Notes under the pieces: model-generated
Told to the model about the DNA's origin: nothing
Databases searched by the model: none
Seen by the model: the letters and a program-made list of their open reading frames with translations, nothing else
NCBI RefSeq assembly: GCF_024158145.1
Contig: NZ_JAMYXM010000001.1
Location: 1,054,001 to 1,118,000 of the forward strand
Origin: Notoacmeibacter sp. MSK16QG-6
GTDB lineage: Bacteria; Pseudomonadota; Alphaproteobacteria; Rhizobiales; Rhizobiaceae
DNA: 64,000 bases
Reading direction: 5' to 3'
Translations under genes and position numbers: made by a program
In this document: one piece after another, positions 1 to 64,000 of the stretch
How the letters are laid out: each line of letters begins with the position of its first letter
How positions within the stretch are numbered: the stretch's first letter is position 1

Positions 1-788
1 GCCTGACCTCCCTTGATGAGGCGCACGGTCTTGGACTGTCGGTCCTCCCGCTCACCCAATGGCGGTAGCGGCGCGCGTATGCCGACATCCTTGACGGAGC
101 GAAGGACCAGAGAGATCTGGTCGTATGTCTGCTGGGCTACGGTCACGAGTTCGACCTCATCGGGAGACAGTTCCAGCGTCGCGGTCTGGCCTATGCTGGT
201 CTGTGGCCCATCCGGTCCCTGCTTGAAGAACTGGTCAATCGCCAGAACACGCACATTTTCCAGAATGATGTTGGTGTTGACGGTGCCGTCTTCCGTTTTG
301 ATGCCCATGAGGTCGACGTAGTCGTTCGGCAGGACGAAGCCGCCGCCAGTGCTTTCACTTGAGACGCGGACGGCCAGAGCGCGCATGCCTTTGGGCAAGA
401 CAGCGCTCATGTAATTCTTGCCGAAGCCGACCAGCCTGTTTTTGCGAATGGGCTCCCCGACGGTCAGCGGCAGCCGGACGGTCGTGCCGACCAGCTTGTT
501 TATGGCATCGGGCTCTTTGCTTTTGACGACGTAGCTCGGATCGACGACCTCGGCAGGCCATTTCTGCCAACGCATCTGTTCCAGGATCAACGTCTCGCCG
601 ATGCCGATCGGCTCGACCATGACCAGCACCTCTTCGACCGCAACGGGCGGAGGCGCAGGCTCAGAGGTTTCTGAAAGTTGAGGCTGCGGCACGGGCGCGG
701 GCTCGTCCATAAAGCCCTTGGCCAGAATACCAGCACCGATGGCGGCGACCAGCGCAACAGCCAGAACGATGATCTGAGACGACTTCAT
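1..788 (-). CDS. cpaB: Flp pilus assembly protein CpaB (partial, C-terminus outside window)
   Basis: Inner-membrane component of the Flp/Tad type IVb pilus machine. The minus-strand frame opens at ATG 788 and stays open to base 1, so about 262 N-terminal residues are seen and the C-terminus lies beyond the edge. It starts MKSSQIIVLAVALVAAIGAG, a signal-anchor helix, then a Pro-rich linker and a SAF/RcpC-like region (SYVVKSKEPDAINKL, LPKGMRALAVRV, GFVLPNDYVDL) that is diagnostic of CpaB/RcpC. It lies upstream of the rest of the cpa cluster and shares its direction with cpaA and the pilin. A CtrA-like box lies about 60-70 bp upstream. Identification is strong; only completeness is unknown. Confidence 0.9.
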   Translation of the reverse strand, partial: MKSSQIIVLAVALVAAIGAGILAKGFMDEPAPVPQPQLSETSEPAPPPVAVEEVLVMVEPIGIGETLILEQMRWQKWPAEVVDPSYVVKSKEPDAINKLVGTTVRLPLTVGEPIRKNRLVGFGKNYMSAVLPKGMRALAVRVSSESTGGGFVLPNDYVDLMGIKTEDGTVNTNIILENVRVLAIDQFFKQGPDGPQTSIGQTATLELSPDEVELVTVAQQTYDQISLVLRSVKDVGIRAPLPPLGEREDRQSKTVRLIKGGQ

Positions 789-845
789 ACCGATTCCTTC
801 TGAAGGGCGTTTCGCCCCGTCGAAGGGAATCTGCGTCCGCAATCG

Positions 846-860
846 TTAGATTACGGTTAA
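846..860 (-). promoter_or_regulatory. Possible CtrA box upstream of cpaB
   Basis: The plus-strand text is TTAG-attacgg-TTAA, seven of eight bases of the alphaproteobacterial CtrA consensus TTAA-N7-TTAA. It lies about 58-72 bp upstream of the cpaB start. CtrA controls pilus genes in Caulobacter; binding here is inference. Confidence 0.35.
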
Positions 861-908
861 TCAATCAAGATCAGACATACTTAATAAAATGCAAAGCGGC
901 ATCTGGAG

Positions 909-1448
909 TTAGCTTATCGCCAGGCTCTCGATGACAAGGCGGGCAATTGGCGACTGCGGAAATGCCATCAATCCAGCCATTCCGAGGGCAAGACCATAGG
1001 GCACGCCGCTATCGTTTTCTTCCAGATAGGCGGGCATTTGGGTATTGGGGCCAAGTACACGACCGGCAAAGAAACGCACGATTTCGTTGTGGCGGAATAA
1101 AAGTACGCCGACGGTCACAACTCCGCCCAGAAGGCTTGCTGCCAAAAGATAATACACTAGGGGGTCGCCCCACCCCATCCAGAGCGCCGTTGCGGCAATC
1201 AGTTTTGCGTCGCCACCGCCCATCGTACCGAACGCGAACATCGCGAAGGTGGCAGCGAGAACGCCAGCAAAGACCGCAGCGTGCAAGCCGATATCAGACC
1301 ATCCCATGCCGGTGGTGAGAGCCACGAGCAAAAAAATGGCAATAAGCGTAAAGGAGACACGGTTGGCGATAGTCATCGATAGGCTGTCGGTGATTGCCGC
1401 CCAAATCATACAGAACGGAAAGACCACCAATATGACAGCTTCGATCAT
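909..1448 (-). CDS. cpaA: Prepilin peptidase CpaA/TadV
   Basis: Type IV prepilin peptidase (A24 family) that cleaves and may methylate Flp prepilin and TadE-like pseudopilins at the cytoplasmic face of the inner membrane. The 179-residue polytopic protein carries both aspartates of the family: Asp21 in AAITDSLS and Asp80 in GTMGGGDAKL (the GxGD motif). The short length, without the N-terminal methyltransferase domain of PilD, is typical of CpaA/TadV. It sits between cpaB and the pilin gene on the same strand, the order expected for a tad locus. A GTTAAC sequence (1486-1491) lies upstream of its start. Confidence 0.92.
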   Translation of the reverse strand: MIEAVILVVFPFCMIWAAITDSLSMTIANRVSFTLIAIFLLVALTTGMGWSDIGLHAAVFAGVLAATFAMFAFGTMGGGDAKLIAATALWMGWGDPLVYYLLAASLLGGVVTVGVLLFRHNEIVRFFAGRVLGPNTQMPAYLEENDSGVPYGLALGMAGLMAFPQSPIARLVIESLAIS

Positions 1449-1557
1449 CGCTTAGGTCCTGTACGTCCCAGATCAATTGAGAATCGTTAACGGAGGCGGA
1501 TCGCAAGACCCGCCTTCCGTGATCTTCCTTTCAAAGCCTAGAAAAGGCTCAAATTAC

Positions 1558-1725
1558 TTAGCCTTTGATGCTAGAAGCGATCGAGCTGAATTTGGACTTC
1601 AGGTTGGTGCCGACAGCGGTCACTGCGGTGATGATGGCCACAGCGATCAGCGCAGCGATCAGGCCGTATTCGATAGCGGTTGCGCCGGATTCATCTTTGG
1701 CGAAACGAGCAATCAGCTTGGTCAT
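1558..1725 (-). CDS. Flp family type IVb pilin
   Basis: Major subunit of the Flp pilus, 55 residues. The start at ATG 1725 is chosen over an upstream in-frame start because AGGAG lies 8 bases before it and because the leader then has the right length: MTKLIARFAKDESG, then ATAIEYGLIAALIAV. The expected cleavage is after Gly14, leaving the Glu of AIEYG at position +5 and a single hydrophobic helix, the hallmark of Flp/Fap pilins. CpaA next door is the likely processing enzyme. A short dyad at 1535-1549 after the stop may end the transcript. Confidence 0.93.
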   Translation of the reverse strand: MTKLIARFAKDESGATAIEYGLIAALIAVAIITAVTAVGTNLKSKFSSIASSIKG

Positions 1726-1832
1726 TGTAAAAGCTCCTGGTTCAGGTTGCACAGCACGTCCGTCAACATTGTCTGCCCGTTGATCGGATGCGGCCAATCT
1801 ACCGCCGACCTGTTTCATGCTCGTTAGCAAAT

Positions 1833-1840
1833 ATGGTTAA
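1833..1840 (-). promoter_or_regulatory. CtrA half-site-like TTAACCAT in the pilin promoter region
   Basis: Read on minus, the sequence is TTAACCAT, identical to the half-site used by Caulobacter CtrA, 108 bp upstream of the pilin start. No second half-site at the correct spacing was found, so the call is tentative. Confidence 0.3.
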
Positions 1841-1987
1841 CGGATTGCCTGACCCGAAAAAGCTGACGCAGAGGTATGTTAGGGCGGCCGGTCACTGACG
1901 ATTGATCCGCGAAATAACGGGCTTAACCAATATTTCACCAAACCCATCCATCCTTCCATCGACCCGCCTCTTTCAGGATAATCCGCC

Positions 1988-2389
1988 ATGCGCCTTGCGC
2001 TTCTCACTACTCTTTCGATCAGCGGAGCGCTTGCTACGGGCATTGTTGCCGCCCAGGCTGCGGAGGGCATTTCCATCGACAAGGGGAATGCCCGGATCGT
2101 CAAACTGGTGGAACCTGCCGAGACCGTTATCGTGGGCGAGCCTACCGTCGCTGACGTAACGGTGAAGGATTCGCGAACCCTCGTGCTGACCGGCCGGACC
2201 TATGGCAGTACCAATCTGGTCGTCTTCAATGCTGCGGGCGAGCCGATCGTCGATCAGCCGGTTATCGTCAGCCGTCAGGGTAAGGGCTCCGTACGACTCT
2301 ACAGGCGTGACGATGTTGAAATGATGACCTGCCTGCCCGTCTGCGAAAAGGATACGATCGGCGGTACTGACGGCGAGAACGACGGATAG
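1988..2389 (+). CDS. Periplasmic pilus assembly N-domain protein (CpaC N-terminus-like)
   Basis: A 133-residue exported protein with signal peptide (MRLALLTTLSISGALATGIVAAQA). The mature part is one pilus-formation N-terminal domain as found at the front of CpaC/RcpA secretins (IVKLVEPAETVIVGEPTVADV, then RTLVLTGRTYGSTNLVVF). The secretin barrel is absent, so this is a stand-alone domain and not a truncated secretin. The C-terminus carries two cysteines (CLPVC), possibly a disulfide. It is divergent from the pilin gene and upstream of the two TadE-like genes, so it probably acts in the periplasmic part of the pilus machine. The specific role is inferred. Confidence 0.8.
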   Translation: MRLALLTTLSISGALATGIVAAQAAEGISIDKGNARIVKLVEPAETVIVGEPTVADVTVKDSRTLVLTGRTYGSTNLVVFNAAGEPIVDQPVIVSRQGKGSVRLYRRDDVEMMTCLPVCEKDTIGGTDGENDG

Positions 2390-2485
2390 GCGCGGCAGAC
2401 GTCGAACTCTATCGGTCCACGCAACACTTCATGAAGATTCTTGGCCTAAGCTCACTTGGATGAAAATCCAACGAGACGGGCTTCC

Positions 2486-3031
2486 ATGGATTTGAAACAG
2501 AATAGTTCGGGCAGATGGCGTTGTCTTCCGAAACGGTTCCTGCGGCACCGTTCCGGCGCGACCGCGGTCGAATTTTCGTTTCTTCTGATCCCGTTTCTTG
2601 TCCTCGTTTTTTCGATCATCGAGGTTTCTCTGGGGTTTGCTGCTGGCCAGTTGCTCGCCAACGGAAGTGAAAAAGTCGTTCGAAAGATCCGTACCGGTCA
2701 GCAGACCGTCGTGACCGATGACTGGGTCAAGACTCAGATTTGCGACACGCTTTCGCTTCTTGCCGGCAATAACTGCAAAAACGAAATATCGGTCTATCTG
2801 CAAAATCAGGGCAGTTTTTCGGCTGCAGCTTCGGCTTCGCAGATCTCACTGTTGGGCGATGGCTCCATCGACACCGCAGGATGGGGCGTCAGCGTCGGTG
2901 GATCGTCCACCATTCACACGCTGAAGACCGTGTATCCGAGACCTACCATGATCGATCTGCTCAGCCTCGTCGCTCCCAATGCGAAGATGGAATTCTTCTA
3001 TACATCGACGTGGCGAAACGAACCCTACTGA
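2486..3031 (+). CDS. TadE-like pseudopilin
   Basis: TadE/TadG family protein of the Flp pilus system, 181 residues from ATG 2486; an in-frame TTG at 2456 would add ten residues but has no better ribosome site. A basic N-terminus (LPKRFLRHRSG) is followed by ATAVEFSFLLIPFLVLVF, the TadE prepilin-like signature with cleavage expected after Gly and Glu at +5. The remainder is a periplasmic domain. A second TadE-like gene follows 40 bp downstream. TadE and TadF/G are processed by the same peptidase as Flp and are needed for pilus assembly in Aggregatibacter; the role here is by homology. Confidence 0.82.
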   Translation: MDLKQNSSGRWRCLPKRFLRHRSGATAVEFSFLLIPFLVLVFSIIEVSLGFAAGQLLANGSEKVVRKIRTGQQTVVTDDWVKTQICDTLSLLAGNNCKNEISVYLQNQGSFSAAASASQISLLGDGSIDTAGWGVSVGGSSTIHTLKTVYPRPTMIDLLSLVAPNAKMEFFYTSTWRNEPY

Positions 3032-3071
3032 AGATATCTGCCCAACCGGCCGCTGGAAGGACAAATTTTCG

Positions 3072-3683
3072 ATGCTCCATTCTGTCGCATCACGTTCACG
3101 ATCCGCAGCGCAACGTCTCTGGCAGGACAGGCGCGGCGTGGCAGCTACCGAATTTGCCATCGTGGCGCCGTTTCTGCTGGTCGCTTATCTCGGTTCGATC
3201 GAACTTGCCGCAGGCATCGATGCGGCCAAGAAGATTAGCCGATCCGCCGGTGTGGTGGCCGACCTCGTCACCCAAGGCGATAGCTACACATCCTCTGAAC
3301 TGGGCGAATTGCTCGATATCGGCATGGCCAACATCCAGCCTTATAGTCGCTCAAAGCCGACGATGTCTTTGTATGGCATAGAAATGGACGATAGCAGCGG
3401 CACCGTCCAGGCGAAGGTGAAATGGTCGATCACCAAAACCAAGGGTGGATCACTTAGCCAGGCGGTGGCGGCCGGCACCGTTTTAACGGACGTGCCGGCC
3501 AATCTACTGGTGAAAGACACATTTCTTGTGCGCGCCGTGACGGATCTCAGCTACAAGTCGCTTTCTCTCGGCTCCACAGAATACACTGGAAATCTTGACG
3601 GCATCGCCCTGTCCGACACCGCCAATTTTCGCCCTCGCTACGAAGACGAAATTACGTGCTCCGACTGCGGGTCGCTGCCGTAA
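3072..3683 (+). CDS. TadE/TadG family pilus protein
   Basis: Second TadE-like protein of the cluster, 203 residues. ATG 3072 is chosen because GGAAGGA precedes it; the longer open frame overlaps the upstream gene. The N-terminus has the basic segment RLWQDRRG and then VAATEFAIVAPFLLVAYL, a pseudopilin-type signature with Glu at +5, followed by a periplasmic domain with a Cys pair (CSDCG) at the C-terminus. It is probably cotranscribed with the preceding TadE-like gene and with the N-domain protein. It lacks the long von Willebrand domain of full TadG, so it is closer to TadE in size. Confidence 0.8.
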   Translation: MLHSVASRSRSAAQRLWQDRRGVAATEFAIVAPFLLVAYLGSIELAAGIDAAKKISRSAGVVADLVTQGDSYTSSELGELLDIGMANIQPYSRSKPTMSLYGIEMDDSSGTVQAKVKWSITKTKGGSLSQAVAAGTVLTDVPANLLVKDTFLVRAVTDLSYKSLSLGSTEYTGNLDGIALSDTANFRPRYEDEITCSDCGSLP

Positions 3684-3768
3684 CCGAACCGCCTATTGCG
3701 CCGGTCCAAAGGGACTTTTATCTGCATAAGCGAGTCTTCCCTGCAGCCAGTCAGGTTCCTAAGAAGCC

Positions 3769-4662
3769 ATGCCCGAATTACCGGAAGTGGAAACCGTTCG
3801 CCGCGGCCTCGCTCCTTTTCTCGAAGGAGCAACTATCGAACGCTTCGAGGCAAGACGGCCCGATTTGCGCTTCCCCCTTCCGGATCACATCGAAGAGATC
3901 TGCAACGGTCGCCTGATTACCGGTCTCGGTCGACGAGCGAAGTACCTGTTGTTTCATCTCGACGATGATATGACGCTTATCAGCCATCTCGGCATGAGCG
4001 GTTCCTGGCGGATTGAAAGCGACGGTTTATCCAAACCGACCGCTGCGACTTATCATCCAAAAGGCAAATCTGGCCCCCACGATCATCTCGTTCTGGATAT
4101 CGCCTGCCTCGGCAAGCCGGTCGGGCGCGTCATCTACAACGATCCCCGAAGGTTCGGTTTTCTGCTTCAATCCCGGACAAGCGAATTGGATCGTCATCCC
4201 GCATTGTCTGGACTGGGCATGGAGCCGTTAGGCAACGCACTTGGCGGAACTGAACTGGCACGGCTGATGGCCGGGCGGATCGCGCCGCTCAAGGCGGCGT
4301 TGCTGGATCAGAGGTTGATCGCCGGACTTGGCAATATCTATGTCTGCGAGGCTTTATGGCTATCGCGCCTTTCGCCCCGCCGCCGCGCCGGCTCCATCGT
4401 GCGGAAAAATGGCGGCCCAACCGAACGCGCCGACCGCCTCGCTAGCGCCATCCGATCTGTCCTGACAGAGGCCGTGGAGGCCGGCGGCTCGTCGCTACGC
4501 GATCATATCCGCGCCGATGGAACGCTGGGCTATTTTCAACATCGCTTCAAGGTCTACGACCGCGAGGGACGAGACTGCCCGCGTGAAGAATGCAATGGCG
4601 TTATCAAGCGGATTGTGCAGAGCGGCCGTTCGACTTTCCACTGCCCCGTTTGTCAGCGTTAG
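3769..4662 (+). CDS. mutM: Formamidopyrimidine-DNA glycosylase
   Basis: Base-excision repair enzyme that removes 8-oxoguanine and formamidopyrimidines and nicks the abasic site. The 297-residue protein starts MPELPEVETVRRGL, with Pro2 (after Met removal the N-terminal nucleophile) and Glu3 intact. The helix-two-turn-helix segment GLGNIYVCEALW and a C-terminal zinc finger are present, with cysteine spacing C-x4-C-x16-C-x2-C and end CPVCQR. The wider first spacing is, to my knowledge, common in alphaproteobacterial Fpg. It precedes rpsT and dnaA. Confidence 0.96.
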   Translation: MPELPEVETVRRGLAPFLEGATIERFEARRPDLRFPLPDHIEEICNGRLITGLGRRAKYLLFHLDDDMTLISHLGMSGSWRIESDGLSKPTAATYHPKGKSGPHDHLVLDIACLGKPVGRVIYNDPRRFGFLLQSRTSELDRHPALSGLGMEPLGNALGGTELARLMAGRIAPLKAALLDQRLIAGLGNIYVCEALWLSRLSPRRRAGSIVRKNGGPTERADRLASAIRSVLTEAVEAGGSSLRDHIRADGTLGYFQHRFKVYDREGRDCPREECNGVIKRIVQSGRSTFHCPVCQR

Positions 4663-4829
4663 GCTTCTTTCCGAGGGCGAGAGACGCGGCAAGATTTCAA
4701 CCCTTTCTGCTTGACGCATTGCCGGACCGTGGCTAAAAGCGCCCCAACCTTGGCGGCCCGAAACGGCCGCCTGCTTTGTTTCGCCACCCGTTGACGGGTC
4801 GAGAACCCAGACACGCAAGGATATTCGCT

Positions 4830-5096
4830 ATGGCCAATACGCCATCGGCCAAAAAGGCCACCCGCAAGATCGCCGCCCGGACCGCTGTCAACAAGTCGCG
4901 TCGCACCCGCATGCGCACCTATGTCCGCAAGGTCGAAGAAGCGATCGCTGCTGGCGACAAGGACGCTGCGCAGGAAGCGCTTCGCCTGGCGCAGCCGCAG
5001 ATCATGCGCGCAGCCAATCGCGGTATCATCCACAAAAACACCGCTTCCCGTAAGGTGTCCCGCCTTTCGCACCGCATCAAGTCGATCGGCGCCTGA
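4830..5096 (+). CDS. rpsT: 30S ribosomal protein S20
   Basis: Primary 16S rRNA-binding protein of the 30S subunit, 88 residues. ATG 4830 is set by AAGGA just upstream and by the family start [18 protein letters not shown]; the longer open frame adds an implausible leader. The Lys/Arg-rich helical sequence and conserved end ([18 protein letters not shown]) fit S20. It is followed by an intrinsic terminator and then a long spacer before dnaA, an arrangement common in this order. Confidence 0.97.
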
Positions 5097-5150
5097 ACCT
5101 GTTCGGGTAACGCTGGCACTATACAACCTAGTGCTGAAATAATTGTGGCA

Positions 5151-5185
5151 GGCCTGTTGCACGCGCAGCAGGCCTTTCGCATTTT
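5151..5185 (+). terminator. Intrinsic terminator after rpsT
   Basis: A ten-base stem GGCCTGTTGC/GCAGCAGGCC (one G-T pair) with loop ACGC is followed by a T-rich tail (TTTCGCATTTT). It lies 55 bp after the rpsT stop. Confidence 0.75.
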
Positions 5186-5923
5186 AGGACCGGTTTTTCT
5201 CGTCGATCCCACCCGTTTCGGTCGAGGCCGCCTAAAGAGTGGTCAAACCGCTTCCATATGCGGCAGGAGCGATATAACTTAGCGAAAAGCTTGGCCCTCT
5301 TATGTTCACCCTTATTAAATATTTCTCCATACTATCAGTATGTTACGAGATAAAATCCACAGCTTCTCCAGTGCGTTTTGCAGAGAATCGAAATAGGCTC
5401 AGAGTCAACTAAAAAGATATAATTTTTTTTACCGATCCAGCCGATCAGCCGTTCATGACAGGAAGGTAACAGAATCCCAAGGCTTTAGTGCCGACAGGAT
5501 CGGCTAATGCATCTTCAGGTTGTGCATTTGAAAATCACTCCCCCATTTGAGGCTTGTAAGTTTGGATCGTCCTTCTGTAGAGTGTGCCCACTAGAGAGGG
5601 GGACGACATCTCCCGCCTGACTGAACATCTTTAGCTGCGCTTTCATGCAAGATCGTCGGCAACGTCCGACGGCTGTGGCGGAGCTTTGTCGATTGGGCTG
5701 ATGGACGTCCGACACGATATTCCCGAACAGGATATCGTGACAAAAAAAGAAGAAGCCAATCCGAAATCGGATATGGCCTGCCAGTCGACATGTCCACGCG
5801 GCCAGCGGTCGCGCGGGATGAACGAGGTTTACCTCGGCAGTCGACAGTTTGGCGATTGGGAACAGTCCTCGCGCGTAAGCGCGAGAAGCGAATAGACGCG
5901 GCGGACAAAAGCGAGGTGGAGCG
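5186..5923. other. Long spacer upstream of dnaA, probable dnaA promoter/leader region
   Basis: No convincing gene lies here. The stretch 5290-5430 is clearly AT-richer than its surroundings and includes AAATCCACA (5353-5361), 7/9 to the DnaA box TTATCCACA with the core intact. Three GANTC sites (5385-5389, 5402-5406, 5472-5476) cluster in 92 bp. A dyad CGTCGG-N6-CCGACG lies at 5654-5671 and a tight hairpin at 5868-5885. Promoter and leader functions fit best. An origin cannot be excluded, but strong DnaA-box clusters are lacking. Confidence 0.5.
5868..5885 (+). promoter_or_regulatory. Leader hairpin with GTAA loop just before dnaA
   Basis: A perfect seven-base stem CTCGCGC/GCGCGAG closes a GTAA loop (a GNRA tetraloop in RNA), ending 38 bases before the dnaA GTG. 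There is no T-tract, so it is not a terminator. It may stabilise the dnaA leader or affect its translation. Confidence 0.5.
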
Positions 5924-7450
5924 GTGAGACAGGTCGATCAGCAGAAGGGCACCCATAATAAGGGGACCGTCCTATCTGATGGCGGAGCAGCGGGAGATGA
6001 CGGTGAGGTATCGCCAGCTCTTCTGGAGATGTTCGAACGTGTCCGACAGCGTCTGCGATCGGCTTTAGGTCAGGAAGTTTTCAGTTCGTGGTTTGGCCGC
6101 ATGATGCTGATGGAAGTGAACGGGCCGATCATACGTCTATCCGTACCCACGACCTTTCTACGGTCCTGGATCAACAGCCATTATCTCGATACGCTGCTGG
6201 AAATCTGGAAAGAAGAGCGGCCTGAAACACTTAAGGTCGAGGTTCTGGTACGCAGCGCCGCCCGTTTGCCGCGCGCTACCGTCGTAGCCGGCGAATTCGG
6301 ACGCGAGACGGGCAGCGAGATGCAACCCAGTCGCGCGCATTCGGCCAAGAGCCCGGCTGCAGCGCCACGCCCCAGCAAGCTTCCCGATATTCGCCATGGC
6401 ATTTTCGGCTCGCCGCTCGATCCGCGCTTTACTTTCGACAGCTTTGTGGAAGGACCGAGCAATCGCGTTGCCCATGCCGCTGCACGAGCCGTTTCCGAAT
6501 CCGGCAGTGGATCCGTCCGTTTCAATCCACTCTACATTCACGCCTCGGTGGGACTTGGCAAAACCCATTTGCTGCAGGCCATCGCCGATGAGGCGATCCG
6601 CAAGAACACCGATGCCCGCGTCGTCTATCTGACGGCCGAATATTTCATGTGGCGTTTCGCAACCGCCATTCGGGACAACAATGCCCTGTCCTTCAAGGAG
6701 CAGTTGCGCGATATCGATCTACTGATCATCGACGACATGCAGTTCCTGCAGGGCAAGACGATTCAGAACGAGTTCTGTCATCTGATCAACACGCTGCTCG
6801 ACAGCGCCAAGCAGGTTGTGGTGGCTGCCGACAGGCCTGCCGGCGAGCTGGAGTCCCTGGAAGAGCGCGTGCGCTCACGCCTCAATGGGGGCGTTATTCT
6901 CGAAATGGGGCGGCCGGACGATTCCATGCGCCTCCGCATGCTGCGCGGCAAACTGGAATCCGCTCAGCACGACGACCCGTCGCTGGTCATTTCGGAAGAG
7001 GTTCTGGAACATATCGCCAATACGGTGACCGGCTCTGGCCGCGAACTGGAAGGCGCTTTCAACCAACTTCTGTTCCGCCAGAGCCTCGAGCCGGAAATGA
7101 CCATCGAGAAGGTCGATGAGTTTCTGGCGCACATCTACAAGCAGGGCGAGCCGAAGCGCATTCGCATCGAAGACATCCAGCGCGTGGTCGCCAAGCATTA
7201 CAATGTTTCGAAGACCGAACTGCTGAGCAACCGGCGGACCCGCACGGTCGTGCTTCCGCGCCAGATCGCCATGTTTCTGTCCAAGGTTCTGACACTGCGC
7301 AGCCTGCCTGAAATCGGCCGACGCTTCGGCGGGAAAGACCACACCACGGTTCTTCACGCGGTTCGCAAGATCGAGGGGCTGATCGAGAAGGACAAGAAGC
7401 TTGCGCAAGAGGTCGAGCTTCTCAAGCGGCTCATCAACGAACAGGCCTGA
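5924..7450 (+). CDS. dnaA: Chromosomal replication initiator DnaA
   Basis: AAA+ initiator that binds DnaA boxes and opens the origin, 508 residues from GTG 5924 preceded by GAGGTGGAG. Domain I (about residues 30-110, [21 protein letters not shown]) is followed by a short linker and the AAA+ core: Walker [10 protein letters not shown] (208-216), Walker [10 protein letters not shown] (266-274). The C-terminal DNA-binding domain carries the signature [15 protein letters not shown]. The first P-loop positions are H-A-S rather than the common Y-G-G; I recall similar replacements in rhizobial DnaA. A terminator follows, separating dnaA from dnaN. Confidence 0.98.
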
Positions 7451-7501
7451 GCGAAGCGGGTCTAGTGTTTCTAGGCGGACCGGCACGTTTCCACAGGCCT
7501 T

Positions 7502-7541
7502 GGCAAGCGAAGCGGCAAATGTGCCGTTTCGCTTGCCTTTG
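7502..7541 (+). terminator. Intrinsic terminator after dnaA
   Basis: A 16-base stem (7502-7517 with 7522-7537, one G-T pair) and four-base loop is followed by TTTG. It separates dnaA from dnaN, implying that dnaN has its own promoter in 7542-7641. Confidence 0.75.
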
Positions 7542-7641
7542 CACCCTGAAAAATGCTCCTTTGCAGGACTGACCGGCGACCGCTGACGGTGCGCCGGCTC
7601 TTTTGTCGGTTCTATTGTTTTTCGAAGGAAGTCAGGTCGCC

Positions 7642-8763
7642 ATGCGTGTCACACTCGAGCGCTCCAATTTGCTGAAGTCTCTCGGCCATGTGCATCGTGT
7701 GGTCGAGCGCCGGAACACCATTCCGATCCTGTCAAATGTGCTGCTCTCCGCCGATAGCGGCGCTCTGCAGCTCAAGGCCACGGACCTCGATCTCGAAGTG
7801 ACCGAGGCCGTGCCGGCAACGATCGACGTGGCAGGCGGCACCACCGTGCCGGCTCATCTGCTTCACGATATCGTCCGCAAGCTGCCGGACGGCGCGGAGG
7901 TTGGCCTCACCATGGACGAGGATGGGCGGGCCATGAGCGTGGCATCGGGTCGGTCGTCTTTCCGCCTGCAATGTCTGCCGCAGGGCGATTTTCCTGCACT
8001 GATGGCGGGGCAATTCTCTCACCAGTTCGAGGTTGCCGCAGCGGAACTGAAGCGCCTGATCGACAAGACGCAGTTTGCGATCTCTACCGAAGAAACACGC
8101 TATTACCTGAACGGTATCTATCTTCACGCGATTGAGAGCGATGGCGACCTGATGCTGCGAGCCGTCGCGACGGATGGCCACCGCCTAGCGCGTACCCAGA
8201 TGGCGGCGCCCGCCGGATCTGAGGGAATGCCAGGGATTATCGTGCCGCGGAAGACGGTGGCGGAATTGCAAAAGCTGCTCGACCTGCCGGAAGAAGCGAC
8301 GGTGAAGGTGGAGCTTTCCGACACCAAGATCCGCTTTACCGCCGGTGAAGTCGTCCTGACGAGCAAACTGATCGACGGCACCTTCCCCGACTATCAGCGC
8401 GTCATTCCAACCGGCAACGACAAGCGTCTCGTGCTGGAACGCGACCGCTTTGCCGCGGCTGTGGACCGCGTTTCCACCATTTCGTCGGAGCGCGGCCGCG
8501 CGGTCAAGCTCTCCGTGGGAGACGAGCAGATCGTTTTGACAGTCAACAACCCCGATAGCGGCAGCGCTACCGAGGAGTTGCAGGCCGGTTACGAGGCCGA
8601 TCCGATGGATATCGGTTTCAATGCGAAGTACCTGCTCGACGTTACCGCGCAGTTGAATGGGGACGAGGCCGTCTTCCTGCTGGCCGATGCCGGCTCACCG
8701 ACGCTCATCACCGATGAGGACGACGAGCAGACCCTCTACGTTCTCATGCCGATGCGCGTCTGA
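7642..8763 (+). CDS. dnaN: DNA polymerase III beta sliding clamp
   Basis: Ring clamp that tethers polymerase III to DNA, 373 residues. ATG 7642 gives the family start MRVTLERSNLLKSLGHVHRVVERRNTIPILSNVL; the open frame upstream is only a leader. GAAGGA lies upstream. The three-domain beta fold is covered to the conserved C-terminal end TLYVLMPMRV, whose MPMR is the usual clamp terminus. recF starts 11 bp after the stop, so dnaN-recF-moeB are probably one transcript. Confidence 0.97.
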   Translation: MRVTLERSNLLKSLGHVHRVVERRNTIPILSNVLLSADSGALQLKATDLDLEVTEAVPATIDVAGGTTVPAHLLHDIVRKLPDGAEVGLTMDEDGRAMSVASGRSSFRLQCLPQGDFPALMAGQFSHQFEVAAAELKRLIDKTQFAISTEETRYYLNGIYLHAIESDGDLMLRAVATDGHRLARTQMAAPAGSEGMPGIIVPRKTVAELQKLLDLPEEATVKVELSDTKIRFTAGEVVLTSKLIDGTFPDYQRVIPTGNDKRLVLERDRFAAAVDRVSTISSERGRAVKLSVGDEQIVLTVNNPDSGSATEELQAGYEADPMDIGFNAKYLLDVTAQLNGDEAVFLLADAGSPTLITDEDDEQTLYVLMPMRV

Positions 8764-8774
8764 CCGGCGATCCG

Positions 8775-9965
8775 TTGAACAAAGTCCCGGCATCGTCCGA
8801 TGCCGTTCCGCAGGTCTCGATCACGGCGCTTCGCCTGACCGATTTTCGTAGTCACGCGTCGCTCTCGCTGAGTCTCGACCATCGCCACGTCGTACTGTTT
8901 GGCGAAAACGGCGCGGGCAAGACCAATATTCTGGAAGCCGTTTCGCTGCTGTCGCCGGGGCGTGGCTTTCGACGCGCAACCTATGCCGAGATGGCCGCCA
9001 AGGGCACGGAGGGTTTCGCCATCCACGCCGGTGTGGAGAGCGCGATGGGCGCCGCCGAAATCGGCACCGGCACTATTGCCGGCGGTGCGCTCGGTTCGGT
9101 GGGCGCCGGCGGCGAAGGCGGACGCCGCGTTCGCATCAATGGGGCAAGCGAGTCAGCCGACGCCATGGCCGAATGGCTTCGCGTCATCTGGCTCCTGCCC
9201 GCCATGGATGGGCTCTTTACCGGCAGCGCTTCGGACCGGCGACGTTTTCTCGACCGGATGGTTCTCGCAATCGACCCATCCCACGGGCGACGGGCGCTCG
9301 CCTATGAAAAAGCCATGCGTCAGCGAAATCGCCTGTTCGCGGACGATGTGCGGGACGATCTCTGGTACGAAAGCGTCGAAACGGAACTGGCCGAGGCCGG
9401 TCTGCCGATCATGACGGCCCGCCGTCAATTGGTCGAAGCGTTGCAGCGGCAGATCGACCGTCTGCCGGAACCTTCTCCCTTCCCGAAATCGGACCTGTCG
9501 CTTCTGCCGGGCTTCGAGGACGATATGCCGGATACGCCGGAAGCCTATCGCGCGGCACTGGCCCGTGGCCGATATCGCGACCGTATGGCAGGCCGGGCAC
9601 TGGCCGGACCCCATCGCGGCGACCTGCTGGTCGAGCATCGGCCAAAGGCGATGGCGGCAAAGCTATGCTCGACAGGCGAACAGAAAGCGCTTCTCATCGG
9701 CCTTATTCTCGCTCATGCGCGGCTGACCGCCACGCAATCGGGCATGGCGCCCATCCTCCTTCTCGATGAGGTGGCGGCCCATCTCGATGCGGGGCGACGA
9801 GCCGCCCTCTTCGATATTCTTGACGAGCTCGGCGGGCAGGCATGGATGACCGGCACGGACGGACATCTGTTTGCCGCCCTTGCGGATCGGGCGCAATTTT
9901 TCCATCTGTCAAATGGCACGGTGCAGCCCGCGAAGGGTCCACCGCCGATGGAGACTGATGAATGA
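8775..9965 (+). CDS. recF: DNA replication and repair protein RecF
   Basis: SMC-like ATPase that helps load RecA at single-strand gaps. The 396-residue protein starts at TTG 8775. It has Walker A FGENGAGKTN near residue 50, the typical GRGFR that follows, and the C-terminal ABC signature and Walker B (TGEQKALLIGLILAHA, LLLDEVAAHLDAGRR). It is 11 bp after dnaN and overlaps moeB by four bases (ATGA). The TTG start lacks a clear ribosome site, so coupling to dnaN is likely. A Gly/Ala-rich insertion (GTGTIAGGALGSVGAGG) after the lid region is unusual in length. Confidence 0.95.
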   Translation: MNKVPASSDAVPQVSITALRLTDFRSHASLSLSLDHRHVVLFGENGAGKTNILEAVSLLSPGRGFRRATYAEMAAKGTEGFAIHAGVESAMGAAEIGTGTIAGGALGSVGAGGEGGRRVRINGASESADAMAEWLRVIWLLPAMDGLFTGSASDRRRFLDRMVLAIDPSHGRRALAYEKAMRQRNRLFADDVRDDLWYESVETELAEAGLPIMTARRQLVEALQRQIDRLPEPSPFPKSDLSLLPGFEDDMPDTPEAYRAALARGRYRDRMAGRALAGPHRGDLLVEHRPKAMAAKLCSTGEQKALLIGLILAHARLTATQSGMAPILLLDEVAAHLDAGRRAALFDILDELGGQAWMTGTDGHLFAALADRAQFFHLSNGTVQPAKGPPPMETDE

Positions 9966-10726
9966 CCGATGCTGCCCTCAGCACCGATGAATTGCGGCGT
10001 TACGCCCGGCATATCGTTTTGCCGGAGATCGGCGGCGAGGGTCAGCAAAAGCTGAAGGCGGCGCGGGTGCTGGTAATCGGCGCTGGCGGTCTTGGCGCGC
10101 CCGTCCTGCTCTATCTCGCTGCGGCGGGTGTCGGCGCGCTCGGCGTGATCGACGACGATGCGGTTTCGCTGTCCAATCTTCAGCGCCAGGTGATCCATTC
10201 GACCGATGCGATCGGGAATGCAAAGGTGGAAAGCGCTGCCGATGCCTTGGCGAAGATCAACCCGCATGTGCGGGTGGAAGTCCATGAGACTCGATTGACC
10301 GAAGCCAACGCTGCGGAATTGATCGGTCAATACGACATCGTTGTCGATGGGTCGGACAATTTCGAAACGCGTTATCTGCTGGCCGATCTCTGCGCCAAAC
10401 ATAGGGTGACGCTCGTGACCGGCGCCGTCGGCCGGTTCGATGGATCGCTGACGGTCCTTCAGCCCTGGACGGAAGATGAGGACGGGCGGCCCAACCCGAC
10501 CTATCGCGATCTCTTCCCCGAACCGCCCGCCCCCGGCACGGTGCCCTCCTGCGCGGAGGCCGGGGTGATCGGCGCGCTGACCGGCGTGATCGGCGCGCTG
10601 CAGGCGATGGAAGTCATCAAGCTGATTACCGGGGCGGGCGAACCGCTGATCGGGCGGCTCCTCCTCTATGACAGCCTCGCCGCACGGTTCGAGACGATCC
10701 GGTATCGTGGGAAGCGGGCCGCGTGA
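9962..10726 (+). CDS. moeB: MoeB/ThiF-family adenylyltransferase (zinc cysteines absent)
   Basis: E1-like enzyme that adenylates the C-terminus of a ubiquitin-like sulfur carrier (MoaD for molybdopterin, or ThiS). The 254 residues contain the nucleotide site GAGGLGAPV (40-48), Asp130 region VDGSDNFETR and Cys197 in TVPSCAEAG. The E. coli zinc ligands are missing: the usual CYRCLFPEPP reads TYRDLFPEPP (Thr180, Asp183) and there is no C-terminal CxxC. I recall this form in other rhizobial MoeB proteins. It overlaps recF by four bases, so it is cotranscribed with the replication genes. Confidence 0.88.
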   Translation: MTDAALSTDELRRYARHIVLPEIGGEGQQKLKAARVLVIGAGGLGAPVLLYLAAAGVGALGVIDDDAVSLSNLQRQVIHSTDAIGNAKVESAADALAKINPHVRVEVHETRLTEANAAELIGQYDIVVDGSDNFETRYLLADLCAKHRVTLVTGAVGRFDGSLTVLQPWTEDEDGRPNPTYRDLFPEPPAPGTVPSCAEAGVIGALTGVIGALQAMEVIKLITGAGEPLIGRLLLYDSLAARFETIRYRGKRAA

Positions 10727-10880
10727 AAATGAAACGATGGCGCTCTTCAATACAGAAAAGCGGTCTCTCCGACCGAGCCTAAATGACGGCTATGCGGACT
10801 ATGCAGACCTATGCAACTGGTGAGAATGTTCGCATATAACATCTATAAATTTTCGATTTAACTGACCACACAGGAAAAGC

Positions 10881-11120
10881 ATGAGTGAAACTGAAAGGGA
10901 GAAAATCAAACTACGATCCACCTATCTGAATGGCGTAGCTTTGATTTTTTTGGGCCTAGGCGGGCTTGGTCCCGCGTTTACTCTGATACACTCCTTAAAC
11001 TTCTTTGAATGGAAAAATCTGGTCATAGCATTGATTTGGTTATGGGCGGGTGGGATGTCTAGCTGGGAGCTTCATGAGATGGCGGCACGTAACCTCGACC
11101 GCCTGTCTGAACCAAAATAG
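10881..11120 (+). CDS. Small two-helix membrane protein of unknown function
   Basis: A 79-residue frame with a good ribosome site (CAGGAAAAGC before ATG). The protein is charged at the N-terminus (MSETEREKIKLRSTYLN), has two hydrophobic segments (GVALIFLGLGGLGPAFTLI, and NLVIALIWLWAGGM), and a short charged tail (HEMAARNLDRLSEPK). I recognise no family. Its DNA and that around it (10780-11120) are visibly AT-richer than the flanking genes, which may mean recent acquisition or weak selection. The upstream spacer carries only a weak dyad (10761-10775). Confidence 0.6.
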   Translation: MSETEREKIKLRSTYLNGVALIFLGLGGLGPAFTLIHSLNFFEWKNLVIALIWLWAGGMSSWELHEMAARNLDRLSEPK

Positions 11121-11297
11121 GCAAGACATGAACTGCATGGCCATCTTTCGCCATGGCGCTCCGAAACACCCATCTGTTTTGCGACAATCAGATGTCTGAT
11201 AGGGCTCCAAGCGGACATATGAACCCGCATCTGGATTGGTCATGGCAACACCGCCGGCGTTTCCTGCGGACGCTCTCCCGCCTAATGGCGGAGCGGC

Positions 11298-12293
11298 TTA
11301 CCGTCGCGCCGGCAACACCCGATCCGGCGGACGATGGCCGTCGAAGACGACACGAATGTTGATCAGCACGCGCTCGCCCATCTCAATGCGGCTTTCCAGC
11401 GTGGCGGACCCCATATGCGGCAGGAGCGTGATGCGGTTCTGGCGGCACAGTTCCAGCAGGCGCGGATTGACGTTCGGCACCTTGTTGAAGACGTCTAGCG
11501 CCGCGCCGGCGATCCGGCGATCCTCCACCGCATCGATCAATGCGGCCTCGTCAACGATACCACCGCGCGAAACATTGACGAAGTAGGCTTCCCTTTTGAG
11601 GAGCGCCAAACGCCGCGCATCGATCATGTGGCGCGTTTCGGGCGTCAGCGGGGTATGGATCGTCACGATATCCATCCGCGCCAGCATATCGTCCAGATCG
11701 TCCCAATAGGTGGCGTTCAGCTCCGCCTGGGTCTGATCGGCGACAGGCGCGCGGTTATGATAATGAATCGAAAGACCGAACGCTTTCGCTCGCCTTGCGA
11801 CCGCCGTGCCGATCCGACCCATGCCGACAATACCGAGCTTTTTTCCGAATATCCGGCGGCCAAGCATCCAGTTGGGCGACCAGCCGTTCCATTCACCGTT
11901 CATCTGCAGAAGGGCCTGGCTGCCCTCCACAAGCCGGCGCGGCACAGCGACGATCAGCGCCATGGTCATATCGGCTGTATCCTCGGTGAGAACGCCGGGC
12001 GTATTCGTCACGATGATGCCGGCGCGATTGGCCGCTTCCACGTCGATATGTTCGGTACCTGCGCCGAAATTGGCGATCATGCGCAGTTGATCGCCTGCTG
12101 CGCGGATAAGATCGGCATCGATCCTGTCCGTCAAAGTCGGCACGAGGACATCCGCCGTCTTCACCGCCTCGAAAAGTGCTTCCTGCGGCAGGGACTGGTC
12201 GTCCGGGTTCGGAACAAGGTCGAACAGTTCACCCATGCGTTGCTCGACCGGAACCGGGAGTTTCCGGGTGAGGACAACACGGGGTTTTGTCAT
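11298..12293 (-). CDS. D-isomer specific 2-hydroxyacid dehydrogenase (GhrB/glyoxylate reductase-like)
   Basis: Cytosolic NAD(P)H-linked reductase of 2-oxoacids such as glyoxylate or hydroxypyruvate, 331 residues. The Rossmann motif VGMGRIG (156-162), Arg243 in VSRGGIVDEAAL and His293 in LPHMGSATLESR are intact. The usual catalytic Glu of the stretch DVFExEP is replaced: this protein reads DVFNKVPNVNP, with Val272 where Glu is expected. The C-terminus GHRPPDRVLP matches rhizobial homologues. Either the active site relays through another residue or activity is reduced. It diverges from the SH3-protein gene. Confidence 0.85.
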   Translation of the reverse strand: MTKPRVVLTRKLPVPVEQRMGELFDLVPNPDDQSLPQEALFEAVKTADVLVPTLTDRIDADLIRAAGDQLRMIANFGAGTEHIDVEAANRAGIIVTNTPGVLTEDTADMTMALIVAVPRRLVEGSQALLQMNGEWNGWSPNWMLGRRIFGKKLGIVGMGRIGTAVARRAKAFGLSIHYHNRAPVADQTQAELNATYWDDLDDMLARMDIVTIHTPLTPETRHMIDARRLALLKREAYFVNVSRGGIVDEAALIDAVEDRRIAGAALDVFNKVPNVNPRLLELCRQNRITLLPHMGSATLESRIEMGERVLINIRVVFDGHRPPDRVLPARR

Positions 12294-12484
12294 GGGAGCC
12301 CTTCCTCGCCAAAATTTTCAGCGTTCGATAAAGTCACTTTTAACCCTGTCGGCGCAGGATGACCGTAGTGAATGCTTCGTCTTGCCCTTCCCTTAGCAGC
12401 GGGCCGGTCCGAAGCAAAGTATCGACCTGATCGCAGGTAGCGCCCTCAACCGATCCGGTCGAATGATGAGAGATGGTCTGAAAA

Positions 12485-13039
12485 ATGTTCCGCCAGATGC
12501 GCGCCGCCCTGCCCCTTTTAGCCCCCGTTTTCGTCTGGATATTCCTGTTGTGCCTTCCAGCCGGTCAGGCTCGGGCGCAGGACATCACCGGGTCTATCGA
12601 GACCGGCGCATCCGGCCTTCCCCTTCCCCGGTTCGCCTCGCTCAAATCCTCGCGCATCAATATGAGAGCAGGCCCAGGCAGAGATTACAGGGTCGAATGG
12701 AACTACCGCAAGGCCGGCCTGCCGATGGAAATCATCCAAGAGTACGACAATTGGCGCAAGGTTCGCGACGCAAGCGGTGACGAGGGCTGGATTCACGTCT
12801 CGCTTCTCACCGGCAAGCGGACCGGCGTCGCCGCGCCTTGGCAAAAGGGCTCGCTGCTGCCGCTCCGCCGGAGTCCAGGCCCGGATGCGCCCTTGGTTGC
12901 GCAGGTCGAGGCCGGAGCCGTCGGCGATGTCATCTCCTGCGACGGCCAATGGTGCATTGTCGACTATGACAATCACGAGGGCTATATGCGACAGGCGCAG
13001 CTATGGGGTGTCTATCCGAGTGAGCAGATCAGCGACTGA
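12485..13039 (+). CDS. Exported SH3-domain protein
   Basis: A 184-residue secreted protein: signal peptide to about residue 31 (LLCLPAGQARAQ), then two bacterial SH3-like domains. The first contains SSRINMRAGPGRDYRVEWNY, the second LLPLRRSPGPDAPLVAQVE. These domains usually bind peptidoglycan or other envelope polymers; no catalytic domain is present. Two cysteines (SCDGQWC) may form a disulfide. In related genomes a gene of this type sits next to the 2-hydroxyacid dehydrogenase and the fab cluster, as here. The function is not known. Confidence 0.8.
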   Translation: MFRQMRAALPLLAPVFVWIFLLCLPAGQARAQDITGSIETGASGLPLPRFASLKSSRINMRAGPGRDYRVEWNYRKAGLPMEIIQEYDNWRKVRDASGDEGWIHVSLLTGKRTGVAAPWQKGSLLPLRRSPGPDAPLVAQVEAGAVGDVISCDGQWCIVDYDNHEGYMRQAQLWGVYPSEQISD

Positions 13040-13217
13040 TAGGTCATCTCTCCTCCCTGAAACCAATACGGGCAATCGCCAGGCCGGTTTTCCCGTCTGG
13101 TTGAGCCTTTGAGGCTTTCGTCCGGCCTCCGATCCGTGTAATCCGGGCAAAACAGCCGGAAACCGCGCGGCGAGGAGCAGTTGCGCGGCACCGTGTCAGG
13201 GAGATGAGTGCCGAACG

Positions 13218-13736
13218 ATGAACGAACGTAAATCCAGTTACGACTACGAAGACCTTCTTGCGTGCGGACGCGGAGAACTGTTCGGCCCCGGAAATGCGCA
13301 ATTGCCCGCTCCGCCGATGCTTATGTTCGACCGGATCACCGATGTCTCCGAAGAGGGCGGCGCGCATGGCAAAGGCCAGATCCGCGCTGAACTCGACGTC
13401 AAACCCGATCTCTGGTTTTTCCCGTGCCACTTCATCGGAAACGAAATCATGCCCGGCTGTCTCGGGCTGGACGCCATGTGGCAGCTCACGGGTTTCTATC
13501 TCGGCTGGCTCGGCCTGCCCGGTTACGGCATGGCGATCTCGACCGGCGAAGTGAAGTTCAAGGGCATGGTCACGCCGAAGACCAAGCTTGTCGAATACGG
13601 GGTCGATTTCAAACGCGTCATGAAGGGTCGGCTCAATCTCGGCATTGCCGATGGCTGGCTAAAGGCCGATGGCGAGCAAATCTACACCGCCACGGATCTG
13701 AAAGTCGCCCTTTCGAAGGAAAAGGCCGGCGCATAA
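13218..13736 (+). CDS. fabA: 3-hydroxydecanoyl-ACP dehydratase/isomerase FabA
   Basis: Dehydrates 3-hydroxyacyl-ACP and isomerises trans-2- to cis-3-decenoyl-ACP, the entry to anaerobic-type unsaturated fatty acid synthesis. The 172-residue protein matches the family from end to end ([35 protein letters not shown]). Catalytic His71 and Asp85 are present. fabB follows 61 bp downstream and fabI next, the standard alphaproteobacterial order. The regulator gene irr, which in many rhizobial genomes lies just upstream of fabA, is not here. Confidence 0.96.
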
Positions 13737-13797
13737 ATACCTCCGGGGCCGAGCGCCCTTCAGGTCAGAACTTCTCCGTGAAGGAAGGGAGAGCCCC

Positions 13798-15015
13798 ATG
13801 AAACGAGTCGTCGTAACCGGAATGGGCATCGTGTCGTCCATCGGCAATGATGTCGAAGCTGTCACCGCTTCGCTACACGATGCGAAAAGCGGTATCAGCT
13901 TTGCAGAGCCATTCGCCGAACACGGCTTTCGAAGCCAGGTCTGGGGCATGCCAACGCTCGACCCGACCGATCTGATCGACCGGCGCGCCATGCGCTTTCT
14001 CCACCGTGGCGGCGCGTGGAACCATGTCGCCATGAAGCAGGCGATTTCCGATGCGGGCCTGGAGGAAGGCGGCATCACCGATCCGCGGATCGGTATCATC
14101 ATGGGCTCGGGCGGCCCTTCCACGGAAATCGTTGTCGATGCCGCCGACACCACACGCGAAAAAGGGTCGCCGAAGCGTATCGGGCCGTTTGCGGTGCCGA
14201 AGGCTATGAGCAGCACGGCCTCTGCGACGCTCGCCACCTGGTTCAAGATTCACGGGGTGAACTATTCCATCAGTTCGGCCTGCTCCACATCCGCGCACTG
14301 CATCGGCAACGCCTATGAGCTGATCCAGTGGGGCAAGCAGGATATGGTCTTCGCCGGCGGCCATGAGGACCTCCACTGGACCTCCTCCAACATTTTCGAC
14401 GCCATGGGCGCGATGAGCAGCAAATACAACGATACGCCAGCCGAAGCATCGCGCGCCTATGATGTCGATCGCGACGGTTTCGTCATTGCCGGCGGGGCCG
14501 GCGTGCTGGTGCTGGAAGAGCTCGAGCGCGCCAAGGCGCGCGGCGCGACGATCTATGCCGAAATCGTCGGCTATGGTGCGACATCCGACGGTTACGACAT
14601 GGTAGCCCCCTCGGGCGAAGGCGCCGCCCGCTGCATGAAGATGGCGCTCGAAACGGTTGACGCAAAGGTCGACTACATCAACACGCACGGCACATCGACG
14701 CCGGTCGGCGATCAGAAAGAGATCGGCGCCATCAGGGAAGTGTTCGGCGACGATATCCCGCATATCGGTTCGACCAAGAGTCTGACAGGTCACAGCCTTG
14801 GCGGCGCAGGCGTTCAGGAGGCAATCTACAGCCTTCTGATGATGAAGAACGATTTCATGGCCGAGAGCGCTCACATCGAGACGCTCGATCCGGAATTTGA
14901 GGGCGTACCCATTCTGACCGAACGGCGGGAGGGTGCTTTCGATGTCGCGCTTTCCAACTCGTTCGGTTTCGGCGGCACGAACGCCACGCTCGTTTTCCAG
15001 CGCTACCAGGATTGA
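13798..15015 (+). CDS. fabB: 3-oxoacyl-ACP synthase I FabB
   Basis: Condensing enzyme that elongates the cis-3-decenoyl product of FabA, so with FabA it sets the unsaturated fatty acid content. The 405-residue thiolase-fold protein starts [18 protein letters not shown] after a strong ribosome site (AAGGAAGGGAGAG). The catalytic Cys ([11 protein letters not shown]) and two His ([11 protein letters not shown] and TGHSLGGAG) are present, and the C-terminal [14 protein letters not shown] is typical. fabI starts 10 bp after the stop. Confidence 0.96.
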
Positions 15016-15025
15016 GGAGACGGTC

Positions 15026-15829
15026 GTGGACGGACTCATGAAGGGAAAACGCGGCCTTGTCATGGGCATCGCGAACCGCAACTCAATCGCTTATGGCATC
15101 GCCAAAACCCTTGCTGCGCAAGGCGCGGAAATGGCCGTGACCTATCAGGGCGAAGCGTTTGGAAAACGGGTCAGGCCGCTTGCGGAGGATCTGGGCGTCG
15201 ACCTGATGATCGACTGCGATGTGGAAGATATCGCGTCTGTCGACGCTGCGTTCGAAACGCTCAAGGATAAATGGGGCAGCATGGACTTTCTGGTTCATGC
15301 CATCGGCTTCTCAGACAAGAGTGAACTGAAGGGACTGTACGCCGACACGACGCGCGAAAATTTCTCGCGAACCATGGTGATCTCGTGCTTCTCCTTCACG
15401 GAGGTCACGAAACGGGCGGCGGCGATGATGCCCGATGGCGGTTCGATCCTGACGCTGACTTATGCCGGTTCGGTGCGCGTCATGCCCAATTACAACGTGA
15501 TGGGTGTCGCAAAGGCCGCATTGGAAGCGTCCGTGCGCTATCTGGCCGCCGATTACGGTCAGGACGCCATTCGCGTCAACGCGATTTCCGCCGGACCGGT
15601 GCGGACCCTTGCAGGCGCAGGAATCGCCGATGCGCGGGCCATGTTCAGCCATCAGGCCAGCAACGCGCCGCTTCGCCGAACGGTCACGCTCGATGAACTG
15701 GGCGGCTCGGCGCTTTACCTGCTCTCCGACCTTTCGGGTGGGGTTACAGGAGAGATCCACTATGTCGATAGCGGTTTCAACATCACCTCCATGCCACGTC
15801 TGGACAATCTCCAAAAGCCGAGCGAGTAG
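15026..15829 (+). CDS. fabI: Enoyl-ACP reductase FabI
   Basis: NADH-dependent reductase of the last step in the fatty acid elongation cycle; the family is the triclosan target. GTG 15026 is chosen because GAGGAGA lies six bases before it; the longer open frame overlaps fabB by 80 bases, and ATG 15038 is an alternative. The 267 residues show the FabI cofactor region GIANRNSIAYGIAK, and the Tyr-x6-Lys pair in NYNVMGVAKAALE. The end GFNITSMPRL is in keeping with the family. It closes the fabA-fabB-fabI operon. Confidence 0.95.
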   Translation: MDGLMKGKRGLVMGIANRNSIAYGIAKTLAAQGAEMAVTYQGEAFGKRVRPLAEDLGVDLMIDCDVEDIASVDAAFETLKDKWGSMDFLVHAIGFSDKSELKGLYADTTRENFSRTMVISCFSFTEVTKRAAAMMPDGGSILTLTYAGSVRVMPNYNVMGVAKAALEASVRYLAADYGQDAIRVNAISAGPVRTLAGAGIADARAMFSHQASNAPLRRTVTLDELGGSALYLLSDLSGGVTGEIHYVDSGFNITSMPRLDNLQKPSE

Positions 15830-16083
15830 CATTCGATTTTAGCAGGCAATTGGTATTTCCGCTGAAAACGGGCGCGATCTGCTCAAGTTTCGTTTTTATC
15901 CGACCGGTCTTTTCAGGGTCGCTGCTCATAGTCTGGACCAGTGGTTCATACCCTTTGAAGCCGGAAGGAGACTTTTTTCCTGATAAAACAACTCAAACTT
16001 TATCCTTCATTAACCTGATTTTCTGACAGGGCTTTAATTCCTCGCGGTGCAGGGTGTCGGTGAAATCACCGGAAGCTGTCTCG

Positions 16084-17628
16084 ATGAAAAAAATAGAAAA
16101 TCCGAAAAGAAGCAGAGCTGTCCGTCTCGCAACCCTTGGTTCTCTGGGGATCGCGGCTGTTAGCGGTACGGTGTATGTCTCGCGGATGTTCACCGATCCG
16201 ACATCGTCGGTCACGATGGACGTCTATATCGCCTCGGTCGCCGCCTTATGCGCCTTATGCGCCATGTTCGCCGCGTTATCTTTCTTTGCCGGCGTCGATG
16301 AATCCGAGGACTACGTTTTTCAGGAAACACATATCGACAAGTTGACCGGCTTTCACACCCGCGTCGCGATGATCGGCTATATTGCCGAATCCATGGCCAA
16401 AGTGCTGAAAAGCGGCAAGGCCCAGTTTCTCATCGATGTCGATATCGACCGTTTCAAGCAGATCAACGATCAGATCGGCTTTGAAGAGGGTGACGAACTG
16501 ATTGTGGCAGCGGGCGAACGGTTGCGCGATTTTTTCGGTGAAGATGCGAAAATCGGTCGGATGGGAGCCGGCGAGTTCGCTGTCATTCTCGACGACGAGG
16601 TCGAAGATTTCGAAGGCATGCTCGATCGGCTCGTCGAGCGGCTCATGGAACCCTACCGTCTCAAAACACATCACCAAACGGTGACGTTCTCCGCCGGGGT
16701 GGTCGCCATGCCCAAGGATGGGCGCGATCCGCTACAGCTTGTTCGCCGCGCCAATCTGGCCCTGCAGCGTGCAAGAGCCGAAGGCGTCGGTGGATGGACC
16801 TGCTTCGAAAGCGAGATGGGCCGCGTGGCCGACTATCGCCACTGGGTCGAAAGCGAATTGACCGATGCGATCGATCGCGGTGATTTCGTCCTCTATTATC
16901 AGCCTCAACTTTCACTTAAAGGCGAGCGGATCGTCGGCTACGAAGCGCTGATCCGCTGGCAGCACCCGCAGCGCGGCATCATTCCGCCCAACGAATTCAT
17001 TCCCGTCGCCGAAGAGAGCGGCATGATCCTGCAGATCGGCAAATGGGCGCTTCACCAGGGCTGTCACGACGCACGGCTTCTGCCTGAAGACACCTATGTC
17101 GCGATCAATCTTTCACCGGTTCAGTTCAGCGACCGAAACCTGACCGAAACCGTTCACCAGGCACTTGAGGAGTCCGGACTGCCGGCGCATCGCCTCGAAC
17201 TGGAGATCACGGAAACGGCGATGACAATGGACCGCGTGGAAGCGCGCAAGGTCATGGCCAGCCTGGCCGATATGGGTGTGCAGATCGCCATTGACGATTT
17301 CGGAACCGGCTACTCCAATCTCAGCTATCTGATGGACTTTACTTTCCACAAGCTGAAGATCGACAGGTCTTTCGTCTGCCGCCTGCAGGAAGACGACACG
17401 ACCGGCGCCGTCATCTCGACGATTGTCGGCCTGTCCCGCGCCCTTGGCGCCGAGACCCTCGCCGAAGGTGTGGAAACCGCCGATCAGGCGACATTGCTTC
17501 GGGCCGCTGGCTGCGACTCGGTTCAGGGCTTCCACTATGCCCGTCCTGCGCCGCTCTCCACCTTTGTGTCCGCCAACGATGCGGATGCGCGCTTGTTGCC
17601 CAAGGCCGTCGGCGCGACCTATCACTGA
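16084..17628 (+). CDS. Membrane c-di-GMP phosphodiesterase with degenerate GGDEF domain
   Basis: Inner-membrane protein of 514 residues from ATG 16084 (GGAAG upstream; an in-frame GTG at 16054 is possible). Two N-terminal helices are followed by a GGDEF domain (about 85-240) in which the signature is GAGEF (161-165), lacking the catalytic acid, so cyclase activity is not expected. The EAL domain (about 255-500) keeps EAL (287-289), Asn342, Glu375, the DDFGTGYS motif (404-411), Lys425, Glu461 and Gln481, so it should hydrolyse c-di-GMP. The degenerate domain may bind GTP as a regulator. It likely tunes attachment or motility. Confidence 0.88.
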   Translation: MKKIENPKRSRAVRLATLGSLGIAAVSGTVYVSRMFTDPTSSVTMDVYIASVAALCALCAMFAALSFFAGVDESEDYVFQETHIDKLTGFHTRVAMIGYIAESMAKVLKSGKAQFLIDVDIDRFKQINDQIGFEEGDELIVAAGERLRDFFGEDAKIGRMGAGEFAVILDDEVEDFEGMLDRLVERLMEPYRLKTHHQTVTFSAGVVAMPKDGRDPLQLVRRANLALQRARAEGVGGWTCFESEMGRVADYRHWVESELTDAIDRGDFVLYYQPQLSLKGERIVGYEALIRWQHPQRGIIPPNEFIPVAEESGMILQIGKWALHQGCHDARLLPEDTYVAINLSPVQFSDRNLTETVHQALEESGLPAHRLELEITETAMTMDRVEARKVMASLADMGVQIAIDDFGTGYSNLSYLMDFTFHKLKIDRSFVCRLQEDDTTGAVISTIVGLSRALGAETLAEGVETADQATLLRAAGCDSVQGFHYARPAPLSTFVSANDADARLLPKAVGATYH

Positions 17629-18677
17629 GGGGATGCGGCCGGACGGGCCGCCTCGATCACCTTATATATCGATGTCTCCGCCATGAACCGAACATTCCGG
17701 AACCGACTGTTCAGAACGGCTTCGTAAGGAAGCTGCCGATTGGCCACGAGAAAAAGGCGGCCTCCCGGCTTCAGACAAGTCGACGCCCGCTCGATAATCG
17801 CTTCGCCAAGTGACGGCTCCGCCGCGCGGCCGGTATGAAATGGCGGATTCATCACAATGACATCGAAGCGGCCCTCGACGGGCTCGCTGCTGAGATCGCG
17901 CCAGTGAAAGGCTCTCGGCATTGCAATGCCGGACAAGTTTGTCTCTGCGGCCTTCAAAGACGCCCAGTCGGCTTCGAACAGATCGAGCGATGTCAGAGCC
18001 GGGCAACGTTCCGATGCAGCGATGGAAAGATAGCCCCAGCCGGCGCAAAAGTCGGCGCAAGCGCCAGACAGATCGGCTGGCAGATGCTCTGCGAGGAGCG
18101 CGGAACCCACATCGATGCGATCAGCGCTGAACCCACCCGGCGCAGTTACAAAACCGGAAGCCGAAACGCTGTCGCGATCTCCAAAAGCGTCGTCCCACGC
18201 AGTGCGCACCGCCTCATCGACGGTGAGCCACATGACAAGGCCATGGTGCTTCGGCATTGACTGAAGATCGCCTGTCAGCCTCGAGAGCGCTTTTCGTATC
18301 GCTCCTGCGCCATCGGTCTTGCTGCCTGCCGCGATAATGGCGCCATGATCGACGCAGACCTTCGCGGCTTTGGCCAGCATGGTCTCGTTTAACCGCCGAT
18401 GCCGTGACAGACAGACGATTACGATATCGAACGCAGCCGTCCCTTCGATCTGATCGAGACTGCAGACGACGTTCAGGCCGCGCTTCTGAAGCGCGAGAAA
18501 GTCGGGGCGAAACCCTTGGATAATCGTGAGACCGTCCTGAAATTCGGCCGGAAACCGAAGATCGCCGGGTGCAGCCATTACGAGCACACGATGTGCAGGT
18601 TTGGTGTCTACGCAACCACGTTCAAAAGGCAGAGCTATCAGTCGCGATTTGTTCAAGGCATCGCTAGCGCTAGACAT
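17622..18677 (-). CDS. RsmC-like class I methyltransferase (16S rRNA m2G)
   Basis: SAM-dependent methyltransferase, 351 residues, with the two-domain layout of RsmC/RlmG: a degenerate N-terminal half and a C-terminal Rossmann half holding motif I DFCAGWGYLS (209-218) and the N6/N2-type motif NPPFH (277-281). RsmC makes m2G1207 in 16S rRNA; the exact substrate here is inferred. The start at ATG 18677 has GCGGATG before it. Its stop overlaps the convergent EAL gene by seven bases, so both genes share their 3' ends. Confidence 0.82.
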   Translation of the reverse strand: MSSASDALNKSRLIALPFERGCVDTKPAHRVLVMAAPGDLRFPAEFQDGLTIIQGFRPDFLALQKRGLNVVCSLDQIEGTAAFDIVIVCLSRHRRLNETMLAKAAKVCVDHGAIIAAGSKTDGAGAIRKALSRLTGDLQSMPKHHGLVMWLTVDEAVRTAWDDAFGDRDSVSASGFVTAPGGFSADRIDVGSALLAEHLPADLSGACADFCAGWGYLSIAASERCPALTSLDLFEADWASLKAAETNLSGIAMPRAFHWRDLSSEPVEGRFDVIVMNPPFHTGRAAEPSLGEAIIERASTCLKPGGRLFLVANRQLPYEAVLNSRFRNVRFMAETSIYKVIEAARPAASPQ

Positions 18678-18782
18678 TTTTCATCCGCATAAATCAAATT
18701 CATTGATCATTATCTCAAAACAATTTGTTTGATTGAACTTCAGTCATGCCCGATCTTTTCGATGAAAGACAGGAGATATGAC

Positions 18783-19034
18783 ATGCTATTGCATTCGCTC
18801 ACAGAGGCCGAGGGCCTCAGAACCTCGTTTTACGAACGTGCGCGGAAATGGACGATGGAAAAGCGTCGACAGAAGCTTCGCCGCGATTCCATCTCTACGC
18901 TTCTGAACGTCGACGAGAACATCCTGCGTGACATTGTCGGTATCAGCCGCGATGACGTCCGACGGGCGGTTTCCGCGCCATTGCACATCGATGCGGCGAC
19001 CACCATCCGCCTTTTGCAGCGGCGCAGACCCTGA
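18783..19034 (+). CDS. DUF1127-like small protein
   Basis: An 83-residue basic protein. ATG 18783 is chosen because AGGAGA lies just upstream. The segment RKWTMEKRRQKLRRDSISTLLNVDENILRDIVGISRDDVRRAVS resembles DUF1127, whose core is LLxLdDrxLrDIGlsRddvr. Known DUF1127 proteins in rhizobia are small arginine-rich regulators linked to RNA turnover and phosphate or carbon responses. This one is longer than the common 40-50-residue forms. It stands alone between the methyltransferase and the pnp terminator. Confidence 0.7.
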   Translation: MLLHSLTEAEGLRTSFYERARKWTMEKRRQKLRRDSISTLLNVDENILRDIVGISRDDVRRAVSAPLHIDAATTIRLLQRRRP

Positions 19035-19057
19035 CGAGGCAATCTTTCGACCCGGAC

Positions 19058-19086
19058 AGAAAAAGGGGCGCTTCGCAGCGCCCCTT
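19058..19086 (-). terminator. Intrinsic terminator after pnp
   Basis: On minus, an eight-base stem GGGGCGCT/AGCGCCCC with a four-base loop is followed by five T. It lies 26 bp after the pnp stop and in between pnp and the convergent DUF1127-like gene. Confidence 0.85.
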
Positions 19087-19109
19087 GGTGAGTTGGATGA
19101 ACGCGTGGA

Positions 19110-21260
19110 TTACTCCGCTGCGTCCTCCTTCTTCTTTTCGGCCTTCGGCTTTTCCTTGCCGGTCTCCTGATCGACAACCTTCATGGAAAGGCGGACCTTG
19201 CCACGCTCGTCGAAGCCCATCAGCTTGACGAAGACCTTTTCGCCTTCCTTGACGACGTCGGTGGTCTTGCCAACGCGCTCCTCGGCGAGTTGGCTGATGT
19301 GGACCAGGCCATCGCGCGGACCGAAGAAATTCACGAAAGCTCCGAAATCGGCGGTCTTGACGACCGTGCCTTCGTAGATTTCGCCGACTTCCGGCTCGGC
19401 AGTGATGGAGTGAATCCACTTCTTGGCCGCCTCGATCTCCTTGCCGTTGGACGAGGCGATCTTGATCGTGCCGTCGTCCTCGATGTTGATCTTGGCGCCG
19501 GTCTTTTCGACGATTTCGCGAATGACCTTACCGCCAGTGCCGATCACGTCGCGGATCTTGTCGGTCGGGATCGTCATCACTTCGATGCGCGGGGCGAACT
19601 CGCCGACCTGCGAGCGGCCTTCGCTGATGGCATTCGCCATCTCGCCGAGAATGTGCAGGCGACCATCCTTGGCCTGACCGAGCGCGACTTTCATGATCTC
19701 TTCGGTGATGCCGTCGATCTTGATGTCCATCTGCAGCGAGGTGATGCCCTCTGCCGTGCCAGCCACCTTGAAATCCATGTCGCCAAGGTGATCTTCATCG
19801 CCAAGAATGTCGGAAAGGACAGCGAAGCGTTCGTCTTCCTTGATCAGACCCATCGCGATGCCGGCCACCGGGGCCTGCAGCGGAACACCCGCGTCCATCA
19901 GCGCCAGCGAGGTGCCGCAGACGGTCGCCATGGAGGATGAGCCGTTGGATTCGGTGATCTCGGAGACCACGCGCAGCGTGTAAGGGAACTGCTCCTGCTC
20001 CGGCAGCAACGGGTGCACCGCGCGCCATGCCAGCTTGCCGTGGCCGATTTCGCGGCGGCCGGGCGAACCCATGCGGCCGGTCTCGCCGACGCTGTAGGGC
20101 GGGAAGTTGTAATGGAGCATGAAGCGCTCCTTGTAAGTGCCGGTCAGCGCATCGACGAACTGCTCGTCCTCGCCGGTGCCGAGCGTGGCGACCACGACCG
20201 CCTGTGTTTCACCGCGGGTGAAGACAGCCGAACCGTGGGTGCGCGGGAAAACGCCGACTTCGGAGACGATCGGACGGACGGTCTGCAGATCGCGACCGTC
20301 GATACGGCTGCCATCGTCCAGAATGTTCCAGCGAACGACGCGGGCCTGCAGCGCCTTGAAGGCGTCGGCAACCTGCTGCGGAGTGTATTCGCCCGCTTCG
20401 TCGCTATCCTCAGCCGGAAGATACTTTTCCTTGACCTTGGCCTTGGCTGCGTCGACGGCGTCGTAGCGCTCGCCCTTGTCAGTGATGCGGTATGCGGCGC
20501 GCAGATCGTTCTCGATGAATGAGAGCATATCGTTTTCGAGCGCGGAGTTGTCCGGTGCGTTGTGCTCGCGCGGCTCCTTTGCAGCGACTTCCGCCAGCTT
20601 GATGATGGCGTCGATGACCGGCTGGAATTCCTTGTGGCCGAACATCACGGCGCCGAGCATGGTCTCTTCGTCGAGCTGATCGGCTTCCGATTCCACCATC
20701 AGCACGGCATCGTTGGTGCCGGCGACGATCAGATCGAGATCGCTCTCTTCCATCTCGTCGATATGCGGGTTGAGGACGTACTCACCGTCGATATAGCCGA
20801 CGCGCGCGCCGCCGATCGGACCCATGAAAGGAACGCCGGAAAGGGTCAGCGCGGCAGACGCCGCGACGAGCGCCAGAATGTCCGGGTTGTTCTCCAGATC
20901 GTGCTGCAGAACGGTGAGGACGACCTGCGTGTCGTTCTTGTAGCCATCGGCGAAGAGAGGGCGGATCGGACGGTCGATCAGACGCGAGGTCAACGTCTCG
21001 TTTTCAGACGGACGGCCTTCGCGCTTGAAGAAGCCACCGGGAATCTTACCGGCAGCGAACGCCTTTTCCTGGTAGTTGACGGTCAGAGGGAAGAAATCGA
21101 AGCCGGGCTTCGGTTCCTTGGCGGAAACGACAGTGGCGAGCACGACGCTCTCGCCATAGGTGGCGACAACTGCGCCATCGGCCTGGCGTGCGACCTTGCC
21201 GGTTTCCAGAATGAGAGGGCGGCCGCCCCACTCGATTTCGACTTTGTGGTGTTCAAACAT
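19110..21260 (-). CDS. pnp: Polynucleotide phosphorylase
   Basis: Trimeric 3'-5' phosphorolytic exoribonuclease and degradosome partner, 716 residues. Two RNase PH-like domains (start [26 protein letters not shown]; second core near [11 protein letters not shown]) are followed by a KH domain ([22 protein letters not shown]) and an S1 domain ([28 protein letters not shown]). The C-terminal tail is Lys/Glu-rich. rpsO lies upstream with a 262-bp gap holding a large hairpin, as in the classic rpsO-pnp pair. Confidence 0.97.
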
Positions 21261-21481
21261 ACGAAACGTCTTTCATCTTGCGTTAGCCGGTCTCCGGCGC
21301 GCTTTCTGCTGCGCCCACGACAGGCATTCCTGCGGTGCTTCGGGCTGGCCACGGGCAAGACGGCAGGAGGCTTCGATTGTCCGGCATTTCCGGCGGAAGC
21401 ATCCTGCAATCCTGCCCCGTGACAGGCCTTCGGATGGTGCGGTTCGCGGCGCGGACGCCGCGCTCCCTCTACGATATGGGA

Positions 21482-21512
21482 ACGGCCCCGGTGCTATTTA
21501 AGCCGGGGCCGT
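21482..21512 (-). promoter_or_regulatory. Strong hairpin between rpsO and pnp
   Basis: A perfect ten-base stem ACGGCCCCGG/CCGGGGCCGT encloses an 11-base AT-rich loop, 11 bp after the rpsO stop. It lacks a T-tract on the minus strand, so a processing hairpin or inefficient terminator is more likely than a full stop. In E. coli an RNase III hairpin in this gap controls pnp; that role here is inference. Confidence 0.6.
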
Positions 21513-21522
21513 CTCGCTTGCC

Positions 21523-21792
21523 TTAGCGGCGGATGCCGAGGCTCTGGATGAGTTTGCGGTAACGCTCCTCATCCTTCTTCTTGACGTAGTCCAGAAGGCT
21601 ACGGCGGGTCGAGACGAGCTTCAGCAGGCCGCGGCGGGAATGGTTATCCTTCTTGTGGCCCTTGAAGTGCTCGGTCAGATTGGTGATGCGCTCGGTCAGG
21701 ATCGCGACCTGGACTTCCGGCGAACCGGTATCGCCTTCGGCGGTCGCATATTCCTTGATCAGTTCGGCCTTGCGCTCAGCAGTGATCGACAT
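21523..21792 (-). CDS. rpsO: 30S ribosomal protein S15
   Basis: Primary 16S rRNA-binding protein of the 30S platform, 89 residues, [36 protein letters not shown] to the end [10 protein letters not shown], matching S15 over its whole length. GSPEVQ, HSRRGLL and [12 protein letters not shown] are the conserved blocks. AAAGGA precedes the start. It is followed by pnp in the same direction; corA, not truB, is the gene upstream. Confidence 0.98.
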
Positions 21793-21937
21793 CGGATTTT
21801 CCTTTCGAAATCAGGAGGATCGGGACGCCCTTCGCCGGGATGTCGTCCAGCGGGGGCCATGACAAATAGCCGGAGAGGATCGAACCTCACCGGCCATGGG
21901 GTGGCTATAAGGCATTTGTGACAGAAATGAAAGCCGG

Positions 21938-23068
21938 TCAGTCGCGGCCGAGCCAGCCCTTGCGCCGGAAGTACCAGATCAGGCCAAGCGCAATAATCAG
22001 CATGAGGCCGAGAGCTGTGGGATAGCCGAAATAGAGGCTCAGTTCCGGCATATTCCAGGGCGACGTTTCCGGGTTGAAATTCATGCCCCAGAGACCTGCC
22101 AGAAAGCCGAGCGGAATGAAGATGGTGGAAACGATCGTCAGGAGGTTCACCACCTCGTTCGTCCGCGCGGATGCCAGGCTCATATGCAATTCGATCAGCC
22201 CTGTCAGCGTGTCGCGATGCGTCTCGCTCATTTCCAGAAGCTGGATCGCGTGATCCTGCGTATCGTTCAGAAAGCGCTGGGTATCGTCGGACAGGATCTC
22301 ACTTTCCGTACGCACAAGCGCAGCGACCGCGTCACGCAGCGGCCACAATAATTGCAGCAGATGGCGCACTTCTCGCCGCATCTCGTACATACGGGTGAGT
22401 TGCTCCTGTTCAGCATAGTCGAGTACGTCGTCTTCAAGACGGTCGATTTCCTCGCTGCGCGTTTCCAGCAGCGGAAAATAGCCATCCACGATCGCGTCGA
22501 TCAGGGCGTAGGCCAGATAGTCCGCTCCCCTGTCGAACAGCCGCTTGCCGCCAGCATCGATCCGCCGCCGGACGGGATCGAACACGTCGCCCGGCCGCTC
22601 CTGAAAGGTGATCACGAATGTCTGGCTGAAGAAAATCGCGACCTGCTCTCGGCCGCGTTCGTTCTGGCCGTCCAGCATGGGAAGGATGACGAAGAGGTGA
22701 TCGTCGTGAAACTCGGTCTTGGGCCGCTGTCCGACATTCAGCACATCCTCCAGCGCCAGCGGATGAAAACCGAAACGTTGGCCGATCTCTTCGACCAGTT
22801 CCGCCTGCGCAAGGCCCGTGCAATCAAGCCACATTTTCGACCATCCGCGCCCCAGCCTGTCCAGATCGGCCAGCGCGATATCGTCATGAACCTCGTGCCG
22901 ACCGTCTTCGCCCAGAACACGAAGCGTCAGGCGAGGCTGATGAGCGTCGGGATCGGAGATCAAGGTGCCCGGCGCTGCACCGACAGGCGCGCGTCGCGTC
23001 CTGTCACGCCGCTTCTTGCGGCGGCTTCGCTTAGGCTTGCGATCTATCGTTTCGGACAGTTCGGCCAT
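21938..23068 (-). CDS. CorA-family divalent cation transporter
   Basis: Inner-membrane Mg2+/divalent metal channel, 376 residues from ATG 23068 (GGTGA lies seven bases before it; ATG 23074 is an alternative). A basic N-terminal tail (KPKRSRRKKRRDRTRR) precedes the cytoplasmic funnel (HPLALEDVLN, DHLFVILPML). Two C-terminal helices are joined by the signature GMN in GLWGMNFNPE. GMN is also in ZntB, so zinc transport cannot be excluded. It lies between truB and rpsO, which are adjacent in most genomes. Confidence 0.88.
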   Translation of the reverse strand: MAELSETIDRKPKRSRRKKRRDRTRRAPVGAAPGTLISDPDAHQPRLTLRVLGEDGRHEVHDDIALADLDRLGRGWSKMWLDCTGLAQAELVEEIGQRFGFHPLALEDVLNVGQRPKTEFHDDHLFVILPMLDGQNERGREQVAIFFSQTFVITFQERPGDVFDPVRRRIDAGGKRLFDRGADYLAYALIDAIVDGYFPLLETRSEEIDRLEDDVLDYAEQEQLTRMYEMRREVRHLLQLLWPLRDAVAALVRTESEILSDDTQRFLNDTQDHAIQLLEMSETHRDTLTGLIELHMSLASARTNEVVNLLTIVSTIFIPLGFLAGLWGMNFNPETSPWNMPELSLYFGYPTALGLMLIIALGLIWYFRRKGWLGRD

Positions 23069-23141
23069 AACCATTCACCCGGCGTTTCGATTCAATTGAA
23101 AAAGCGCGCCGTCATCCGAAGGAAAGAGCGAAACCACCCGA

Positions 23142-24200
23142 TCAGCTATGGGTGAACACTCTTTTAGGCTGAAACTGCCCCGCTTCGATTGCTCCCAGCG
23201 CCACAAGCCGGCCGCGATTGGTCACGAAGGCCTCTTCGGCTTCGGTCGGCGCATCGCGCCCGCGAATAATGACCGCATTGCCGAGCCGGACGCGCGTCGC
23301 CGCATCGTCGTTGAGAGCGACGTGAGGCAAATCTTCCAGAGCAGCCGCCGTCGCGATCAGCAGGTCGTCGAGCGCGGCAAACCGTTCAATGCGCGGGCGG
23401 TCCGCCGGCTCTTCGCCGCGTTCGCGCGCGGCATCGTCGGACGCAACCGCTGCTTCTACCTCATCGTCGCCCATCTTTCGCGCAGCTTCCAGCGCTTCGA
23501 GTTCGACGAAGTCTTCCTCGACGAAGGGCGCGACCTCAACCCGGCGCAGTTCGCTAATATGACCGTAGCAGCCAAGCTGGCGGCCCATGTCGCGGGCCAG
23601 CGAACGGACATAGGTGCCCTTGCCGCACTCGACCTCGAACACGGTCGTGCCTGCGGCTTCATCCATCTCAACGATTTCGAGCCGGTCGATCTCGACCTCG
23701 CGCGCCGGAATTTCCAGAGCCTCGCCGCCACGTGCGACATCATAGGCGCGTTCGCCGCCGATCTTGATCGCTGAAAACTGCGGCGGCACCTGCATGATGA
23801 CGCCTTCGTAATCGGCGAGGATGGCTTCGACCTCTTCGCGCGAGGGTCGACTTTCGGACGTTTCCGTGACCTCGCCTTCCAGATCGTCGGTGGACCTTTC
23901 CTCGCCCCACGAAACGGTGAAGCGATAAACCTTGATGCCATCCATCACGAAAGGCACCGTCTTGGTCGCTTCGCCAAGCGCAATCGGCAACATGCCGGAC
24001 GCCAGCGGATCGAGCGTGCCGGCATGGCCGGCCTTTTCCGCGTTGAACAGATATTTGATCTTCGAGACCGCCTCGGTGGAGCCCATGCCGAACGGCTTGT
24101 CTAGAATGACCCAGCCGCTGACCGGACGGCCCTTTCGCTTGCGCTGGCGGGGCCCCTTGCCTTTCGGCTTGCCGCGACGACCACGGGTGTCTTCGTTCAT
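23142..24200 (-). CDS. truB: tRNA pseudouridine-55 synthase TruB
   Basis: Makes pseudouridine 55 in the T loop of tRNAs and acts as a tRNA folding chaperone. The 352-residue protein has a Lys/Arg-rich N-terminal tail before [13 protein letters not shown], the catalytic Asp64 in [14 protein letters not shown], and the conserved [12 protein letters not shown]. An acidic insertion (about [24 protein letters not shown]) lies before the C-terminal domain. It overlaps rbfA by four bases, so the two are translationally coupled. Confidence 0.95.
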
Positions 24201-24619
24201 TCGTCGTTCTCCCCGTCGCCATCATCGAAACGGTCGAGATCGCGCGCCACTTCGGGGCTACGCAGAACATTATCGATGCGGCTGAAATTGTCGAAGCTGG
24301 TGTCGATACGAAACCGGAAATCCGGCATGTATTTCATGTGTTTCAAGCTGGCCGAAACACGCTTGCGAATGAAGCCGCGGTGGCGCGCCAGCGCCTTGAC
24401 GATCTCGTCGCCCTTGTCACTGCCCATGGGCGTGATGAAGACCGTGCCGATCTTTAGATCGGGGCTCATAGCCACCTCGGATACGGAAATCACCGCGCCG
24501 TCCAGCACAGGATCGGCGATCTCGCCTCGCTGAAGCAGTTCGGCGACCACATGACGAACCTGTTCGCCAACGCGCAACTGGCGCTGGCTCGGTCCCTTCG
24601 AACGATCGAAACGCGACAT
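24197..24619 (-). CDS. rbfA: Ribosome-binding factor A
   Basis: Late 30S maturation factor acting on the 5' end of 16S rRNA, 140 residues. ATG 24619 is set by GAAAGGAAGG upstream and by the family start region [22 protein letters not shown]. The KH-like core ([31 protein letters not shown]-type end) is present. It overlaps truB by four bases. It is separated from infB by a nitroreductase gene and a terminator, which is unusual for this neighbourhood. Confidence 0.93.
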
Positions 24620-24761
24620 GAAAAGCCTTCCTTTCAAGGATGGCGACGGGGCGGGGTGGAACCGACCCGACAAGAATGAGGCGGCGCTATAGCGAAGCCA
24701 AGGTGGTTTGGCCAGCCATTTTCGCGCTCTTCGCCAGGCAATGCACGCAGCAGCGTGCCGT

Positions 24762-25370
24762 TCAGTCCAAAATTGCCGCTGCCGCCTGGAAATCCAGTCT
24801 CGGCAGGCGGTCGAATTTTGGCGGCGTCATATGGCCGAGATTGCAAAGCCAGCTCGATTTCCAGGCGCCGCGCTCTGGATGGCCCTCGAAGAATTCAGCG
24901 TCGACGCCATCCTTGCTGAAACCGGCCATCGGCCCACAATCGAGGCCCAGACCGCGAGCGGCGATGAGCAGATAGGCGCCCTGCAAACTGGAATTCAGCA
25001 CCATGTGGTTGCGATATTTCGTGTCGTCCTCTGGGAGCTTGTCGAACATATGCGGCCGATCCGGAAAGAGGACCGGCATCTTCTCGTAGAATTCGGTGTC
25101 GTAGGCGATCACGACCGTCCAAGGCGCGTCGCCGGTCTTCTCCTTGTTGCTGCCGCTCATATGGGGAATAAGGCGTCTCTTCGCTTCAGAACCTTTGCGG
25201 ATGAAGAGGAAACGCGCAGGACAGGAATTGCCGGCAGTCGGTCCCATCTTCAACAGATCATAAAGTTCGCGGATCGTCTCTTCCGTGACATCGTCGTCCG
25301 TAAACCCCTGCGCCGTGCGGGCATCGCGAAAGAGGAGGTCGAAATCGTTTTCAGTAAGGCGCCTGGCCAT
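24762..25370 (-). CDS. Nitroreductase-family protein (RutE/malonic semialdehyde reductase-like)
   Basis: FMN-dependent NAD(P)H oxidoreductase of 202 residues. Matches to the RutE/HadB branch include [12 protein letters not shown] at the start, the FMN loop [42 protein letters not shown] and the substrate-side block [25 protein letters not shown]. RutE reduces malonic semialdehyde in pyrimidine breakdown; no other rut genes are near, so the substrate is unknown. It has its own transcript start after the infB terminator. Confidence 0.85.
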
Positions 25371-25441
25371 CGATTAGTCCCGGTATCGGTTGAACAGCTC
25401 TAGGAGACCTATCGCCCGACCGTCGAAAAGAAACGCCGCGA

Positions 25442-25474
25442 CAAAAGAAAAGGCGGAGCCTCTCGACCCCGCCT
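25442..25474 (-). terminator. Intrinsic terminator after infB
   Basis: On minus an eight-base stem AGGCGGGG/CTCCGCCT (one G-T pair) is followed by TTTCTTTT, about 30 bp after the infB stop. It ends the rimP-nusA-ylxR-infB operon. Confidence 0.82.
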
Positions 25475-25503
25475 GTCTCGATTTCCAGCAATCGCAATGC
25501 TCG

Positions 25504-28074
25504 TCAGAGCGAGCGCGCGACCTCTTCGACCGTGAAGCACTCGATGACATCCTTTTCGCGAATGTCTTCGTAGTTTTCGAAAGCCATGCCGCACTCCTGG
25601 CCGGACTGGACATCGGAGACCTCGTCCTTGAAGCGCTTCAGCGTTTTCAGCTTGCCCGTATGAATGACGACATTGTCGCGTAGAAGACGCACACCGGCGC
25701 CACGCTCCACGCGGCCCTCTGTCACGCGACAGCCTGCCACCTTGCCAACCTTCGTGATGTTGAAGACTTCCAGGATTTCGGCATAGCCGATGAAGGTCTC
25801 GCGCATCTCTGGCGAAAGCAGGCCGCTCATGGCCGCTTTCACATCGTCCACCAGATCGTAGATGATGTTGTAGTAGCGGATTTCGGTGCCGTTCTGCTCC
25901 GAGGCATCGCGCGCCTGCTTGTTGGCGCGAACGTTAAACGCGATAATCGCAGCGTTGGACGCTTCCGCCAGGCTGATATCGCTTTCAGTGATCGCGCCGG
26001 CGCCGGCATGCACCACGCGGACCTGCACCTCGTCATTGCCGACTTTTTCGAGCGCGCCGATGATCGCTTCAGCGGAACCCTGCACGTCGGCTTTGATAAG
26101 CAGCGGGAACTCAGCGATCTGATTGGCCTGCGCCTGCGCCATCATCTGTTCAAGAGAGCCGCGTGAACCCGCTTGGCGGGCCACCTGCTTCTCTCGCGCC
26201 AGACGCTGACGGTAGTCGGAAATTTCACGGGCGCGAGCCTCGTTTTCCACGACAGCGAGCCGGTCGCCAGCCTGCGGCGTACCGGATAGGCCGAGGATTT
26301 CGACCGGCATGGATGGACCGGCTTCCTTGAGCTGAGCGCCGGTGCTGTCCACCAGGGCGCGCACACGGCCCCATTCATTGCCAGCGACGACAATGTCGCC
26401 CGTGCGCAGCGTTCCGGCCTGCACCAGAACGGTGGCGACGGAACCACGGCCCTTATCGAGCTGCGCTTCGACCACCGAACCTTCCGCAGGACGATCCGGG
26501 TTTGCCTTCAGGTCGAGCAATTCGGACTGCAGCAGGATCGCTTCAAGAAGACCGTCTAGATTGGTCTTCTTGGTGGCGGAAACCTCAACATCCAGAACCT
26601 CACCGCCCATGCTTTCCACGAAAACCTCGTGCTGGAGCAGTTCGGTGCGAACCTTGCTGGCGTCTGCCGCGGGCTTGTCGATCTTGTTGATCGCCACGAT
26701 GATCGGGACGCCCGCCGCCTTGGCATGATTGATGGATTCAATGGTCTGCGGCATGACACTGTCGTCCGCCGCCACCACAAGAATTGCGATATCCGTCACC
26801 TCGGCGCCGCGCGCGCGCATCGCCGTGAAGGCGGCATGGCCGGGCGTGTCGATGAAGGTGATCTTCTGACCGTCCTTCTCCACCTGATAGGCGCCGATGT
26901 GCTGGGTGATACCGCCAGCCTCGCCGGAGACGACGTTGGCTTCACGGATCGCATCGAGCAGCGAGGTCTTGCCGTGGTCGACGTGGCCCATAATGGTCAC
27001 GACCGGCGGCCGACCTTTCATATCCTCTTCGCGGTCTTCAATATCATGGAGGCCGAGCTCAATATCGCTTTCAGAAACGCGCTTGACGGTATGGCCCATC
27101 TCGGTCGCGATCAGTTCCGCGGTATCGGCATCGATAATATCGCCGGGCTTCAACATCTGGCCCTGCTGCATCATCAGCTTAACGACATCGACCGCGCGTT
27201 CGGCCATGCGCTGGGCAAGATCCTGCACGGAGATCGTCTCCGGGATCGTGACTTCACGCATCACCTTCTCGCGCGGACCGCTGCTGGCCTGACCGCCACG
27301 GCGCGCCTTTTCCTGCCGACGACGCATGGAAGACAGCGAACGGCTGCGTCCTTCGTCGTCGTTCAGGGCGCGATTGAGCGTCAGCTTGCCCGAACGGCGG
27401 CGATTGTCGTCAGAGCGCGGCTTGGCCGGACGCGCTGTTTCGTTATCGCGCGCCTTCGTTTCCTTGCGCTGGGGCGCGGACTGACGACCGGCCGGGCGCT
27501 CTTCCATCGGTGCGTCGATGGCCTTGCTTTCCTTGCGGGCCGTATCGTCGACGCGCTTGCCGCGCTTTTCCTCGACGACAGCCTTCGCTTCGGCCTCGGC
27601 CTGAAGACGGGCGGCTTCCTCGGCGGCCTTGCGCTCTTCTTCGGCGCGCTCGGCTTCACGGCGCGCATCTTCCTCAGCCAGACGTTTGGCTTCCTGTTCG
27701 GCCGCTTCCCGCTCAACGGATTCGCGTGCCTTCGCCTCTTCCAAGGCGCGGGCGCGCGCTTCCATCTCCGCGCTGGAGAGACGTCCACCGCCGCCCTTGG
27801 CAACCGCCGGCCGTTTGGGCTGCGGTGCTGCGGGCGGGGCCTGACGCTTCGGCGGCGCGGCCGTCTCGGCCTTCGGCTCTGGCGTCGTGGCTGCATCGCC
27901 CTGCCGATCTTCCGGCCGGGTAAACTTGCGCTTCTTCGTCTCGACGACAACGGCCTTACTACGGCCATGGCTGAAGTTCTGCCGCACCGTTCCAGCCTGA
28001 TTGCCGGATGGGCGCAAGCCGAGCTTCGGCCGGACCTTAAGGGTCGTCTTGTCTTCGTTCTTGTCGTCGCTCAT
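25504..28074 (-). CDS. infB: Translation initiation factor IF-2
   Basis: GTPase that brings initiator tRNA to the 30S subunit and promotes subunit joining, 856 residues. The long N-terminal half is charged (a coiled coil rich in E, A, K and R, about 110-185) and is followed by the IF2 N-domain near [19 protein letters not shown]. The G domain shows [23 protein letters not shown] and NKIDKP. Domains II-IV follow to the end [12 protein letters not shown]. It overlaps ylxR by four bases. Confidence 0.97.
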
Positions 28075-28709
28075 TCCGTATCCTTCATTGCGGCTTCGTC
28101 CGCAGTTCCTTCATGCTCCGCCGGCCCCTGCCGATAGAGCGCCAACGCAACAATGCGCTCGAATGCCGCCTGCCCGGCCGGATGGCCAAGCACGGCAGCA
28201 TGTATCACACTTCCCGCCCCCAATGCCAAACCCAATTGTTCGGCATCGAAAAGTCGGTAAACCGGGATGTCCGGGCCACCCAAATGCCGCGTCGCTCTGG
28301 AGGCCTGTTCCACCTTGCGCAGACCGTCCGGCGCGCCATCGGTCGCATGAAGCACACAGGATGCTTCGCCGGAGCGAATTTTCGCTTCCACCTTGGCTGC
28401 ACCGAAAACGGCCCTGCCGCTCTTTCTCGCCAGCCCCAACGCTCCGAGCGCGCGATTGGCCAGCAATCGGTCGATGCGATCCGCCAGATCCGGCGGCACC
28501 TGGACATCGGTCTTCAGAGCACGGGAAAAGGCGCGGCGCTTGACCGCTTCCTCTATATATCGGCGTTCGGCACGCACCCAGCAACCCCTGCCGGGCAGAG
28601 AAGTTTTCAGATCAGGGACGATCGATCCATCCGGACCCGCAACAAAGCGCAGAAGCGCGTCACCGCGATCCGCTTTCGCGCGCGTCACAATGCATGTGCG
28701 GGTGGCCAT
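28071..28709 (-). CDS. RNA-binding protein YlxR plus L7Ae-like domain
   Basis: A 212-residue protein of the nusA-infB operon, using ATG 28709 (a TTG at 28739 is an alternative). The N-terminal YlxR domain has RTCIVTR and [27 protein letters not shown]. The second half resembles the L7Ae/YlxQ fold ([35 protein letters not shown]). In Bacillus these are two separate genes; fusions are usual in alphaproteobacteria. Role in RNA binding is inferred from the family. It is coupled to infB through an ATGA overlap. Confidence 0.88.
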
Positions 28710-28730
28710 CGCTTCCAATCGGCTTCTCCC

Positions 28731-28750
28731 TGACGCCAAACATGGCGTCA
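28731..28750 (-). promoter_or_regulatory. Hairpin covering the nusA stop codon
   Basis: A perfect eight-base inverted repeat TGACGCCA/TGGCGTCA with a four-base loop includes the nusA TGA and ends 21 bases before the ylxR ATG. No T-tract follows, so it may be a processing or coupling element, not a terminator. Confidence 0.4.
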
Positions 28751-30355
28751 GACGCTCGCTTCTTCAGTTTCGGTTTCGGCTTCGCCTTCGACTTCCGCCT
28801 CATCCTCCTGCGTCACCCAGCCGACCGACTGGCGGGCGTGCATGATCATCGCTTCGGCTTCTTCGGCGCTGACGCTGAAATCGGAGAGTGTGCCTTCGTA
28901 GACGATCGTTTCGCCATCCTTGCGTTCGCGCCATCCGGTCAGATCGTCGACGGCATAACCGGCGAAATCTTCCATGGTCTTGACTTCGTCCTTTTCGCCA
29001 ACGGCGACCATCATAGCCGTGGTCAGGCCCGGAATTTCACGCAGTTCGTCCTCGACGCCGAGTTCGCGGCGCTTTTCGTCCAGTTCGCCCTCGATCCGCT
29101 CGATATATTCACGCGCGCGGGTCTGTATCTCCTCGGCGGTCTCTTCATCGAAGCCGTCGATTTCAGAAATTTCCTCCGGCTCGACATAGGCGACTTCCTC
29201 GATGGAGGTGAAGCCTTCCGACGCCAGAACCTGACCGACCATCTCGTCCACATCGAGCGCTTCCATGAACAGTTCTGAACGTTCCTGGAACTCCGCCTGA
29301 CGGCGCTCGCTCTCTTTTTCTTCGGTGAGAATGTCGATGGCCCAACCGGTCAACTGGCTGGCGAGGCGCACATTCTGGCCACGGCGTCCAATCGCCAGGC
29401 TCTGCTGGTCGTCCGGCACCACCACTTCAATGCGGTTGGCGTCCTCATCGAGCACGACCTTGGCAACTTCCGCCGGCTGCAGGGCGTTGACGATGAAAGA
29501 GGCAGCATCGGGCGACCACGGAATGATATCGATCTTCTCGCCGGAGAGTTCGCCGACGACCGCCTGAACACGACTTCCGCGCATGCCAACGCAGGCGCCG
29601 ACGGGATCGATAGAGGAATCTCGGCTGATAACGGCGATCTTCGCACGGCTGCCTGGATCGCGTGCAACGGCGCGGATCTCGATGATGCCATCGTAGATTT
29701 CCGGCACTTCCATCTGGAAGAGCTTGGCCATGAATTGCGGGTGGCTGCGCGACAGGAAGACCTGCGGACCGCGCTGCTCGCGACGCACGTCGTAAACATA
29801 GGCACGAATGCGGTCGCCATATTTGTAGAGTTCACGCGGAATGCCTTCATCGCGGCGGATGATGCCTTCTCCGCGCCCGAGGTCGACGATGACGTTGCCG
29901 TATTCGACACGCTTGACCGAACCGTTGACGATCTCGCCGACCCGGTCCTTGAATTCCTCGTACTGGCGATCGCGCTCGGCTTCGCGCACCTTCTGGACGA
30001 TCACCTGCTTTGCCGACTGCGCCGCGATGCGGCCGAAATCCATAGGCGGCAGCTGTTCGGCGATGAACATGCCGACCTCGGCATCGGGCTGGCGTTCGCG
30101 CGCATCGCCAAGCTGGATCTGGGTGTGGTAGTCCTCCACATCCTCGACGACTTCGAGCAGACGCTGCAACTTTATCTCGCCGGATTGCGGGTTGATGTCG
30201 GTGCGGATGTTGGTTTCCTGGCCGTAACGGGCGCGGGCGGCTTTGGAAATCGCATCCGCCATCGCCTCGATGACGATCCGGCGATCGATGTTCTTCTCAC
30301 GGGCGACCGCATCGGCGATCTGCACCAGTTCCAGTCTGTTCGCACTAACAGCCAT
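28748..30355 (-). CDS. nusA: Transcription termination/antitermination factor NusA
   Basis: RNA polymerase-bound elongation factor that modulates pausing, termination and antitermination, 535 residues from ATG 30355 (CAGGAGAGA upstream). The N-terminal polymerase-binding domain is followed by S1 (about 135-200; NGSVKRVEYGNVIVDLGRGEGII), then two KH domains (IDPVGACVGMRGSRVQAVVGEL and QSLAIGRRGQNVRLASQLTG), and then C-terminal acidic repeats (about 350-500) as in many proteobacteria. It is the natural candidate to act at the terminator in its own operon leader. Confidence 0.97.
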   Translation of the reverse strand: MAVSANRLELVQIADAVAREKNIDRRIVIEAMADAISKAARARYGQETNIRTDINPQSGEIKLQRLLEVVEDVEDYHTQIQLGDARERQPDAEVGMFIAEQLPPMDFGRIAAQSAKQVIVQKVREAERDRQYEEFKDRVGEIVNGSVKRVEYGNVIVDLGRGEGIIRRDEGIPRELYKYGDRIRAYVYDVRREQRGPQVFLSRSHPQFMAKLFQMEVPEIYDGIIEIRAVARDPGSRAKIAVISRDSSIDPVGACVGMRGSRVQAVVGELSGEKIDIIPWSPDAASFIVNALQPAEVAKVVLDEDANRIEVVVPDDQQSLAIGRRGQNVRLASQLTGWAIDILTEEKESERRQAEFQERSELFMEALDVDEMVGQVLASEGFTSIEEVAYVEPEEISEIDGFDEETAEEIQTRAREYIERIEGELDEKRRELGVEDELREIPGLTTAMMVAVGEKDEVKTMEDFAGYAVDDLTGWRERKDGETIVYEGTLSDFSVSAEEAEAMIMHARQSVGWVTQEDEAEVEGEAETETEEASV

Positions 30356-30412
30356 GGGTATCTCTCCTGAAGTCTTCGCCGGAGCAAAATCTGCTCCTCG
30401 ACGGTCGAAATC

Positions 30413-31042
30413 TCACTCATCCGCCGAATCGGCGGTGTCCTCATTGTCGTTATCACCATCAAGACCCTTCTTTCGGGCCTTTCGCGCCGCGCGCTCCTTG
30501 GAAAGGGCGTCGCGGATCAAATCGTCGGTTAGTATAAGCCGCGCGTCCGAAACCGTGTCGAACGGAATTTCGACCTCGGCTTCATCGCCGTAGCCGAGCG
30601 TATCACGCTTGAGCGTGAAACCCTGATCGGTCACGGACTGGATGAAGCCTCTAAACTTGCGCCGACCCGACAGGATGACGCTGGTCTCGATCTTTGCCAG
30701 ATGACTTTCCCAATTGCGAAAATCGCTCTTGGCGACGAGCGGCCTATCGATACCGGGTGAAGACACTTCCAGATTGTAGGCGCCTTCGATTGGATCATCG
30801 ACGTCAAGCGCCGGGGAGATGGCGCGCGACAGTTCCTCACAGTCCTCGACCGTCATCGTGCCGTCGGTTTTCTCGGCGAAGATCTGCAGAGTCTTGCCGT
30901 TCTGGCCCGTGATCCGTACCCGAACCAGACGAAAATCCATCGCCTGCATAACCGGCTCGATGATCGTGGCGACATGCGCCTCGACACCTGTTTCGTGAAT
31001 GATGCGGTCATCCGGTCCGGACAAGGCGCACTCCGTTTTCAT
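30413..31042 (-). CDS. rimP: Ribosome maturation factor RimP
   Basis: Early 30S assembly factor, 209 residues. ATG 31042 is taken (a TTG three bases upstream is in frame). The conserved SSPGIDRPL and the acidic block [22 protein letters not shown] identify the family; a charged C-terminal tail ([17 protein letters not shown]) is lineage-specific. It is the first gene of rimP-nusA-ylxR-infB. An intrinsic terminator ends only about 17 bases before its start codon, so the whole operon depends on read-through or on a promoter not recognised here. Confidence 0.95.
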
Positions 31043-31058
31043 CAAAAGATTGCCGGTA

Positions 31059-31092
31059 ATAAAAAAGAGCGGGACCCGGGGGGACCCACTCT
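31059..31092 (-). terminator. Intrinsic terminator/attenuator in the rimP leader
   Basis: On minus, a 12-base stem (31081-31092 with 31066-31077; one T-T mismatch and one T-G pair) with a CCC loop is followed by TTTTTTATT. It lies between a recognisable promoter (31121-31149) and the rimP start, so it could attenuate the operon. It may also simply end the upstream oxidoreductase transcript. Confidence 0.85.
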
Positions 31093-31120
31093 CCGTCTAA
31101 CCGACCAAGAACTTGGGTTT

Positions 31121-31149
31121 CCTATACGCCCGCGATACGGCATTTGCAA
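31121..31149 (-). promoter_or_regulatory. Putative sigma-70-type promoter of the rimP operon
   Basis: On minus, TTGCAA (31149-31144), a 17-base spacer and TATAGG (31126-31121) form a plausible -35/-10 pair, upstream of the leader terminator. It implies a leader of roughly 70 bases, including a small CCAAG/CTTGG hairpin. Confidence 0.5.
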
Positions 31150-31173
31150 GATGCCGGCCCGAGATGGACGCCT

Positions 31174-31851
31174 TTATCCGTCCATTCCGTCTTCGAATAC
31201 GATTTTGTCCTTTCGCGCACCGAGCGCCAGCAATGCGTCCTTTACGTCGCCCACAAAGGCTTCCGGGCCGCAAATATAGAAATACTGATCGAAATCGTCG
31301 ACGTGGTGAGACAGGAATGTGCGGTCGACGCGCCCGAGAGCATGAGGACTCTCTGGCTGGTCGGTGACGGTGTACAGCGTCTGAAGCCCATCCATCGCGT
31401 CCCATTCATCCTTCAGGATAATGTCCTTTTCAGACTTGTTGCTGAAGATCAGCCGGTTGCCGTCTATCTCGCCCTTTTCACCGAGGCTTCGCAGGATCGC
31501 GATGAAAGGCGTAACACCTGCGCCAGCCGCGATAAAAGTGCCGGCGCCCTTGTAATCAATCGTGCCCCACGGCTCATTGATCACAATAGCGTCCCCGGCA
31601 TGAAGCCGATCGATCTGCTCGGTGACGCCGTCGTGGCTTGGATAAATCTTGATGGTGAACTCAAGATCGGGGTCGCCGGTCAATCCGGTGAATGTGAAGG
31701 GTCGGTCTTCATCTCGCCAGCCCGGCTTGTCGATATGGACGTCAGTGGCATGGCCGGGTGTAAAATCGAAGCCGCTCGGCCGTTCCACGACAAGCCGGTC
31801 CACATTGTGCGTCACCTGCTCGGTGGATTTGATCGTGACCGTATGAGCCAT
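31174..31851 (-). CDS. FNR-family flavin oxidoreductase (flavodoxin/ferredoxin reductase-like)
   Basis: A 225-residue single-unit reductase with the FAD-binding beta-barrel and NAD(P)-binding half of the ferredoxin-NADP reductase superfamily. Motifs are RPFTFTGL (flavin site), GAGVTPFIAILRSL (pyrophosphate/nicotinamide site) and YICGPEAFVGDVKDALLALG. There is no iron-sulfur or globin domain, so it would pair with a separate redox partner that is not seen nearby. It lies downstream of trmB on the same strand. Confidence 0.85.
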   Translation of the reverse strand: MAHTVTIKSTEQVTHNVDRLVVERPSGFDFTPGHATDVHIDKPGWRDEDRPFTFTGLTGDPDLEFTIKIYPSHDGVTEQIDRLHAGDAIVINEPWGTIDYKGAGTFIAAGAGVTPFIAILRSLGEKGEIDGNRLIFSNKSEKDIILKDEWDAMDGLQTLYTVTDQPESPHALGRVDRTFLSHHVDDFDQYFYICGPEAFVGDVKDALLALGARKDKIVFEDGMDG

Positions 31852-31918
31852 GCGTCGCGCCTCTCTTTCTTTCGGTGAGAGGCTAATGCATGACGAAGGC
31901 GAGGGTTTCAGAGGTCCG

Positions 31919-32623
31919 TCAAATCCGTCGGAACGTCAGGTATGACGGAGTCCGACCTTCGCGTATCGCCTTGGCCTCATAGCGTGTGCCAGGCCATGCC
32001 TCGTATGGCGTTCTCCAATTTTCCGGGCCAGTCGCGAGCCACTCGAACGCCCCATGCCGCCGACAATGCTCAAGCGTCCAGTTCACATAGGTGTCGATAT
32101 CCGAGGCGAAGCGGAAAAGCCCGCCCCGTTTCAGCACGCGAGCGAACCGGTCCAGATTTGCGTCATTGACGAAGCGCCGCTTCCAGTGCCGTTTCTTCGG
32201 CCAAGGGTCTGGATAGAGAAGATCGATGCCATCGAGCGTGTTGTCCGGCAACCAATCGAGAAGCCAGGTCGCGTCATCGTCATAGAGGCGGAGATTGGGC
32301 CGATCCTCTTCGTCGAGCGCCATTGCCAGTTTGGCGAAACCGTTGACGAAGGGCTCGACACCAATGAAGCCGGTCTTTGGGAAACGACCGCTTTCATGAT
32401 GCAGATGTTCGCCCCCCCCGAAACCGATTTCCAGACGCACTCCGTTCGCGGTTACGGAAAAGAGGTTCGTCAGATCGTCAGGAGCCGGCTTCGAGAGGTC
32501 GATGAGTTGCCTGGCCCGCACGAGCTCGGTTTGCGCCGCCTGCTTCGGGCGCAGCGCCTTGCCCTTTCGCCGACCGAAAAAGGCATCGGTCGTCCGGCTT
32601 TTTCTGGGCTTATCTTCCGTCAT
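31919..32623 (-). CDS. trmB: tRNA (guanine-N7)-methyltransferase
   Basis: SAM-dependent enzyme making m7G46 in the tRNA variable loop, 234 residues. Conserved blocks are [11 protein letters not shown] (motif I), [28 protein letters not shown] (family signature) and [14 protein letters not shown]. The N-terminus has a basic tail ([14 protein letters not shown]). It starts 29 bp after the metK stop, so metK and trmB probably share a transcript, an apt pairing of SAM synthesis with a SAM user. Confidence 0.95.
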
Positions 32624-32652
32624 GACAGATCGCGGCTCGCGGGCAGCCGCGA

Positions 32653-33906
32653 TCAGGCGCTCTGCCGGATCGCTTCTTTAAGGGCTTTCTTCAGATCGGT
32701 CTTTTCCCAAGAGAACGAACCGCCGCGACCGGGCTTGCGCCCAAAATGGCCGTACGCGGCCGTTTGCGCATAGATCGGCTTGTTGAGATCGAGGTGTTTG
32801 CGGATGCCGGTTGGCGACAGGTCCATAACCTCGCGAACAGCCTTCTCAACCGCTTCTGCGGTCACGCGGCCGGTCCCGTGCAAATCGACATAAACCGAAA
32901 GCGGCTGCGCCACACCGATGGCGTAAGACAACTGGATGGTGCAGCGGCTTGCCAGACCGGCGGCTACGACATTCTTGGCCAGATAACGCGCCGCATAGGC
33001 AGCCGAACGGTCCACCTTGGTGGTGTCCTTGCCGGAAAAAGCACCGCCGCCATGGGGCGCCATGCCGCCATAGGTGTCGACGATGATCTTGCGGCCGGTC
33101 AGCCCGGCATCGCCATCCGGCCCGCCAATGACGAACTTGCCGGTCGGATTGATGTACCAGTCGCAGTCGTCGGCCACGGCAAGGCCGCCCTCTTCAAGCG
33201 CTTGGCGAATGTAAGGCTCGACGACCTTGCGGACTTTCTTGCTATCCCAGCTTTCGTCCATGTGCTGTGTCGACAGCACGATCTGGGTGGCCTCCTTCGG
33301 CTTTCCGCCTTCATACCGGACGGTGACCTGGCTTTTGGCGTCAGGGCCGAGCTTGCCAGCATCTCCCTCACCGGCATGTCGCGCCTCCGCCAGAAGCTGG
33401 AGAATGCGATGCGAATACCAGATCGGCGCGGGCATCAGATCCGGCGTTTCGTCACACGCATAGCCAAACATGATACCCTGATCGCCAGCACCCTCTTCGC
33501 CCTGCCGGTCGGCGGCATTGTCGACACCCTGGGCGATATCCGCGCTCTGGCTATGAAGCAGAACGTCGATCTTGCAGGTCTTCCAGTGGAAGCCATCCTG
33601 TTCGTAACCGATATCGCGAATGGCCCGACGGGCCGCGGAGCGGAAACGGGTCGGATTGATGACGTCGTTTCCGTTCTTATCCTTCTTCATCAGGGTCGGA
33701 GGCAGACGCACCTCACCGGCGATCACAACGCGGTTCGTCGTCGTCAGCGTTTCACAGGCCGTGCGAACATTCCACGGATCGACGCCGGTCTTGCGAGCCT
33801 CCTTGTAGACAAGATCGACGATCTCGTCGGAGATGCGGTCGCATACCTTGTCGGGATGGCCTTCAGACACCGATTCGCTGGTGAAGTGGTAGTTCTGTCG
33901 TGACAC
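32653..33906 (-). CDS. metK: S-adenosylmethionine synthetase
   Basis: Makes SAM from methionine and ATP; 417 residues. GTG 33906 is chosen because it yields the family start [20 protein letters not shown]; upstream codons in the open frame have no family match. Active-site blocks [13 protein letters not shown], the flexible loop [31 protein letters not shown] and [19 protein letters not shown] are all present. The leader to the XRE gene (about 150 bp) shows no SAM-II or SAM/SAH riboswitch pattern that I can recognise. Confidence 0.96.
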
Positions 33907-34060
33907 GATTGCCTGCCTATGGTCTAGCAGCGGGACCGAGCGGCGCCGCCCTTTAATTACGGGAAAGGTCGCGCGGCCTTGTGCCAATCGAATATGACAT
34001 GGTCAAGCACGTTCGCGCTGAAGATGCGACGATGGCGCGTTCAGCCACGTCAGAACGATG

Positions 34061-34477
34061 TCAGCTTTCTTCCATCTCGCCCAAGGCTCGAACGAGATCG
34101 ATAACACGACGCCGGACTTTGGGATCACCGATTTTGATAAAGGCGCGGTTGAGTTGCAGACCTTCGGTCGAGTTGAGGAAGTCCACCACATAATTGGCAT
34201 TGCCAGCCTCGGCAAAGCCGTTGCCGTCGGGTTCGCTATGTCCCGGCGCACCCTCAAAGAAAAACGAAACCGGGATCTGCAGAATATCGCTAATCGCCTG
34301 AAGGCGGCTTGCGCCAACACGGTTGGTTCCCTTTTCGTATTTCTGAATCTGCTGGAACGTGATGCCGAGATTGTCGCCAAGCTTCTCCTGGCTCATCCCG
34401 ACCATGTTTCGCCTCAACCGAATACGACTGCCAACATGGACATCGATCGGGTTCGGCTTCTTCTTTACATCCGCCAT
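34061..34477 (-). CDS. XRE-family transcriptional regulator (PraR/PhrR-like)
   Basis: A 138-residue DNA-binding protein with an N-terminal helix-turn-helix (VGSRIRLRRNMVGMSQEKLGDNLGITFQQIQKYEKG, about residues 15-50) and a C-terminal region that includes a short segment (VVDFLNSTEGLQLNRAFIKI) typical of the rhizobial PraR/PhrR group. Those proteins control quorum sensing, biofilm and acid responses in Rhizobium and Sinorhizobium. It sits between lnt and metK, as its homologues often do. Confidence 0.85.
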   Translation of the reverse strand: MADVKKKPNPIDVHVGSRIRLRRNMVGMSQEKLGDNLGITFQQIQKYEKGTNRVGASRLQAISDILQIPVSFFFEGAPGHSEPDGNGFAEAGNANYVVDFLNSTEGLQLNRAFIKIGDPKVRRRVIDLVRALGEMEES

Positions 34478-34595
34478 ATTTTCCTCATCAGGCGCCTTGG
34501 GGGCATGGCACCTGTATACGGACAGCCCCGCAAAGCGGATGCGGTCTCGTGAAAATACCCCTCTAACGATTGGATAAATTGCCTAGACCAATCGG

Positions 34596-36188
34596 TCAAT
34601 CCAAAGCGTGGCGCGATGGCCGAGCGAGAAGGAGGGACACAATCCAAAACACAACCATAAGGGCCAGACCGATATTATTTCTTAATCGCATAGGTTGCAA
34701 GTCCGGCGATAATGCGAGGTCGACATCAAGCGCCGCCGAGGCACCCAGAACAAGACCATCGGTGACGCGGCCGTAAGGGTCGATAACCCCGGAAATACCG
34801 CTATTGGCAGCACGCACCATCGGGCGCGCCGCCAATACGGCGCGGTACTGCGCCAAGCGGAAATGTTGTGCTGGACCAGGCGTGTCACCGAACCATGCAT
34901 CGTTGGTTACATTCAGGATCAGCCCAACCTGACGTTCCAATTCCGCCGCCTCCTGTGGAAAGATCGTTTCGTAGCAGATGAGCGGCAAAATCGCCGGAAG
35001 ACCAGGCAATTCGATCAGTTCATGTCGGCTGCCCGCTTCGAATCCGCCCGGCAGAACCGCCAACTCCTTCAACCCGAAGCGCGCCAACAGGTCGGCCAGG
35101 GGCAGGTACTCCCCAAGCGGAACAAGATGCACCTTATCGGCCCCGTCGATAATCGTGCCGGTGTCGTCGACGGCCAGAACCGCATTTGTATATCGGGCTG
35201 CAGCGCCTTCGCCGTACGCCCGAACAGAGCCGGTCAACAGCGTCTGGCCGGGTTGAAGAACGCGCGCTATCGCAAGGAGCGCCAGAGGTTGCCGGGTCAA
35301 TACCCAGGGCGTCGCCGTTTCGGGCCAAACGATCAGTTGCGGCGGCTCGCCATCTTCCGTCGGTTTTTCGGTCAGTTCGATATGACGGTCGAAGATGGCC
35401 GTCCGCGTTTCATCGTCCCATTTTTCGGTTTGATCGATGGAAGGCTGTACGATCCTTACAGGGATGACGTCGCCGTTGCTGGCAGCCTCATCAGCGTCTG
35501 GGATCGTTGCGATACGCCATGCTCCGAAGCCAGCCTGCGCCACGATGAGCAGAACCAGCAGTGCCAGGCCGGTCCTCCGCCAATGTTCTCCGACGAGCAG
35601 GACCGGCAGACTGAAAAGCAAAGTCGCCAGCACGTTCATCCCCACCATACCGACATAGGGTAGCGGTTGCATCAGCAGGGGTACGGGCATCACCGCTGCC
35701 GCGACCGGAGCCCAGGGAAAGCCGGTAAACAGAAAAGTGCGGAGCCATTCCATAAGGCCGAAAGCGGCGGCCAGTGCGAAAACACGACCGAGATCGTCCG
35801 CCCAGACAGCGCGCGCGAGGGCCGTGGCCAGCCCATAAAAACAGGCAAGAATGGCCGGCAGAACGACAACGCCGATCGGCACCATCCAGGCGTGGAGATC
35901 CGCTTCGACAAAGAAGGCGGCGCCGACCCACCAGAGCGTTGCGGCAAACCAGCCGAAACCGAACCAGAACCCGGTTGAGAAGGCAGGTAGTATCCGCGCG
36001 CGAAATGCGCCGCCCCCGTCCGCCACGCCGTCCAGCAATAAGATCAGGATGGGGAAGCTGATGAAACAAACAAAGGGAAAGTCATAAGGGGCCTGCGCGA
36101 AACTGCCCAGGGCTCCGGCCAGCAACGCCACCACGTTTCGCCGCCAACCCGACAGCAGAACGATGCGTCCGACCCAGTCCTCCAGCAT
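34596..36188 (-). CDS. lnt: Apolipoprotein N-acyltransferase
   Basis: Inner-membrane enzyme that adds the third acyl chain to lipoproteins, 530 residues from ATG 36188 (TTG 36224 is in frame but lacks a ribosome site). About six N-terminal helices precede a periplasmic nitrilase domain containing WPETATPW (Glu), DKVHLVPLGEYLPL (Lys) and ICYETIFP (Cys), the expected triad. A last helix ends the protein. The upstream gene is corC and the downstream one is the XRE regulator. Confidence 0.95.
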   Translation of the reverse strand: MLEDWVGRIVLLSGWRRNVVALLAGALGSFAQAPYDFPFVCFISFPILILLLDGVADGGGAFRARILPAFSTGFWFGFGWFAATLWWVGAAFFVEADLHAWMVPIGVVVLPAILACFYGLATALARAVWADDLGRVFALAAAFGLMEWLRTFLFTGFPWAPVAAAVMPVPLLMQPLPYVGMVGMNVLATLLFSLPVLLVGEHWRRTGLALLVLLIVAQAGFGAWRIATIPDADEAASNGDVIPVRIVQPSIDQTEKWDDETRTAIFDRHIELTEKPTEDGEPPQLIVWPETATPWVLTRQPLALLAIARVLQPGQTLLTGSVRAYGEGAAARYTNAVLAVDDTGTIIDGADKVHLVPLGEYLPLADLLARFGLKELAVLPGGFEAGSRHELIELPGLPAILPLICYETIFPQEAAELERQVGLILNVTNDAWFGDTPGPAQHFRLAQYRAVLAARPMVRAANSGISGVIDPYGRVTDGLVLGASAALDVDLALSPDLQPMRLRNNIGLALMVVFWIVSLLLARPSRHALD

Positions 36189-36345
36189 CGCGCGCGCCGC
36201 CCCTTCTTCGAATCGCACCCTCAATCCGGTCGTATCAGATCGAGCCGATTGATAAAATTGCGTGAGCGCGACGACACTTACTCACCGCACCGGATATGCC
36301 GATCATAGGTGCGATGGCAAATTCGGCGGCGGCTATGCGAAGGGG

Positions 36346-37419
36346 CTATTCGGCACCACCATCGGACGAAGGCTGGTTGTCTCCACCACCCCGCAAGGCC
36401 CGCCGGCGCCGATCGGCCCGCAACTGCATGATGCGGACGCGCTTGATCCGCCGAGGATCGGCATCGATGACGTGAAATTCCCAGCCCGGAACGGCTTGCA
36501 CCACTTCCCCACGCGCCGGAATGCGCCCAAGCGCATTGAACAGCAGCCCGCCGACCGTATCGACATCTTCGAGAACGTCTTCGTCAGCGACGAAATCCGC
36601 GCCGATCTCCTCGGCAACGTTTTCGATCTCCGCCTTCGCATCGACGATAAAGACCCCCTCGGCGCGTTTGCTGATAAGCGGTTCTTCGTCATCGTCGTGC
36701 TCGTCCTCGATTTCGCCGAAGACGACCTCGACGATATCTTCAAGGGAAACGAGGCCGTCAGTGCCGCCATATTCATCGATGACGAGCGCCATCTGAATGC
36801 GAGCCGCCTGCATCTTCGCCATCAGGTCACCGGCAAGCATGGAAGCCGGCACGAAAAGAACCGGTCGGATGAGCCGAAGCTCCGAGAGCGGCTTGGAAAG
36901 ATCGATCCTGGTCAGATTCATGTCGGCCAGTTCCGCCAAAGCATCGATCTGACCGTCAGCCTGCTTCGGCGCGGGGCCTTCACGACCACAGGAGCGGCGC
37001 GTCACATGGGCCAGAACGTCGCGGATGTGGATCATTCCGCGCGGATCATCCAGCGTATCGGCATAGACCGGCATTCGCGAACGGCCTGACGTCTCCAGCA
37101 GCACCATCAATTCGCCGAGCGTCGTGCCGATTTCGACACCTTCGATATCGCCGCGCGGGATCATCACGTCTTCGACACGCACTTCGCGGAGGCGCAGAAT
37201 ATTATTGAGCATCGCCTTTTCGGTCGGCGAAAAACTTTCAGTATCGCTGTCAGACGATTCCAGCGCCTCGGCGAGGTCGGCGCGGAGGCTGCCCGGTCGT
37301 CGTACACCGAAAAGACGCTGGATAAAGCCGGGCCGATCCTGGCTCTCATCCGCTATCGGAGCGGGTTCGGTCGACTCTCGGTCATCGACCTGCCGGTCCT
37401 CATCACTGTCGTCGGGCAT
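36346..37419 (-). CDS. HlyC/CorC-family CBS-domain protein
   Basis: A 357-residue protein of the CorC type: an acidic N-terminal tail, two CBS domains (REVRVEDVMIPRGDIEGVEIGTTL and later LIRPVLFVPASMLAGDLM), then the CorC_HlyC transporter-associated domain (DIVEVVFGEIEDEHDDDE to RRIKRVRIMQL). It lacks membrane helices, so it is the soluble form implicated with CorA in Mg/Co efflux. ATG 37419 is preferred; a TTG at 37428 overlaps the ybeY stop. Confidence 0.9.
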   Translation of the reverse strand: MPDDSDEDRQVDDRESTEPAPIADESQDRPGFIQRLFGVRRPGSLRADLAEALESSDSDTESFSPTEKAMLNNILRLREVRVEDVMIPRGDIEGVEIGTTLGELMVLLETSGRSRMPVYADTLDDPRGMIHIRDVLAHVTRRSCGREGPAPKQADGQIDALAELADMNLTRIDLSKPLSELRLIRPVLFVPASMLAGDLMAKMQAARIQMALVIDEYGGTDGLVSLEDIVEVVFGEIEDEHDDDEEPLISKRAEGVFIVDAKAEIENVAEEIGADFVADEDVLEDVDTVGGLLFNALGRIPARGEVVQAVPGWEFHVIDADPRRIKRVRIMQLRADRRRRALRGGGDNQPSSDGGAE

Positions 37420-37424
37420 CGTGG

Positions 37425-38009
37425 TCAAATCCGTTCACTATAGTCATCACCGCGCGGATCGCCGCTAGTGGAAACAGCGCCGTAAGGGTCAGCAATCTCA
37501 AGCCGGACAAGGATTGCGATCTCCAAGGCCTCCATGGCGTCGGCCTCGTCGTCGGTCTCGTGATCCCAGCCAGCAAGGTGCAGAAAACCGTGGACGATGA
37601 GATGGGTCAAATGATCGCCGAACGTTTTGCCGGCCTCATCCGCTTCGGCTGCGACGACTTCGCGAGCGATCACGATATCGCCCAGCATGGAGGGAAGCGC
37701 ATCGCCCGGTTTCAGATCGAAAGCCGGGAAGGACAGCACATTGGTCGGCCGGTCCTTATCTCGCCATTGCCGGTTCAATTCATGTACGGCGGCACTGTCC
37801 GTCAGAACGATGGACAGTTCGCAATCGCCGTCCGCCATTTGAAGATTCGCTTCTCGCAGCGCGGCATCGACAGCCCGGGCCGCCAGCGCCTCACGCTCAT
37901 CTGGCTGACCCCAGCCTTCGCTATCGATGGAGAGAAGAAGATCGATGCCGCCGTCCACCGGACTGGGAGGGTGCTCATCGTCTGCTGGCAATCGAGAGGA
38001 TTCAGGCAT
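37425..38009 (-). CDS. ybeY: Endoribonuclease/rRNA maturation factor YbeY
   Basis: Zinc-dependent RNase that acts in 16S rRNA 3'-end maturation and ribosome quality control, 194 residues. ATG 38009 overlaps the phoH stop (eight bases shared, reading ATGCCTGA), and several in-frame ATGs just upstream are alternatives. The zinc motif HLIVHGFLHLAGWDHETDDE and the preceding NVLSFPAF and MLGDIVIA blocks are diagnostic. Neighbours phoH, corC and lnt are its usual partners. Confidence 0.94.
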   Translation of the reverse strand: MPESSRLPADDEHPPSPVDGGIDLLLSIDSEGWGQPDEREALAARAVDAALREANLQMADGDCELSIVLTDSAAVHELNRQWRDKDRPTNVLSFPAFDLKPGDALPSMLGDIVIAREVVAAEADEAGKTFGDHLTHLIVHGFLHLAGWDHETDDEADAMEALEIAILVRLEIADPYGAVSTSGDPRGDDYSERI

Positions 38010-39084
38010 CGGACGATCCATCATCGCCATCGGATGGCGCGTCATTGGCGACAGCCGAGCGGGCAATCGTCCGCTTTTCGCCTTCGCGCTCATAAGCACG
38101 GACGATTTCCGCCACAAGCGGGTGGCGCACCACATCGACATCGCGGAAGCGGACCTTCACGATACCCGGCACGTCGCCAAGAACGCGGAGCGCTTCGACG
38201 AGACCGCTATGGGTGCCGCGCGGCAAATCGATCTGGCTGGGGTCGCCGGTCACAATCATACGCCCGCCTTCGCCAAGGCGCGTCAGAAACATCTTCATCT
38301 GCATCGACGTGGTGTTCTGCGCTTCGTCCAGAATAACGCAGGCGTGCGCGAGAGTGCGGCCACGCATGAAGGCGAGCGGCGCGATCTCGATAACCCCGGC
38401 GGTCAGAGCGCGCTCCACCTTGTCAGCGGGCATCATGTCGTAAAGCGCGTCGTAGAGCGGACGGAGATAGGGATCGACCTTCTCCTTCATATCGCCTGGC
38501 AGAAATCCGAGCCGTTCCCCAGCCTCCACCGCCGGGCGGGACAGGATGATCCGCTCGACGATGCCGCGTTCGAGCAGCATCGCGGCGTGAGCGACGGCCA
38601 GATAAGTCTTGCCGGTGCCCGCCGGACCGATGCCGAATACAAGTTCGGCCCTGTCGAGCGCACGCATGTAAGCGTCCTGATTGGGCGAACGGGCGTAGAT
38701 CGTTTTCTTCCGCGTCGAGATCTGAGCGGCCGCCACACGACTGCCAGCGATATTCGGCAGATCGAGTTGATCGTCCGCCGCGACCGCCATGCGGATGGCG
38801 CCGTCGACATCGGATGGAGCGATTTCCGCGCCCTTTTCCAGAAGGTCGTAGAGAAAATCCAGGGCTCGCCGCGCCTGCTCCGCCGCGTCCGAACCGCCAC
38901 GGATGGTCACCTCGTTGCCCTTTGGCCGAAGATCGACATTCAACGCCCGCTCGATTCGTGCCAGATTCTGGTCGAACTGGCCGAAAAGCTGGCTGGCGAG
39001 ATTGTTGTCGTCGAAGGCGAGCACAAGGTGAGCCATGTCGGACGCGCCGGACGGCGCGGGCTTCACCGGTGAGACATGACTCAA
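38002..39084 (-). CDS. PhoH-family ATPase (PhoL/YbeZ)
   Basis: RNA-associated ATPase that works with YbeY, 360 residues from TTG 39084, chosen because AAGGAG lies six bases before it and longer starts overlap miaB. P-loop GPAGTGKTYLA lies near 153-163, Walker B VILDEAQNT and sensor TGDPSQIDLP follow. An N-terminal KH-like segment (NVDLRPKGNEVTIRG) is present. It overlaps ybeY by eight bases. Confidence 0.93.
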   Translation of the reverse strand: MSHVSPVKPAPSGASDMAHLVLAFDDNNLASQLFGQFDQNLARIERALNVDLRPKGNEVTIRGGSDAAEQARRALDFLYDLLEKGAEIAPSDVDGAIRMAVAADDQLDLPNIAGSRVAAAQISTRKKTIYARSPNQDAYMRALDRAELVFGIGPAGTGKTYLAVAHAAMLLERGIVERIILSRPAVEAGERLGFLPGDMKEKVDPYLRPLYDALYDMMPADKVERALTAGVIEIAPLAFMRGRTLAHACVILDEAQNTTSMQMKMFLTRLGEGGRMIVTGDPSQIDLPRGTHSGLVEALRVLGDVPGIVKVRFRDVDVVRHPLVAEIVRAYEREGEKRTIARSAVANDAPSDGDDGSSDA

Positions 39085-39157
39085 GCTGCGCTCCTTCGCT
39101 TCGGCTCGATGTACCTGCGACTCACAAGCGCGGACCACGCTCGCGGGTTCCACGATG

Positions 39158-40609
39158 TCATGAGACTCGCTTTTGCTCCATATGGGAAGAGGCGGGCACC
39201 GCAAAAAGGGAGTTAGGCCCAGCTTCCGTGATCGTCACGGTTACGAGATCGCCAATTTCGCCGATCGGCTTGTCGATCACGACGGATTGCAGCCATGGCG
39301 AACGGCCAATGAGCTGGCCAGGCTTCCGACCTGGCTTTTCCAGCAGGATATCCATCGTCTCGCCGATCTTGGACCGACCGAAGGCAATCTGCTGCTCGGT
39401 CAGCAAAGCCTGCAGGCGCTGAAGACGGTTGTCTTTGACCGCCTCCGGTACATGATCCGGCAGCTCCGCCCCCGGCGTACCCGGGCGCGGCGAATATTTG
39501 AAGCTGAAGGCCTGGGCGTGGCCGATATCGCGGACCAGACGAAGCGTTTCCTCGAAATCCTCGTCGGTTTCGCCGGGAAAACCGACGATGAAATCGCCGG
39601 AGAGGGCAATGTCAGGCCGCGCGGACCGTATGCGCGCGATAACGGCGCGATACTCATCCGCCGTGTGCTTGCGGTTCATCGCCTTCAGAATGCGGTCGGA
39701 GCCGGACTGCACCGGCAAATGCAGATAGGGCATGAGTACCGGAAGATCGCGATGGGCCGCGATCAGGTCGTCATCCATGTCGCGGGGGTGGGAGGTGGTA
39801 TAGCGGAGCCGCTCCAGCCCAGGCAGCTCTGCGAGGGTCCGCAGCAGGCCGCCAAGGCCTATCGGCGCGCCGGTTTCATCTTGCCCGTGCCACGCATTGA
39901 CGTTCTGCCCGAGCAGGGTGATTTCGCGGACGCCGCCTTCAGTGAGACCCCTCGCCTCCTCGACAAGGCGCGCCAGGGGACGGGACACCTCGGCGCCACG
40001 AGTATAGGGGACGACGCAGAATGTGCAGAACTTGTCGCAACCTTCCTGTACGGTCAGAAACGCCGTCACCCCACGCTTCCGCGTCATCTTCGGCTTGGCG
40101 AGAGGCAGGTGGTCGAATTTGTCCTCGGCGGGGAAGTCGGTCTCCACAACGGTTTCGCCCTTGCGGGCGCGGCGAACCGCGTCACCGATGCGATGATAGG
40201 TCTGTGGGCCGATCACCATGTCGACAGCCTTCTGGCGGCGAACGATTTCCGGGCCTTCGGCCTGCGCAACACAGCCCGTAACGCCGATCAGGAATTCCTT
40301 GCCATCGGCGCGCTTCTCCTGCTTCATATCCCGCAGGCGACCAAGCTCCGAATAGACCTTTTCGGCTGCCTTTTCGCGAATATGGCATGTGTTCAGCAGA
40401 ACCAGATCGGCCTCATCGGCACTGTCGACCGCCTGGTAACCTTCGGCCGCCAGCGCATCGCCCATGCGTTGGCTGTCATAGACATTCATCTGGCAGCCAT
40501 AGGTCTTGACGAAGACACGTTTGGCCGGCGCAGCCACCGTCTGTCCTTCGTCAGGGAACTGGTCTGCAGCCATATCGCTCAGGTTGCTGTTGCTGAAACT
40601 GTCGGTCAC
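39158..40609 (-). CDS. miaB: tRNA-2-methylthio-N6-dimethylallyladenosine synthase MiaB
   Basis: Radical-SAM methylthiotransferase that completes ms2i6A37 in tRNAs. About 483 residues from GTG 40609 (GAAGAG six bases before); ATG 40651 and ATG 40573 are alternatives. The N-terminal UPF0004 domain carries three cysteines ([28 protein letters not shown]), the radical-SAM motif is GCDKFCTFC, and a TRAM domain ends the protein. Downstream phoH and ybeY are probably cotranscribed. Confidence 0.95.
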
Positions 40610-40691
40610 GCGCCACTCTTCGCCTTCGCACCCATTCAAGCGCGGCTCCATAGCGCCATTTTGCGGCAAAAGGGAGTCCCCTATCCCGCTC

Positions 40692-41579
40692 TCAACCGTC
40701 AGCCAGCCCGTTCGCCAGCAAAGCCGCGATATCGGTTTCGGCTTTGCGGGTTAGCGCCTTGCGATCCGCGCCGGGTCCGGCTTCGAACGGCTCTCCGAAG
40801 ATAAGCCGCACAGTCATGGGCGGGCCAAACATCACGGAGGTCAGGTGAGGGGCAAACTCTTCATCGTCGATCCAGGCAGCGTAATTCCGCCGGTCGTCTG
40901 CATCCATTGGCTCGCCGCCTCGGCGCACATAAGCGAGCGCCGCCGGCTGGATCGTCATGGCCGCATCATTGCGTGGAAGCGCCAGTCGAACCGCCCCAAG
41001 AAGCGATGATTTGAAAGGCTTGATTTCCGTGCCCGCCGCAGTCGTGCCTTCAGGGAACAGGATGACAGGTTCGCCGCCGCGCAAACGATCACCGATCTCG
41101 CGCGCCTGTTCGCCCGCCTTGCGCGGATCATCACGCTTGACGAAAATGCTTCGCGTGAACCTGGTTAGAAAGCCGATCCCCGGCCAGTCCTCCATGTCGG
41201 CCTTGGCTACGAAGCAGCCCGGAACATAGGCGCCCAACACAAGAATATCGGTCCAGGACACGTGGTTCGCCAATAGCAAAAGCGGTCTGGCCTTGGCCGG
41301 CCTGCCCTCTCGGATGACGCGAAGGCCAACCACGCGAAGAGCGAAGCGATACCAGAGCCGCGTCATCGCATATCGGTGCGATGGCACGGGCGAGCGCGTC
41401 AGCACGAGATGGATGAGTCCCATCGGCAGAAGGGAAAAGATCAGAAGCGGCGCCAGAAAAGCGGCGCGGAAGATCGAACGCCTGACACGAACACGCTCGG
41501 GCGGGATCGTGCCGTAAGAGCGATCCACCTCGCCTTCTGCATCCCGATCTTCGTTTTCGGGGCTGGTCATCCTATCCAT
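40692..41579 (-). CDS. plsC: 1-acyl-sn-glycerol-3-phosphate acyltransferase (PlsC/OlsA-like)
   Basis: Inner-membrane acyltransferase converting lysophosphatidate to phosphatidate, 295 residues. It has an N-terminal hydrophobic stretch ([21 protein letters not shown]), the HX4D block NHVSWTDIL, the second block [12 protein letters not shown] and FPEGTT. The rhizobial paralogue OlsA acylates lyso-ornithine lipid, and the two cannot be told apart here. It is coupled to rimI by a TGATG stop-start overlap. Confidence 0.88.
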
Positions 41580-42085
41580 CAGATCTCACGTCTCATGATC
41601 AGCGCGTTCGACCGTAGGCCATCCGCGTCGCGATAATAGGCGGGGCGGTCGCCGACCTGGCGGAATCCGAGCCGGCGATAGAGGCCGATCGCGCCCTCAT
41701 TTCGCTCATCGACTTCCAGGAAAAGCGACTTCACCCGGTCCTTGTGAAGTTCGCGCATGATCTCATCCATCAGCGCCCATCCGACGCCTCCTCTTCTGCG
41801 GAAGCGGTCCACGGCGATGGACAGAATTTCTGCTTCATCCGCGGCGATCTGCGCGATCACGAACCCTTCGATCTGACCGTTGGCAAAGCCTTCTCGAATG
41901 GCGACGACCGCCTTTGTGTTCGGTCGATCGATGATCCTTTCAATTTCGTCCTCGCTCCAGCCCTTGGCGAACGATTGGGCATGAATGCGAGCCATCGCCG
42001 GCACGTCGTCATAGGCAGCTGGAATGATCTGTCGTTCGCGCCGCGTGAGGCCGGGGATGAAGGGGGTTAGGATCGGCCAGAACAT
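41579..42085 (-). CDS. rimI: Ribosomal protein S18-alanine N-acetyltransferase RimI
   Basis: GNAT-family acetyltransferase of 168 residues. The acetyl-CoA site is the R/Q-x-x-G-x-G/A-type segment RFRRRGGVGWALMDEIM, followed by LFLEVDERNEGAIGLYRRLGF and YYRDADGLRSNALIMRRE, the usual RimI end. ATG 42085 shares one base with the tsaB stop (TGATG). The tsaB-rimI pairing is common, which supports the RimI assignment over other GNATs. Confidence 0.9.
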   Translation of the reverse strand: MFWPILTPFIPGLTRRERQIIPAAYDDVPAMARIHAQSFAKGWSEDEIERIIDRPNTKAVVAIREGFANGQIEGFVIAQIAADEAEILSIAVDRFRRRGGVGWALMDEIMRELHKDRVKSLFLEVDERNEGAIGLYRRLGFRQVGDRPAYYRDADGLRSNALIMRREI

Positions 42086-42771
42086 CAATATGCGCTCCGT
42101 TCGTCCTGTCTTGCAATCAGCGCGGAAGCGGAAGGCAGCTTTGCGTCGGCGCTCCGAAGATAGAGGGGCTGGGGCGCACCAACCGGCTCCCGGATCAGGC
42201 CTAATGCTGCGATGGTCCCGATACCGCCGGTGCGGCTGTCGGCAAGCGCATGAGCTTTCAGACCGAGCGGCGCTATCCCATTTCCGACGAAGCGCATTGT
42301 CGCAATTGGCAGTTCGGGCCTGTCTGCCTCGAAGCGATCATAGGACCATTTGCACGCTGGAAGAACCACGACGCCATCTGCATCGAAGCTGGCGACATAG
42401 ACTTCGCCGCGCCCGGCATCGATCGCAGACAAGATGGGTACGTCGCCCAGTAGCCGCCGGCCATCGGCCGCCATGGCTTCAAGTGTCGTCACACCCACCG
42501 CCGGCACCGACAGCGCAAGCGCCAGGCCACGCGCCGCAGCGATGCCGGTTCGAACGCCGGTAAAGGAGCCAGGGCCGACGCTCACCGCAATTTTAGAGAG
42601 GTCGGATTTTCTAAGTCCCGCCTCGAACAAGATATCGGCAATCATGGGAATCAGCCGCTCGGCGTGACCTGTCCGTCGGTCTTCCGCTTCATCTGCCAAC
42701 AGCGTTCCCTCGCCATCCATCAGGGCGGCGGCACAGGAAGAAGAAGCGGTGTCAATCGCGAGCAGAACCAT
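42085..42771 (-). CDS. tsaB: tRNA threonylcarbamoyladenosine biosynthesis protein TsaB
   Basis: Non-catalytic partner of TsaD in t6A37 synthesis, 228 residues. ASKHA-fold blocks are LLAIDTASSSCAAALM at the start, VSVGPGSFTGVRTGIAAARGLA and LSAIDAGRGEVYVASFD. It begins the 10.8-kb co-directional run that continues through trmB. Spacing to rimI is a one-base overlap. Confidence 0.94.
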   Translation of the reverse strand: MVLLAIDTASSSCAAALMDGEGTLLADEAEDRRTGHAERLIPMIADILFEAGLRKSDLSKIAVSVGPGSFTGVRTGIAAARGLALALSVPAVGVTTLEAMAADGRRLLGDVPILSAIDAGRGEVYVASFDADGVVVLPACKWSYDRFEADRPELPIATMRFVGNGIAPLGLKAHALADSRTGGIGTIAALGLIREPVGAPQPLYLRSADAKLPSASALIARQDERSAY

Positions 42772-42835
42772 CGTTTCCAGCTAGGCGATCCGGCTTTACA
42801 GAGCAAGGCGGCAGCGTGTGCATGATTGTCACAGC

Positions 42836-42856
42836 ACGATGAAACCTCGTCATCGT
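42836..42856. repeat. Inverted repeat between tsaB and the lipoprotein gene
   Basis: Seven-base arms ACGATGA/TCATCGT flank a seven-base centre in the divergent spacer. The size suits a dimeric regulator operator, but no other copy was seen and no regulator can be named. Confidence 0.3.
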
Positions 42857-42915
42857 TCGCCAACGCTTCCGTAAAGTCAGTTTTTGGCTGACCGCGATCT
42901 TGCTAGAAGAAGGGC

Positions 42916-43533
42916 ATGATTCGCACTTTACTCATTGTTTTTTCGATTTTTCTGGCCGGATGCAAAGCCACCAGCGGGACGGTGACACGTATCGACGATG
43001 GAACGTCTGCGCCTTCTACACTTTCCGTTTGCTCCGGCTTCGGATGCAAATTCAGGGAACACTTCACCATCAGCGCAAAAGAGCGAGCCCATCTTCGCTC
43101 GATCATGGCGCAAGGCAGCGTTTCGCCTGACGCTGAGCGACGTGCAATTCGACGCGCGACAGCTTTAATGGAACGCCTGGCGCAGCGAAAGCTCGGCTTT
43201 GCCGCCGATGCGCCGCTTTCCCACCAGAGACACGCCAAGCAGCGCGGCCAAATGGACTGCTACGACGAGTCGCAAAACACGCGCACCTATCTGGATTGGC
43301 TGCAAAGCGCCGGCATGATTCGACACCACAAATCTTTGCGAAAAATCGCTCAGCGCGGCTATCTTCTCGACGGTCGGTATCCGCACAAGACGGCGCTGAT
43401 CCGGGAGACCTCCGGCAAAGTGTGGGCCGTCGATAGTTGGCGCGGGCGGAACGGTCAACCGCCCGAGATCATCCCACTATCGCGCTGGAAAGCGAGCGAC
43501 CGCAGCGATTTCGCCTACAATCCGTCGATCTGA
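42916..43533 (+). CDS. Lipoprotein with possible Cys-His-Asp triad, function unknown
   Basis: A 205-residue lipoprotein: signal peptide with lipobox FLAGC (lipidated Cys16). I do not recognise the family with certainty. The mature part has Cys39 and Cys44 (VCSGFGC), a basic middle region, then a block DCYDESQNT with Cys115, PHKTALI with His157, and GKVWAVDSW with Asp173. The order and context (Cys at a helix start, His in a strand, Asp after an aromatic strand) resemble papain/transglutaminase-fold enzymes. Enzyme activity is inference. It diverges from tsaB and its stop lies in a dyad (43530-43549). Confidence 0.65.
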   Translation: MIRTLLIVFSIFLAGCKATSGTVTRIDDGTSAPSTLSVCSGFGCKFREHFTISAKERAHLRSIMAQGSVSPDAERRAIRRATALMERLAQRKLGFAADAPLSHQRHAKQRGQMDCYDESQNTRTYLDWLQSAGMIRHHKSLRKIAQRGYLLDGRYPHKTALIRETSGKVWAVDSWRGRNGQPPEIIPLSRWKASDRSDFAYNPSI

Positions 43534-43549
43534 CAGCCTGTCCTGTCAG
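43530..43549 (+). terminator. Possible terminator dyad at the lipoprotein gene end
   Basis: Arms CTGACAG/CTGTCAG with a six-base loop overlap the stop codon. There is no T-tract, so efficient intrinsic termination is doubtful. Confidence 0.3.
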
Positions 43550-43583
43550 CCCTGCAGAGCCGCGAAACTTACAGACAGACCGG

Positions 43584-43658
43584 CGTCATCCCGGCACTTG
43601 TTGCCGGGATCCAGCGTTGCCCATCGTCTGGATTCCGGGGACAAGCCCCGGAATGACG
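43584..43658. repeat. REP-like palindromic intergenic element
   Basis: The element begins CGTCATCCCGGC and ends GGAATGACG, so its outer arms are CGTCAT/ATGACG. Inside are two GC-rich hairpins (CCCGGC-N7-GCCGGG and CCGGGG-N5-CCCCGG). Such CGTCAT...ATGACG palindromes are widespread between genes in alphaproteobacteria. It lies between the convergent lipoprotein and malate synthase genes. Confidence 0.75.
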
Positions 43659-43736
43659 GCAAAGAAGGACAGCATGCGAAGCGGCCTCACCACGCACGAA
43701 TCGATGCGCGCTTCGCTTCAGCAAATTTTCTGAGGC

Positions 43737-45899
43737 CTATGCAGCGTGCTTTGCCTTTGCCTCGCGGCGGCGGGCATGCAACACCGGCTCGGTATAGCCG
43801 TTCGGCTGCTCGGTGCCCTTGAAGACCAGATCGCAAGCGGCCTGGAAGGCGACGCTATCATCAAAGTTACCAGCCATCGGACGGTAGTTCGGATCGCCCT
43901 CGTTCTGCCGGTCGACGACGGCTGCCATCTCCTTCATGACGTCCATCACCTGCTCCTCGGAGACAACGCCGTGGTGCAGCCAATTGGCGATGTGCTGCGA
44001 GGAAATACGCAGCGTTGCGCGGTCTTCCATCAGGCCGACATCATTGATGTCCGGCACCTTGGAGCAGCCGACGCCCTGATCGATCCAGCGGACGACATAG
44101 CCGAGAATGCCCTGCGCATTATTGCGCAGCTCGGCCCTCTTGTCCTCTTCGGTCCAGTTCGGACGCGGCGCAACCGGCACGGAGAGGATATCGTCGATAT
44201 TGGCGCGCGGGCGATCCTTGAGCTCCTCCTGCACCTCCTCGACATCGACCGTGTGATAGTGGGTCGCGTGGAGCGTCGCGGCGGTCGGGCTCGGCACCCA
44301 TGCCGTGTTCGCGCCGGCCTTCGGGTGGCCGACCTTTTGCTCCAACATCGCGTTCATCAGATCGGGCATGGCCCACATGCCCTTGCCGATCTGGGCATGC
44401 CCCTTGAGGCCGCATTCCAAGCCGATATCGACATTCCAGTCCTCGTAAGCCTTGATCCACGGCGCGCCCTTCATGTCGGCCTTGCGGATCATCGGACCGG
44501 CTTCCATCGAGGTGTGCATCTCGTCGCCGGTCCGGTCGAGGAAACCGGTATTGATGAAGACGACGCGTTCTTTCGCGGCGCGGATGCACTCCTTCAGATT
44601 AACGGTCGTGCGGCGTTCCTCGTCCATGATGCCCATCTTGATCGTGCTGGGCGACATGCCGAGCAACTTCTCGACGCGCGTGAAAATCTCGACCGCGAAG
44701 GCGACCTCGTCCGGGCCGTGCATCTTCGGCTTGACCACATACATGGAGCCTTCGCGGCTGTTCATGCGGCGGCCGTTCGGCCCGACATCCTGCAACGCGC
44801 AGAGAGCCGTCATGGCCGCGTCCATCAGACCCTCGAAGACCTCATTGCCGTCGGCATCGAGGATCGCCGGATTGGTCATCAGGTGGCCGACATTGCGCAC
44901 CAGCATCAGCGCGCGGCCCTTCAGCACCAGTTCGGAGCCGTCCGGCGCGGTGAGCTTCTTGTCGGCGTTCAGTTCGCGCGTGACGGTCTCGCCACCCTTA
45001 TCGAAGCTCTCCTTGAGCGAGCCGTCCATCAGACCGAGCCAGTTCTCATAGACATGAGTCTTGTCGGCCGCATCGACGGCGGCGACGGAATCCTCGCAAT
45101 CCATGATCGAGGTCAGTGCGCTTTCCAGCTCGACATCGGCGATGCCGGCCGGATCGTCCTTGCCGATCTGGTGGTTGCGGTCGATATGAACCAGCGCGTG
45201 GAGGCCGTTATTGACCAGCGCCACGGTGGACGGCTCTCCGCCCTCGTCCGAAAAACCGGCCAGATCCTCCTCATAGCGCAGCGTCTTGTCGCCATCATGG
45301 GTGCGAACGGAAAGTTTGCCATTCTCGATCGCGATTCCCGTCGCATCGGCCCAGAGCGCGTCTTCCAATGGGAAGGTGCGGTCGAGAAATTCCTTGGCCC
45401 AGGCGATGACCCGCGCGCCGCGCTCGACGTCGTATTCGCTGCCTGACGGCTTGTCGCCGAGTGCATCGGTGCCGTAGAGCGCGTCATAGAGCGAACCCCA
45501 GCGCGCATTGGCGGCATTCAGCGCATAGCGGGCATTGTCGACCGGCACGACGAGTTGCGGGCCGGCGACCGTCGCGATCTCCGGATCGACATTGCTGGTC
45601 TGTACGGAGAACTTGTCGCCCTCTGGCACCAGATAGCCGATTTCGCTCAGGAAGGACTTGTAGGCCTCCAGATCGGTCGGCGCGCCGTTTTCCTTGTACC
45701 AGCCGTCGATCTTCTCCTGCATCTCATCGCGAACCTTGAGAAGCTCACGATTCCTCGGCGTCAGATCGGCAATGATCGATGCGAAGCCCTCGAAGAACGC
45801 CTCTTCCTCCACGCCGGAGTTCTTCAACGCCTTCTCCACGATGAAGTCGTGCAGCGCCTTGTCGAACTGCAATCCGTTGCGGGTGACGCGGTCGTTCAT
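43737..45899 (-). CDS. glcB: Malate synthase G
   Basis: Condenses glyoxylate and acetyl-CoA to malate, 720 residues, the usual length of isoform G. ATG 45899 is chosen because GGAGGATC precedes it and the homology starts there ([19 protein letters not shown]). Active-site regions include [43 protein letters not shown] and the late [15 protein letters not shown]. Isocitrate lyase is not in the window; the upstream oxidoreductase at 46044 is not obviously related. Confidence 0.96.
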
Positions 45900-46043
45900 G
45901 ATGATCCTCCGGGCGGGTTGATAGTCTCGGTCGTTGGGCCGACACATGGCCTTCTCGCCCGCGCATTCAACATGCATCGCCCGGACCGTCAATTCCGGCA
46001 AAGATGCAAATCACTTTTGCCAGATCGGATATAATCGACTGAT

Positions 46044-47261
46044 TTATTCAGCAGCGCTGACGATGGCCGTGCCGGCGGCATGGGCCGACGCCCAGGCCCA
46101 CTGGAAATTGTAGCCGCCGAGCCAGCCCGTCACATCCACCACCTCGCCGATGAAATAGAGGCCGGGCACCGCCTTCGCTTCCATGGTCTGCGAGGAGAGC
46201 GCGTTGGTCTCGACGCCGCCCAGCGTCACTTCTGCCGTTCGGTAGCCTTCCGTGCCGGCGGGGACGATCTGCCAATCATTGGCGGCGGCGTTCAGTCTGT
46301 CGAGGCTTTTGCGACCTTGCTCAGCCAAGCGGCCCGAAACCCCGGCGCGGGCGCAGATACCGGCGGCCAGCCGCTCGGGCAGCATGGTCGCCAATACGGT
46401 CTCGACCGTCTTCTTGCCGGCACCCGCCTGCGCCCTTTCCAGAAGCGCATCGGCCAGATCACGCTGCGGCGCGAGCGAAAGGCGCACCATCTCGCCCTCC
46501 CGCCAATAGGACGAAGACTGCAGGACCGCCGGGCCGGACAGGCCGCGATGGGTGAAGAGGATCGCCTCGTCGAAGGTGGTTTCGCGCCCACCCTGACCGG
46601 CGGTCACGCGGCCCTGAACCGAGACGCCGGCGAGCGCCTTCGCTTCTTCGTGCAACGCGCCGGTGAGCGTGAAGGGCACCAGCGCCGGGCGCGGCTCCAC
46701 GATCGGCAGGCCGAACTGCCGCGCCAGATCGTAGCCAAAACCGGTCGCGCCCATTTTCGGGATCGATTTGCCGCCCGTCGCGACCACCAGATTGTCGCAG
46801 CGGAGATTTTGCCGCCGCCCGTCGCGCTCGACCGTCACGGCAAAGCCGGTTTCCGTCTTCTCCACTTCGATGATGGCGGTATTCAGCCAGAGTTCCGCGC
46901 CGGCGCAGGCCATCTCTTCCAGCAGCATTGCGACGATCTGTTTCGCCGAGCCATCGCAGAAAAGCTGGCCGAGCGTCTTTTCGTGCCAGGCGATGCCGTG
47001 CCGCTCGACCAGCGCGATGAAATCCGCCGGCGTATAACGCGCGAGCGCGCTCTTGGCGAAATGAGGATTGGCGGAGAGGAAGTGTTTCGGCGCGGTGCGC
47101 GTATTGGTGAAATTGCAGCGCCCGCCGCCGGAAATACGGATCTTCTCGCCCGGCGCCTTCGCATGGTCGATGACCAGCGTGGAACGCCCCTGCCCCGCCG
47201 CATAGGCCGCGCAGTGCAGCCCCGCCGCCCCTGCGCCAAGGATGATGGTCTGGTGAGTCAT
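46044..47261 (-). CDS. HI0933/YhiN-family FAD-dependent oxidoreductase
   Basis: A 405-residue flavoprotein of the HI0933 family (BaiN-like). The start MTHQTIILGAGAAGLHCAAYA is the dinucleotide-binding motif, followed by the family block KIRISGGGRCNFTNTR; GGKSIPKMGATGFGY and the C-terminal GLYFIGEVVDVTGWLGGYNFQWAWASG-like end confirm it. The physiological substrate of most members is unknown. It is upstream of glcB in the same direction, with a 144-bp gap. Confidence 0.9.
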   Translation of the reverse strand: MTHQTIILGAGAAGLHCAAYAAGQGRSTLVIDHAKAPGEKIRISGGGRCNFTNTRTAPKHFLSANPHFAKSALARYTPADFIALVERHGIAWHEKTLGQLFCDGSAKQIVAMLLEEMACAGAELWLNTAIIEVEKTETGFAVTVERDGRRQNLRCDNLVVATGGKSIPKMGATGFGYDLARQFGLPIVEPRPALVPFTLTGALHEEAKALAGVSVQGRVTAGQGGRETTFDEAILFTHRGLSGPAVLQSSSYWREGEMVRLSLAPQRDLADALLERAQAGAGKKTVETVLATMLPERLAAGICARAGVSGRLAEQGRKSLDRLNAAANDWQIVPAGTEGYRTAEVTLGGVETNALSSQTMEAKAVPGLYFIGEVVDVTGWLGGYNFQWAWASAHAAGTAIVSAAE

Positions 47262-47445
47262 TAGCTATTGCTTGTGCGCTTATGATCTAAGGCTCATACC
47301 TGCCATTCTATAGAAGCCCTGTTGAGGTGGCGAGAAGCGGCCTTGCAATGAGAGTTGCTAATTCGCTTTGAGGGAAACTCCCTATAAGTCAAAACGCGAA
47401 CGCGGCGTGTCTCGATCACGTTCGAACGGTGATTCTCTAGCCGCC

Positions 47446-49254
<1,809 letters not shown>

Positions 49255-49353
49255 GGCCGCTCATATAGAGGCGTTCACGCCGCCACGGAAGCGGCGATTT
49301 GCGGTGCAGGCCCGTAAAATGAAACACAGCCATCCTAGCCGGATTGGTCGATC

Positions 49354-49391
49354 CCCGAAGAGTTCCTACTATCCCGAAGAGTTCCTACTAT
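49354..49391. repeat. Perfect 19-bp tandem repeat in the lepA/heme oxygenase spacer
   Basis: Two adjacent identical copies of CCCGAAGAGTTCCTACTAT (49354-49372 and 49373-49391). Each contains TACTAT, which could serve as a -10-like element; TTGGTC at 49345-49350 lies 16 bases before the first. It is about 63 bp upstream of the heme oxygenase start and could be an operator pair or a duplicated promoter. Confidence 0.8.
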
Positions 49392-49453
49392 ATAGATACC
49401 GAGGTCCGCACCCGGCGCCGATTGCGACGACAGTCCAGACAGAAACGGTTTTC

Positions 49454-50080
49454 ATGACGCATCTCTCCCCATCTCCGGCGGCATCACGCCCGTCTGCGGC
49501 CCGTTCGCTGCGCCACGGCCTGCGCGAGGAGACGCGGGAGGCCCATGAAGCGCTCGACACGGTCATGAGCCAATACCGGCTCGATGACGCGTCGAACTAC
49601 GCCGCTTTTCTGCGCATCCATGAAGCGGTCCTGCCCGCCATCGAACGGGCACTCGAAGCGGAAGGGATTGCCGCGGACCTTCCCGACTGGCCGATGCGGC
49701 AGCGGCGAGACGCGCTCGCTGCCGATCTTGCCGAACTGCCCGGCTCGCCGCCTTGTCTCATGGCATCGCCGCCCGACCTCCCTGACCTGTCATCGAGGGC
49801 TGCGCGTTTCGGCGCGACCTATGTGCTGGAGGGCTCCCGAATGGGCGCCAAACTTCTCGTGCGTTCCGTTCCGGAAGGCGACCGAAGATTTCCGACGCGA
49901 TTTCTGCGCCATGGCGAATCCGAAAAGCTATGGCCGAGCTTCGTCGCCGCACTGGACGACGCCGATAAAAATGGCATATCGCACGACGTTGCCATCCACG
50001 CCGCACGCCACATCTTTGCCGTTTACGAACAGGCAGCGAGGGTGTCTGGCGTCGAGGGAAGTGCCGGGACTGACGTATGA
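49454..50080 (+). CDS. bphO: Heme oxygenase BphO
   Basis: Cleaves heme to biliverdin, the chromophore of the phytochrome encoded next. The 208 residues include the proximal His31 in REAHEALD and the distal-helix block ATYVLEGSRMGAKLLVRSV, typical of the BphO branch. ATG 49454 is chosen as the family start; the ribosome site is weak. It overlaps the phytochrome gene by four bases, so chromophore and apoprotein are made together. Iron and CO are the other products. Confidence 0.9.
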   Translation: MTHLSPSPAASRPSAARSLRHGLREETREAHEALDTVMSQYRLDDASNYAAFLRIHEAVLPAIERALEAEGIAADLPDWPMRQRRDALAADLAELPGSPPCLMASPPDLPDLSSRAARFGATYVLEGSRMGAKLLVRSVPEGDRRFPTRFLRHGESEKLWPSFVAALDDADKNGISHDVAIHAARHIFAVYEQAARVSGVEGSAGTDV

Positions 50081-52671
50081 ACGAATTTTTCGATGCCGAG
50101 AAAACGCAGGTCGATCTGACCAATTGCGACCGGGAGCCGATCCACCTTCTTGGCCGGATCCAGCCCTTCGGCTTTCTTGTTGCCGCCTCGGCCGATTGGG
50201 TGGTCAGCCACGTTTCGCTGAATGTCGACGAGTTCCTGTCGTTCAACGCGGATGCAATGGTCGGCGAACCGCTGAAGAATTTCCTGCCGCAACGGTCTCT
50301 CCACGCCATCCGCAACCGACTGCAGACGATCAGCAATTCGGACGGACGCGAACGTCTGCGCAATGTCTCGATCGACGATAGCGACCGTCTTTTCGACGTA
50401 TCGATCCATGTGACGGATGACAGCGCCACGACGGTCATGGAATTCGAACCGGCGCGCCTGGACGAATCCAGCGAAGAAGAACTCCTCCTCGTTCGCGGCG
50501 CCCTGCCACGACTGGCGCGCCACGATACCGTGGAAGGACTGGCGCGGGACGGCGCACGTTATCTTCAGTTCATGTCGGGCTTCGACCGGGTGATGGTCTA
50601 TCAGTTTCTGCCCGACGGGTCAGGCGAAGTCATCGCCGAAGCGCGGCAAAGCCGGCTCGAACCGTTTCTCGGACTGCGATATCCGGCGACCGACATCCCG
50701 CAACAGGCGCGTGCGCTTTACCTCAAACAGACGCTTCGGCTTATTGCCGATGTTGGGGAGGACGGCGTTGCGATTCATCCGCCGCGCGGAACCGATGGCC
50801 AACCGATCGACCTTTCATCGTCGGTGTTGCGCAGCGTCTCGCCGATCCATCTGGAATATCTGCGCAATATGGGCGTTCAGGCATCGATGAGCGTGTCCAT
50901 CATCATCAATGGCAAGCTGTGGGGACTGTTCGCCTGCCACCATGAAGCGCCGCTCGTCATCGATCACATCAAGCGTGGCGTCGCCGAGATGTTCGGCGAA
51001 CTGTTTTCGATGATGCTGGCCAGCCGCCTCAATCATGATGAACGGAAGGCCGACAAGGAAGTCCAGCGGCTGACGAATAGTTTTTCGGCGACCGTCTCGC
51101 CCGATGAAGACCCGATTGCAGGCATTTCACCGACATTGGAACGGTTTTCGAGCCTTCTCGACGCGCAGGGCTTCGCGATCGTCATCGACCAGAACCGCCA
51201 GACCTTTGGCGAGTCGCCGACCGACATCGAACTCGATCAGATCATCCGCTTTCTCAACAGGAGCGCGGCAAGCAAGATTTTTGCCTCCAGCCATATGAGC
51301 GGCCTGTTCCCTGAGGCCAAGTCCTTCTCGGACCGGGTGGCCGGAATGCTTGCTATACCGATCAGCCGCCGGCCGCGAGACTATATCATCTTCTTCCGGC
51401 GAGAGGTTCTCAAGGAAGTCACATGGGCTGGCAATCCCGAGAAGCCCGTCGAGGTGGGGCCGAACGGCATTCGTTTGACCCCTCGCAAGAGTTTCGAAGC
51501 GTGGCAGGACGAACAACGCGGCCATAGCGAAATCTGGCGCAGCGCGCATCTTCGGATCGCCGAGCAATTGCGCATGGTCATGCTGGAAGTGGTGCTGCGC
51601 TTGACCGATGAAGTTGCGCGCGAGCGAAAGATCGCGCAGGAGCGCCAGGAACTGCTGATCGCCGAGCTCAATCACCGGGTCCGGAACATCTTGTCGCTGG
51701 TCAAGGGCATTATCAGCCAGAGCCGCGGTACGGACCTGTCGTTAAACGACTATATCGAAATTCTCGACACGCGCATTCAGTCTCTCGCGCGAGCGCACGA
51801 TCAGATCACCCAGCACAACTGGACCGCAGCCTCTCTTCAGAGGATGATAGAGATCGAAGCGGCAAGCTATCTCGGTGACGGCCATGAGCGTATCCGTCTT
51901 GAGGGCGAAGACTGTTTACTTGAGCCGCAGGCCTTTGCGACGCTTGCTCTGGTTGTCCACGAATTGACGACAAACAGCGCGAAATACGGCGCGCTGTCGG
52001 CATCGGCCGGCTATGTCAAGGTCAAGACCTCCTGGGAGAACGACGGGACGTTCACCATCGATTGGCTGGAAAGGGGCGGCCCGGCCGTACAGGCGCCCAA
52101 GCGACGCGGCTTCGGCTCGACCATCGTCGAACGATCTATTCCCTACGAACTGAAAGGCAAGGCGTCGATCGACTATGAGTTGTCGGGGTTACATGCCGCC
52201 TTCACCTTGCCGGCCCGTCATGTAGCGCGTCCAAAGGACGAGGCGCGGCCTTCGCCGTCCCGAAGCAACAAGAGAAAACCCTCCAGCGATAGCGATCCGT
52301 TGCCAAAGCGTTTTCTGGTAGCGGAGGACAATCTCATCCTCGCGATGGAGCTGGAAGATATTCTGCTTGCCAATGGCGCGGAAAGCGTCGATGTCGCGGC
52401 CAATCTTTCGGACGGAAAGGCAATTGCCGGAGGATCGGAGCTGGACTTTGCCATTCTCGACGTCAATCTCGGATCGGCGACCAGCTTTCCAATCGCTGAG
52501 ATACTGGCCGAGCGAGGCATTCCCTTCGGTTTCGCCACCGGATACGGCGAAGAGCTGACCGTGCCCAAAAACCTCGGAAAGCGCTGCTGCATTGCCAAGC
52601 CTTACGACCGGGATTCGATCCATGGCTTTATCCGCGACGTGATCGAAACGAAGCAGGCGCAATCGGACTAG
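50077..52671 (+). CDS. Bacteriophytochrome HWE-type histidine kinase with C-terminal receiver
   Basis: Red/far-red photoreceptor of 864 residues. N-terminal Cys17 (LTNCDREPIH) is the biliverdin attachment site; PAS (about 20-125), GAF (about 140-320, PATDIP 203-208 and SPIHLEYLRNMG 255-266) and PHY (about 330-510, PRKSF 469-473) follow. The kinase is of the HWE family: His533 in LNHRVRNILS, HELTTNSAKYGAL and WLERGG. A linker (about 715-742) leads to a receiver domain with Asp751, phospho-acceptor Asp795 and Lys841. The output partner is not in the window. Confidence 0.95.
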   Translation: MNEFFDAEKTQVDLTNCDREPIHLLGRIQPFGFLVAASADWVVSHVSLNVDEFLSFNADAMVGEPLKNFLPQRSLHAIRNRLQTISNSDGRERLRNVSIDDSDRLFDVSIHVTDDSATTVMEFEPARLDESSEEELLLVRGALPRLARHDTVEGLARDGARYLQFMSGFDRVMVYQFLPDGSGEVIAEARQSRLEPFLGLRYPATDIPQQARALYLKQTLRLIADVGEDGVAIHPPRGTDGQPIDLSSSVLRSVSPIHLEYLRNMGVQASMSVSIIINGKLWGLFACHHEAPLVIDHIKRGVAEMFGELFSMMLASRLNHDERKADKEVQRLTNSFSATVSPDEDPIAGISPTLERFSSLLDAQGFAIVIDQNRQTFGESPTDIELDQIIRFLNRSAASKIFASSHMSGLFPEAKSFSDRVAGMLAIPISRRPRDYIIFFRREVLKEVTWAGNPEKPVEVGPNGIRLTPRKSFEAWQDEQRGHSEIWRSAHLRIAEQLRMVMLEVVLRLTDEVARERKIAQERQELLIAELNHRVRNILSLVKGIISQSRGTDLSLNDYIEILDTRIQSLARAHDQITQHNWTAASLQRMIEIEAASYLGDGHERIRLEGEDCLLEPQAFATLALVVHELTTNSAKYGALSASAGYVKVKTSWENDGTFTIDWLERGGPAVQAPKRRGFGSTIVERSIPYELKGKASIDYELSGLHAAFTLPARHVARPKDEARPSPSRSNKRKPSSDSDPLPKRFLVAEDNLILAMELEDILLANGAESVDVAANLSDGKAIAGGSELDFAILDVNLGSATSFPIAEILAERGIPFGFATGYGEELTVPKNLGKRCCIAKPYDRDSIHGFIRDVIETKQAQSD

Positions 52672-52683
52672 CCCGGTGGGCTG

Positions 52684-53688
52684 CTAGGACGATACTGTCA
52701 GGACGATTTTGCCGATGTGATCGCTGCTCTCCATGTGGCGATGCGCCCCGGCGGCGTCGGCTAGCGGAAATGTCTTGTCGATCAGCGGCCTGACCTTGCC
52801 ATCCTCGATCAATGGCCAGACCTTTTGACGCAATTCCTCAGCCAGTGCGGTCTTGAACGCGTTAGAGCGCGGACGCAGAGTCGAGCCGGTATGGGTCAGA
52901 CGCTTTCGCATAATGACCGAAAGGTCGACCTCCTGTTTGGGGCCGCCAAGCGTCGCGATCTGAACGATTCGCCCGTCCAGTGCCGCCAGCCTGTGATTGC
53001 GTGGGGCGTAGTCTCCGCCGACCATGTCGAGGATCAGGTCGACACCTTTTCCGCCGGTCATGTCACGCAGCACATCGACGAAATCCTCTTGCTTGTAGTC
53101 GACGCATTTCTCCGCACCCAATTCTTCCGCCGCCCGGCACTTTTCCGGGCTTCCAGCCGTCGCAAAGGGGCGAGCGCCGAGGGCCTTGGCCAATTGAATG
53201 GCGATGGTGCCGATGCCGCTCGTGCCGCCATGCACTAGAAAGGTCTCGCCTTCCTTGAGGGCGCCACGCTGGAAGACATTGTGCCAGACGGTGAAGACGG
53301 TTTCAGGAAGCGCCGCGCCTTCGGTCATGGAAAGGCCGCTTGGCACGGGCAGGCAGTGGCCGGCGGGAACCGCGACATATTCGGCATAGCCGCCACCCGG
53401 CGTCAGCGCACAAACGACATCGCCCACATTTAATCCGGTGACGTCGTCACCCAGTTTGGCAACCCTGCCGGACACTTCGAGGCCAGGAAGGTCCGACGCA
53501 TCTTCTGGCGGCGGATAAAGGCCCTTACGCTGAAAGACATCCGGCCGGTTGACGCCAGCCGCCTCGACGGCCAGCAGCACCTCGTCAGCGCGCAATGTCG
53601 GCAAAGGCCGGCGAACCGGCTGCAATACATCCGGGCCGCCAGGCTCGGTTATTTCGACGGCAGCCATGTCTTGCGGCAGGTCAGCCAT
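52684..53688 (-). CDS. NAD(P)H quinone oxidoreductase (zinc-free MDR family)
   Basis: A 334-residue medium-chain reductase of the quinone oxidoreductase/PIG3 type. It has GVNRPDVFQRKGLYPPP, the cofactor motif HGGTSGIGTIAIQLAKALGA, and GGYAEYV. The zinc-binding Cys/His set of alcohol dehydrogenases is absent. The start has a clear GGGAGGA. It is convergent with the phytochrome gene, with a 12-bp gap between the stops. Confidence 0.88.
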   Translation of the reverse strand: MADLPQDMAAVEITEPGGPDVLQPVRRPLPTLRADEVLLAVEAAGVNRPDVFQRKGLYPPPEDASDLPGLEVSGRVAKLGDDVTGLNVGDVVCALTPGGGYAEYVAVPAGHCLPVPSGLSMTEGAALPETVFTVWHNVFQRGALKEGETFLVHGGTSGIGTIAIQLAKALGARPFATAGSPEKCRAAEELGAEKCVDYKQEDFVDVLRDMTGGKGVDLILDMVGGDYAPRNHRLAALDGRIVQIATLGGPKQEVDLSVIMRKRLTHTGSTLRPRSNAFKTALAEELRQKVWPLIEDGKVRPLIDKTFPLADAAGAHRHMESSDHIGKIVLTVSS

Positions 53689-53767
53689 TTCAATCCTCCC
53701 ATTATCACTCGCCTATCATCTGGTTCGGGATGACGGCTTGGAAAGAGCGGAGGAAGGGCGGCAAACG

Positions 53768-53800
53768 CGAAAGGGCGGATCGTCGCCGATCCGCCCTTGC
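53768..53800 (-). terminator. Terminator hairpin after the minus-strand DUF465 gene
   Basis: A perfect 12-base stem (53771-53782 with 53787-53798) with loop TCGC, followed on minus by TCGCGTTTG. Strong stem, weak T-tract. Confidence 0.65.
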
Positions 53801-53848
53801 ATGCGAGGTTCGAAAATACCGTCGTTATAGACTCGTTACGAATACGAA

Positions 53849-54025
53849 CTAATGGTGAACTGGCGGAGACAGACGCATGATCTCGTCTTTGAGAGCGAGT
53901 TTCTTTCGCTTCAGCCGGGCAATTTCAAGGTCATCTTTAGCCGGAGCTACCTGCAAACTCTCGATCTGCTGATCCAGATCACCATGCTTGCGCTGAAGCT
54001 GGGCGAGATGAGACTCTAGAGACAT
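53849..54025 (-). CDS. DUF465 (YdcH-like) small protein A
   Basis: A 58-residue coiled-coil protein starting at ATG 54025 (GGAGGA lies upstream at correct spacing; ATG 54031 is too close to it). The pattern SHLAQLQRKHGDLDQQIESL then ARLKRKKLALKDEIMRL is the DUF465/YdcH signature. Function is unknown in the family. A second, divergent member lies 206 bp away. Confidence 0.8.
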   Translation of the reverse strand: MSLESHLAQLQRKHGDLDQQIESLQVAPAKDDLEIARLKRKKLALKDEIMRLSPPVHH

Positions 54026-54190
54026 TAGCATTCCTCCGTTCGTTTCTATTATCGAAGCACACGGTGGCCACATCCCTCAAAATAGGGCGGCGCCAACGCG
54101 CCTTCAAAGGACAGTGTGCCGCATGGATCGATTCCTGTCGAATGCTGAGTGGTAGCATTTCAAAGAGACTGTGAATGTGATAGGGAAACT

Positions 54191-54205
54191 GCCTGTATTT
54201 CAGGC
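54191..54205. repeat. Short palindrome upstream of DUF465 gene B
   Basis: GCCTG-TATTT-CAGGC lies 27 bp before the ATG of DUF465 gene B in the divergent spacer. It may be an operator; no direct evidence. Confidence 0.3.
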
Positions 54206-54231
54206 AATTGTCGCTTAAAGGAATATCCCTT

Positions 54232-54435
54232 ATGTCCGATCAGGAGCAGGCTGAGCTGCGCCTCCAACTTGCCCGTCTCAAACAGGAACACGCCGATTAC
54301 GACGTCGCCATCGGCGCAATGATGCAGACCGGTTGCGATGCCTTGCGGATTCAGCGCATGAAAAAGAAAAAACTGGTGCTCAAGGACAAGATAAGCCAGT
54401 TGGAAGACGGCACTCTCCCCGACATCATCGCCTGA
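54232..54435 (+). CDS. DUF465 (YdcH-like) small protein B
   Basis: A 67-residue coiled-coil protein; AAAGGA precedes ATG 54232. It shares the layout of the neighbouring DUF465 protein: ELRLQLARLKQEHADYDVAIGAM, then RIQRMKKKKLVLKDKISQLE. The two are paralogues in inverted orientation. It lies 34 bp before purE and may be cotranscribed with it. Confidence 0.82.
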   Translation: MSDQEQAELRLQLARLKQEHADYDVAIGAMMQTGCDALRIQRMKKKKLVLKDKISQLEDGTLPDIIA

Positions 54436-54469
54436 GCGTTAACGGTACGATAAGGACAGGATCATCGAT

Positions 54470-54985
54470 ATGAGCGCATCCGCGACGGAAGCCTCGGCGC
54501 AGCCGAAGGTCGCGATCATCATGGGCAGCCAGTCGGACTGGCCGACCATGAAGCACGCTGCCGCCATTCTCGATGAGCTCGCCATCGCCTACGATGCCAG
54601 GATCGTTTCTGCGCATCGGACACCCGACCGCATGCGGGACTTCGCGCGTTCGGCGCGGCAGGACGGGTTCCGTGTCATTATCGCCGGCGCTGGCGGCGCA
54701 GCCCATCTGCCGGGCATGGTAGCGGCGTGGACAAGCCTTCCCGTCCTTGGCGTGCCGGTTCAGTCGGCCGCCTTGTCGGGTCAGGATTCCTTACTCTCGA
54801 TCGTGCAAATGCCGGCCGGCATTCCCGTCGGAACCCTGGCGATCGGCAAAGCCGGCGCATCCAACGCCGCGCTTCTTGCCGCTTCCATCCTTTCCGTTTC
54901 TGACGACGGCGTTGCGGAGCGACTCGACGGCTGGCGCAAGGCAAGGACCGATGCGGTTGCTGAAAAGCCAAGCGACGACGCATGA
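54470..54985 (+). CDS. purE: N5-carboxyaminoimidazole ribonucleotide mutase
   Basis: Class I PurE that converts N5-CAIR to CAIR in purine synthesis, 171 residues. Diagnostic blocks are [12 protein letters not shown] near the start, SAHRTPDRM, and [26 protein letters not shown]. It overlaps purK by four bases (ATGA), the usual coupling of the two partner enzymes. Confidence 0.97.
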
Positions 54986-56070
54986 CCGACACTCCCCTTT
55001 CGCCCGGATCGACCATCGGCATCATTGGTGGCGGCCAGCTCGGACGAATGCTGACCATGGCTGCCGCGCGGCTCGGTTATGGCTGCATCGTACTGGAAAA
55101 AGGCGGTTGTCCGGCGCGCGATGTATGCGTCGATCATATCGACGCCGCTTATGACGATGCAGATGCCCTGGCGATGCTTGCAGAGAAGGCCGATGTCGTC
55201 ACTTACGAGTTCGAGAACGTGCCGATCGAAACGGTGGAACGGCTGACCGGGAGCGTCCCGGTCTATCCGCCAGCCAAGGCTCTCTCCTGCAGCCAGGACC
55301 GCCTTGCTGAAAAGCGCTTCATCAATGAGACCGGCATCGGCACAGCGCCTTTTCTCGCCGTCAACAACGATGCCGATATTGCCGACGCACTGAAACAGTT
55401 TGGCGGAAAGGGCGTGCTGAAAACCCGGCGCATGGGCTATGACGGCAAGGGCCAGCATGTTTTCAACGGTGATGCGCCGGCGGAAGAGACTGCCATTTTC
55501 GACGAAATGGGCGGTGTGCCGCTGATTATGGAAGGCTTTATCGATTTCGCCTGCGAGATTTCGATCATCGCCGCGCGTGGCCAAGACGGGCAGATCGCCC
55601 TTTACGACCCTGCCCGAAATGAGCATTCGGAGGGCATTCTTCGGCGCTCGACCGTCCCATGCGGCGCAGCTTCCTCTATCGAGGCGAAAGCGCGTGATGC
55701 AGCGCGGCTCATCGTCGACGCACTCGATTATGTCGGCGTTCTGGGGATCGAATTCTTCGTAACAGGCAATGACGAGCTACTGGTCAACGAGATCGCTCCG
55801 CGCGTTCACAATTCCGGGCACTGGACCGAGGCCGCCTGCGCCATTAACCAGTTCGAACAGCATATCCGCGCCATTGTGGGCCTACCCCTAGGCAGCACGG
55901 CCCGCCACAGCGATTGCGTGATGGAGAACCTCATCGGAGACGAGATCGCGGCCCTTCCTGCCATCGCCCAAAAGGCCGATGCGGTGGTGCATCATTACGG
56001 CAAGCGCCAAGCCAGGCCCAGACGAAAAATGGGCCATGTCACCTATCTGTCTGCCCGCTCCGGCTCATAG
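54982..56070 (+). CDS. purK: N5-carboxyaminoimidazole ribonucleotide synthase
   Basis: ATP-grasp enzyme using bicarbonate and AIR, 362 residues. [20 protein letters not shown] starts the pre-ATP-grasp domain; [14 protein letters not shown] is the ATP-binding loop and [19 protein letters not shown] closes the active site. It overlaps purE by four bases and its 3' end overlaps the convergent PAP2-like gene by 28 bases. Confidence 0.97.
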
Positions 56071-57134
56071 CCTTTGCCTGCCATAAGTCGGCCGGACAGC
56101 ATACCTGCGAATTTCCAAGCACCCAGTGCAATGGCGATGCCGGCATAGCCATCAACCGCGTAGTGCCAGCCGAGAAGAACAGATCCGAAAAGGATCATGG
56201 CCATAAAAGCGGTGCCGGCCACCCGTCCCAGCCAACCTTTCCGCCAGCCAAGAAGCGCTATCAACGTTGCCGTTGCGACATGCAGGGATGGAAAAGCGCT
56301 GATGGAGGATGCACTGCTGCCCTCGGCATAGCTCTCCCAAAGCATATCCTGGGTCGAGAGCGCATAGAGAGCGTGGGTCAGATCGACCACGCCGAGCCGG
56401 GCCATCAAAAGCGAGTACTCGCCGCCGAAGTCGAGACGGCCATAGAAGCATGGACCGGCCGATGAGAAGATCGAGGCGATCAAAACCCCACCGACAAGCC
56501 AGCTCGTCATGAAGGCAAGAAGGAAACGAAAGCGGTCCTCCTGTGAGCCCCATCCGATACCGATCGCCAGAAACGCGCCGATCATGACAAAGTACCAGAG
56601 ATTGTAGACGAAATTGACGATCTGAACCGCTAGCGGCCAGTCGTAGAAAACGCGCAGCCATTCATGCGGAAGACGGCCGAAATGCAACCAGCGGTCCAGA
56701 TGCATGAGGCTCTCGTCCCATGCGAAACCGCCCCATGCGGCCAGTCCCTTAAGCTCGCCAAAGCCGATGGCGAAGAAAATGAAAATCGCCGCAGTCCGCG
56801 CAAAGCGCAGGAAACGAGCGCCATCGAACAGAAAACCGAATAGCGCCGTCAGAATATCGCGAGCCGGTGTTTTGCTCCGCCGCCGCGCAGCACCGATAAA
56901 GAGGGCCAGACTGGCGCCCGCGAGAACGAACACTCCGAGTGATGCCAAATCGCCGAGTACGGAGGTGACAACACCCATATCCGTGCGCCGGCCCGAGAGA
57001 ATGCCAATCGCCTGACCGATTGCCGCTGTCGCGAGAGCAATGCCAAAAAGCAGCCCCTCGCCCGGCGGGAGGACCGAACGCCTAAGAGCGCTATCGTGAC
57101 GGATGGTTTTGGGACTATCGGCGAGAAGGCTCAT
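56043..57134 (-). CDS. PAP2-superfamily membrane protein (inositol phosphorylceramide synthase-like)
   Basis: Polytopic membrane protein of 363 residues with several helices and the PAP2_3 motifs near the C-terminal half: SAFPSLHVATATL and LLGWHYAVDGYAGI, holding the His-Asp pair on the outer face. Enzymes with this motif set move phosphate-containing head groups of lipids (Aur1-type) or dephosphorylate lipids; the substrate is not known. It overlaps purK tail to tail and diverges from mbfA. Confidence 0.78.
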   Translation of the reverse strand: MSLLADSPKTIRHDSALRRSVLPPGEGLLFGIALATAAIGQAIGILSGRRTDMGVVTSVLGDLASLGVFVLAGASLALFIGAARRRSKTPARDILTALFGFLFDGARFLRFARTAAIFIFFAIGFGELKGLAAWGGFAWDESLMHLDRWLHFGRLPHEWLRVFYDWPLAVQIVNFVYNLWYFVMIGAFLAIGIGWGSQEDRFRFLLAFMTSWLVGGVLIASIFSSAGPCFYGRLDFGGEYSLLMARLGVVDLTHALYALSTQDMLWESYAEGSSASSISAFPSLHVATATLIALLGWRKGWLGRVAGTAFMAMILFGSVLLGWHYAVDGYAGIAIALGAWKFAGMLSGRLMAGKGYEPERADR

Positions 57135-57275
57135 CGGCCTCGTTTCTTTTTTCTAAGCGCGTGACGGGTTCACTATCGCCGAGTGTCCTTGCCGTTCCGT
57201 AAAGACGCCGCTTTTGCCTTGACGGACCATCGCAGGCCTACACATGCGAAAAGGCGGCAAAGCGGAAGTCGATCG

Positions 57276-58259
57276 ATGATAGAGCGCATATTCGGCGGGT
57301 CTCGACGCCGGTTCGACAGTCTCTCCGAGCAGGAAATCCTGGCTCTCGCCATTTCCTCAGAGGAGGATGACGGGCGGATTTATCGCAATTATGCGGATGG
57401 TCTGCGCGCGGACTTCCCATCGAGCGCTATCGTTTTCGAGAAAATGGCGGAGGAGGAAGACGAACACCGTCGCCGGCTGATCGACCTTCACAAAGCCAAG
57501 TTTGGCGACGCTGTCCCTCTCATCCGCCGCGAGCACGTATCGGGGTTTTATCACCGCAAACCCGATTGGCTTGTTCGCCCGCTCGGGCTGGATAAAGTCC
57601 GTGCGCAGGCTGCCGATATGGAGCGACAGGCCCAGCGTTTCTACGAACATGCGGCGCAGCGCGCATCAGACGCCGATATCCGTAAACTGCTAGGCGATCT
57701 GGCCGCGGCGGAAGCGCGCCACGAACACCGCGCCGAAGAACTGGCCGAACAACATCTCGGACCGGAGGCGCGGGAGGACGAGGACAAGGCTGAACGCCGA
57801 CAGTTCATACTCACCTATATCCAGCCCGGACTGGCCGGCCTGATGGACGGATCGGTGTCGACACTCGCGCCGATATTCGCCGCTGCCTTTGCGACGCAGG
57901 ATACATGGCAGACCTTTCTGGTCGGTCTGGCCGCATCGGTCGGCGCCGGCATTTCTATGGGTTTCACGGAAGTCGCCAGTGACGATGGCGTGATTTCAGG
58001 TCGTGGTTCGCCCATCAAGCGCGGTTTTGCGACCGGCATCATGACCACCGTGGGCGGCCTCGGCCACGCGCTACCCTATCTCATACCGCATTTCTGGACA
58101 GCGACGATCACGGCGATCGTCATCGTCGTGATCGAATTGTTCGTCATCGCCTGGATCCAGCGCCGCTACATGGAAACACCATGGAGCCGGGCGCTGTTTC
58201 AGGTCGTTCTCGGCGGCGCGCTTGTCTTCGCCGCCGGTATGCTGATCGGGACGGCCTAG
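57276..58259 (+). CDS. mbfA: Membrane-bound ferritin-like iron exporter MbfA
   Basis: Erythrin-VIT1 fusion of 327 residues; ATG 57276 has GGAAG upstream. The N-terminal ferritin-like domain (about 15-160) carries Glu pairs and EEDEH (60-64) and EARHEH (146-151) metal ligands. The C-terminal part (about 183-325) is a CCC1/VIT1 transporter (GLMDGSVSTLAPIFAA, GAGISMGFTEVASDDG). Homologues in Bradyrhizobium and Agrobacterium export iron and are repressed by Irr. No good Irr box was found upstream. Its stop overlaps the convergent PfpI-like gene by four bases. Confidence 0.88.
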   Translation: MIERIFGGSRRRFDSLSEQEILALAISSEEDDGRIYRNYADGLRADFPSSAIVFEKMAEEEDEHRRRLIDLHKAKFGDAVPLIRREHVSGFYHRKPDWLVRPLGLDKVRAQAADMERQAQRFYEHAAQRASDADIRKLLGDLAAAEARHEHRAEELAEQHLGPEAREDEDKAERRQFILTYIQPGLAGLMDGSVSTLAPIFAAAFATQDTWQTFLVGLAASVGAGISMGFTEVASDDGVISGRGSPIKRGFATGIMTTVGGLGHALPYLIPHFWTATITAIVIVVIELFVIAWIQRRYMETPWSRALFQVVLGGALVFAAGMLIGTA

Positions 58260-58813
58260 ACTGTCTCCAGTTGGCGTTCCTGCGCAAGAAACTGATCCGT
58301 CATCGCCGCCACGAAGTCGGGTAGTTCGCGATTGCTGGCCGCTGTGACGATACGCCGATCGCATCGCGGCCCGTTCTCCCGAACAAACGCCCCGGCATTG
58401 CGCAAGTCGGTGCGTATGGACTTGGCGCCGGTAGCCGTCAAACCCCGCGCTAGTCCCGCCTCACTTAGGAGGATCGGCGCGTGTCCACTGGCTGCCACGA
58501 TCCGTCCGCCTGCATGGAAGCGCTTCAGGAAATTGATAGCGAAGCGTTCGCCTTTCAACGCATCGACAGCGATCAGTCCCGGCGGGATGACGAGCATGTC
58601 GAAATCGGTGCGCACGACCTCGTCGAGCACCATATCGACATGCTCATCGCTGTCCCATCCATCTTGCGACCAACCTTTGATCCGGCGTTCGGCAAGCGAA
58701 AGCAGTCGGACCTCCGCGCCTTCCAAGCGCAATTCGTCACGAATGGCGTCGAGCGCGATCGCGTCGAAACCGTCCGTTGTTAAGATGCCTATACGGCAAG
58801 CATTCAGTTTCAT
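58256..58813 (-). CDS. DJ-1/PfpI-family protein lacking the catalytic cysteine
   Basis: A 185-residue protein with the DJ-1/PfpI fold pattern: RIGILTTDGFDAIALD, FDMLVIPPGLIAVDALKG, GGRIVAASGHAPILLSEAGL, then the paired blocks TDLRNAGAFV and NRELPDFVAAM. The nucleophile elbow normally reads A-x-C-H-G-P; here it is A-S-G-H-A-P, so Gly110 replaces Cys, and the acid in strand 1 is also missing. A scaffold or binding role is more likely than protease or glyoxalase activity. ATG 58813 has GGGAAGGG upstream. Confidence 0.8.
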   Translation of the reverse strand: MKLNACRIGILTTDGFDAIALDAIRDELRLEGAEVRLLSLAERRIKGWSQDGWDSDEHVDMVLDEVVRTDFDMLVIPPGLIAVDALKGERFAINFLKRFHAGGRIVAASGHAPILLSEAGLARGLTATGAKSIRTDLRNAGAFVRENGPRCDRRIVTAASNRELPDFVAAMTDQFLAQERQLETV

Positions 58814-58905
58814 TGGGCGTCCCTTCCCGTTCGAATATCGGGAGAAACGCCGCAAACCCGCTTCCGTTCTATCCAATCGGGACAAAGTCGGCGGCGATTA
58901 TCGCA

Positions 58906-59367
58906 TCACACCGACCCGGTAGAGCCAAAACCTCCAGCACCGCGCGCTGTGTCAGCCGCCTCGTCGCGCTCTTCAAGACCAGCCCGGACGACCGGCGAAA
59001 CGACAAGCTGCGCGATCCGCATACCGCGCTCTATGACGACGTCTGCGGCTCCAAGATTGACCAGAAGCACCTTCACTTCACCGCGATAGTCCCAGTCGAT
59101 GGTTCCGGGCGTGTTGAGACAGGTAATACCCTGTTTCAGCGCAAGGCCGGAGCGCGGACGCACCTGCACTTCGAAGCCTTCCGGGATTTCGAGAATAAAG
59201 CCGGTCGGCACAGCGGCGCGCTGCATCGGCGCCAGGGTGAGCGGTTTCTCTGCCGCTACGGCAGCCCGGACATCCATTCCCGCCGCTCCGTCCGTGGCAT
59301 AGGCGGGCAAGTCCAGTCCTTCGCCATGGGGCAGGCGGACAATGCCAAGCGTCGGTTTCTCCCCCAT
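58906..59367 (-). CDS. dut: dUTP diphosphatase
   Basis: Trimeric dUTPase that makes dUMP and keeps uracil out of DNA, 153 residues. All five motifs are present: [44 protein letters not shown] and GAGGFGSTG. The TGATG overlap with the pncB stop couples it to the NAD-salvage genes. In many alphaproteobacteria dut lies by coaBC and ubiB instead. Confidence 0.96.
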
Positions 59368-60677
59368 CAGACCAGCACCGGCTGTTCGGTCCGTGACTCA
59401 TCCCCAAACAGGCGAATGTATTCCGACACCGCATCCGCATCGCCGGTTGCCTTGTTCGGATTGTCGGAAAGCTTGACCGCAGGGCGACCCGCCGCTTCCG
59501 TGACCTTGATGACGATGCTGAGCGCGCGCAGCCGCTCGTTGTCCGTTGGCGCCATGCCGACGAAATCATTGGTCAGATTGGTGCCCCAGCCAAAGGCCAT
59601 GCGGACACGCCCATCGAAATGGCGGTAGGTTTTCTCGATTGTCTCGACATCCAGCCCGTCGGAGAAGATCAGAATACGATCTTTCGGATCGACACCCTTT
59701 TGCCGCCACCATTCGATGATGCGCTCGCCGCCTTCGATGGGTGGCGCACTATCGGGACGAAAGCCGGTCCAATTAGCGACCCAGTCGGGCGCGTTTTCCA
59801 GAAAGCTTTCGGTGCCGAAAGCATCGGGAAGAACGATCAGGAGATTGCCGCCATAAAGCGTATTCCAGTCTTCCAGCACCTTATAGGGTGACAGAATACG
59901 CTCGGCGTCACTCTGGGCCAGCGCCGCGTACACCATCGGCAGTTCATGGGCGTTGGTGCCGACCGCTTCGAGATCCGTATCCATGGCGAGCTTGACATTG
60001 GAGGTGCCGGTGAATTTTTCGCCGATCCCCTCTTTCAGCGCTTCGACGCACCAGCGCTGCCACAGATAGGAGTGACGGCGCCGGGTGCCGAAATCGGAAA
60101 TACGCAAATTCTCCAGCTGCCGAAGCCGTTCGGTCTTTTCCCACATACGGGCCTTGGCGCGGGCGTAAAGCACGTCCAGATGAAACCGCCCCATTCCGGC
60201 CATCGCCTTGCGGCTGCGTAGCTCCATGAGGATGGCGAGAGCGGGGATCTCCCACATCGTCACTTCGCACCAGGGGCCGGAAAAGGCGAGTTCGAACTGA
60301 CCGTCACGGACAGCCAGCTCGTAGTCCGGCAAGCGGAAGTCGGCGAACCATTCCAGGAAATCCGGCTCAAAGATCTGCGTCCTGCCGTAGAAGGTGTTAC
60401 CCGCCAGCCAGATGCGCTCTTTCTTGGACAGCATCACAGTGCGCGCATGATCGAGTTGCTCGCGCAGAACCGCCTCGTCGATTTCATCGGCCAGGCGAAT
60501 TTCCGGCTTCCGGTTGATGAGCGAAAACGTGACCGGAAGATCGCGATGCATCTTCCAGATCATCTGCAGCATGAGCAGCTTGTAGAAATCCGTATCCAAC
60601 AATGAACGAACGATCGGATCGAGCTTCCAGGTATGGTCGTGAACGCGCTTGGCGATGTCGGTGATCGGGGTCGTCAT
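59367..60677 (-). CDS. pncB: Nicotinate phosphoribosyltransferase
   Basis: Converts nicotinate and PRPP (with ATP) to nicotinate mononucleotide, 436 residues. ATG 60677 has CGGAGA upstream and gives the family start [33 protein letters not shown]. Conserved segments include [49 protein letters not shown] and [10 protein letters not shown]. pncA lies 13 bp upstream, giving a two-step nicotinamide salvage operon, with dut as third gene. Confidence 0.96.
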
Positions 60678-60690
60678 CGATTGTCTCCGG

Positions 60691-61293
60691 TCAGGCGAAT
60701 GTGACGCCTGCCTCCTCCATCGCCTGCCGCATCCGCCCTTTCGATCCATCCAGATCGATCGCAGCCGTCGCTTGCTCGACCACACGGGCGGAAAAGCCGA
60801 AGCGGCGCGCATCGAGGGCGGACCATGCGACGCAATAATCGAACGCCAGCCCACACAGGACAAGATTGGCAATCTGCCTTTCGCGCAGATAGCCAGCAAG
60901 CCCGGTCGGCGTCTGCCGGTCGTTTTCGCGAAAAGCAGAGTAGCTGTCGATCTCAGGTCGAAAGCCCTTGCGAACGATCATTTCGGCCTTCGTCCATTTC
61001 AAACTCGGATGAAATTCCGCGCCCTGCGAACCCTGAAGACAATGGTCGGGCCACAGCGTCTGTTCGCCGTAAGGCATCGCAACGGTCTCGAAGGGCGACT
61101 TGCCCTGATGCTCGCTAGCGAAGGAGGAATGGCCAGCGGGATGCCAGTCCTGCGTGAGAATGACGTGATCGTGCCCCGCGATGAGACTGTTGACCACGGA
61201 GAGGATGGACGTCGCGCCGTCCACGGCCAATGCGCCGCCCTCGCAGAAATCGTTCTGCATGTCGATGACCAGCAGTGCCGTTTTGCCGTTCAT
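60691..61293 (-). CDS. pncA: Nicotinamidase
   Basis: Hydrolyses nicotinamide to nicotinate, feeding PncB. The 200-residue protein carries the triad Asp11 ([10 protein letters not shown]), Lys109 (MIVRKG) and Cys154 ([10 protein letters not shown]), and the metal ligands Asp49 and His51 in [12 protein letters not shown]. It is the first gene of pncA-pncB-dut. Confidence 0.95.
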
Positions 61294-61368
61294 GTGCGCG
61301 CCCTTCCCATCAAAACAAACGTCTAGTGGAGCCGTGCAATCAAGAAAAGAGCAAAGAGGCAGGTGCTC

Positions 61369-62004
61369 CTACCGGTCGCCCAACATGAATTCGCCCTTCA
61401 CCAGCCAGGACAGCCCGAAAGCGATGACCGCCACGGCCTCGGCTGCAAGGATCACGAAGCGGTCCGGCAAATCTTCGGCGGGGCATCGCTCGACGGTCGT
61501 AAATTCGTCGGCGATGACACCGAGGCAGACAAAGATGGTCAGCCCTGCGGCAACATAAACCCCGTTGCGCCGCCGCTTCATGGGCGTCTTTACGCCAGCG
61601 GATCTGGTGAAGAGAAACAGGCTCATCACGCCGAGGGCGCCGAGAAAGATCGCCGCGGCAATCACGTGGATTTGCGCCGGCAGACCCGCACTCCAGAAAT
61701 CGAGGCAATCGTCTGCCGACGTGGGAAACAGCGCCACCGCATAGGCCGCGAACCCGGCAATTGTCGTCACGATGTCATCAGCACGTTCGTAGCGATAGGT
61801 GATAAGGAACGTGCCGATAGCGAACAGTGTACCGACAAAGACGTCGCGCAGATCGCTATAGTAATAGCTGCTCAATGTCGGGCGAAACGCCATGTCGATA
61901 AAAAGACCGCCACCGATCAGGACGACAGGAAGGAGCAGGCCCAGCCAGCCCACGAGCTGGCGCAGGCGCATATAATTCATCAGCCGTGGATCGCTTTCAG
62001 CCAT
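61369..62004 (-). CDS. Multi-helix membrane protein of unknown function (DUF998-like)
   Basis: A 211-residue integral membrane protein with six hydrophobic segments (e.g. LVGWLGLLLPVVLIGGGLF, VFVGTLFAIGTFLITY, IHVIAAAIFLGALGVMSLF). ATG 62004 has GGAGAGG upstream. Loop residues such as SSYYYSDLRDVFVG and ADDCLDFW are reminiscent of DUF998-type proteins, but I cannot be sure. It is upstream of pncA on the same strand. Confidence 0.6.
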   Translation of the reverse strand: MAESDPRLMNYMRLRQLVGWLGLLLPVVLIGGGLFIDMAFRPTLSSYYYSDLRDVFVGTLFAIGTFLITYRYERADDIVTTIAGFAAYAVALFPTSADDCLDFWSAGLPAQIHVIAAAIFLGALGVMSLFLFTRSAGVKTPMKRRRNGVYVAAGLTIFVCLGVIADEFTTVERCPAEDLPDRFVILAAEAVAVIAFGLSWLVKGEFMLGDR

Positions 62005-62047
62005 CGCCCTCTCCTGACTTGAAGCCAAGGCGGAGCGGGCAAGGAAG

Positions 62048-62587
62048 TCAACCGTCGCTGAGCTTCATCCGCAATTCCGTTCGCCATTCGGAGGGCGCCA
62101 CATTCTGCCAAGGTCCAGATCGATAGATTTCGACCTGGCAGGCCGGCTCAAATTTATCAGCCGCCCGCGCCTCATCCTTTTCCAAGCGCCGTCCGCGCAG
62201 CCAGCCCTCCAGCATGACAGTACTGTCGTAGAGGACATCGTAGGGGCCGGTATGGCTGGCGACGGCGTAGTTGCCCGCGGGAAGCTCACCGACGAATACT
62301 TCACCGCCGTCCGGCACCGAAACCGATTTTTCGACGAGATTGGCGACATGGACCAGCGTCCGGCCATCCGCAGTGAAATGCATGTAGCGGAAGAGGCCTT
62401 CACCCAATTCGATTCCTTTTTCTGCACACCATTCGTGCAGGCGAGGAAAAGCTTCCGGCGCTTTTTGCGGGAGCTCGGCCATCGCGCATTCCACTGCAAT
62501 CGCGACATAGGCCATCGCATCGAATGACTGTACCGACGGGATCGAAAGTATGGCTTCGCTCCCTGCGGTTTCGTGAACGTCGCGCAT
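62048..62587 (-). CDS. GyrI-like small-molecule-binding domain protein
   Basis: A 179-residue soluble protein. The second half (DGGEVFVGELPAGNYAVASHTGPYDVLYDS, then EIYRSGP) follows the GyrI-like/AraC effector-binding fold, where a hydrophobic ligand is held. There is no DNA-binding domain. Such stand-alone domains bind or hydrolyse small hydrophobic compounds. GGGAGAAG precedes the start. It is next to a VOC protein in an apparent operon. Confidence 0.75.
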   Translation of the reverse strand: MRDVHETAGSEAILSIPSVQSFDAMAYVAIAVECAMAELPQKAPEAFPRLHEWCAEKGIELGEGLFRYMHFTADGRTLVHVANLVEKSVSVPDGGEVFVGELPAGNYAVASHTGPYDVLYDSTVMLEGWLRGRRLEKDEARAADKFEPACQVEIYRSGPWQNVAPSEWRTELRMKLSDG

Positions 62588-62614
62588 GACTGTCTTCTCC
62601 CGGCGGTTATTCGG

Positions 62615-63034
62615 TTATTTCGGAGCCTTGTTGCCCGTGTAGTTGATCATCCAGTGGATGCCGTACCGGTCCGTCACCATTGCAAAGCGCTCCGCCCAGA
62701 AGGTCTCTTCGAGATCCATGCGCACCGTCCCGCCATCGCTGATCGCCTCAAACCAGCGCTGCGCCTCTTCAATCGAAGAGGCAGGCATCGAGATGTCGAA
62801 GCCCTGGGGCTTGTTGTACCACTCCTTGGGCGCATCGGAGGCCATCATCTCGCTTTCGCCGATGCGGACGGCCATGTTCATTACCAGGTCATCGCCACCC
62901 GGCATCCGGTTTTCAGGATCGGGCGAATCGCCATTGCGGAAAATGCCGAGCACCTCACCGCCGAAGACATCGACGTAATAGCGCATGGCCTCTTCGCACT
63001 TACCTTCAAAGTAGAGATAGATCGTCGGCTGCAT
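62615..63034 (-). CDS. VOC-family protein (PhnB-like)
   Basis: A 139-residue vicinal-oxygen-chelate protein of the PhnB/UbiG-associated type: TIYLYFEGKCEEAMRYYVDVFGGE at the start, MASDAPKEWYNKPQGFDISM and the end AERFAMVTDRYGIHWMINY. Members bind hydrophobic ligands or act as dioxygenases or methyltransferase-like proteins; the substrate is unknown. The window has a second VOC gene at its end. Confidence 0.82.
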   Translation of the reverse strand: MQPTIYLYFEGKCEEAMRYYVDVFGGEVLGIFRNGDSPDPENRMPGGDDLVMNMAVRIGESEMMASDAPKEWYNKPQGFDISMPASSIEEAQRWFEAISDGGTVRMDLEETFWAERFAMVTDRYGIHWMINYTGNKAPK

Positions 63035-63058
63035 TGTCTTGCTCCGTGAAAGTGAGGT

Positions 63059-63755
63059 TCAATATTCCAGTTTCGGATACCAGTCTGTTCCGCGCCCGGC
63101 CGGCGTAAGGTCGAGGATCGACCAAAGCGGAGCGATATCGGGCGCCGTGCGAGGGTCCTGCTGCGGATCGGCTTCCGGCACTTCGGCGGCCCAGAAACAG
63201 CCGCACTCGGTCGCCATCTTTCCGATAGACGGTCAGAGCCGGATTTTCGCTCCCGTCATCATTAATCAGGCCGAGATCATTGGCGTAATCGTCACCTACG
63301 GTTTGAACGAAATCGAGACCCCGCCAGCCACGCTCTTCGGCAAATGCCTTCTGCCGGGCAACGGGGCTGCGACCGAAAATCTTCAGCGCGACACGCTGCT
63401 CGATATCCTTGGCATTGCCGTCCACCCCGCCGAGCCAGTTCGTGCACATCGGGCAAGGCCGCTCGCGTTCGGGACCGTACATCCAGAAGTAGCTGACCAG
63501 CGTATCGTGCTCACCGAAAAGATCTTTCAGGCCGACTTCCTTTCCGCCCTCGGTCCTGAAGCGATAGTCCTTCTCTATGACAGGGCCGGGAGGCAGCGCC
63601 ATTCGCTGTTCGCTCAGGCGGGTCATGTGCCGGCGAAAATCGATTTCCTCGGCGAGAAGCGCCTGTCTGGCGGTCGCATATTCCGCGCTTTCGCCAGAAA
63701 ATTGCGGTGTTCTGCGATGGGCGATGTCGGCAGCCGGTTTCAGGCCTTGAGACAT
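63059..63755 (-). pseudogene. DUF899-family thioredoxin-like gene with a one-base frameshift
   Basis: The family reading runs from ATG 63755 (GGGAGTG upstream) through ERERPCPMCTNWLGGVDG, a thioredoxin-like CPMC site, to ALTVYRKDGDRVRLF. An extra base in the run AAA at 63195-63197 (TTT on minus) shifts the frame there. In the other frame translation continues WAAEVPEADPQQDPRTAPDI and then ends GTDWYPKLEY at 63059, as expected for the family. Without the shift the product would be 231 residues. As written, the frame runs on to 63006 with unrelated sequence. Either a true mutation or a sequencing error. Confidence 0.85.
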
Positions 63756-63798
63756 AATGGCACTCCCTTTCACTCGACCTCTCGTCGGCCGCGATATC

Positions 63799-64000
63799 CT
63801 AAGCGGCGACAGCGGCCTCAATGTCCGCGATTTCGATTTTCTTCATCTGCCAGACCGCGTTCAGGACGCGCTGTTTTGTTTCCGGGTTCGACGAGTTCAT
63901 CAGTTCGATGAACCGGCGCGGTATCACCTGCCAGCGCAGCCCGAAGCGGTCGACGCACCAGCCGCATTCGACCTCGCGGCCGCCATCGGCAATGAGAGCG
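63799..64000 (-). CDS. VOC-family protein (PhnB-like), partial (N-terminus outside window)
   Basis: The minus-strand frame from the right edge to the stop at 63799 reads ALIADGGREVECGWCVDRFG then LRWQVIPRRFIELM and ends DIEAAVAA. This is the C-terminal end of a PhnB/3-demethylubiquinone methyltransferase-like VOC protein; the pattern GWCxDRFGxxWQ(I/V)xP is diagnostic. It is 43 bp upstream of the DUF899 gene and on the same strand. Confidence 0.85.
   Translation of the reverse strand, partial: ALIADGGREVECGWCVDRFGLRWQVIPRRFIELMNSSNPETKQRVLNAVWQMKKIEIADIEAAVAA

Follow-up and report, generated by a model that had tools for sequence, protein, structure and literature searches.

Is the rimP-nusA-ylxR-infB operon of Notoacmeibacter sp. 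MSK16QG-6 preceded by a transcription attenuator, and what could set the balance between termination and readthrough? The operon is located on the minus strand of a stretch of DNA of 64,000 nucleotides, hereafter called the window, to which all coordinates refer. A preliminary description of the window had pointed to a promoter and a terminator-like stem upstream of rimP. We analyzed this leader together with the corresponding leaders of related genomes.

The rimP operon leader in the window

The gene order on the minus strand is metK, trmB, FAD/NAD oxidoreductase, leader, rimP, nusA, ylxR and infB (Table 1). The four genes from rimP to infB lie on the same strand downstream of the stem, as had been described and as can be observed from the open reading frames and the domain matches; in addition, an L7Ae-like domain in the ylxR product scores under the Pfam cut-off. 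The RimP proteins of the window and of N. marinus (locus L031) share about 87% identity. The oxidoreductase gene between trmB and rimP is present in the window and in locus L003 and absent in N. marinus. A 16S rRNA model gave no match in three genomes of the genus (G000, G001 and G002), whose assemblies perhaps lack this sequence. The hairpin downstream of infB is possibly the end of the transcription unit, and the stretch that contains it has five such terminator-like sites, versus 4.2 expected. A nitroreductase-like gene (24762-25370, minus strand) is located between infB and rbfA, and is followed by truB, corA, rpsO and pnp.

Table 1. Features of the rimP operon and its leader, in the direction of transcription.
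Feature	Position	Strand	Remarks
metK	32653-33987	-	recognised by eye among the listed ORFs
FAD/NAD oxidoreductase	31174-31851	-	between trmB and the rimP leader
-35 hexamer TTGCAA	31144..31149	-	read directly
-10 hexamer TATAGG	31121..31126	-	17-nt spacer to -35; read directly
putative transcription start region	31112..31116	-	deduced from the promoter, about 5-9 nt after -10
predicted P1 5' arm UCUUGGUC	31103..31110	-	pairs with the P1 3' arm
predicted P1 3' arm GACGGAGA	31090..31097	-	31093-31090 is also the base of the terminator 5' arm
terminator hairpin GAGAGUGGGUCCC CCC GGGUCCCGCUCUU	31065..31093	-	12 pairs, one U.U mismatch (predicted folds)
U-tract TTTTTTATT	31058..31066	-	TTTTTT 31066-31061 and ATT 31060-31058
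probable Shine-Dalgarno ACGGAG	31031..31036	-	ACGGAG in L031 and L002, GCGGAG in L003
rimP	30413..31024	-	RimP_N and DUF150_C domains; NCBIfam RimP equivalog
nusA	28748..30355	-	TIGR01953 NusA, 455.6 bits
ylxR	28071..28739	-	PF04296 (YlxR domain); NF006622
infB	25504..28074	-	TIGR00487 IF-2, 786.9 bits
terminator-like hairpin 3' of infB	25451..25474	-	10 pairs, 7 G-C, then TTTCTTTTGT

The promoter pair already noted in the preliminary description was read directly at 31149-31121 on the minus strand. Its score is higher than that of 99.9% of 2000 shuffles, with a scoring tuned to the promoter of the family; the promoter was absent from the output of a general pattern scan of the window. The 12-base stem was also recovered by folding, at 31093-31065, with the U.U mismatch at 31084/31074 and CCC as the loop. 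Judged from the window sequence by itself, the case for a terminator beyond chance is weak: the pattern scan gave two terminator-like sites versus 1.9 expected from shuffling, and the fold of the 120-nt leader is only a little better than those of its own shuffles (z -1.21).

The stem had been placed about 17 bases before the rimP ATG. The distance agrees with the sequence, in which ATG 31042 lies 15 nt past the ATT that ends the U-tract; the choice of start codon agrees less well. The longest rimP ORF would begin at TTG 31045 or ATG 31042, and the start is probably TTG 31024-31022, 33 nt from the ATT, because L002, L003 and L031 lack a counterpart of ATG 31042 and because L003 has an in-frame TGA two codons upstream of the TTG that matches window position 31024. 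The ACGGAG of L031 is found six bases before the TTG, as in the window. A leader peptide was considered and rejected: the AUG within GGUAUGACGAAGAG of many relatives is missing in the window (GGUUAGACGG), and there is no conserved ORF.

Conservation and range of the promoter-terminator unit

The analysis of relatives was performed on 110 first loci (30 from a genome search and 80 from a contig search, with some organisms present twice), which were extended to 161 Rhizobiaceae loci with 11 loci from a covariance model search (L114-L124) and 40 more distant ones; the 161 loci represent 142 distinct promoter regions, and some organisms are counted twice. Of the 161 loci, 159 have a best promoter with a spacer of 17 nt, and in 154 the gap between the best promoter and the stem's GUGGG measures 29-32 nt. 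The -35 element of the best promoter starts with TTG in all 161, with a scoring that itself favours TTG. A promoter score of at least 12 was reached in 156 loci (97%) versus 2.4% of the shuffled regions, a comparison to be read with the tuning of the scoring to the Rhizobiaceae family in mind. Judged by sequence, a promoter precedes the stem in all 161 loci, which bears on the possibility that the operon transcript starts downstream of the stem.

The core pattern, UCUUG and then a GUGG...CUCUUU stem, was found before rimP in all 110 first loci, in 79 distinct forms. In the alignment of 53 leaders (A3), GUGGG, CCCGCUC and five T of the U-run are invariant, and the T-run is also kept in 37/37 further Rhizobiaceae leaders with the strict hairpin. 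The conservation profile of 104 sequences less than 85% alike climbs from about 31112-31116, the presumed start region, stays mostly at 1-2 bits through the stem and the U-tract, and is about 0.1 bits on both flanks of the unit, the promoter boxes apart. The distance from the stem to the gene is variable (from 40 to 149 nt in the 110 loci, measured to an aligned residue of RimP), and the stop codon of the trmB or oxidoreductase homologue is located before the -35 element in all 72 loci measured of the 110. A chance terminator was rejected in spite of the weak one-sequence statistics, since the promoter and the terminator are kept in relatives, and it is this conservation that settles the point. 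Promoter and terminator are conserved as one unit, with near-fixed spacing, before rimP, and this supports the attenuator that the preliminary description had proposed for the operon.

A covariance model built from 53 distinct leaders found a single match in the genome of the window (E 2.1e-13), the next two candidates (0.7 and 3.3) not being near rimP. Under strict filters, matches at E<=0.1 were obtained in 167 of the 297 genomes of the order, and among the best 29 of these 167 (L114-L142) rimP is behind the match in 29. Among loci of the class, a script called a terminator before rimP in 275/280, a count that includes some organisms twice and some script mis-picks (L134, L155, L170, L192) and leaves out L112 and L113, which are weak own-genome matches without rimP. 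The strict hairpin pattern, which misses variants and a few of whose matches are unrelated hairpins, was present in 37/40 distant Rhizobiaceae, 37/50 loci of other families of the order and 33/40 loci of other orders. The loci of the order beyond the first set (L143-L202) represent 60 of 108 genomes with a match (111 searched), taken one per each of 50 families first, and 4 of these 108 genomes are Rhizobiaceae; those of other orders (L203-L242) come from a search of 190 genomes, of which 158 gave a match, and 40 were chosen for better RimP matches and not at random. Most of the leaders examined read GUGGG(C)C...GG(C)CCGC or CCCAC, followed by U.

The CGCUCUUU of the stem resembles the core of boxA. 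Many leaders of other orders have CCCACUUU instead, which speaks against a boxA. In one leader of another family (L202, genome G258, family f33), a 50-bp unit, GAGAGCGGGCC...CCGCTCTTTTTG, is repeated upstream of rimP at 150-379 (4.6 copies, 98% matches), and the repeated unit contains the stem halves and the U-tract.

A predicted 5' hairpin sharing the base of the terminator

The preliminary description was right about the promoter and the terminator and missed a competing hairpin at the 5' end, here named P1. The predicted P1 has a G.G mismatch in its middle and shares the four bases 31093-31090 with the terminator, so that in the predictions both hairpins cannot close together; by prediction, the leader thus has the two mutually exclusive hairpins of a terminator/antiterminator pair. 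A UCUU or UCUC site is found 5' of the stem in 159/161 Rhizobiaceae loci. An extra helix of the window, CCCA/UGGG, is not kept in L002 and L003.

For the analysis of P1, the RNA was folded up to the shared bases, before the 3' arm of the terminator exists, and compared with shuffles; only leaders with a terminator call were used (39 distinct and 40 Rhizobiaceae leaders, 47/50 of other families and 38/40 of other orders). In the window, the shared bases pair upstream with a probability of 0.99, versus 0.45 in the shuffles (p 0.010), and in the genus leaders L002 (p 0.100) and L003 (p 0.087) the pairing is high and singly not significant. The mean upstream pairing was 0.92 versus 0.52 shuffled in the distinct Rhizobiaceae leaders of L001-L110, with 27/39 at p<=0.05, and 0.82 versus 0.55 in the diverse Rhizobiaceae leaders, with 24/40 at p<=0.05. 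In other families of the order the values were 0.73 versus 0.60 (7/47 at p<=0.05), and 6/17 distinct leaders of nearby families reached p<=0.05; in other orders the pairing was no better than in the shuffles (0.54 versus 0.53, 7/38 at p<=0.05). Because the excess over shuffles fades in other families and orders, the predicted P1 is a feature of the Rhizobiaceae and some neighbours and not of the rimP leader at large.

Co-changes were counted on 66 distinct P1 segments from 159/161 loci; L245 and L254 were left out owing to the absence of a UCUU/UCUC site, L245 being also outside the MAFFT alignment A4. This alignment shifted one P1 subgroup, and the pairs were therefore counted by a script on an anchored layout. 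For a few leaders, including L258, L268, L281 and the unusual L243, the script settled on an incorrect site; these leaders were kept in the counts. Pair p4-x4, whose x4 is a base shared with the terminator, holds in 63/66 segments (U-A 43, C-G 13, U-G 7) versus at most 57 in shuffles, with the letters of p1-p4 partly fixed by construction through the required UCUU/UCUC site. Among 62 segments, pair p6-x6 reads G-C 22 times and A-U 8 times; pairing at p7 and p8 is above shuffles and that at p9 is no different from them, and p5-x5 is paired less than in shuffles (21/66 versus 28.6), with the G.G mismatch in 29. On a RimP tree of 100 sequences, the partner co-changed in about 2/4 independent pairs at p4-x4 and in 2/2 at p6-x6, never in the opposite way, numbers too few for significance. 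In L243, from a genome of 1.2 Mb, the shared segment has changed to AAAGG, its upstream partner reads CCUUU and the terminator has CCCUUU, and both helices are kept, as judged by eye.

The predicted energies of the two states of the window leader are -23.6 kcal/mol with the terminator closed and -22.2 kcal/mol with P1 closed (1.4 apart), and the 5' part alone folds at -9.1 kcal/mol. The exchange is near even because the 5' arm of P1 resembles the terminator's own 3' arm. The terminator-closed state is predicted to be the better one in all 77 distinct leaders, with a median of 2.2 kcal/mol and within 3 kcal/mol in 60; since the complete terminator is the better state throughout, termination may simply be the default.

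From these observations the following mechanism can be proposed. RNA polymerase would start from the leader's own promoter, some 25 nt upstream of the stem's GUGGG, as the sequence and its conservation suggest, and the first 20 nt or so are predicted to fold into P1 before the terminator is made. The terminator needs the four bases that close P1, and once it takes them transcription would stop after roughly 55 nt; as long as P1 holds them, the stem could not reach the U-tract and the polymerase would read through into rimP-nusA-ylxR-infB. Termination with some readthrough would then be the default state, and readthrough would rise when P1 holds the shared bases. A factor that favours closure of the terminator, by precedent most likely the NusA made from the operon, would give feedback. 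NusA-dependent termination before ylxS-nusA in B. subtilis was reportedly described by Mondal in 2016. With the E. coli precedent given below, NusA feedback on the present operon is plausible.

Rival readings and relation to known rimP leaders

The reading that we favour, with moderate confidence, is that the rimP-nusA-ylxR-infB leader attenuates transcription in the manner of the known rimP leaders, with competition by P1 and plausible NusA feedback. More tentatively, and as something that we would rather doubt than assert, the Rhizobiaceae may have added to an ancient rimP leader a start-site hairpin that copies the 3' arm of the terminator (UCUU/UCUC versus CUCUU) and competes for the same bases; the result would be a near-balanced switch that lets NusA or temperature set the levels of NusA, IF2 and RimP, and in some lineages the hairpin would have outlived its U-tract and work by another route.

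An attenuator without regulation is an unlikely explanation, and still one of the two strongest rivals. The terminator would set a fixed level of operon expression and also end the upstream mRNA, and P1 would be a harmless by-product of the U/C-rich start-site sequence facing an A/G-rich arm. This would agree with the predicted preference for the terminated state in every leader, with the small number of independent P1 co-changes, and with the pairing of 0.52-0.55 that shuffled leaders already reach with the terminator base from base make-up; against it stand the excess of pairing over shuffles in 51/79 Rhizobiaceae leaders (p<=0.05; the leaders are related and not independent), the UCUUG 5' of the stem in 110/110 first loci, and the feedback by NusA that the literature gives for this operon in E. 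coli.

We give a similarly low probability to the possibility that the GUGGG...CCCGC hairpin is mainly a site for protein binding or pausing, used by NusA or another RNA-binding product, with the U-tract secondary. In the 53 leaders, 0/11 pairs of the terminator stem changed on both sides; the stem is thus kept by its letters, which points to binding by a protein and not to pairing alone, and a protein that reads the motif was argued for by Naville and Gautheret (PMC2965389). Moreover, in 5/50 family representatives (L155, L170, L174, L185, L192) the hairpin before rimP has a poor or degenerate U-tract, which plain intrinsic termination would not preserve and a bound protein or a pause might; in the further "poor" rows L166, L171 and L179, and in the "poor" rows of other orders, the hairpin seems to be an unrelated one. 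Against a mere binding site stands the T-run, which it would not need and which is kept in all the A3 leaders and all the further Rhizobiaceae leaders with the strict hairpin.

It is improbable that the leader is a cold or kinetic sensor, in which P1, formed first, would open slowly at low temperature, or the hairpins would be acted on by cold-shock proteins, with readthrough after a drop in temperature. P1 is made first (the above predicted -9.1 kcal/mol in the window), and for E. coli it has been proposed that Csp proteins cause antitermination in this operon (Bae 2000, cited in PMC6511841), whereas the E. coli data of PMC6511841 itself are not consistent with this proposal. A role in trans of the roughly 55-nt terminated RNA as a small RNA is very improbable: the RNA is short, conserved and terminator-ended, and hundreds of short transcripts from mRNA leaders are reported for S. 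meliloti in PMC2873474, in whose main text nusA and infB are not named, but the P1 loop varies, no conserved single-stranded seed stands out, and the unit is single-copy in its own genome, beside rimP. The notion that the stem serves solely to end the mRNA of the oxidoreductase (or trmB), although it would also halt a polymerase arriving from 31174 upstream, is hardly credible and was rejected, because the stem is behind a conserved promoter, because N. marinus, in which the oxidoreductase gene is lacking and trmB adjoins the leader, keeps promoter and stem with few changes, and because the oxidoreductase gene is directly upstream in only 2/110 loci.

As for known systems, the kind of attenuator proposed here is already known, and the P1 overlapping the base of the terminator seems new. 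The rimP leader was described by Naville and Gautheret in 2010 (PMC2965389) as a Rho-independent terminator with a GGG...CCC stem upstream of rimP-nusA-infB and was called the most ubiquitous predicted attenuator, with no antiterminator seen in its general form. The window leader resembles it in the predicted G-rich 5' arm, C-rich 3' arm and U-tract, in its apparent location in the 5' region of a rimP-nusA-infB operon with a promoter before it, and in the distance from terminator to gene, which to either the ATG or the TTG is within the 4-130 nt given in that text. It differs by the predicted additional 5' hairpin that overlaps the stem base, and, with GGG...CCC present, by the next position, which is a U.U mismatch and not the c...g of the published GGGc...gCCC. 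The base after GTGGG is unpaired in 35/56 distinct Rhizobiaceae stems (17 paired, 4 without GTGGG), and paired in 37/56 stems in the rest of the order and 24/36 in other orders. The tandem rimP leader of some Gammaproteobacteria, described in the same paper, likewise has a terminator and a possible antiterminator before rimP; it has a second upstream terminator with CCCg...cGGG, whereas the window has only one terminator, and the short predicted hairpin that overlaps it lies close to the start site.

The main text of PMC2965389, whose supplement lists more species, does not contain the terms Rhizob-, Alphaproteobacteria, Agrobacterium, Brucella, Sinorhizobium or Caulobacter, and mentions Ehrlichia and Pelagibacter in other contexts. 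No description of an alphaproteobacterial rimP leader or antiterminator was found in the literature searched, supplements aside (that of 2010 may list such species), and word searches for such a leader within the accessible text of PMC2573895 and PMC2780559 gave no match. The Rfam family RF01770 (rimP) has, by name, the same gene context; the genome of the window, searched at E<=1, and a scan of the region gave no match to the family and nothing above its gathering cut-off, and the family was matched in 8/14 control genomes, over its cut-off in one. The leader could supply Rfam with an alphaproteobacterial model, now lacking for the rimP leader. The form with P1, whose competing hairpin is defined, occurs in a family with easy laboratory species, and the question of the rimP-leader signal thereby becomes testable by a few base swaps; if NusA acts at the leader, a termination factor would be acting back directly on its own terminator in the Rhizobiaceae.

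A precedent for such feedback is E. coli, in which NusA represses the operon (cited in PMC2965389 and PMC6511841) and the operon transcripts rise when NusA termination is reduced (PMC6511841). With the autoregulated nusA operons of E. coli and B. subtilis, the leader described here appears to share, judging by its sequence alone, the same operon and a terminator in the leader.
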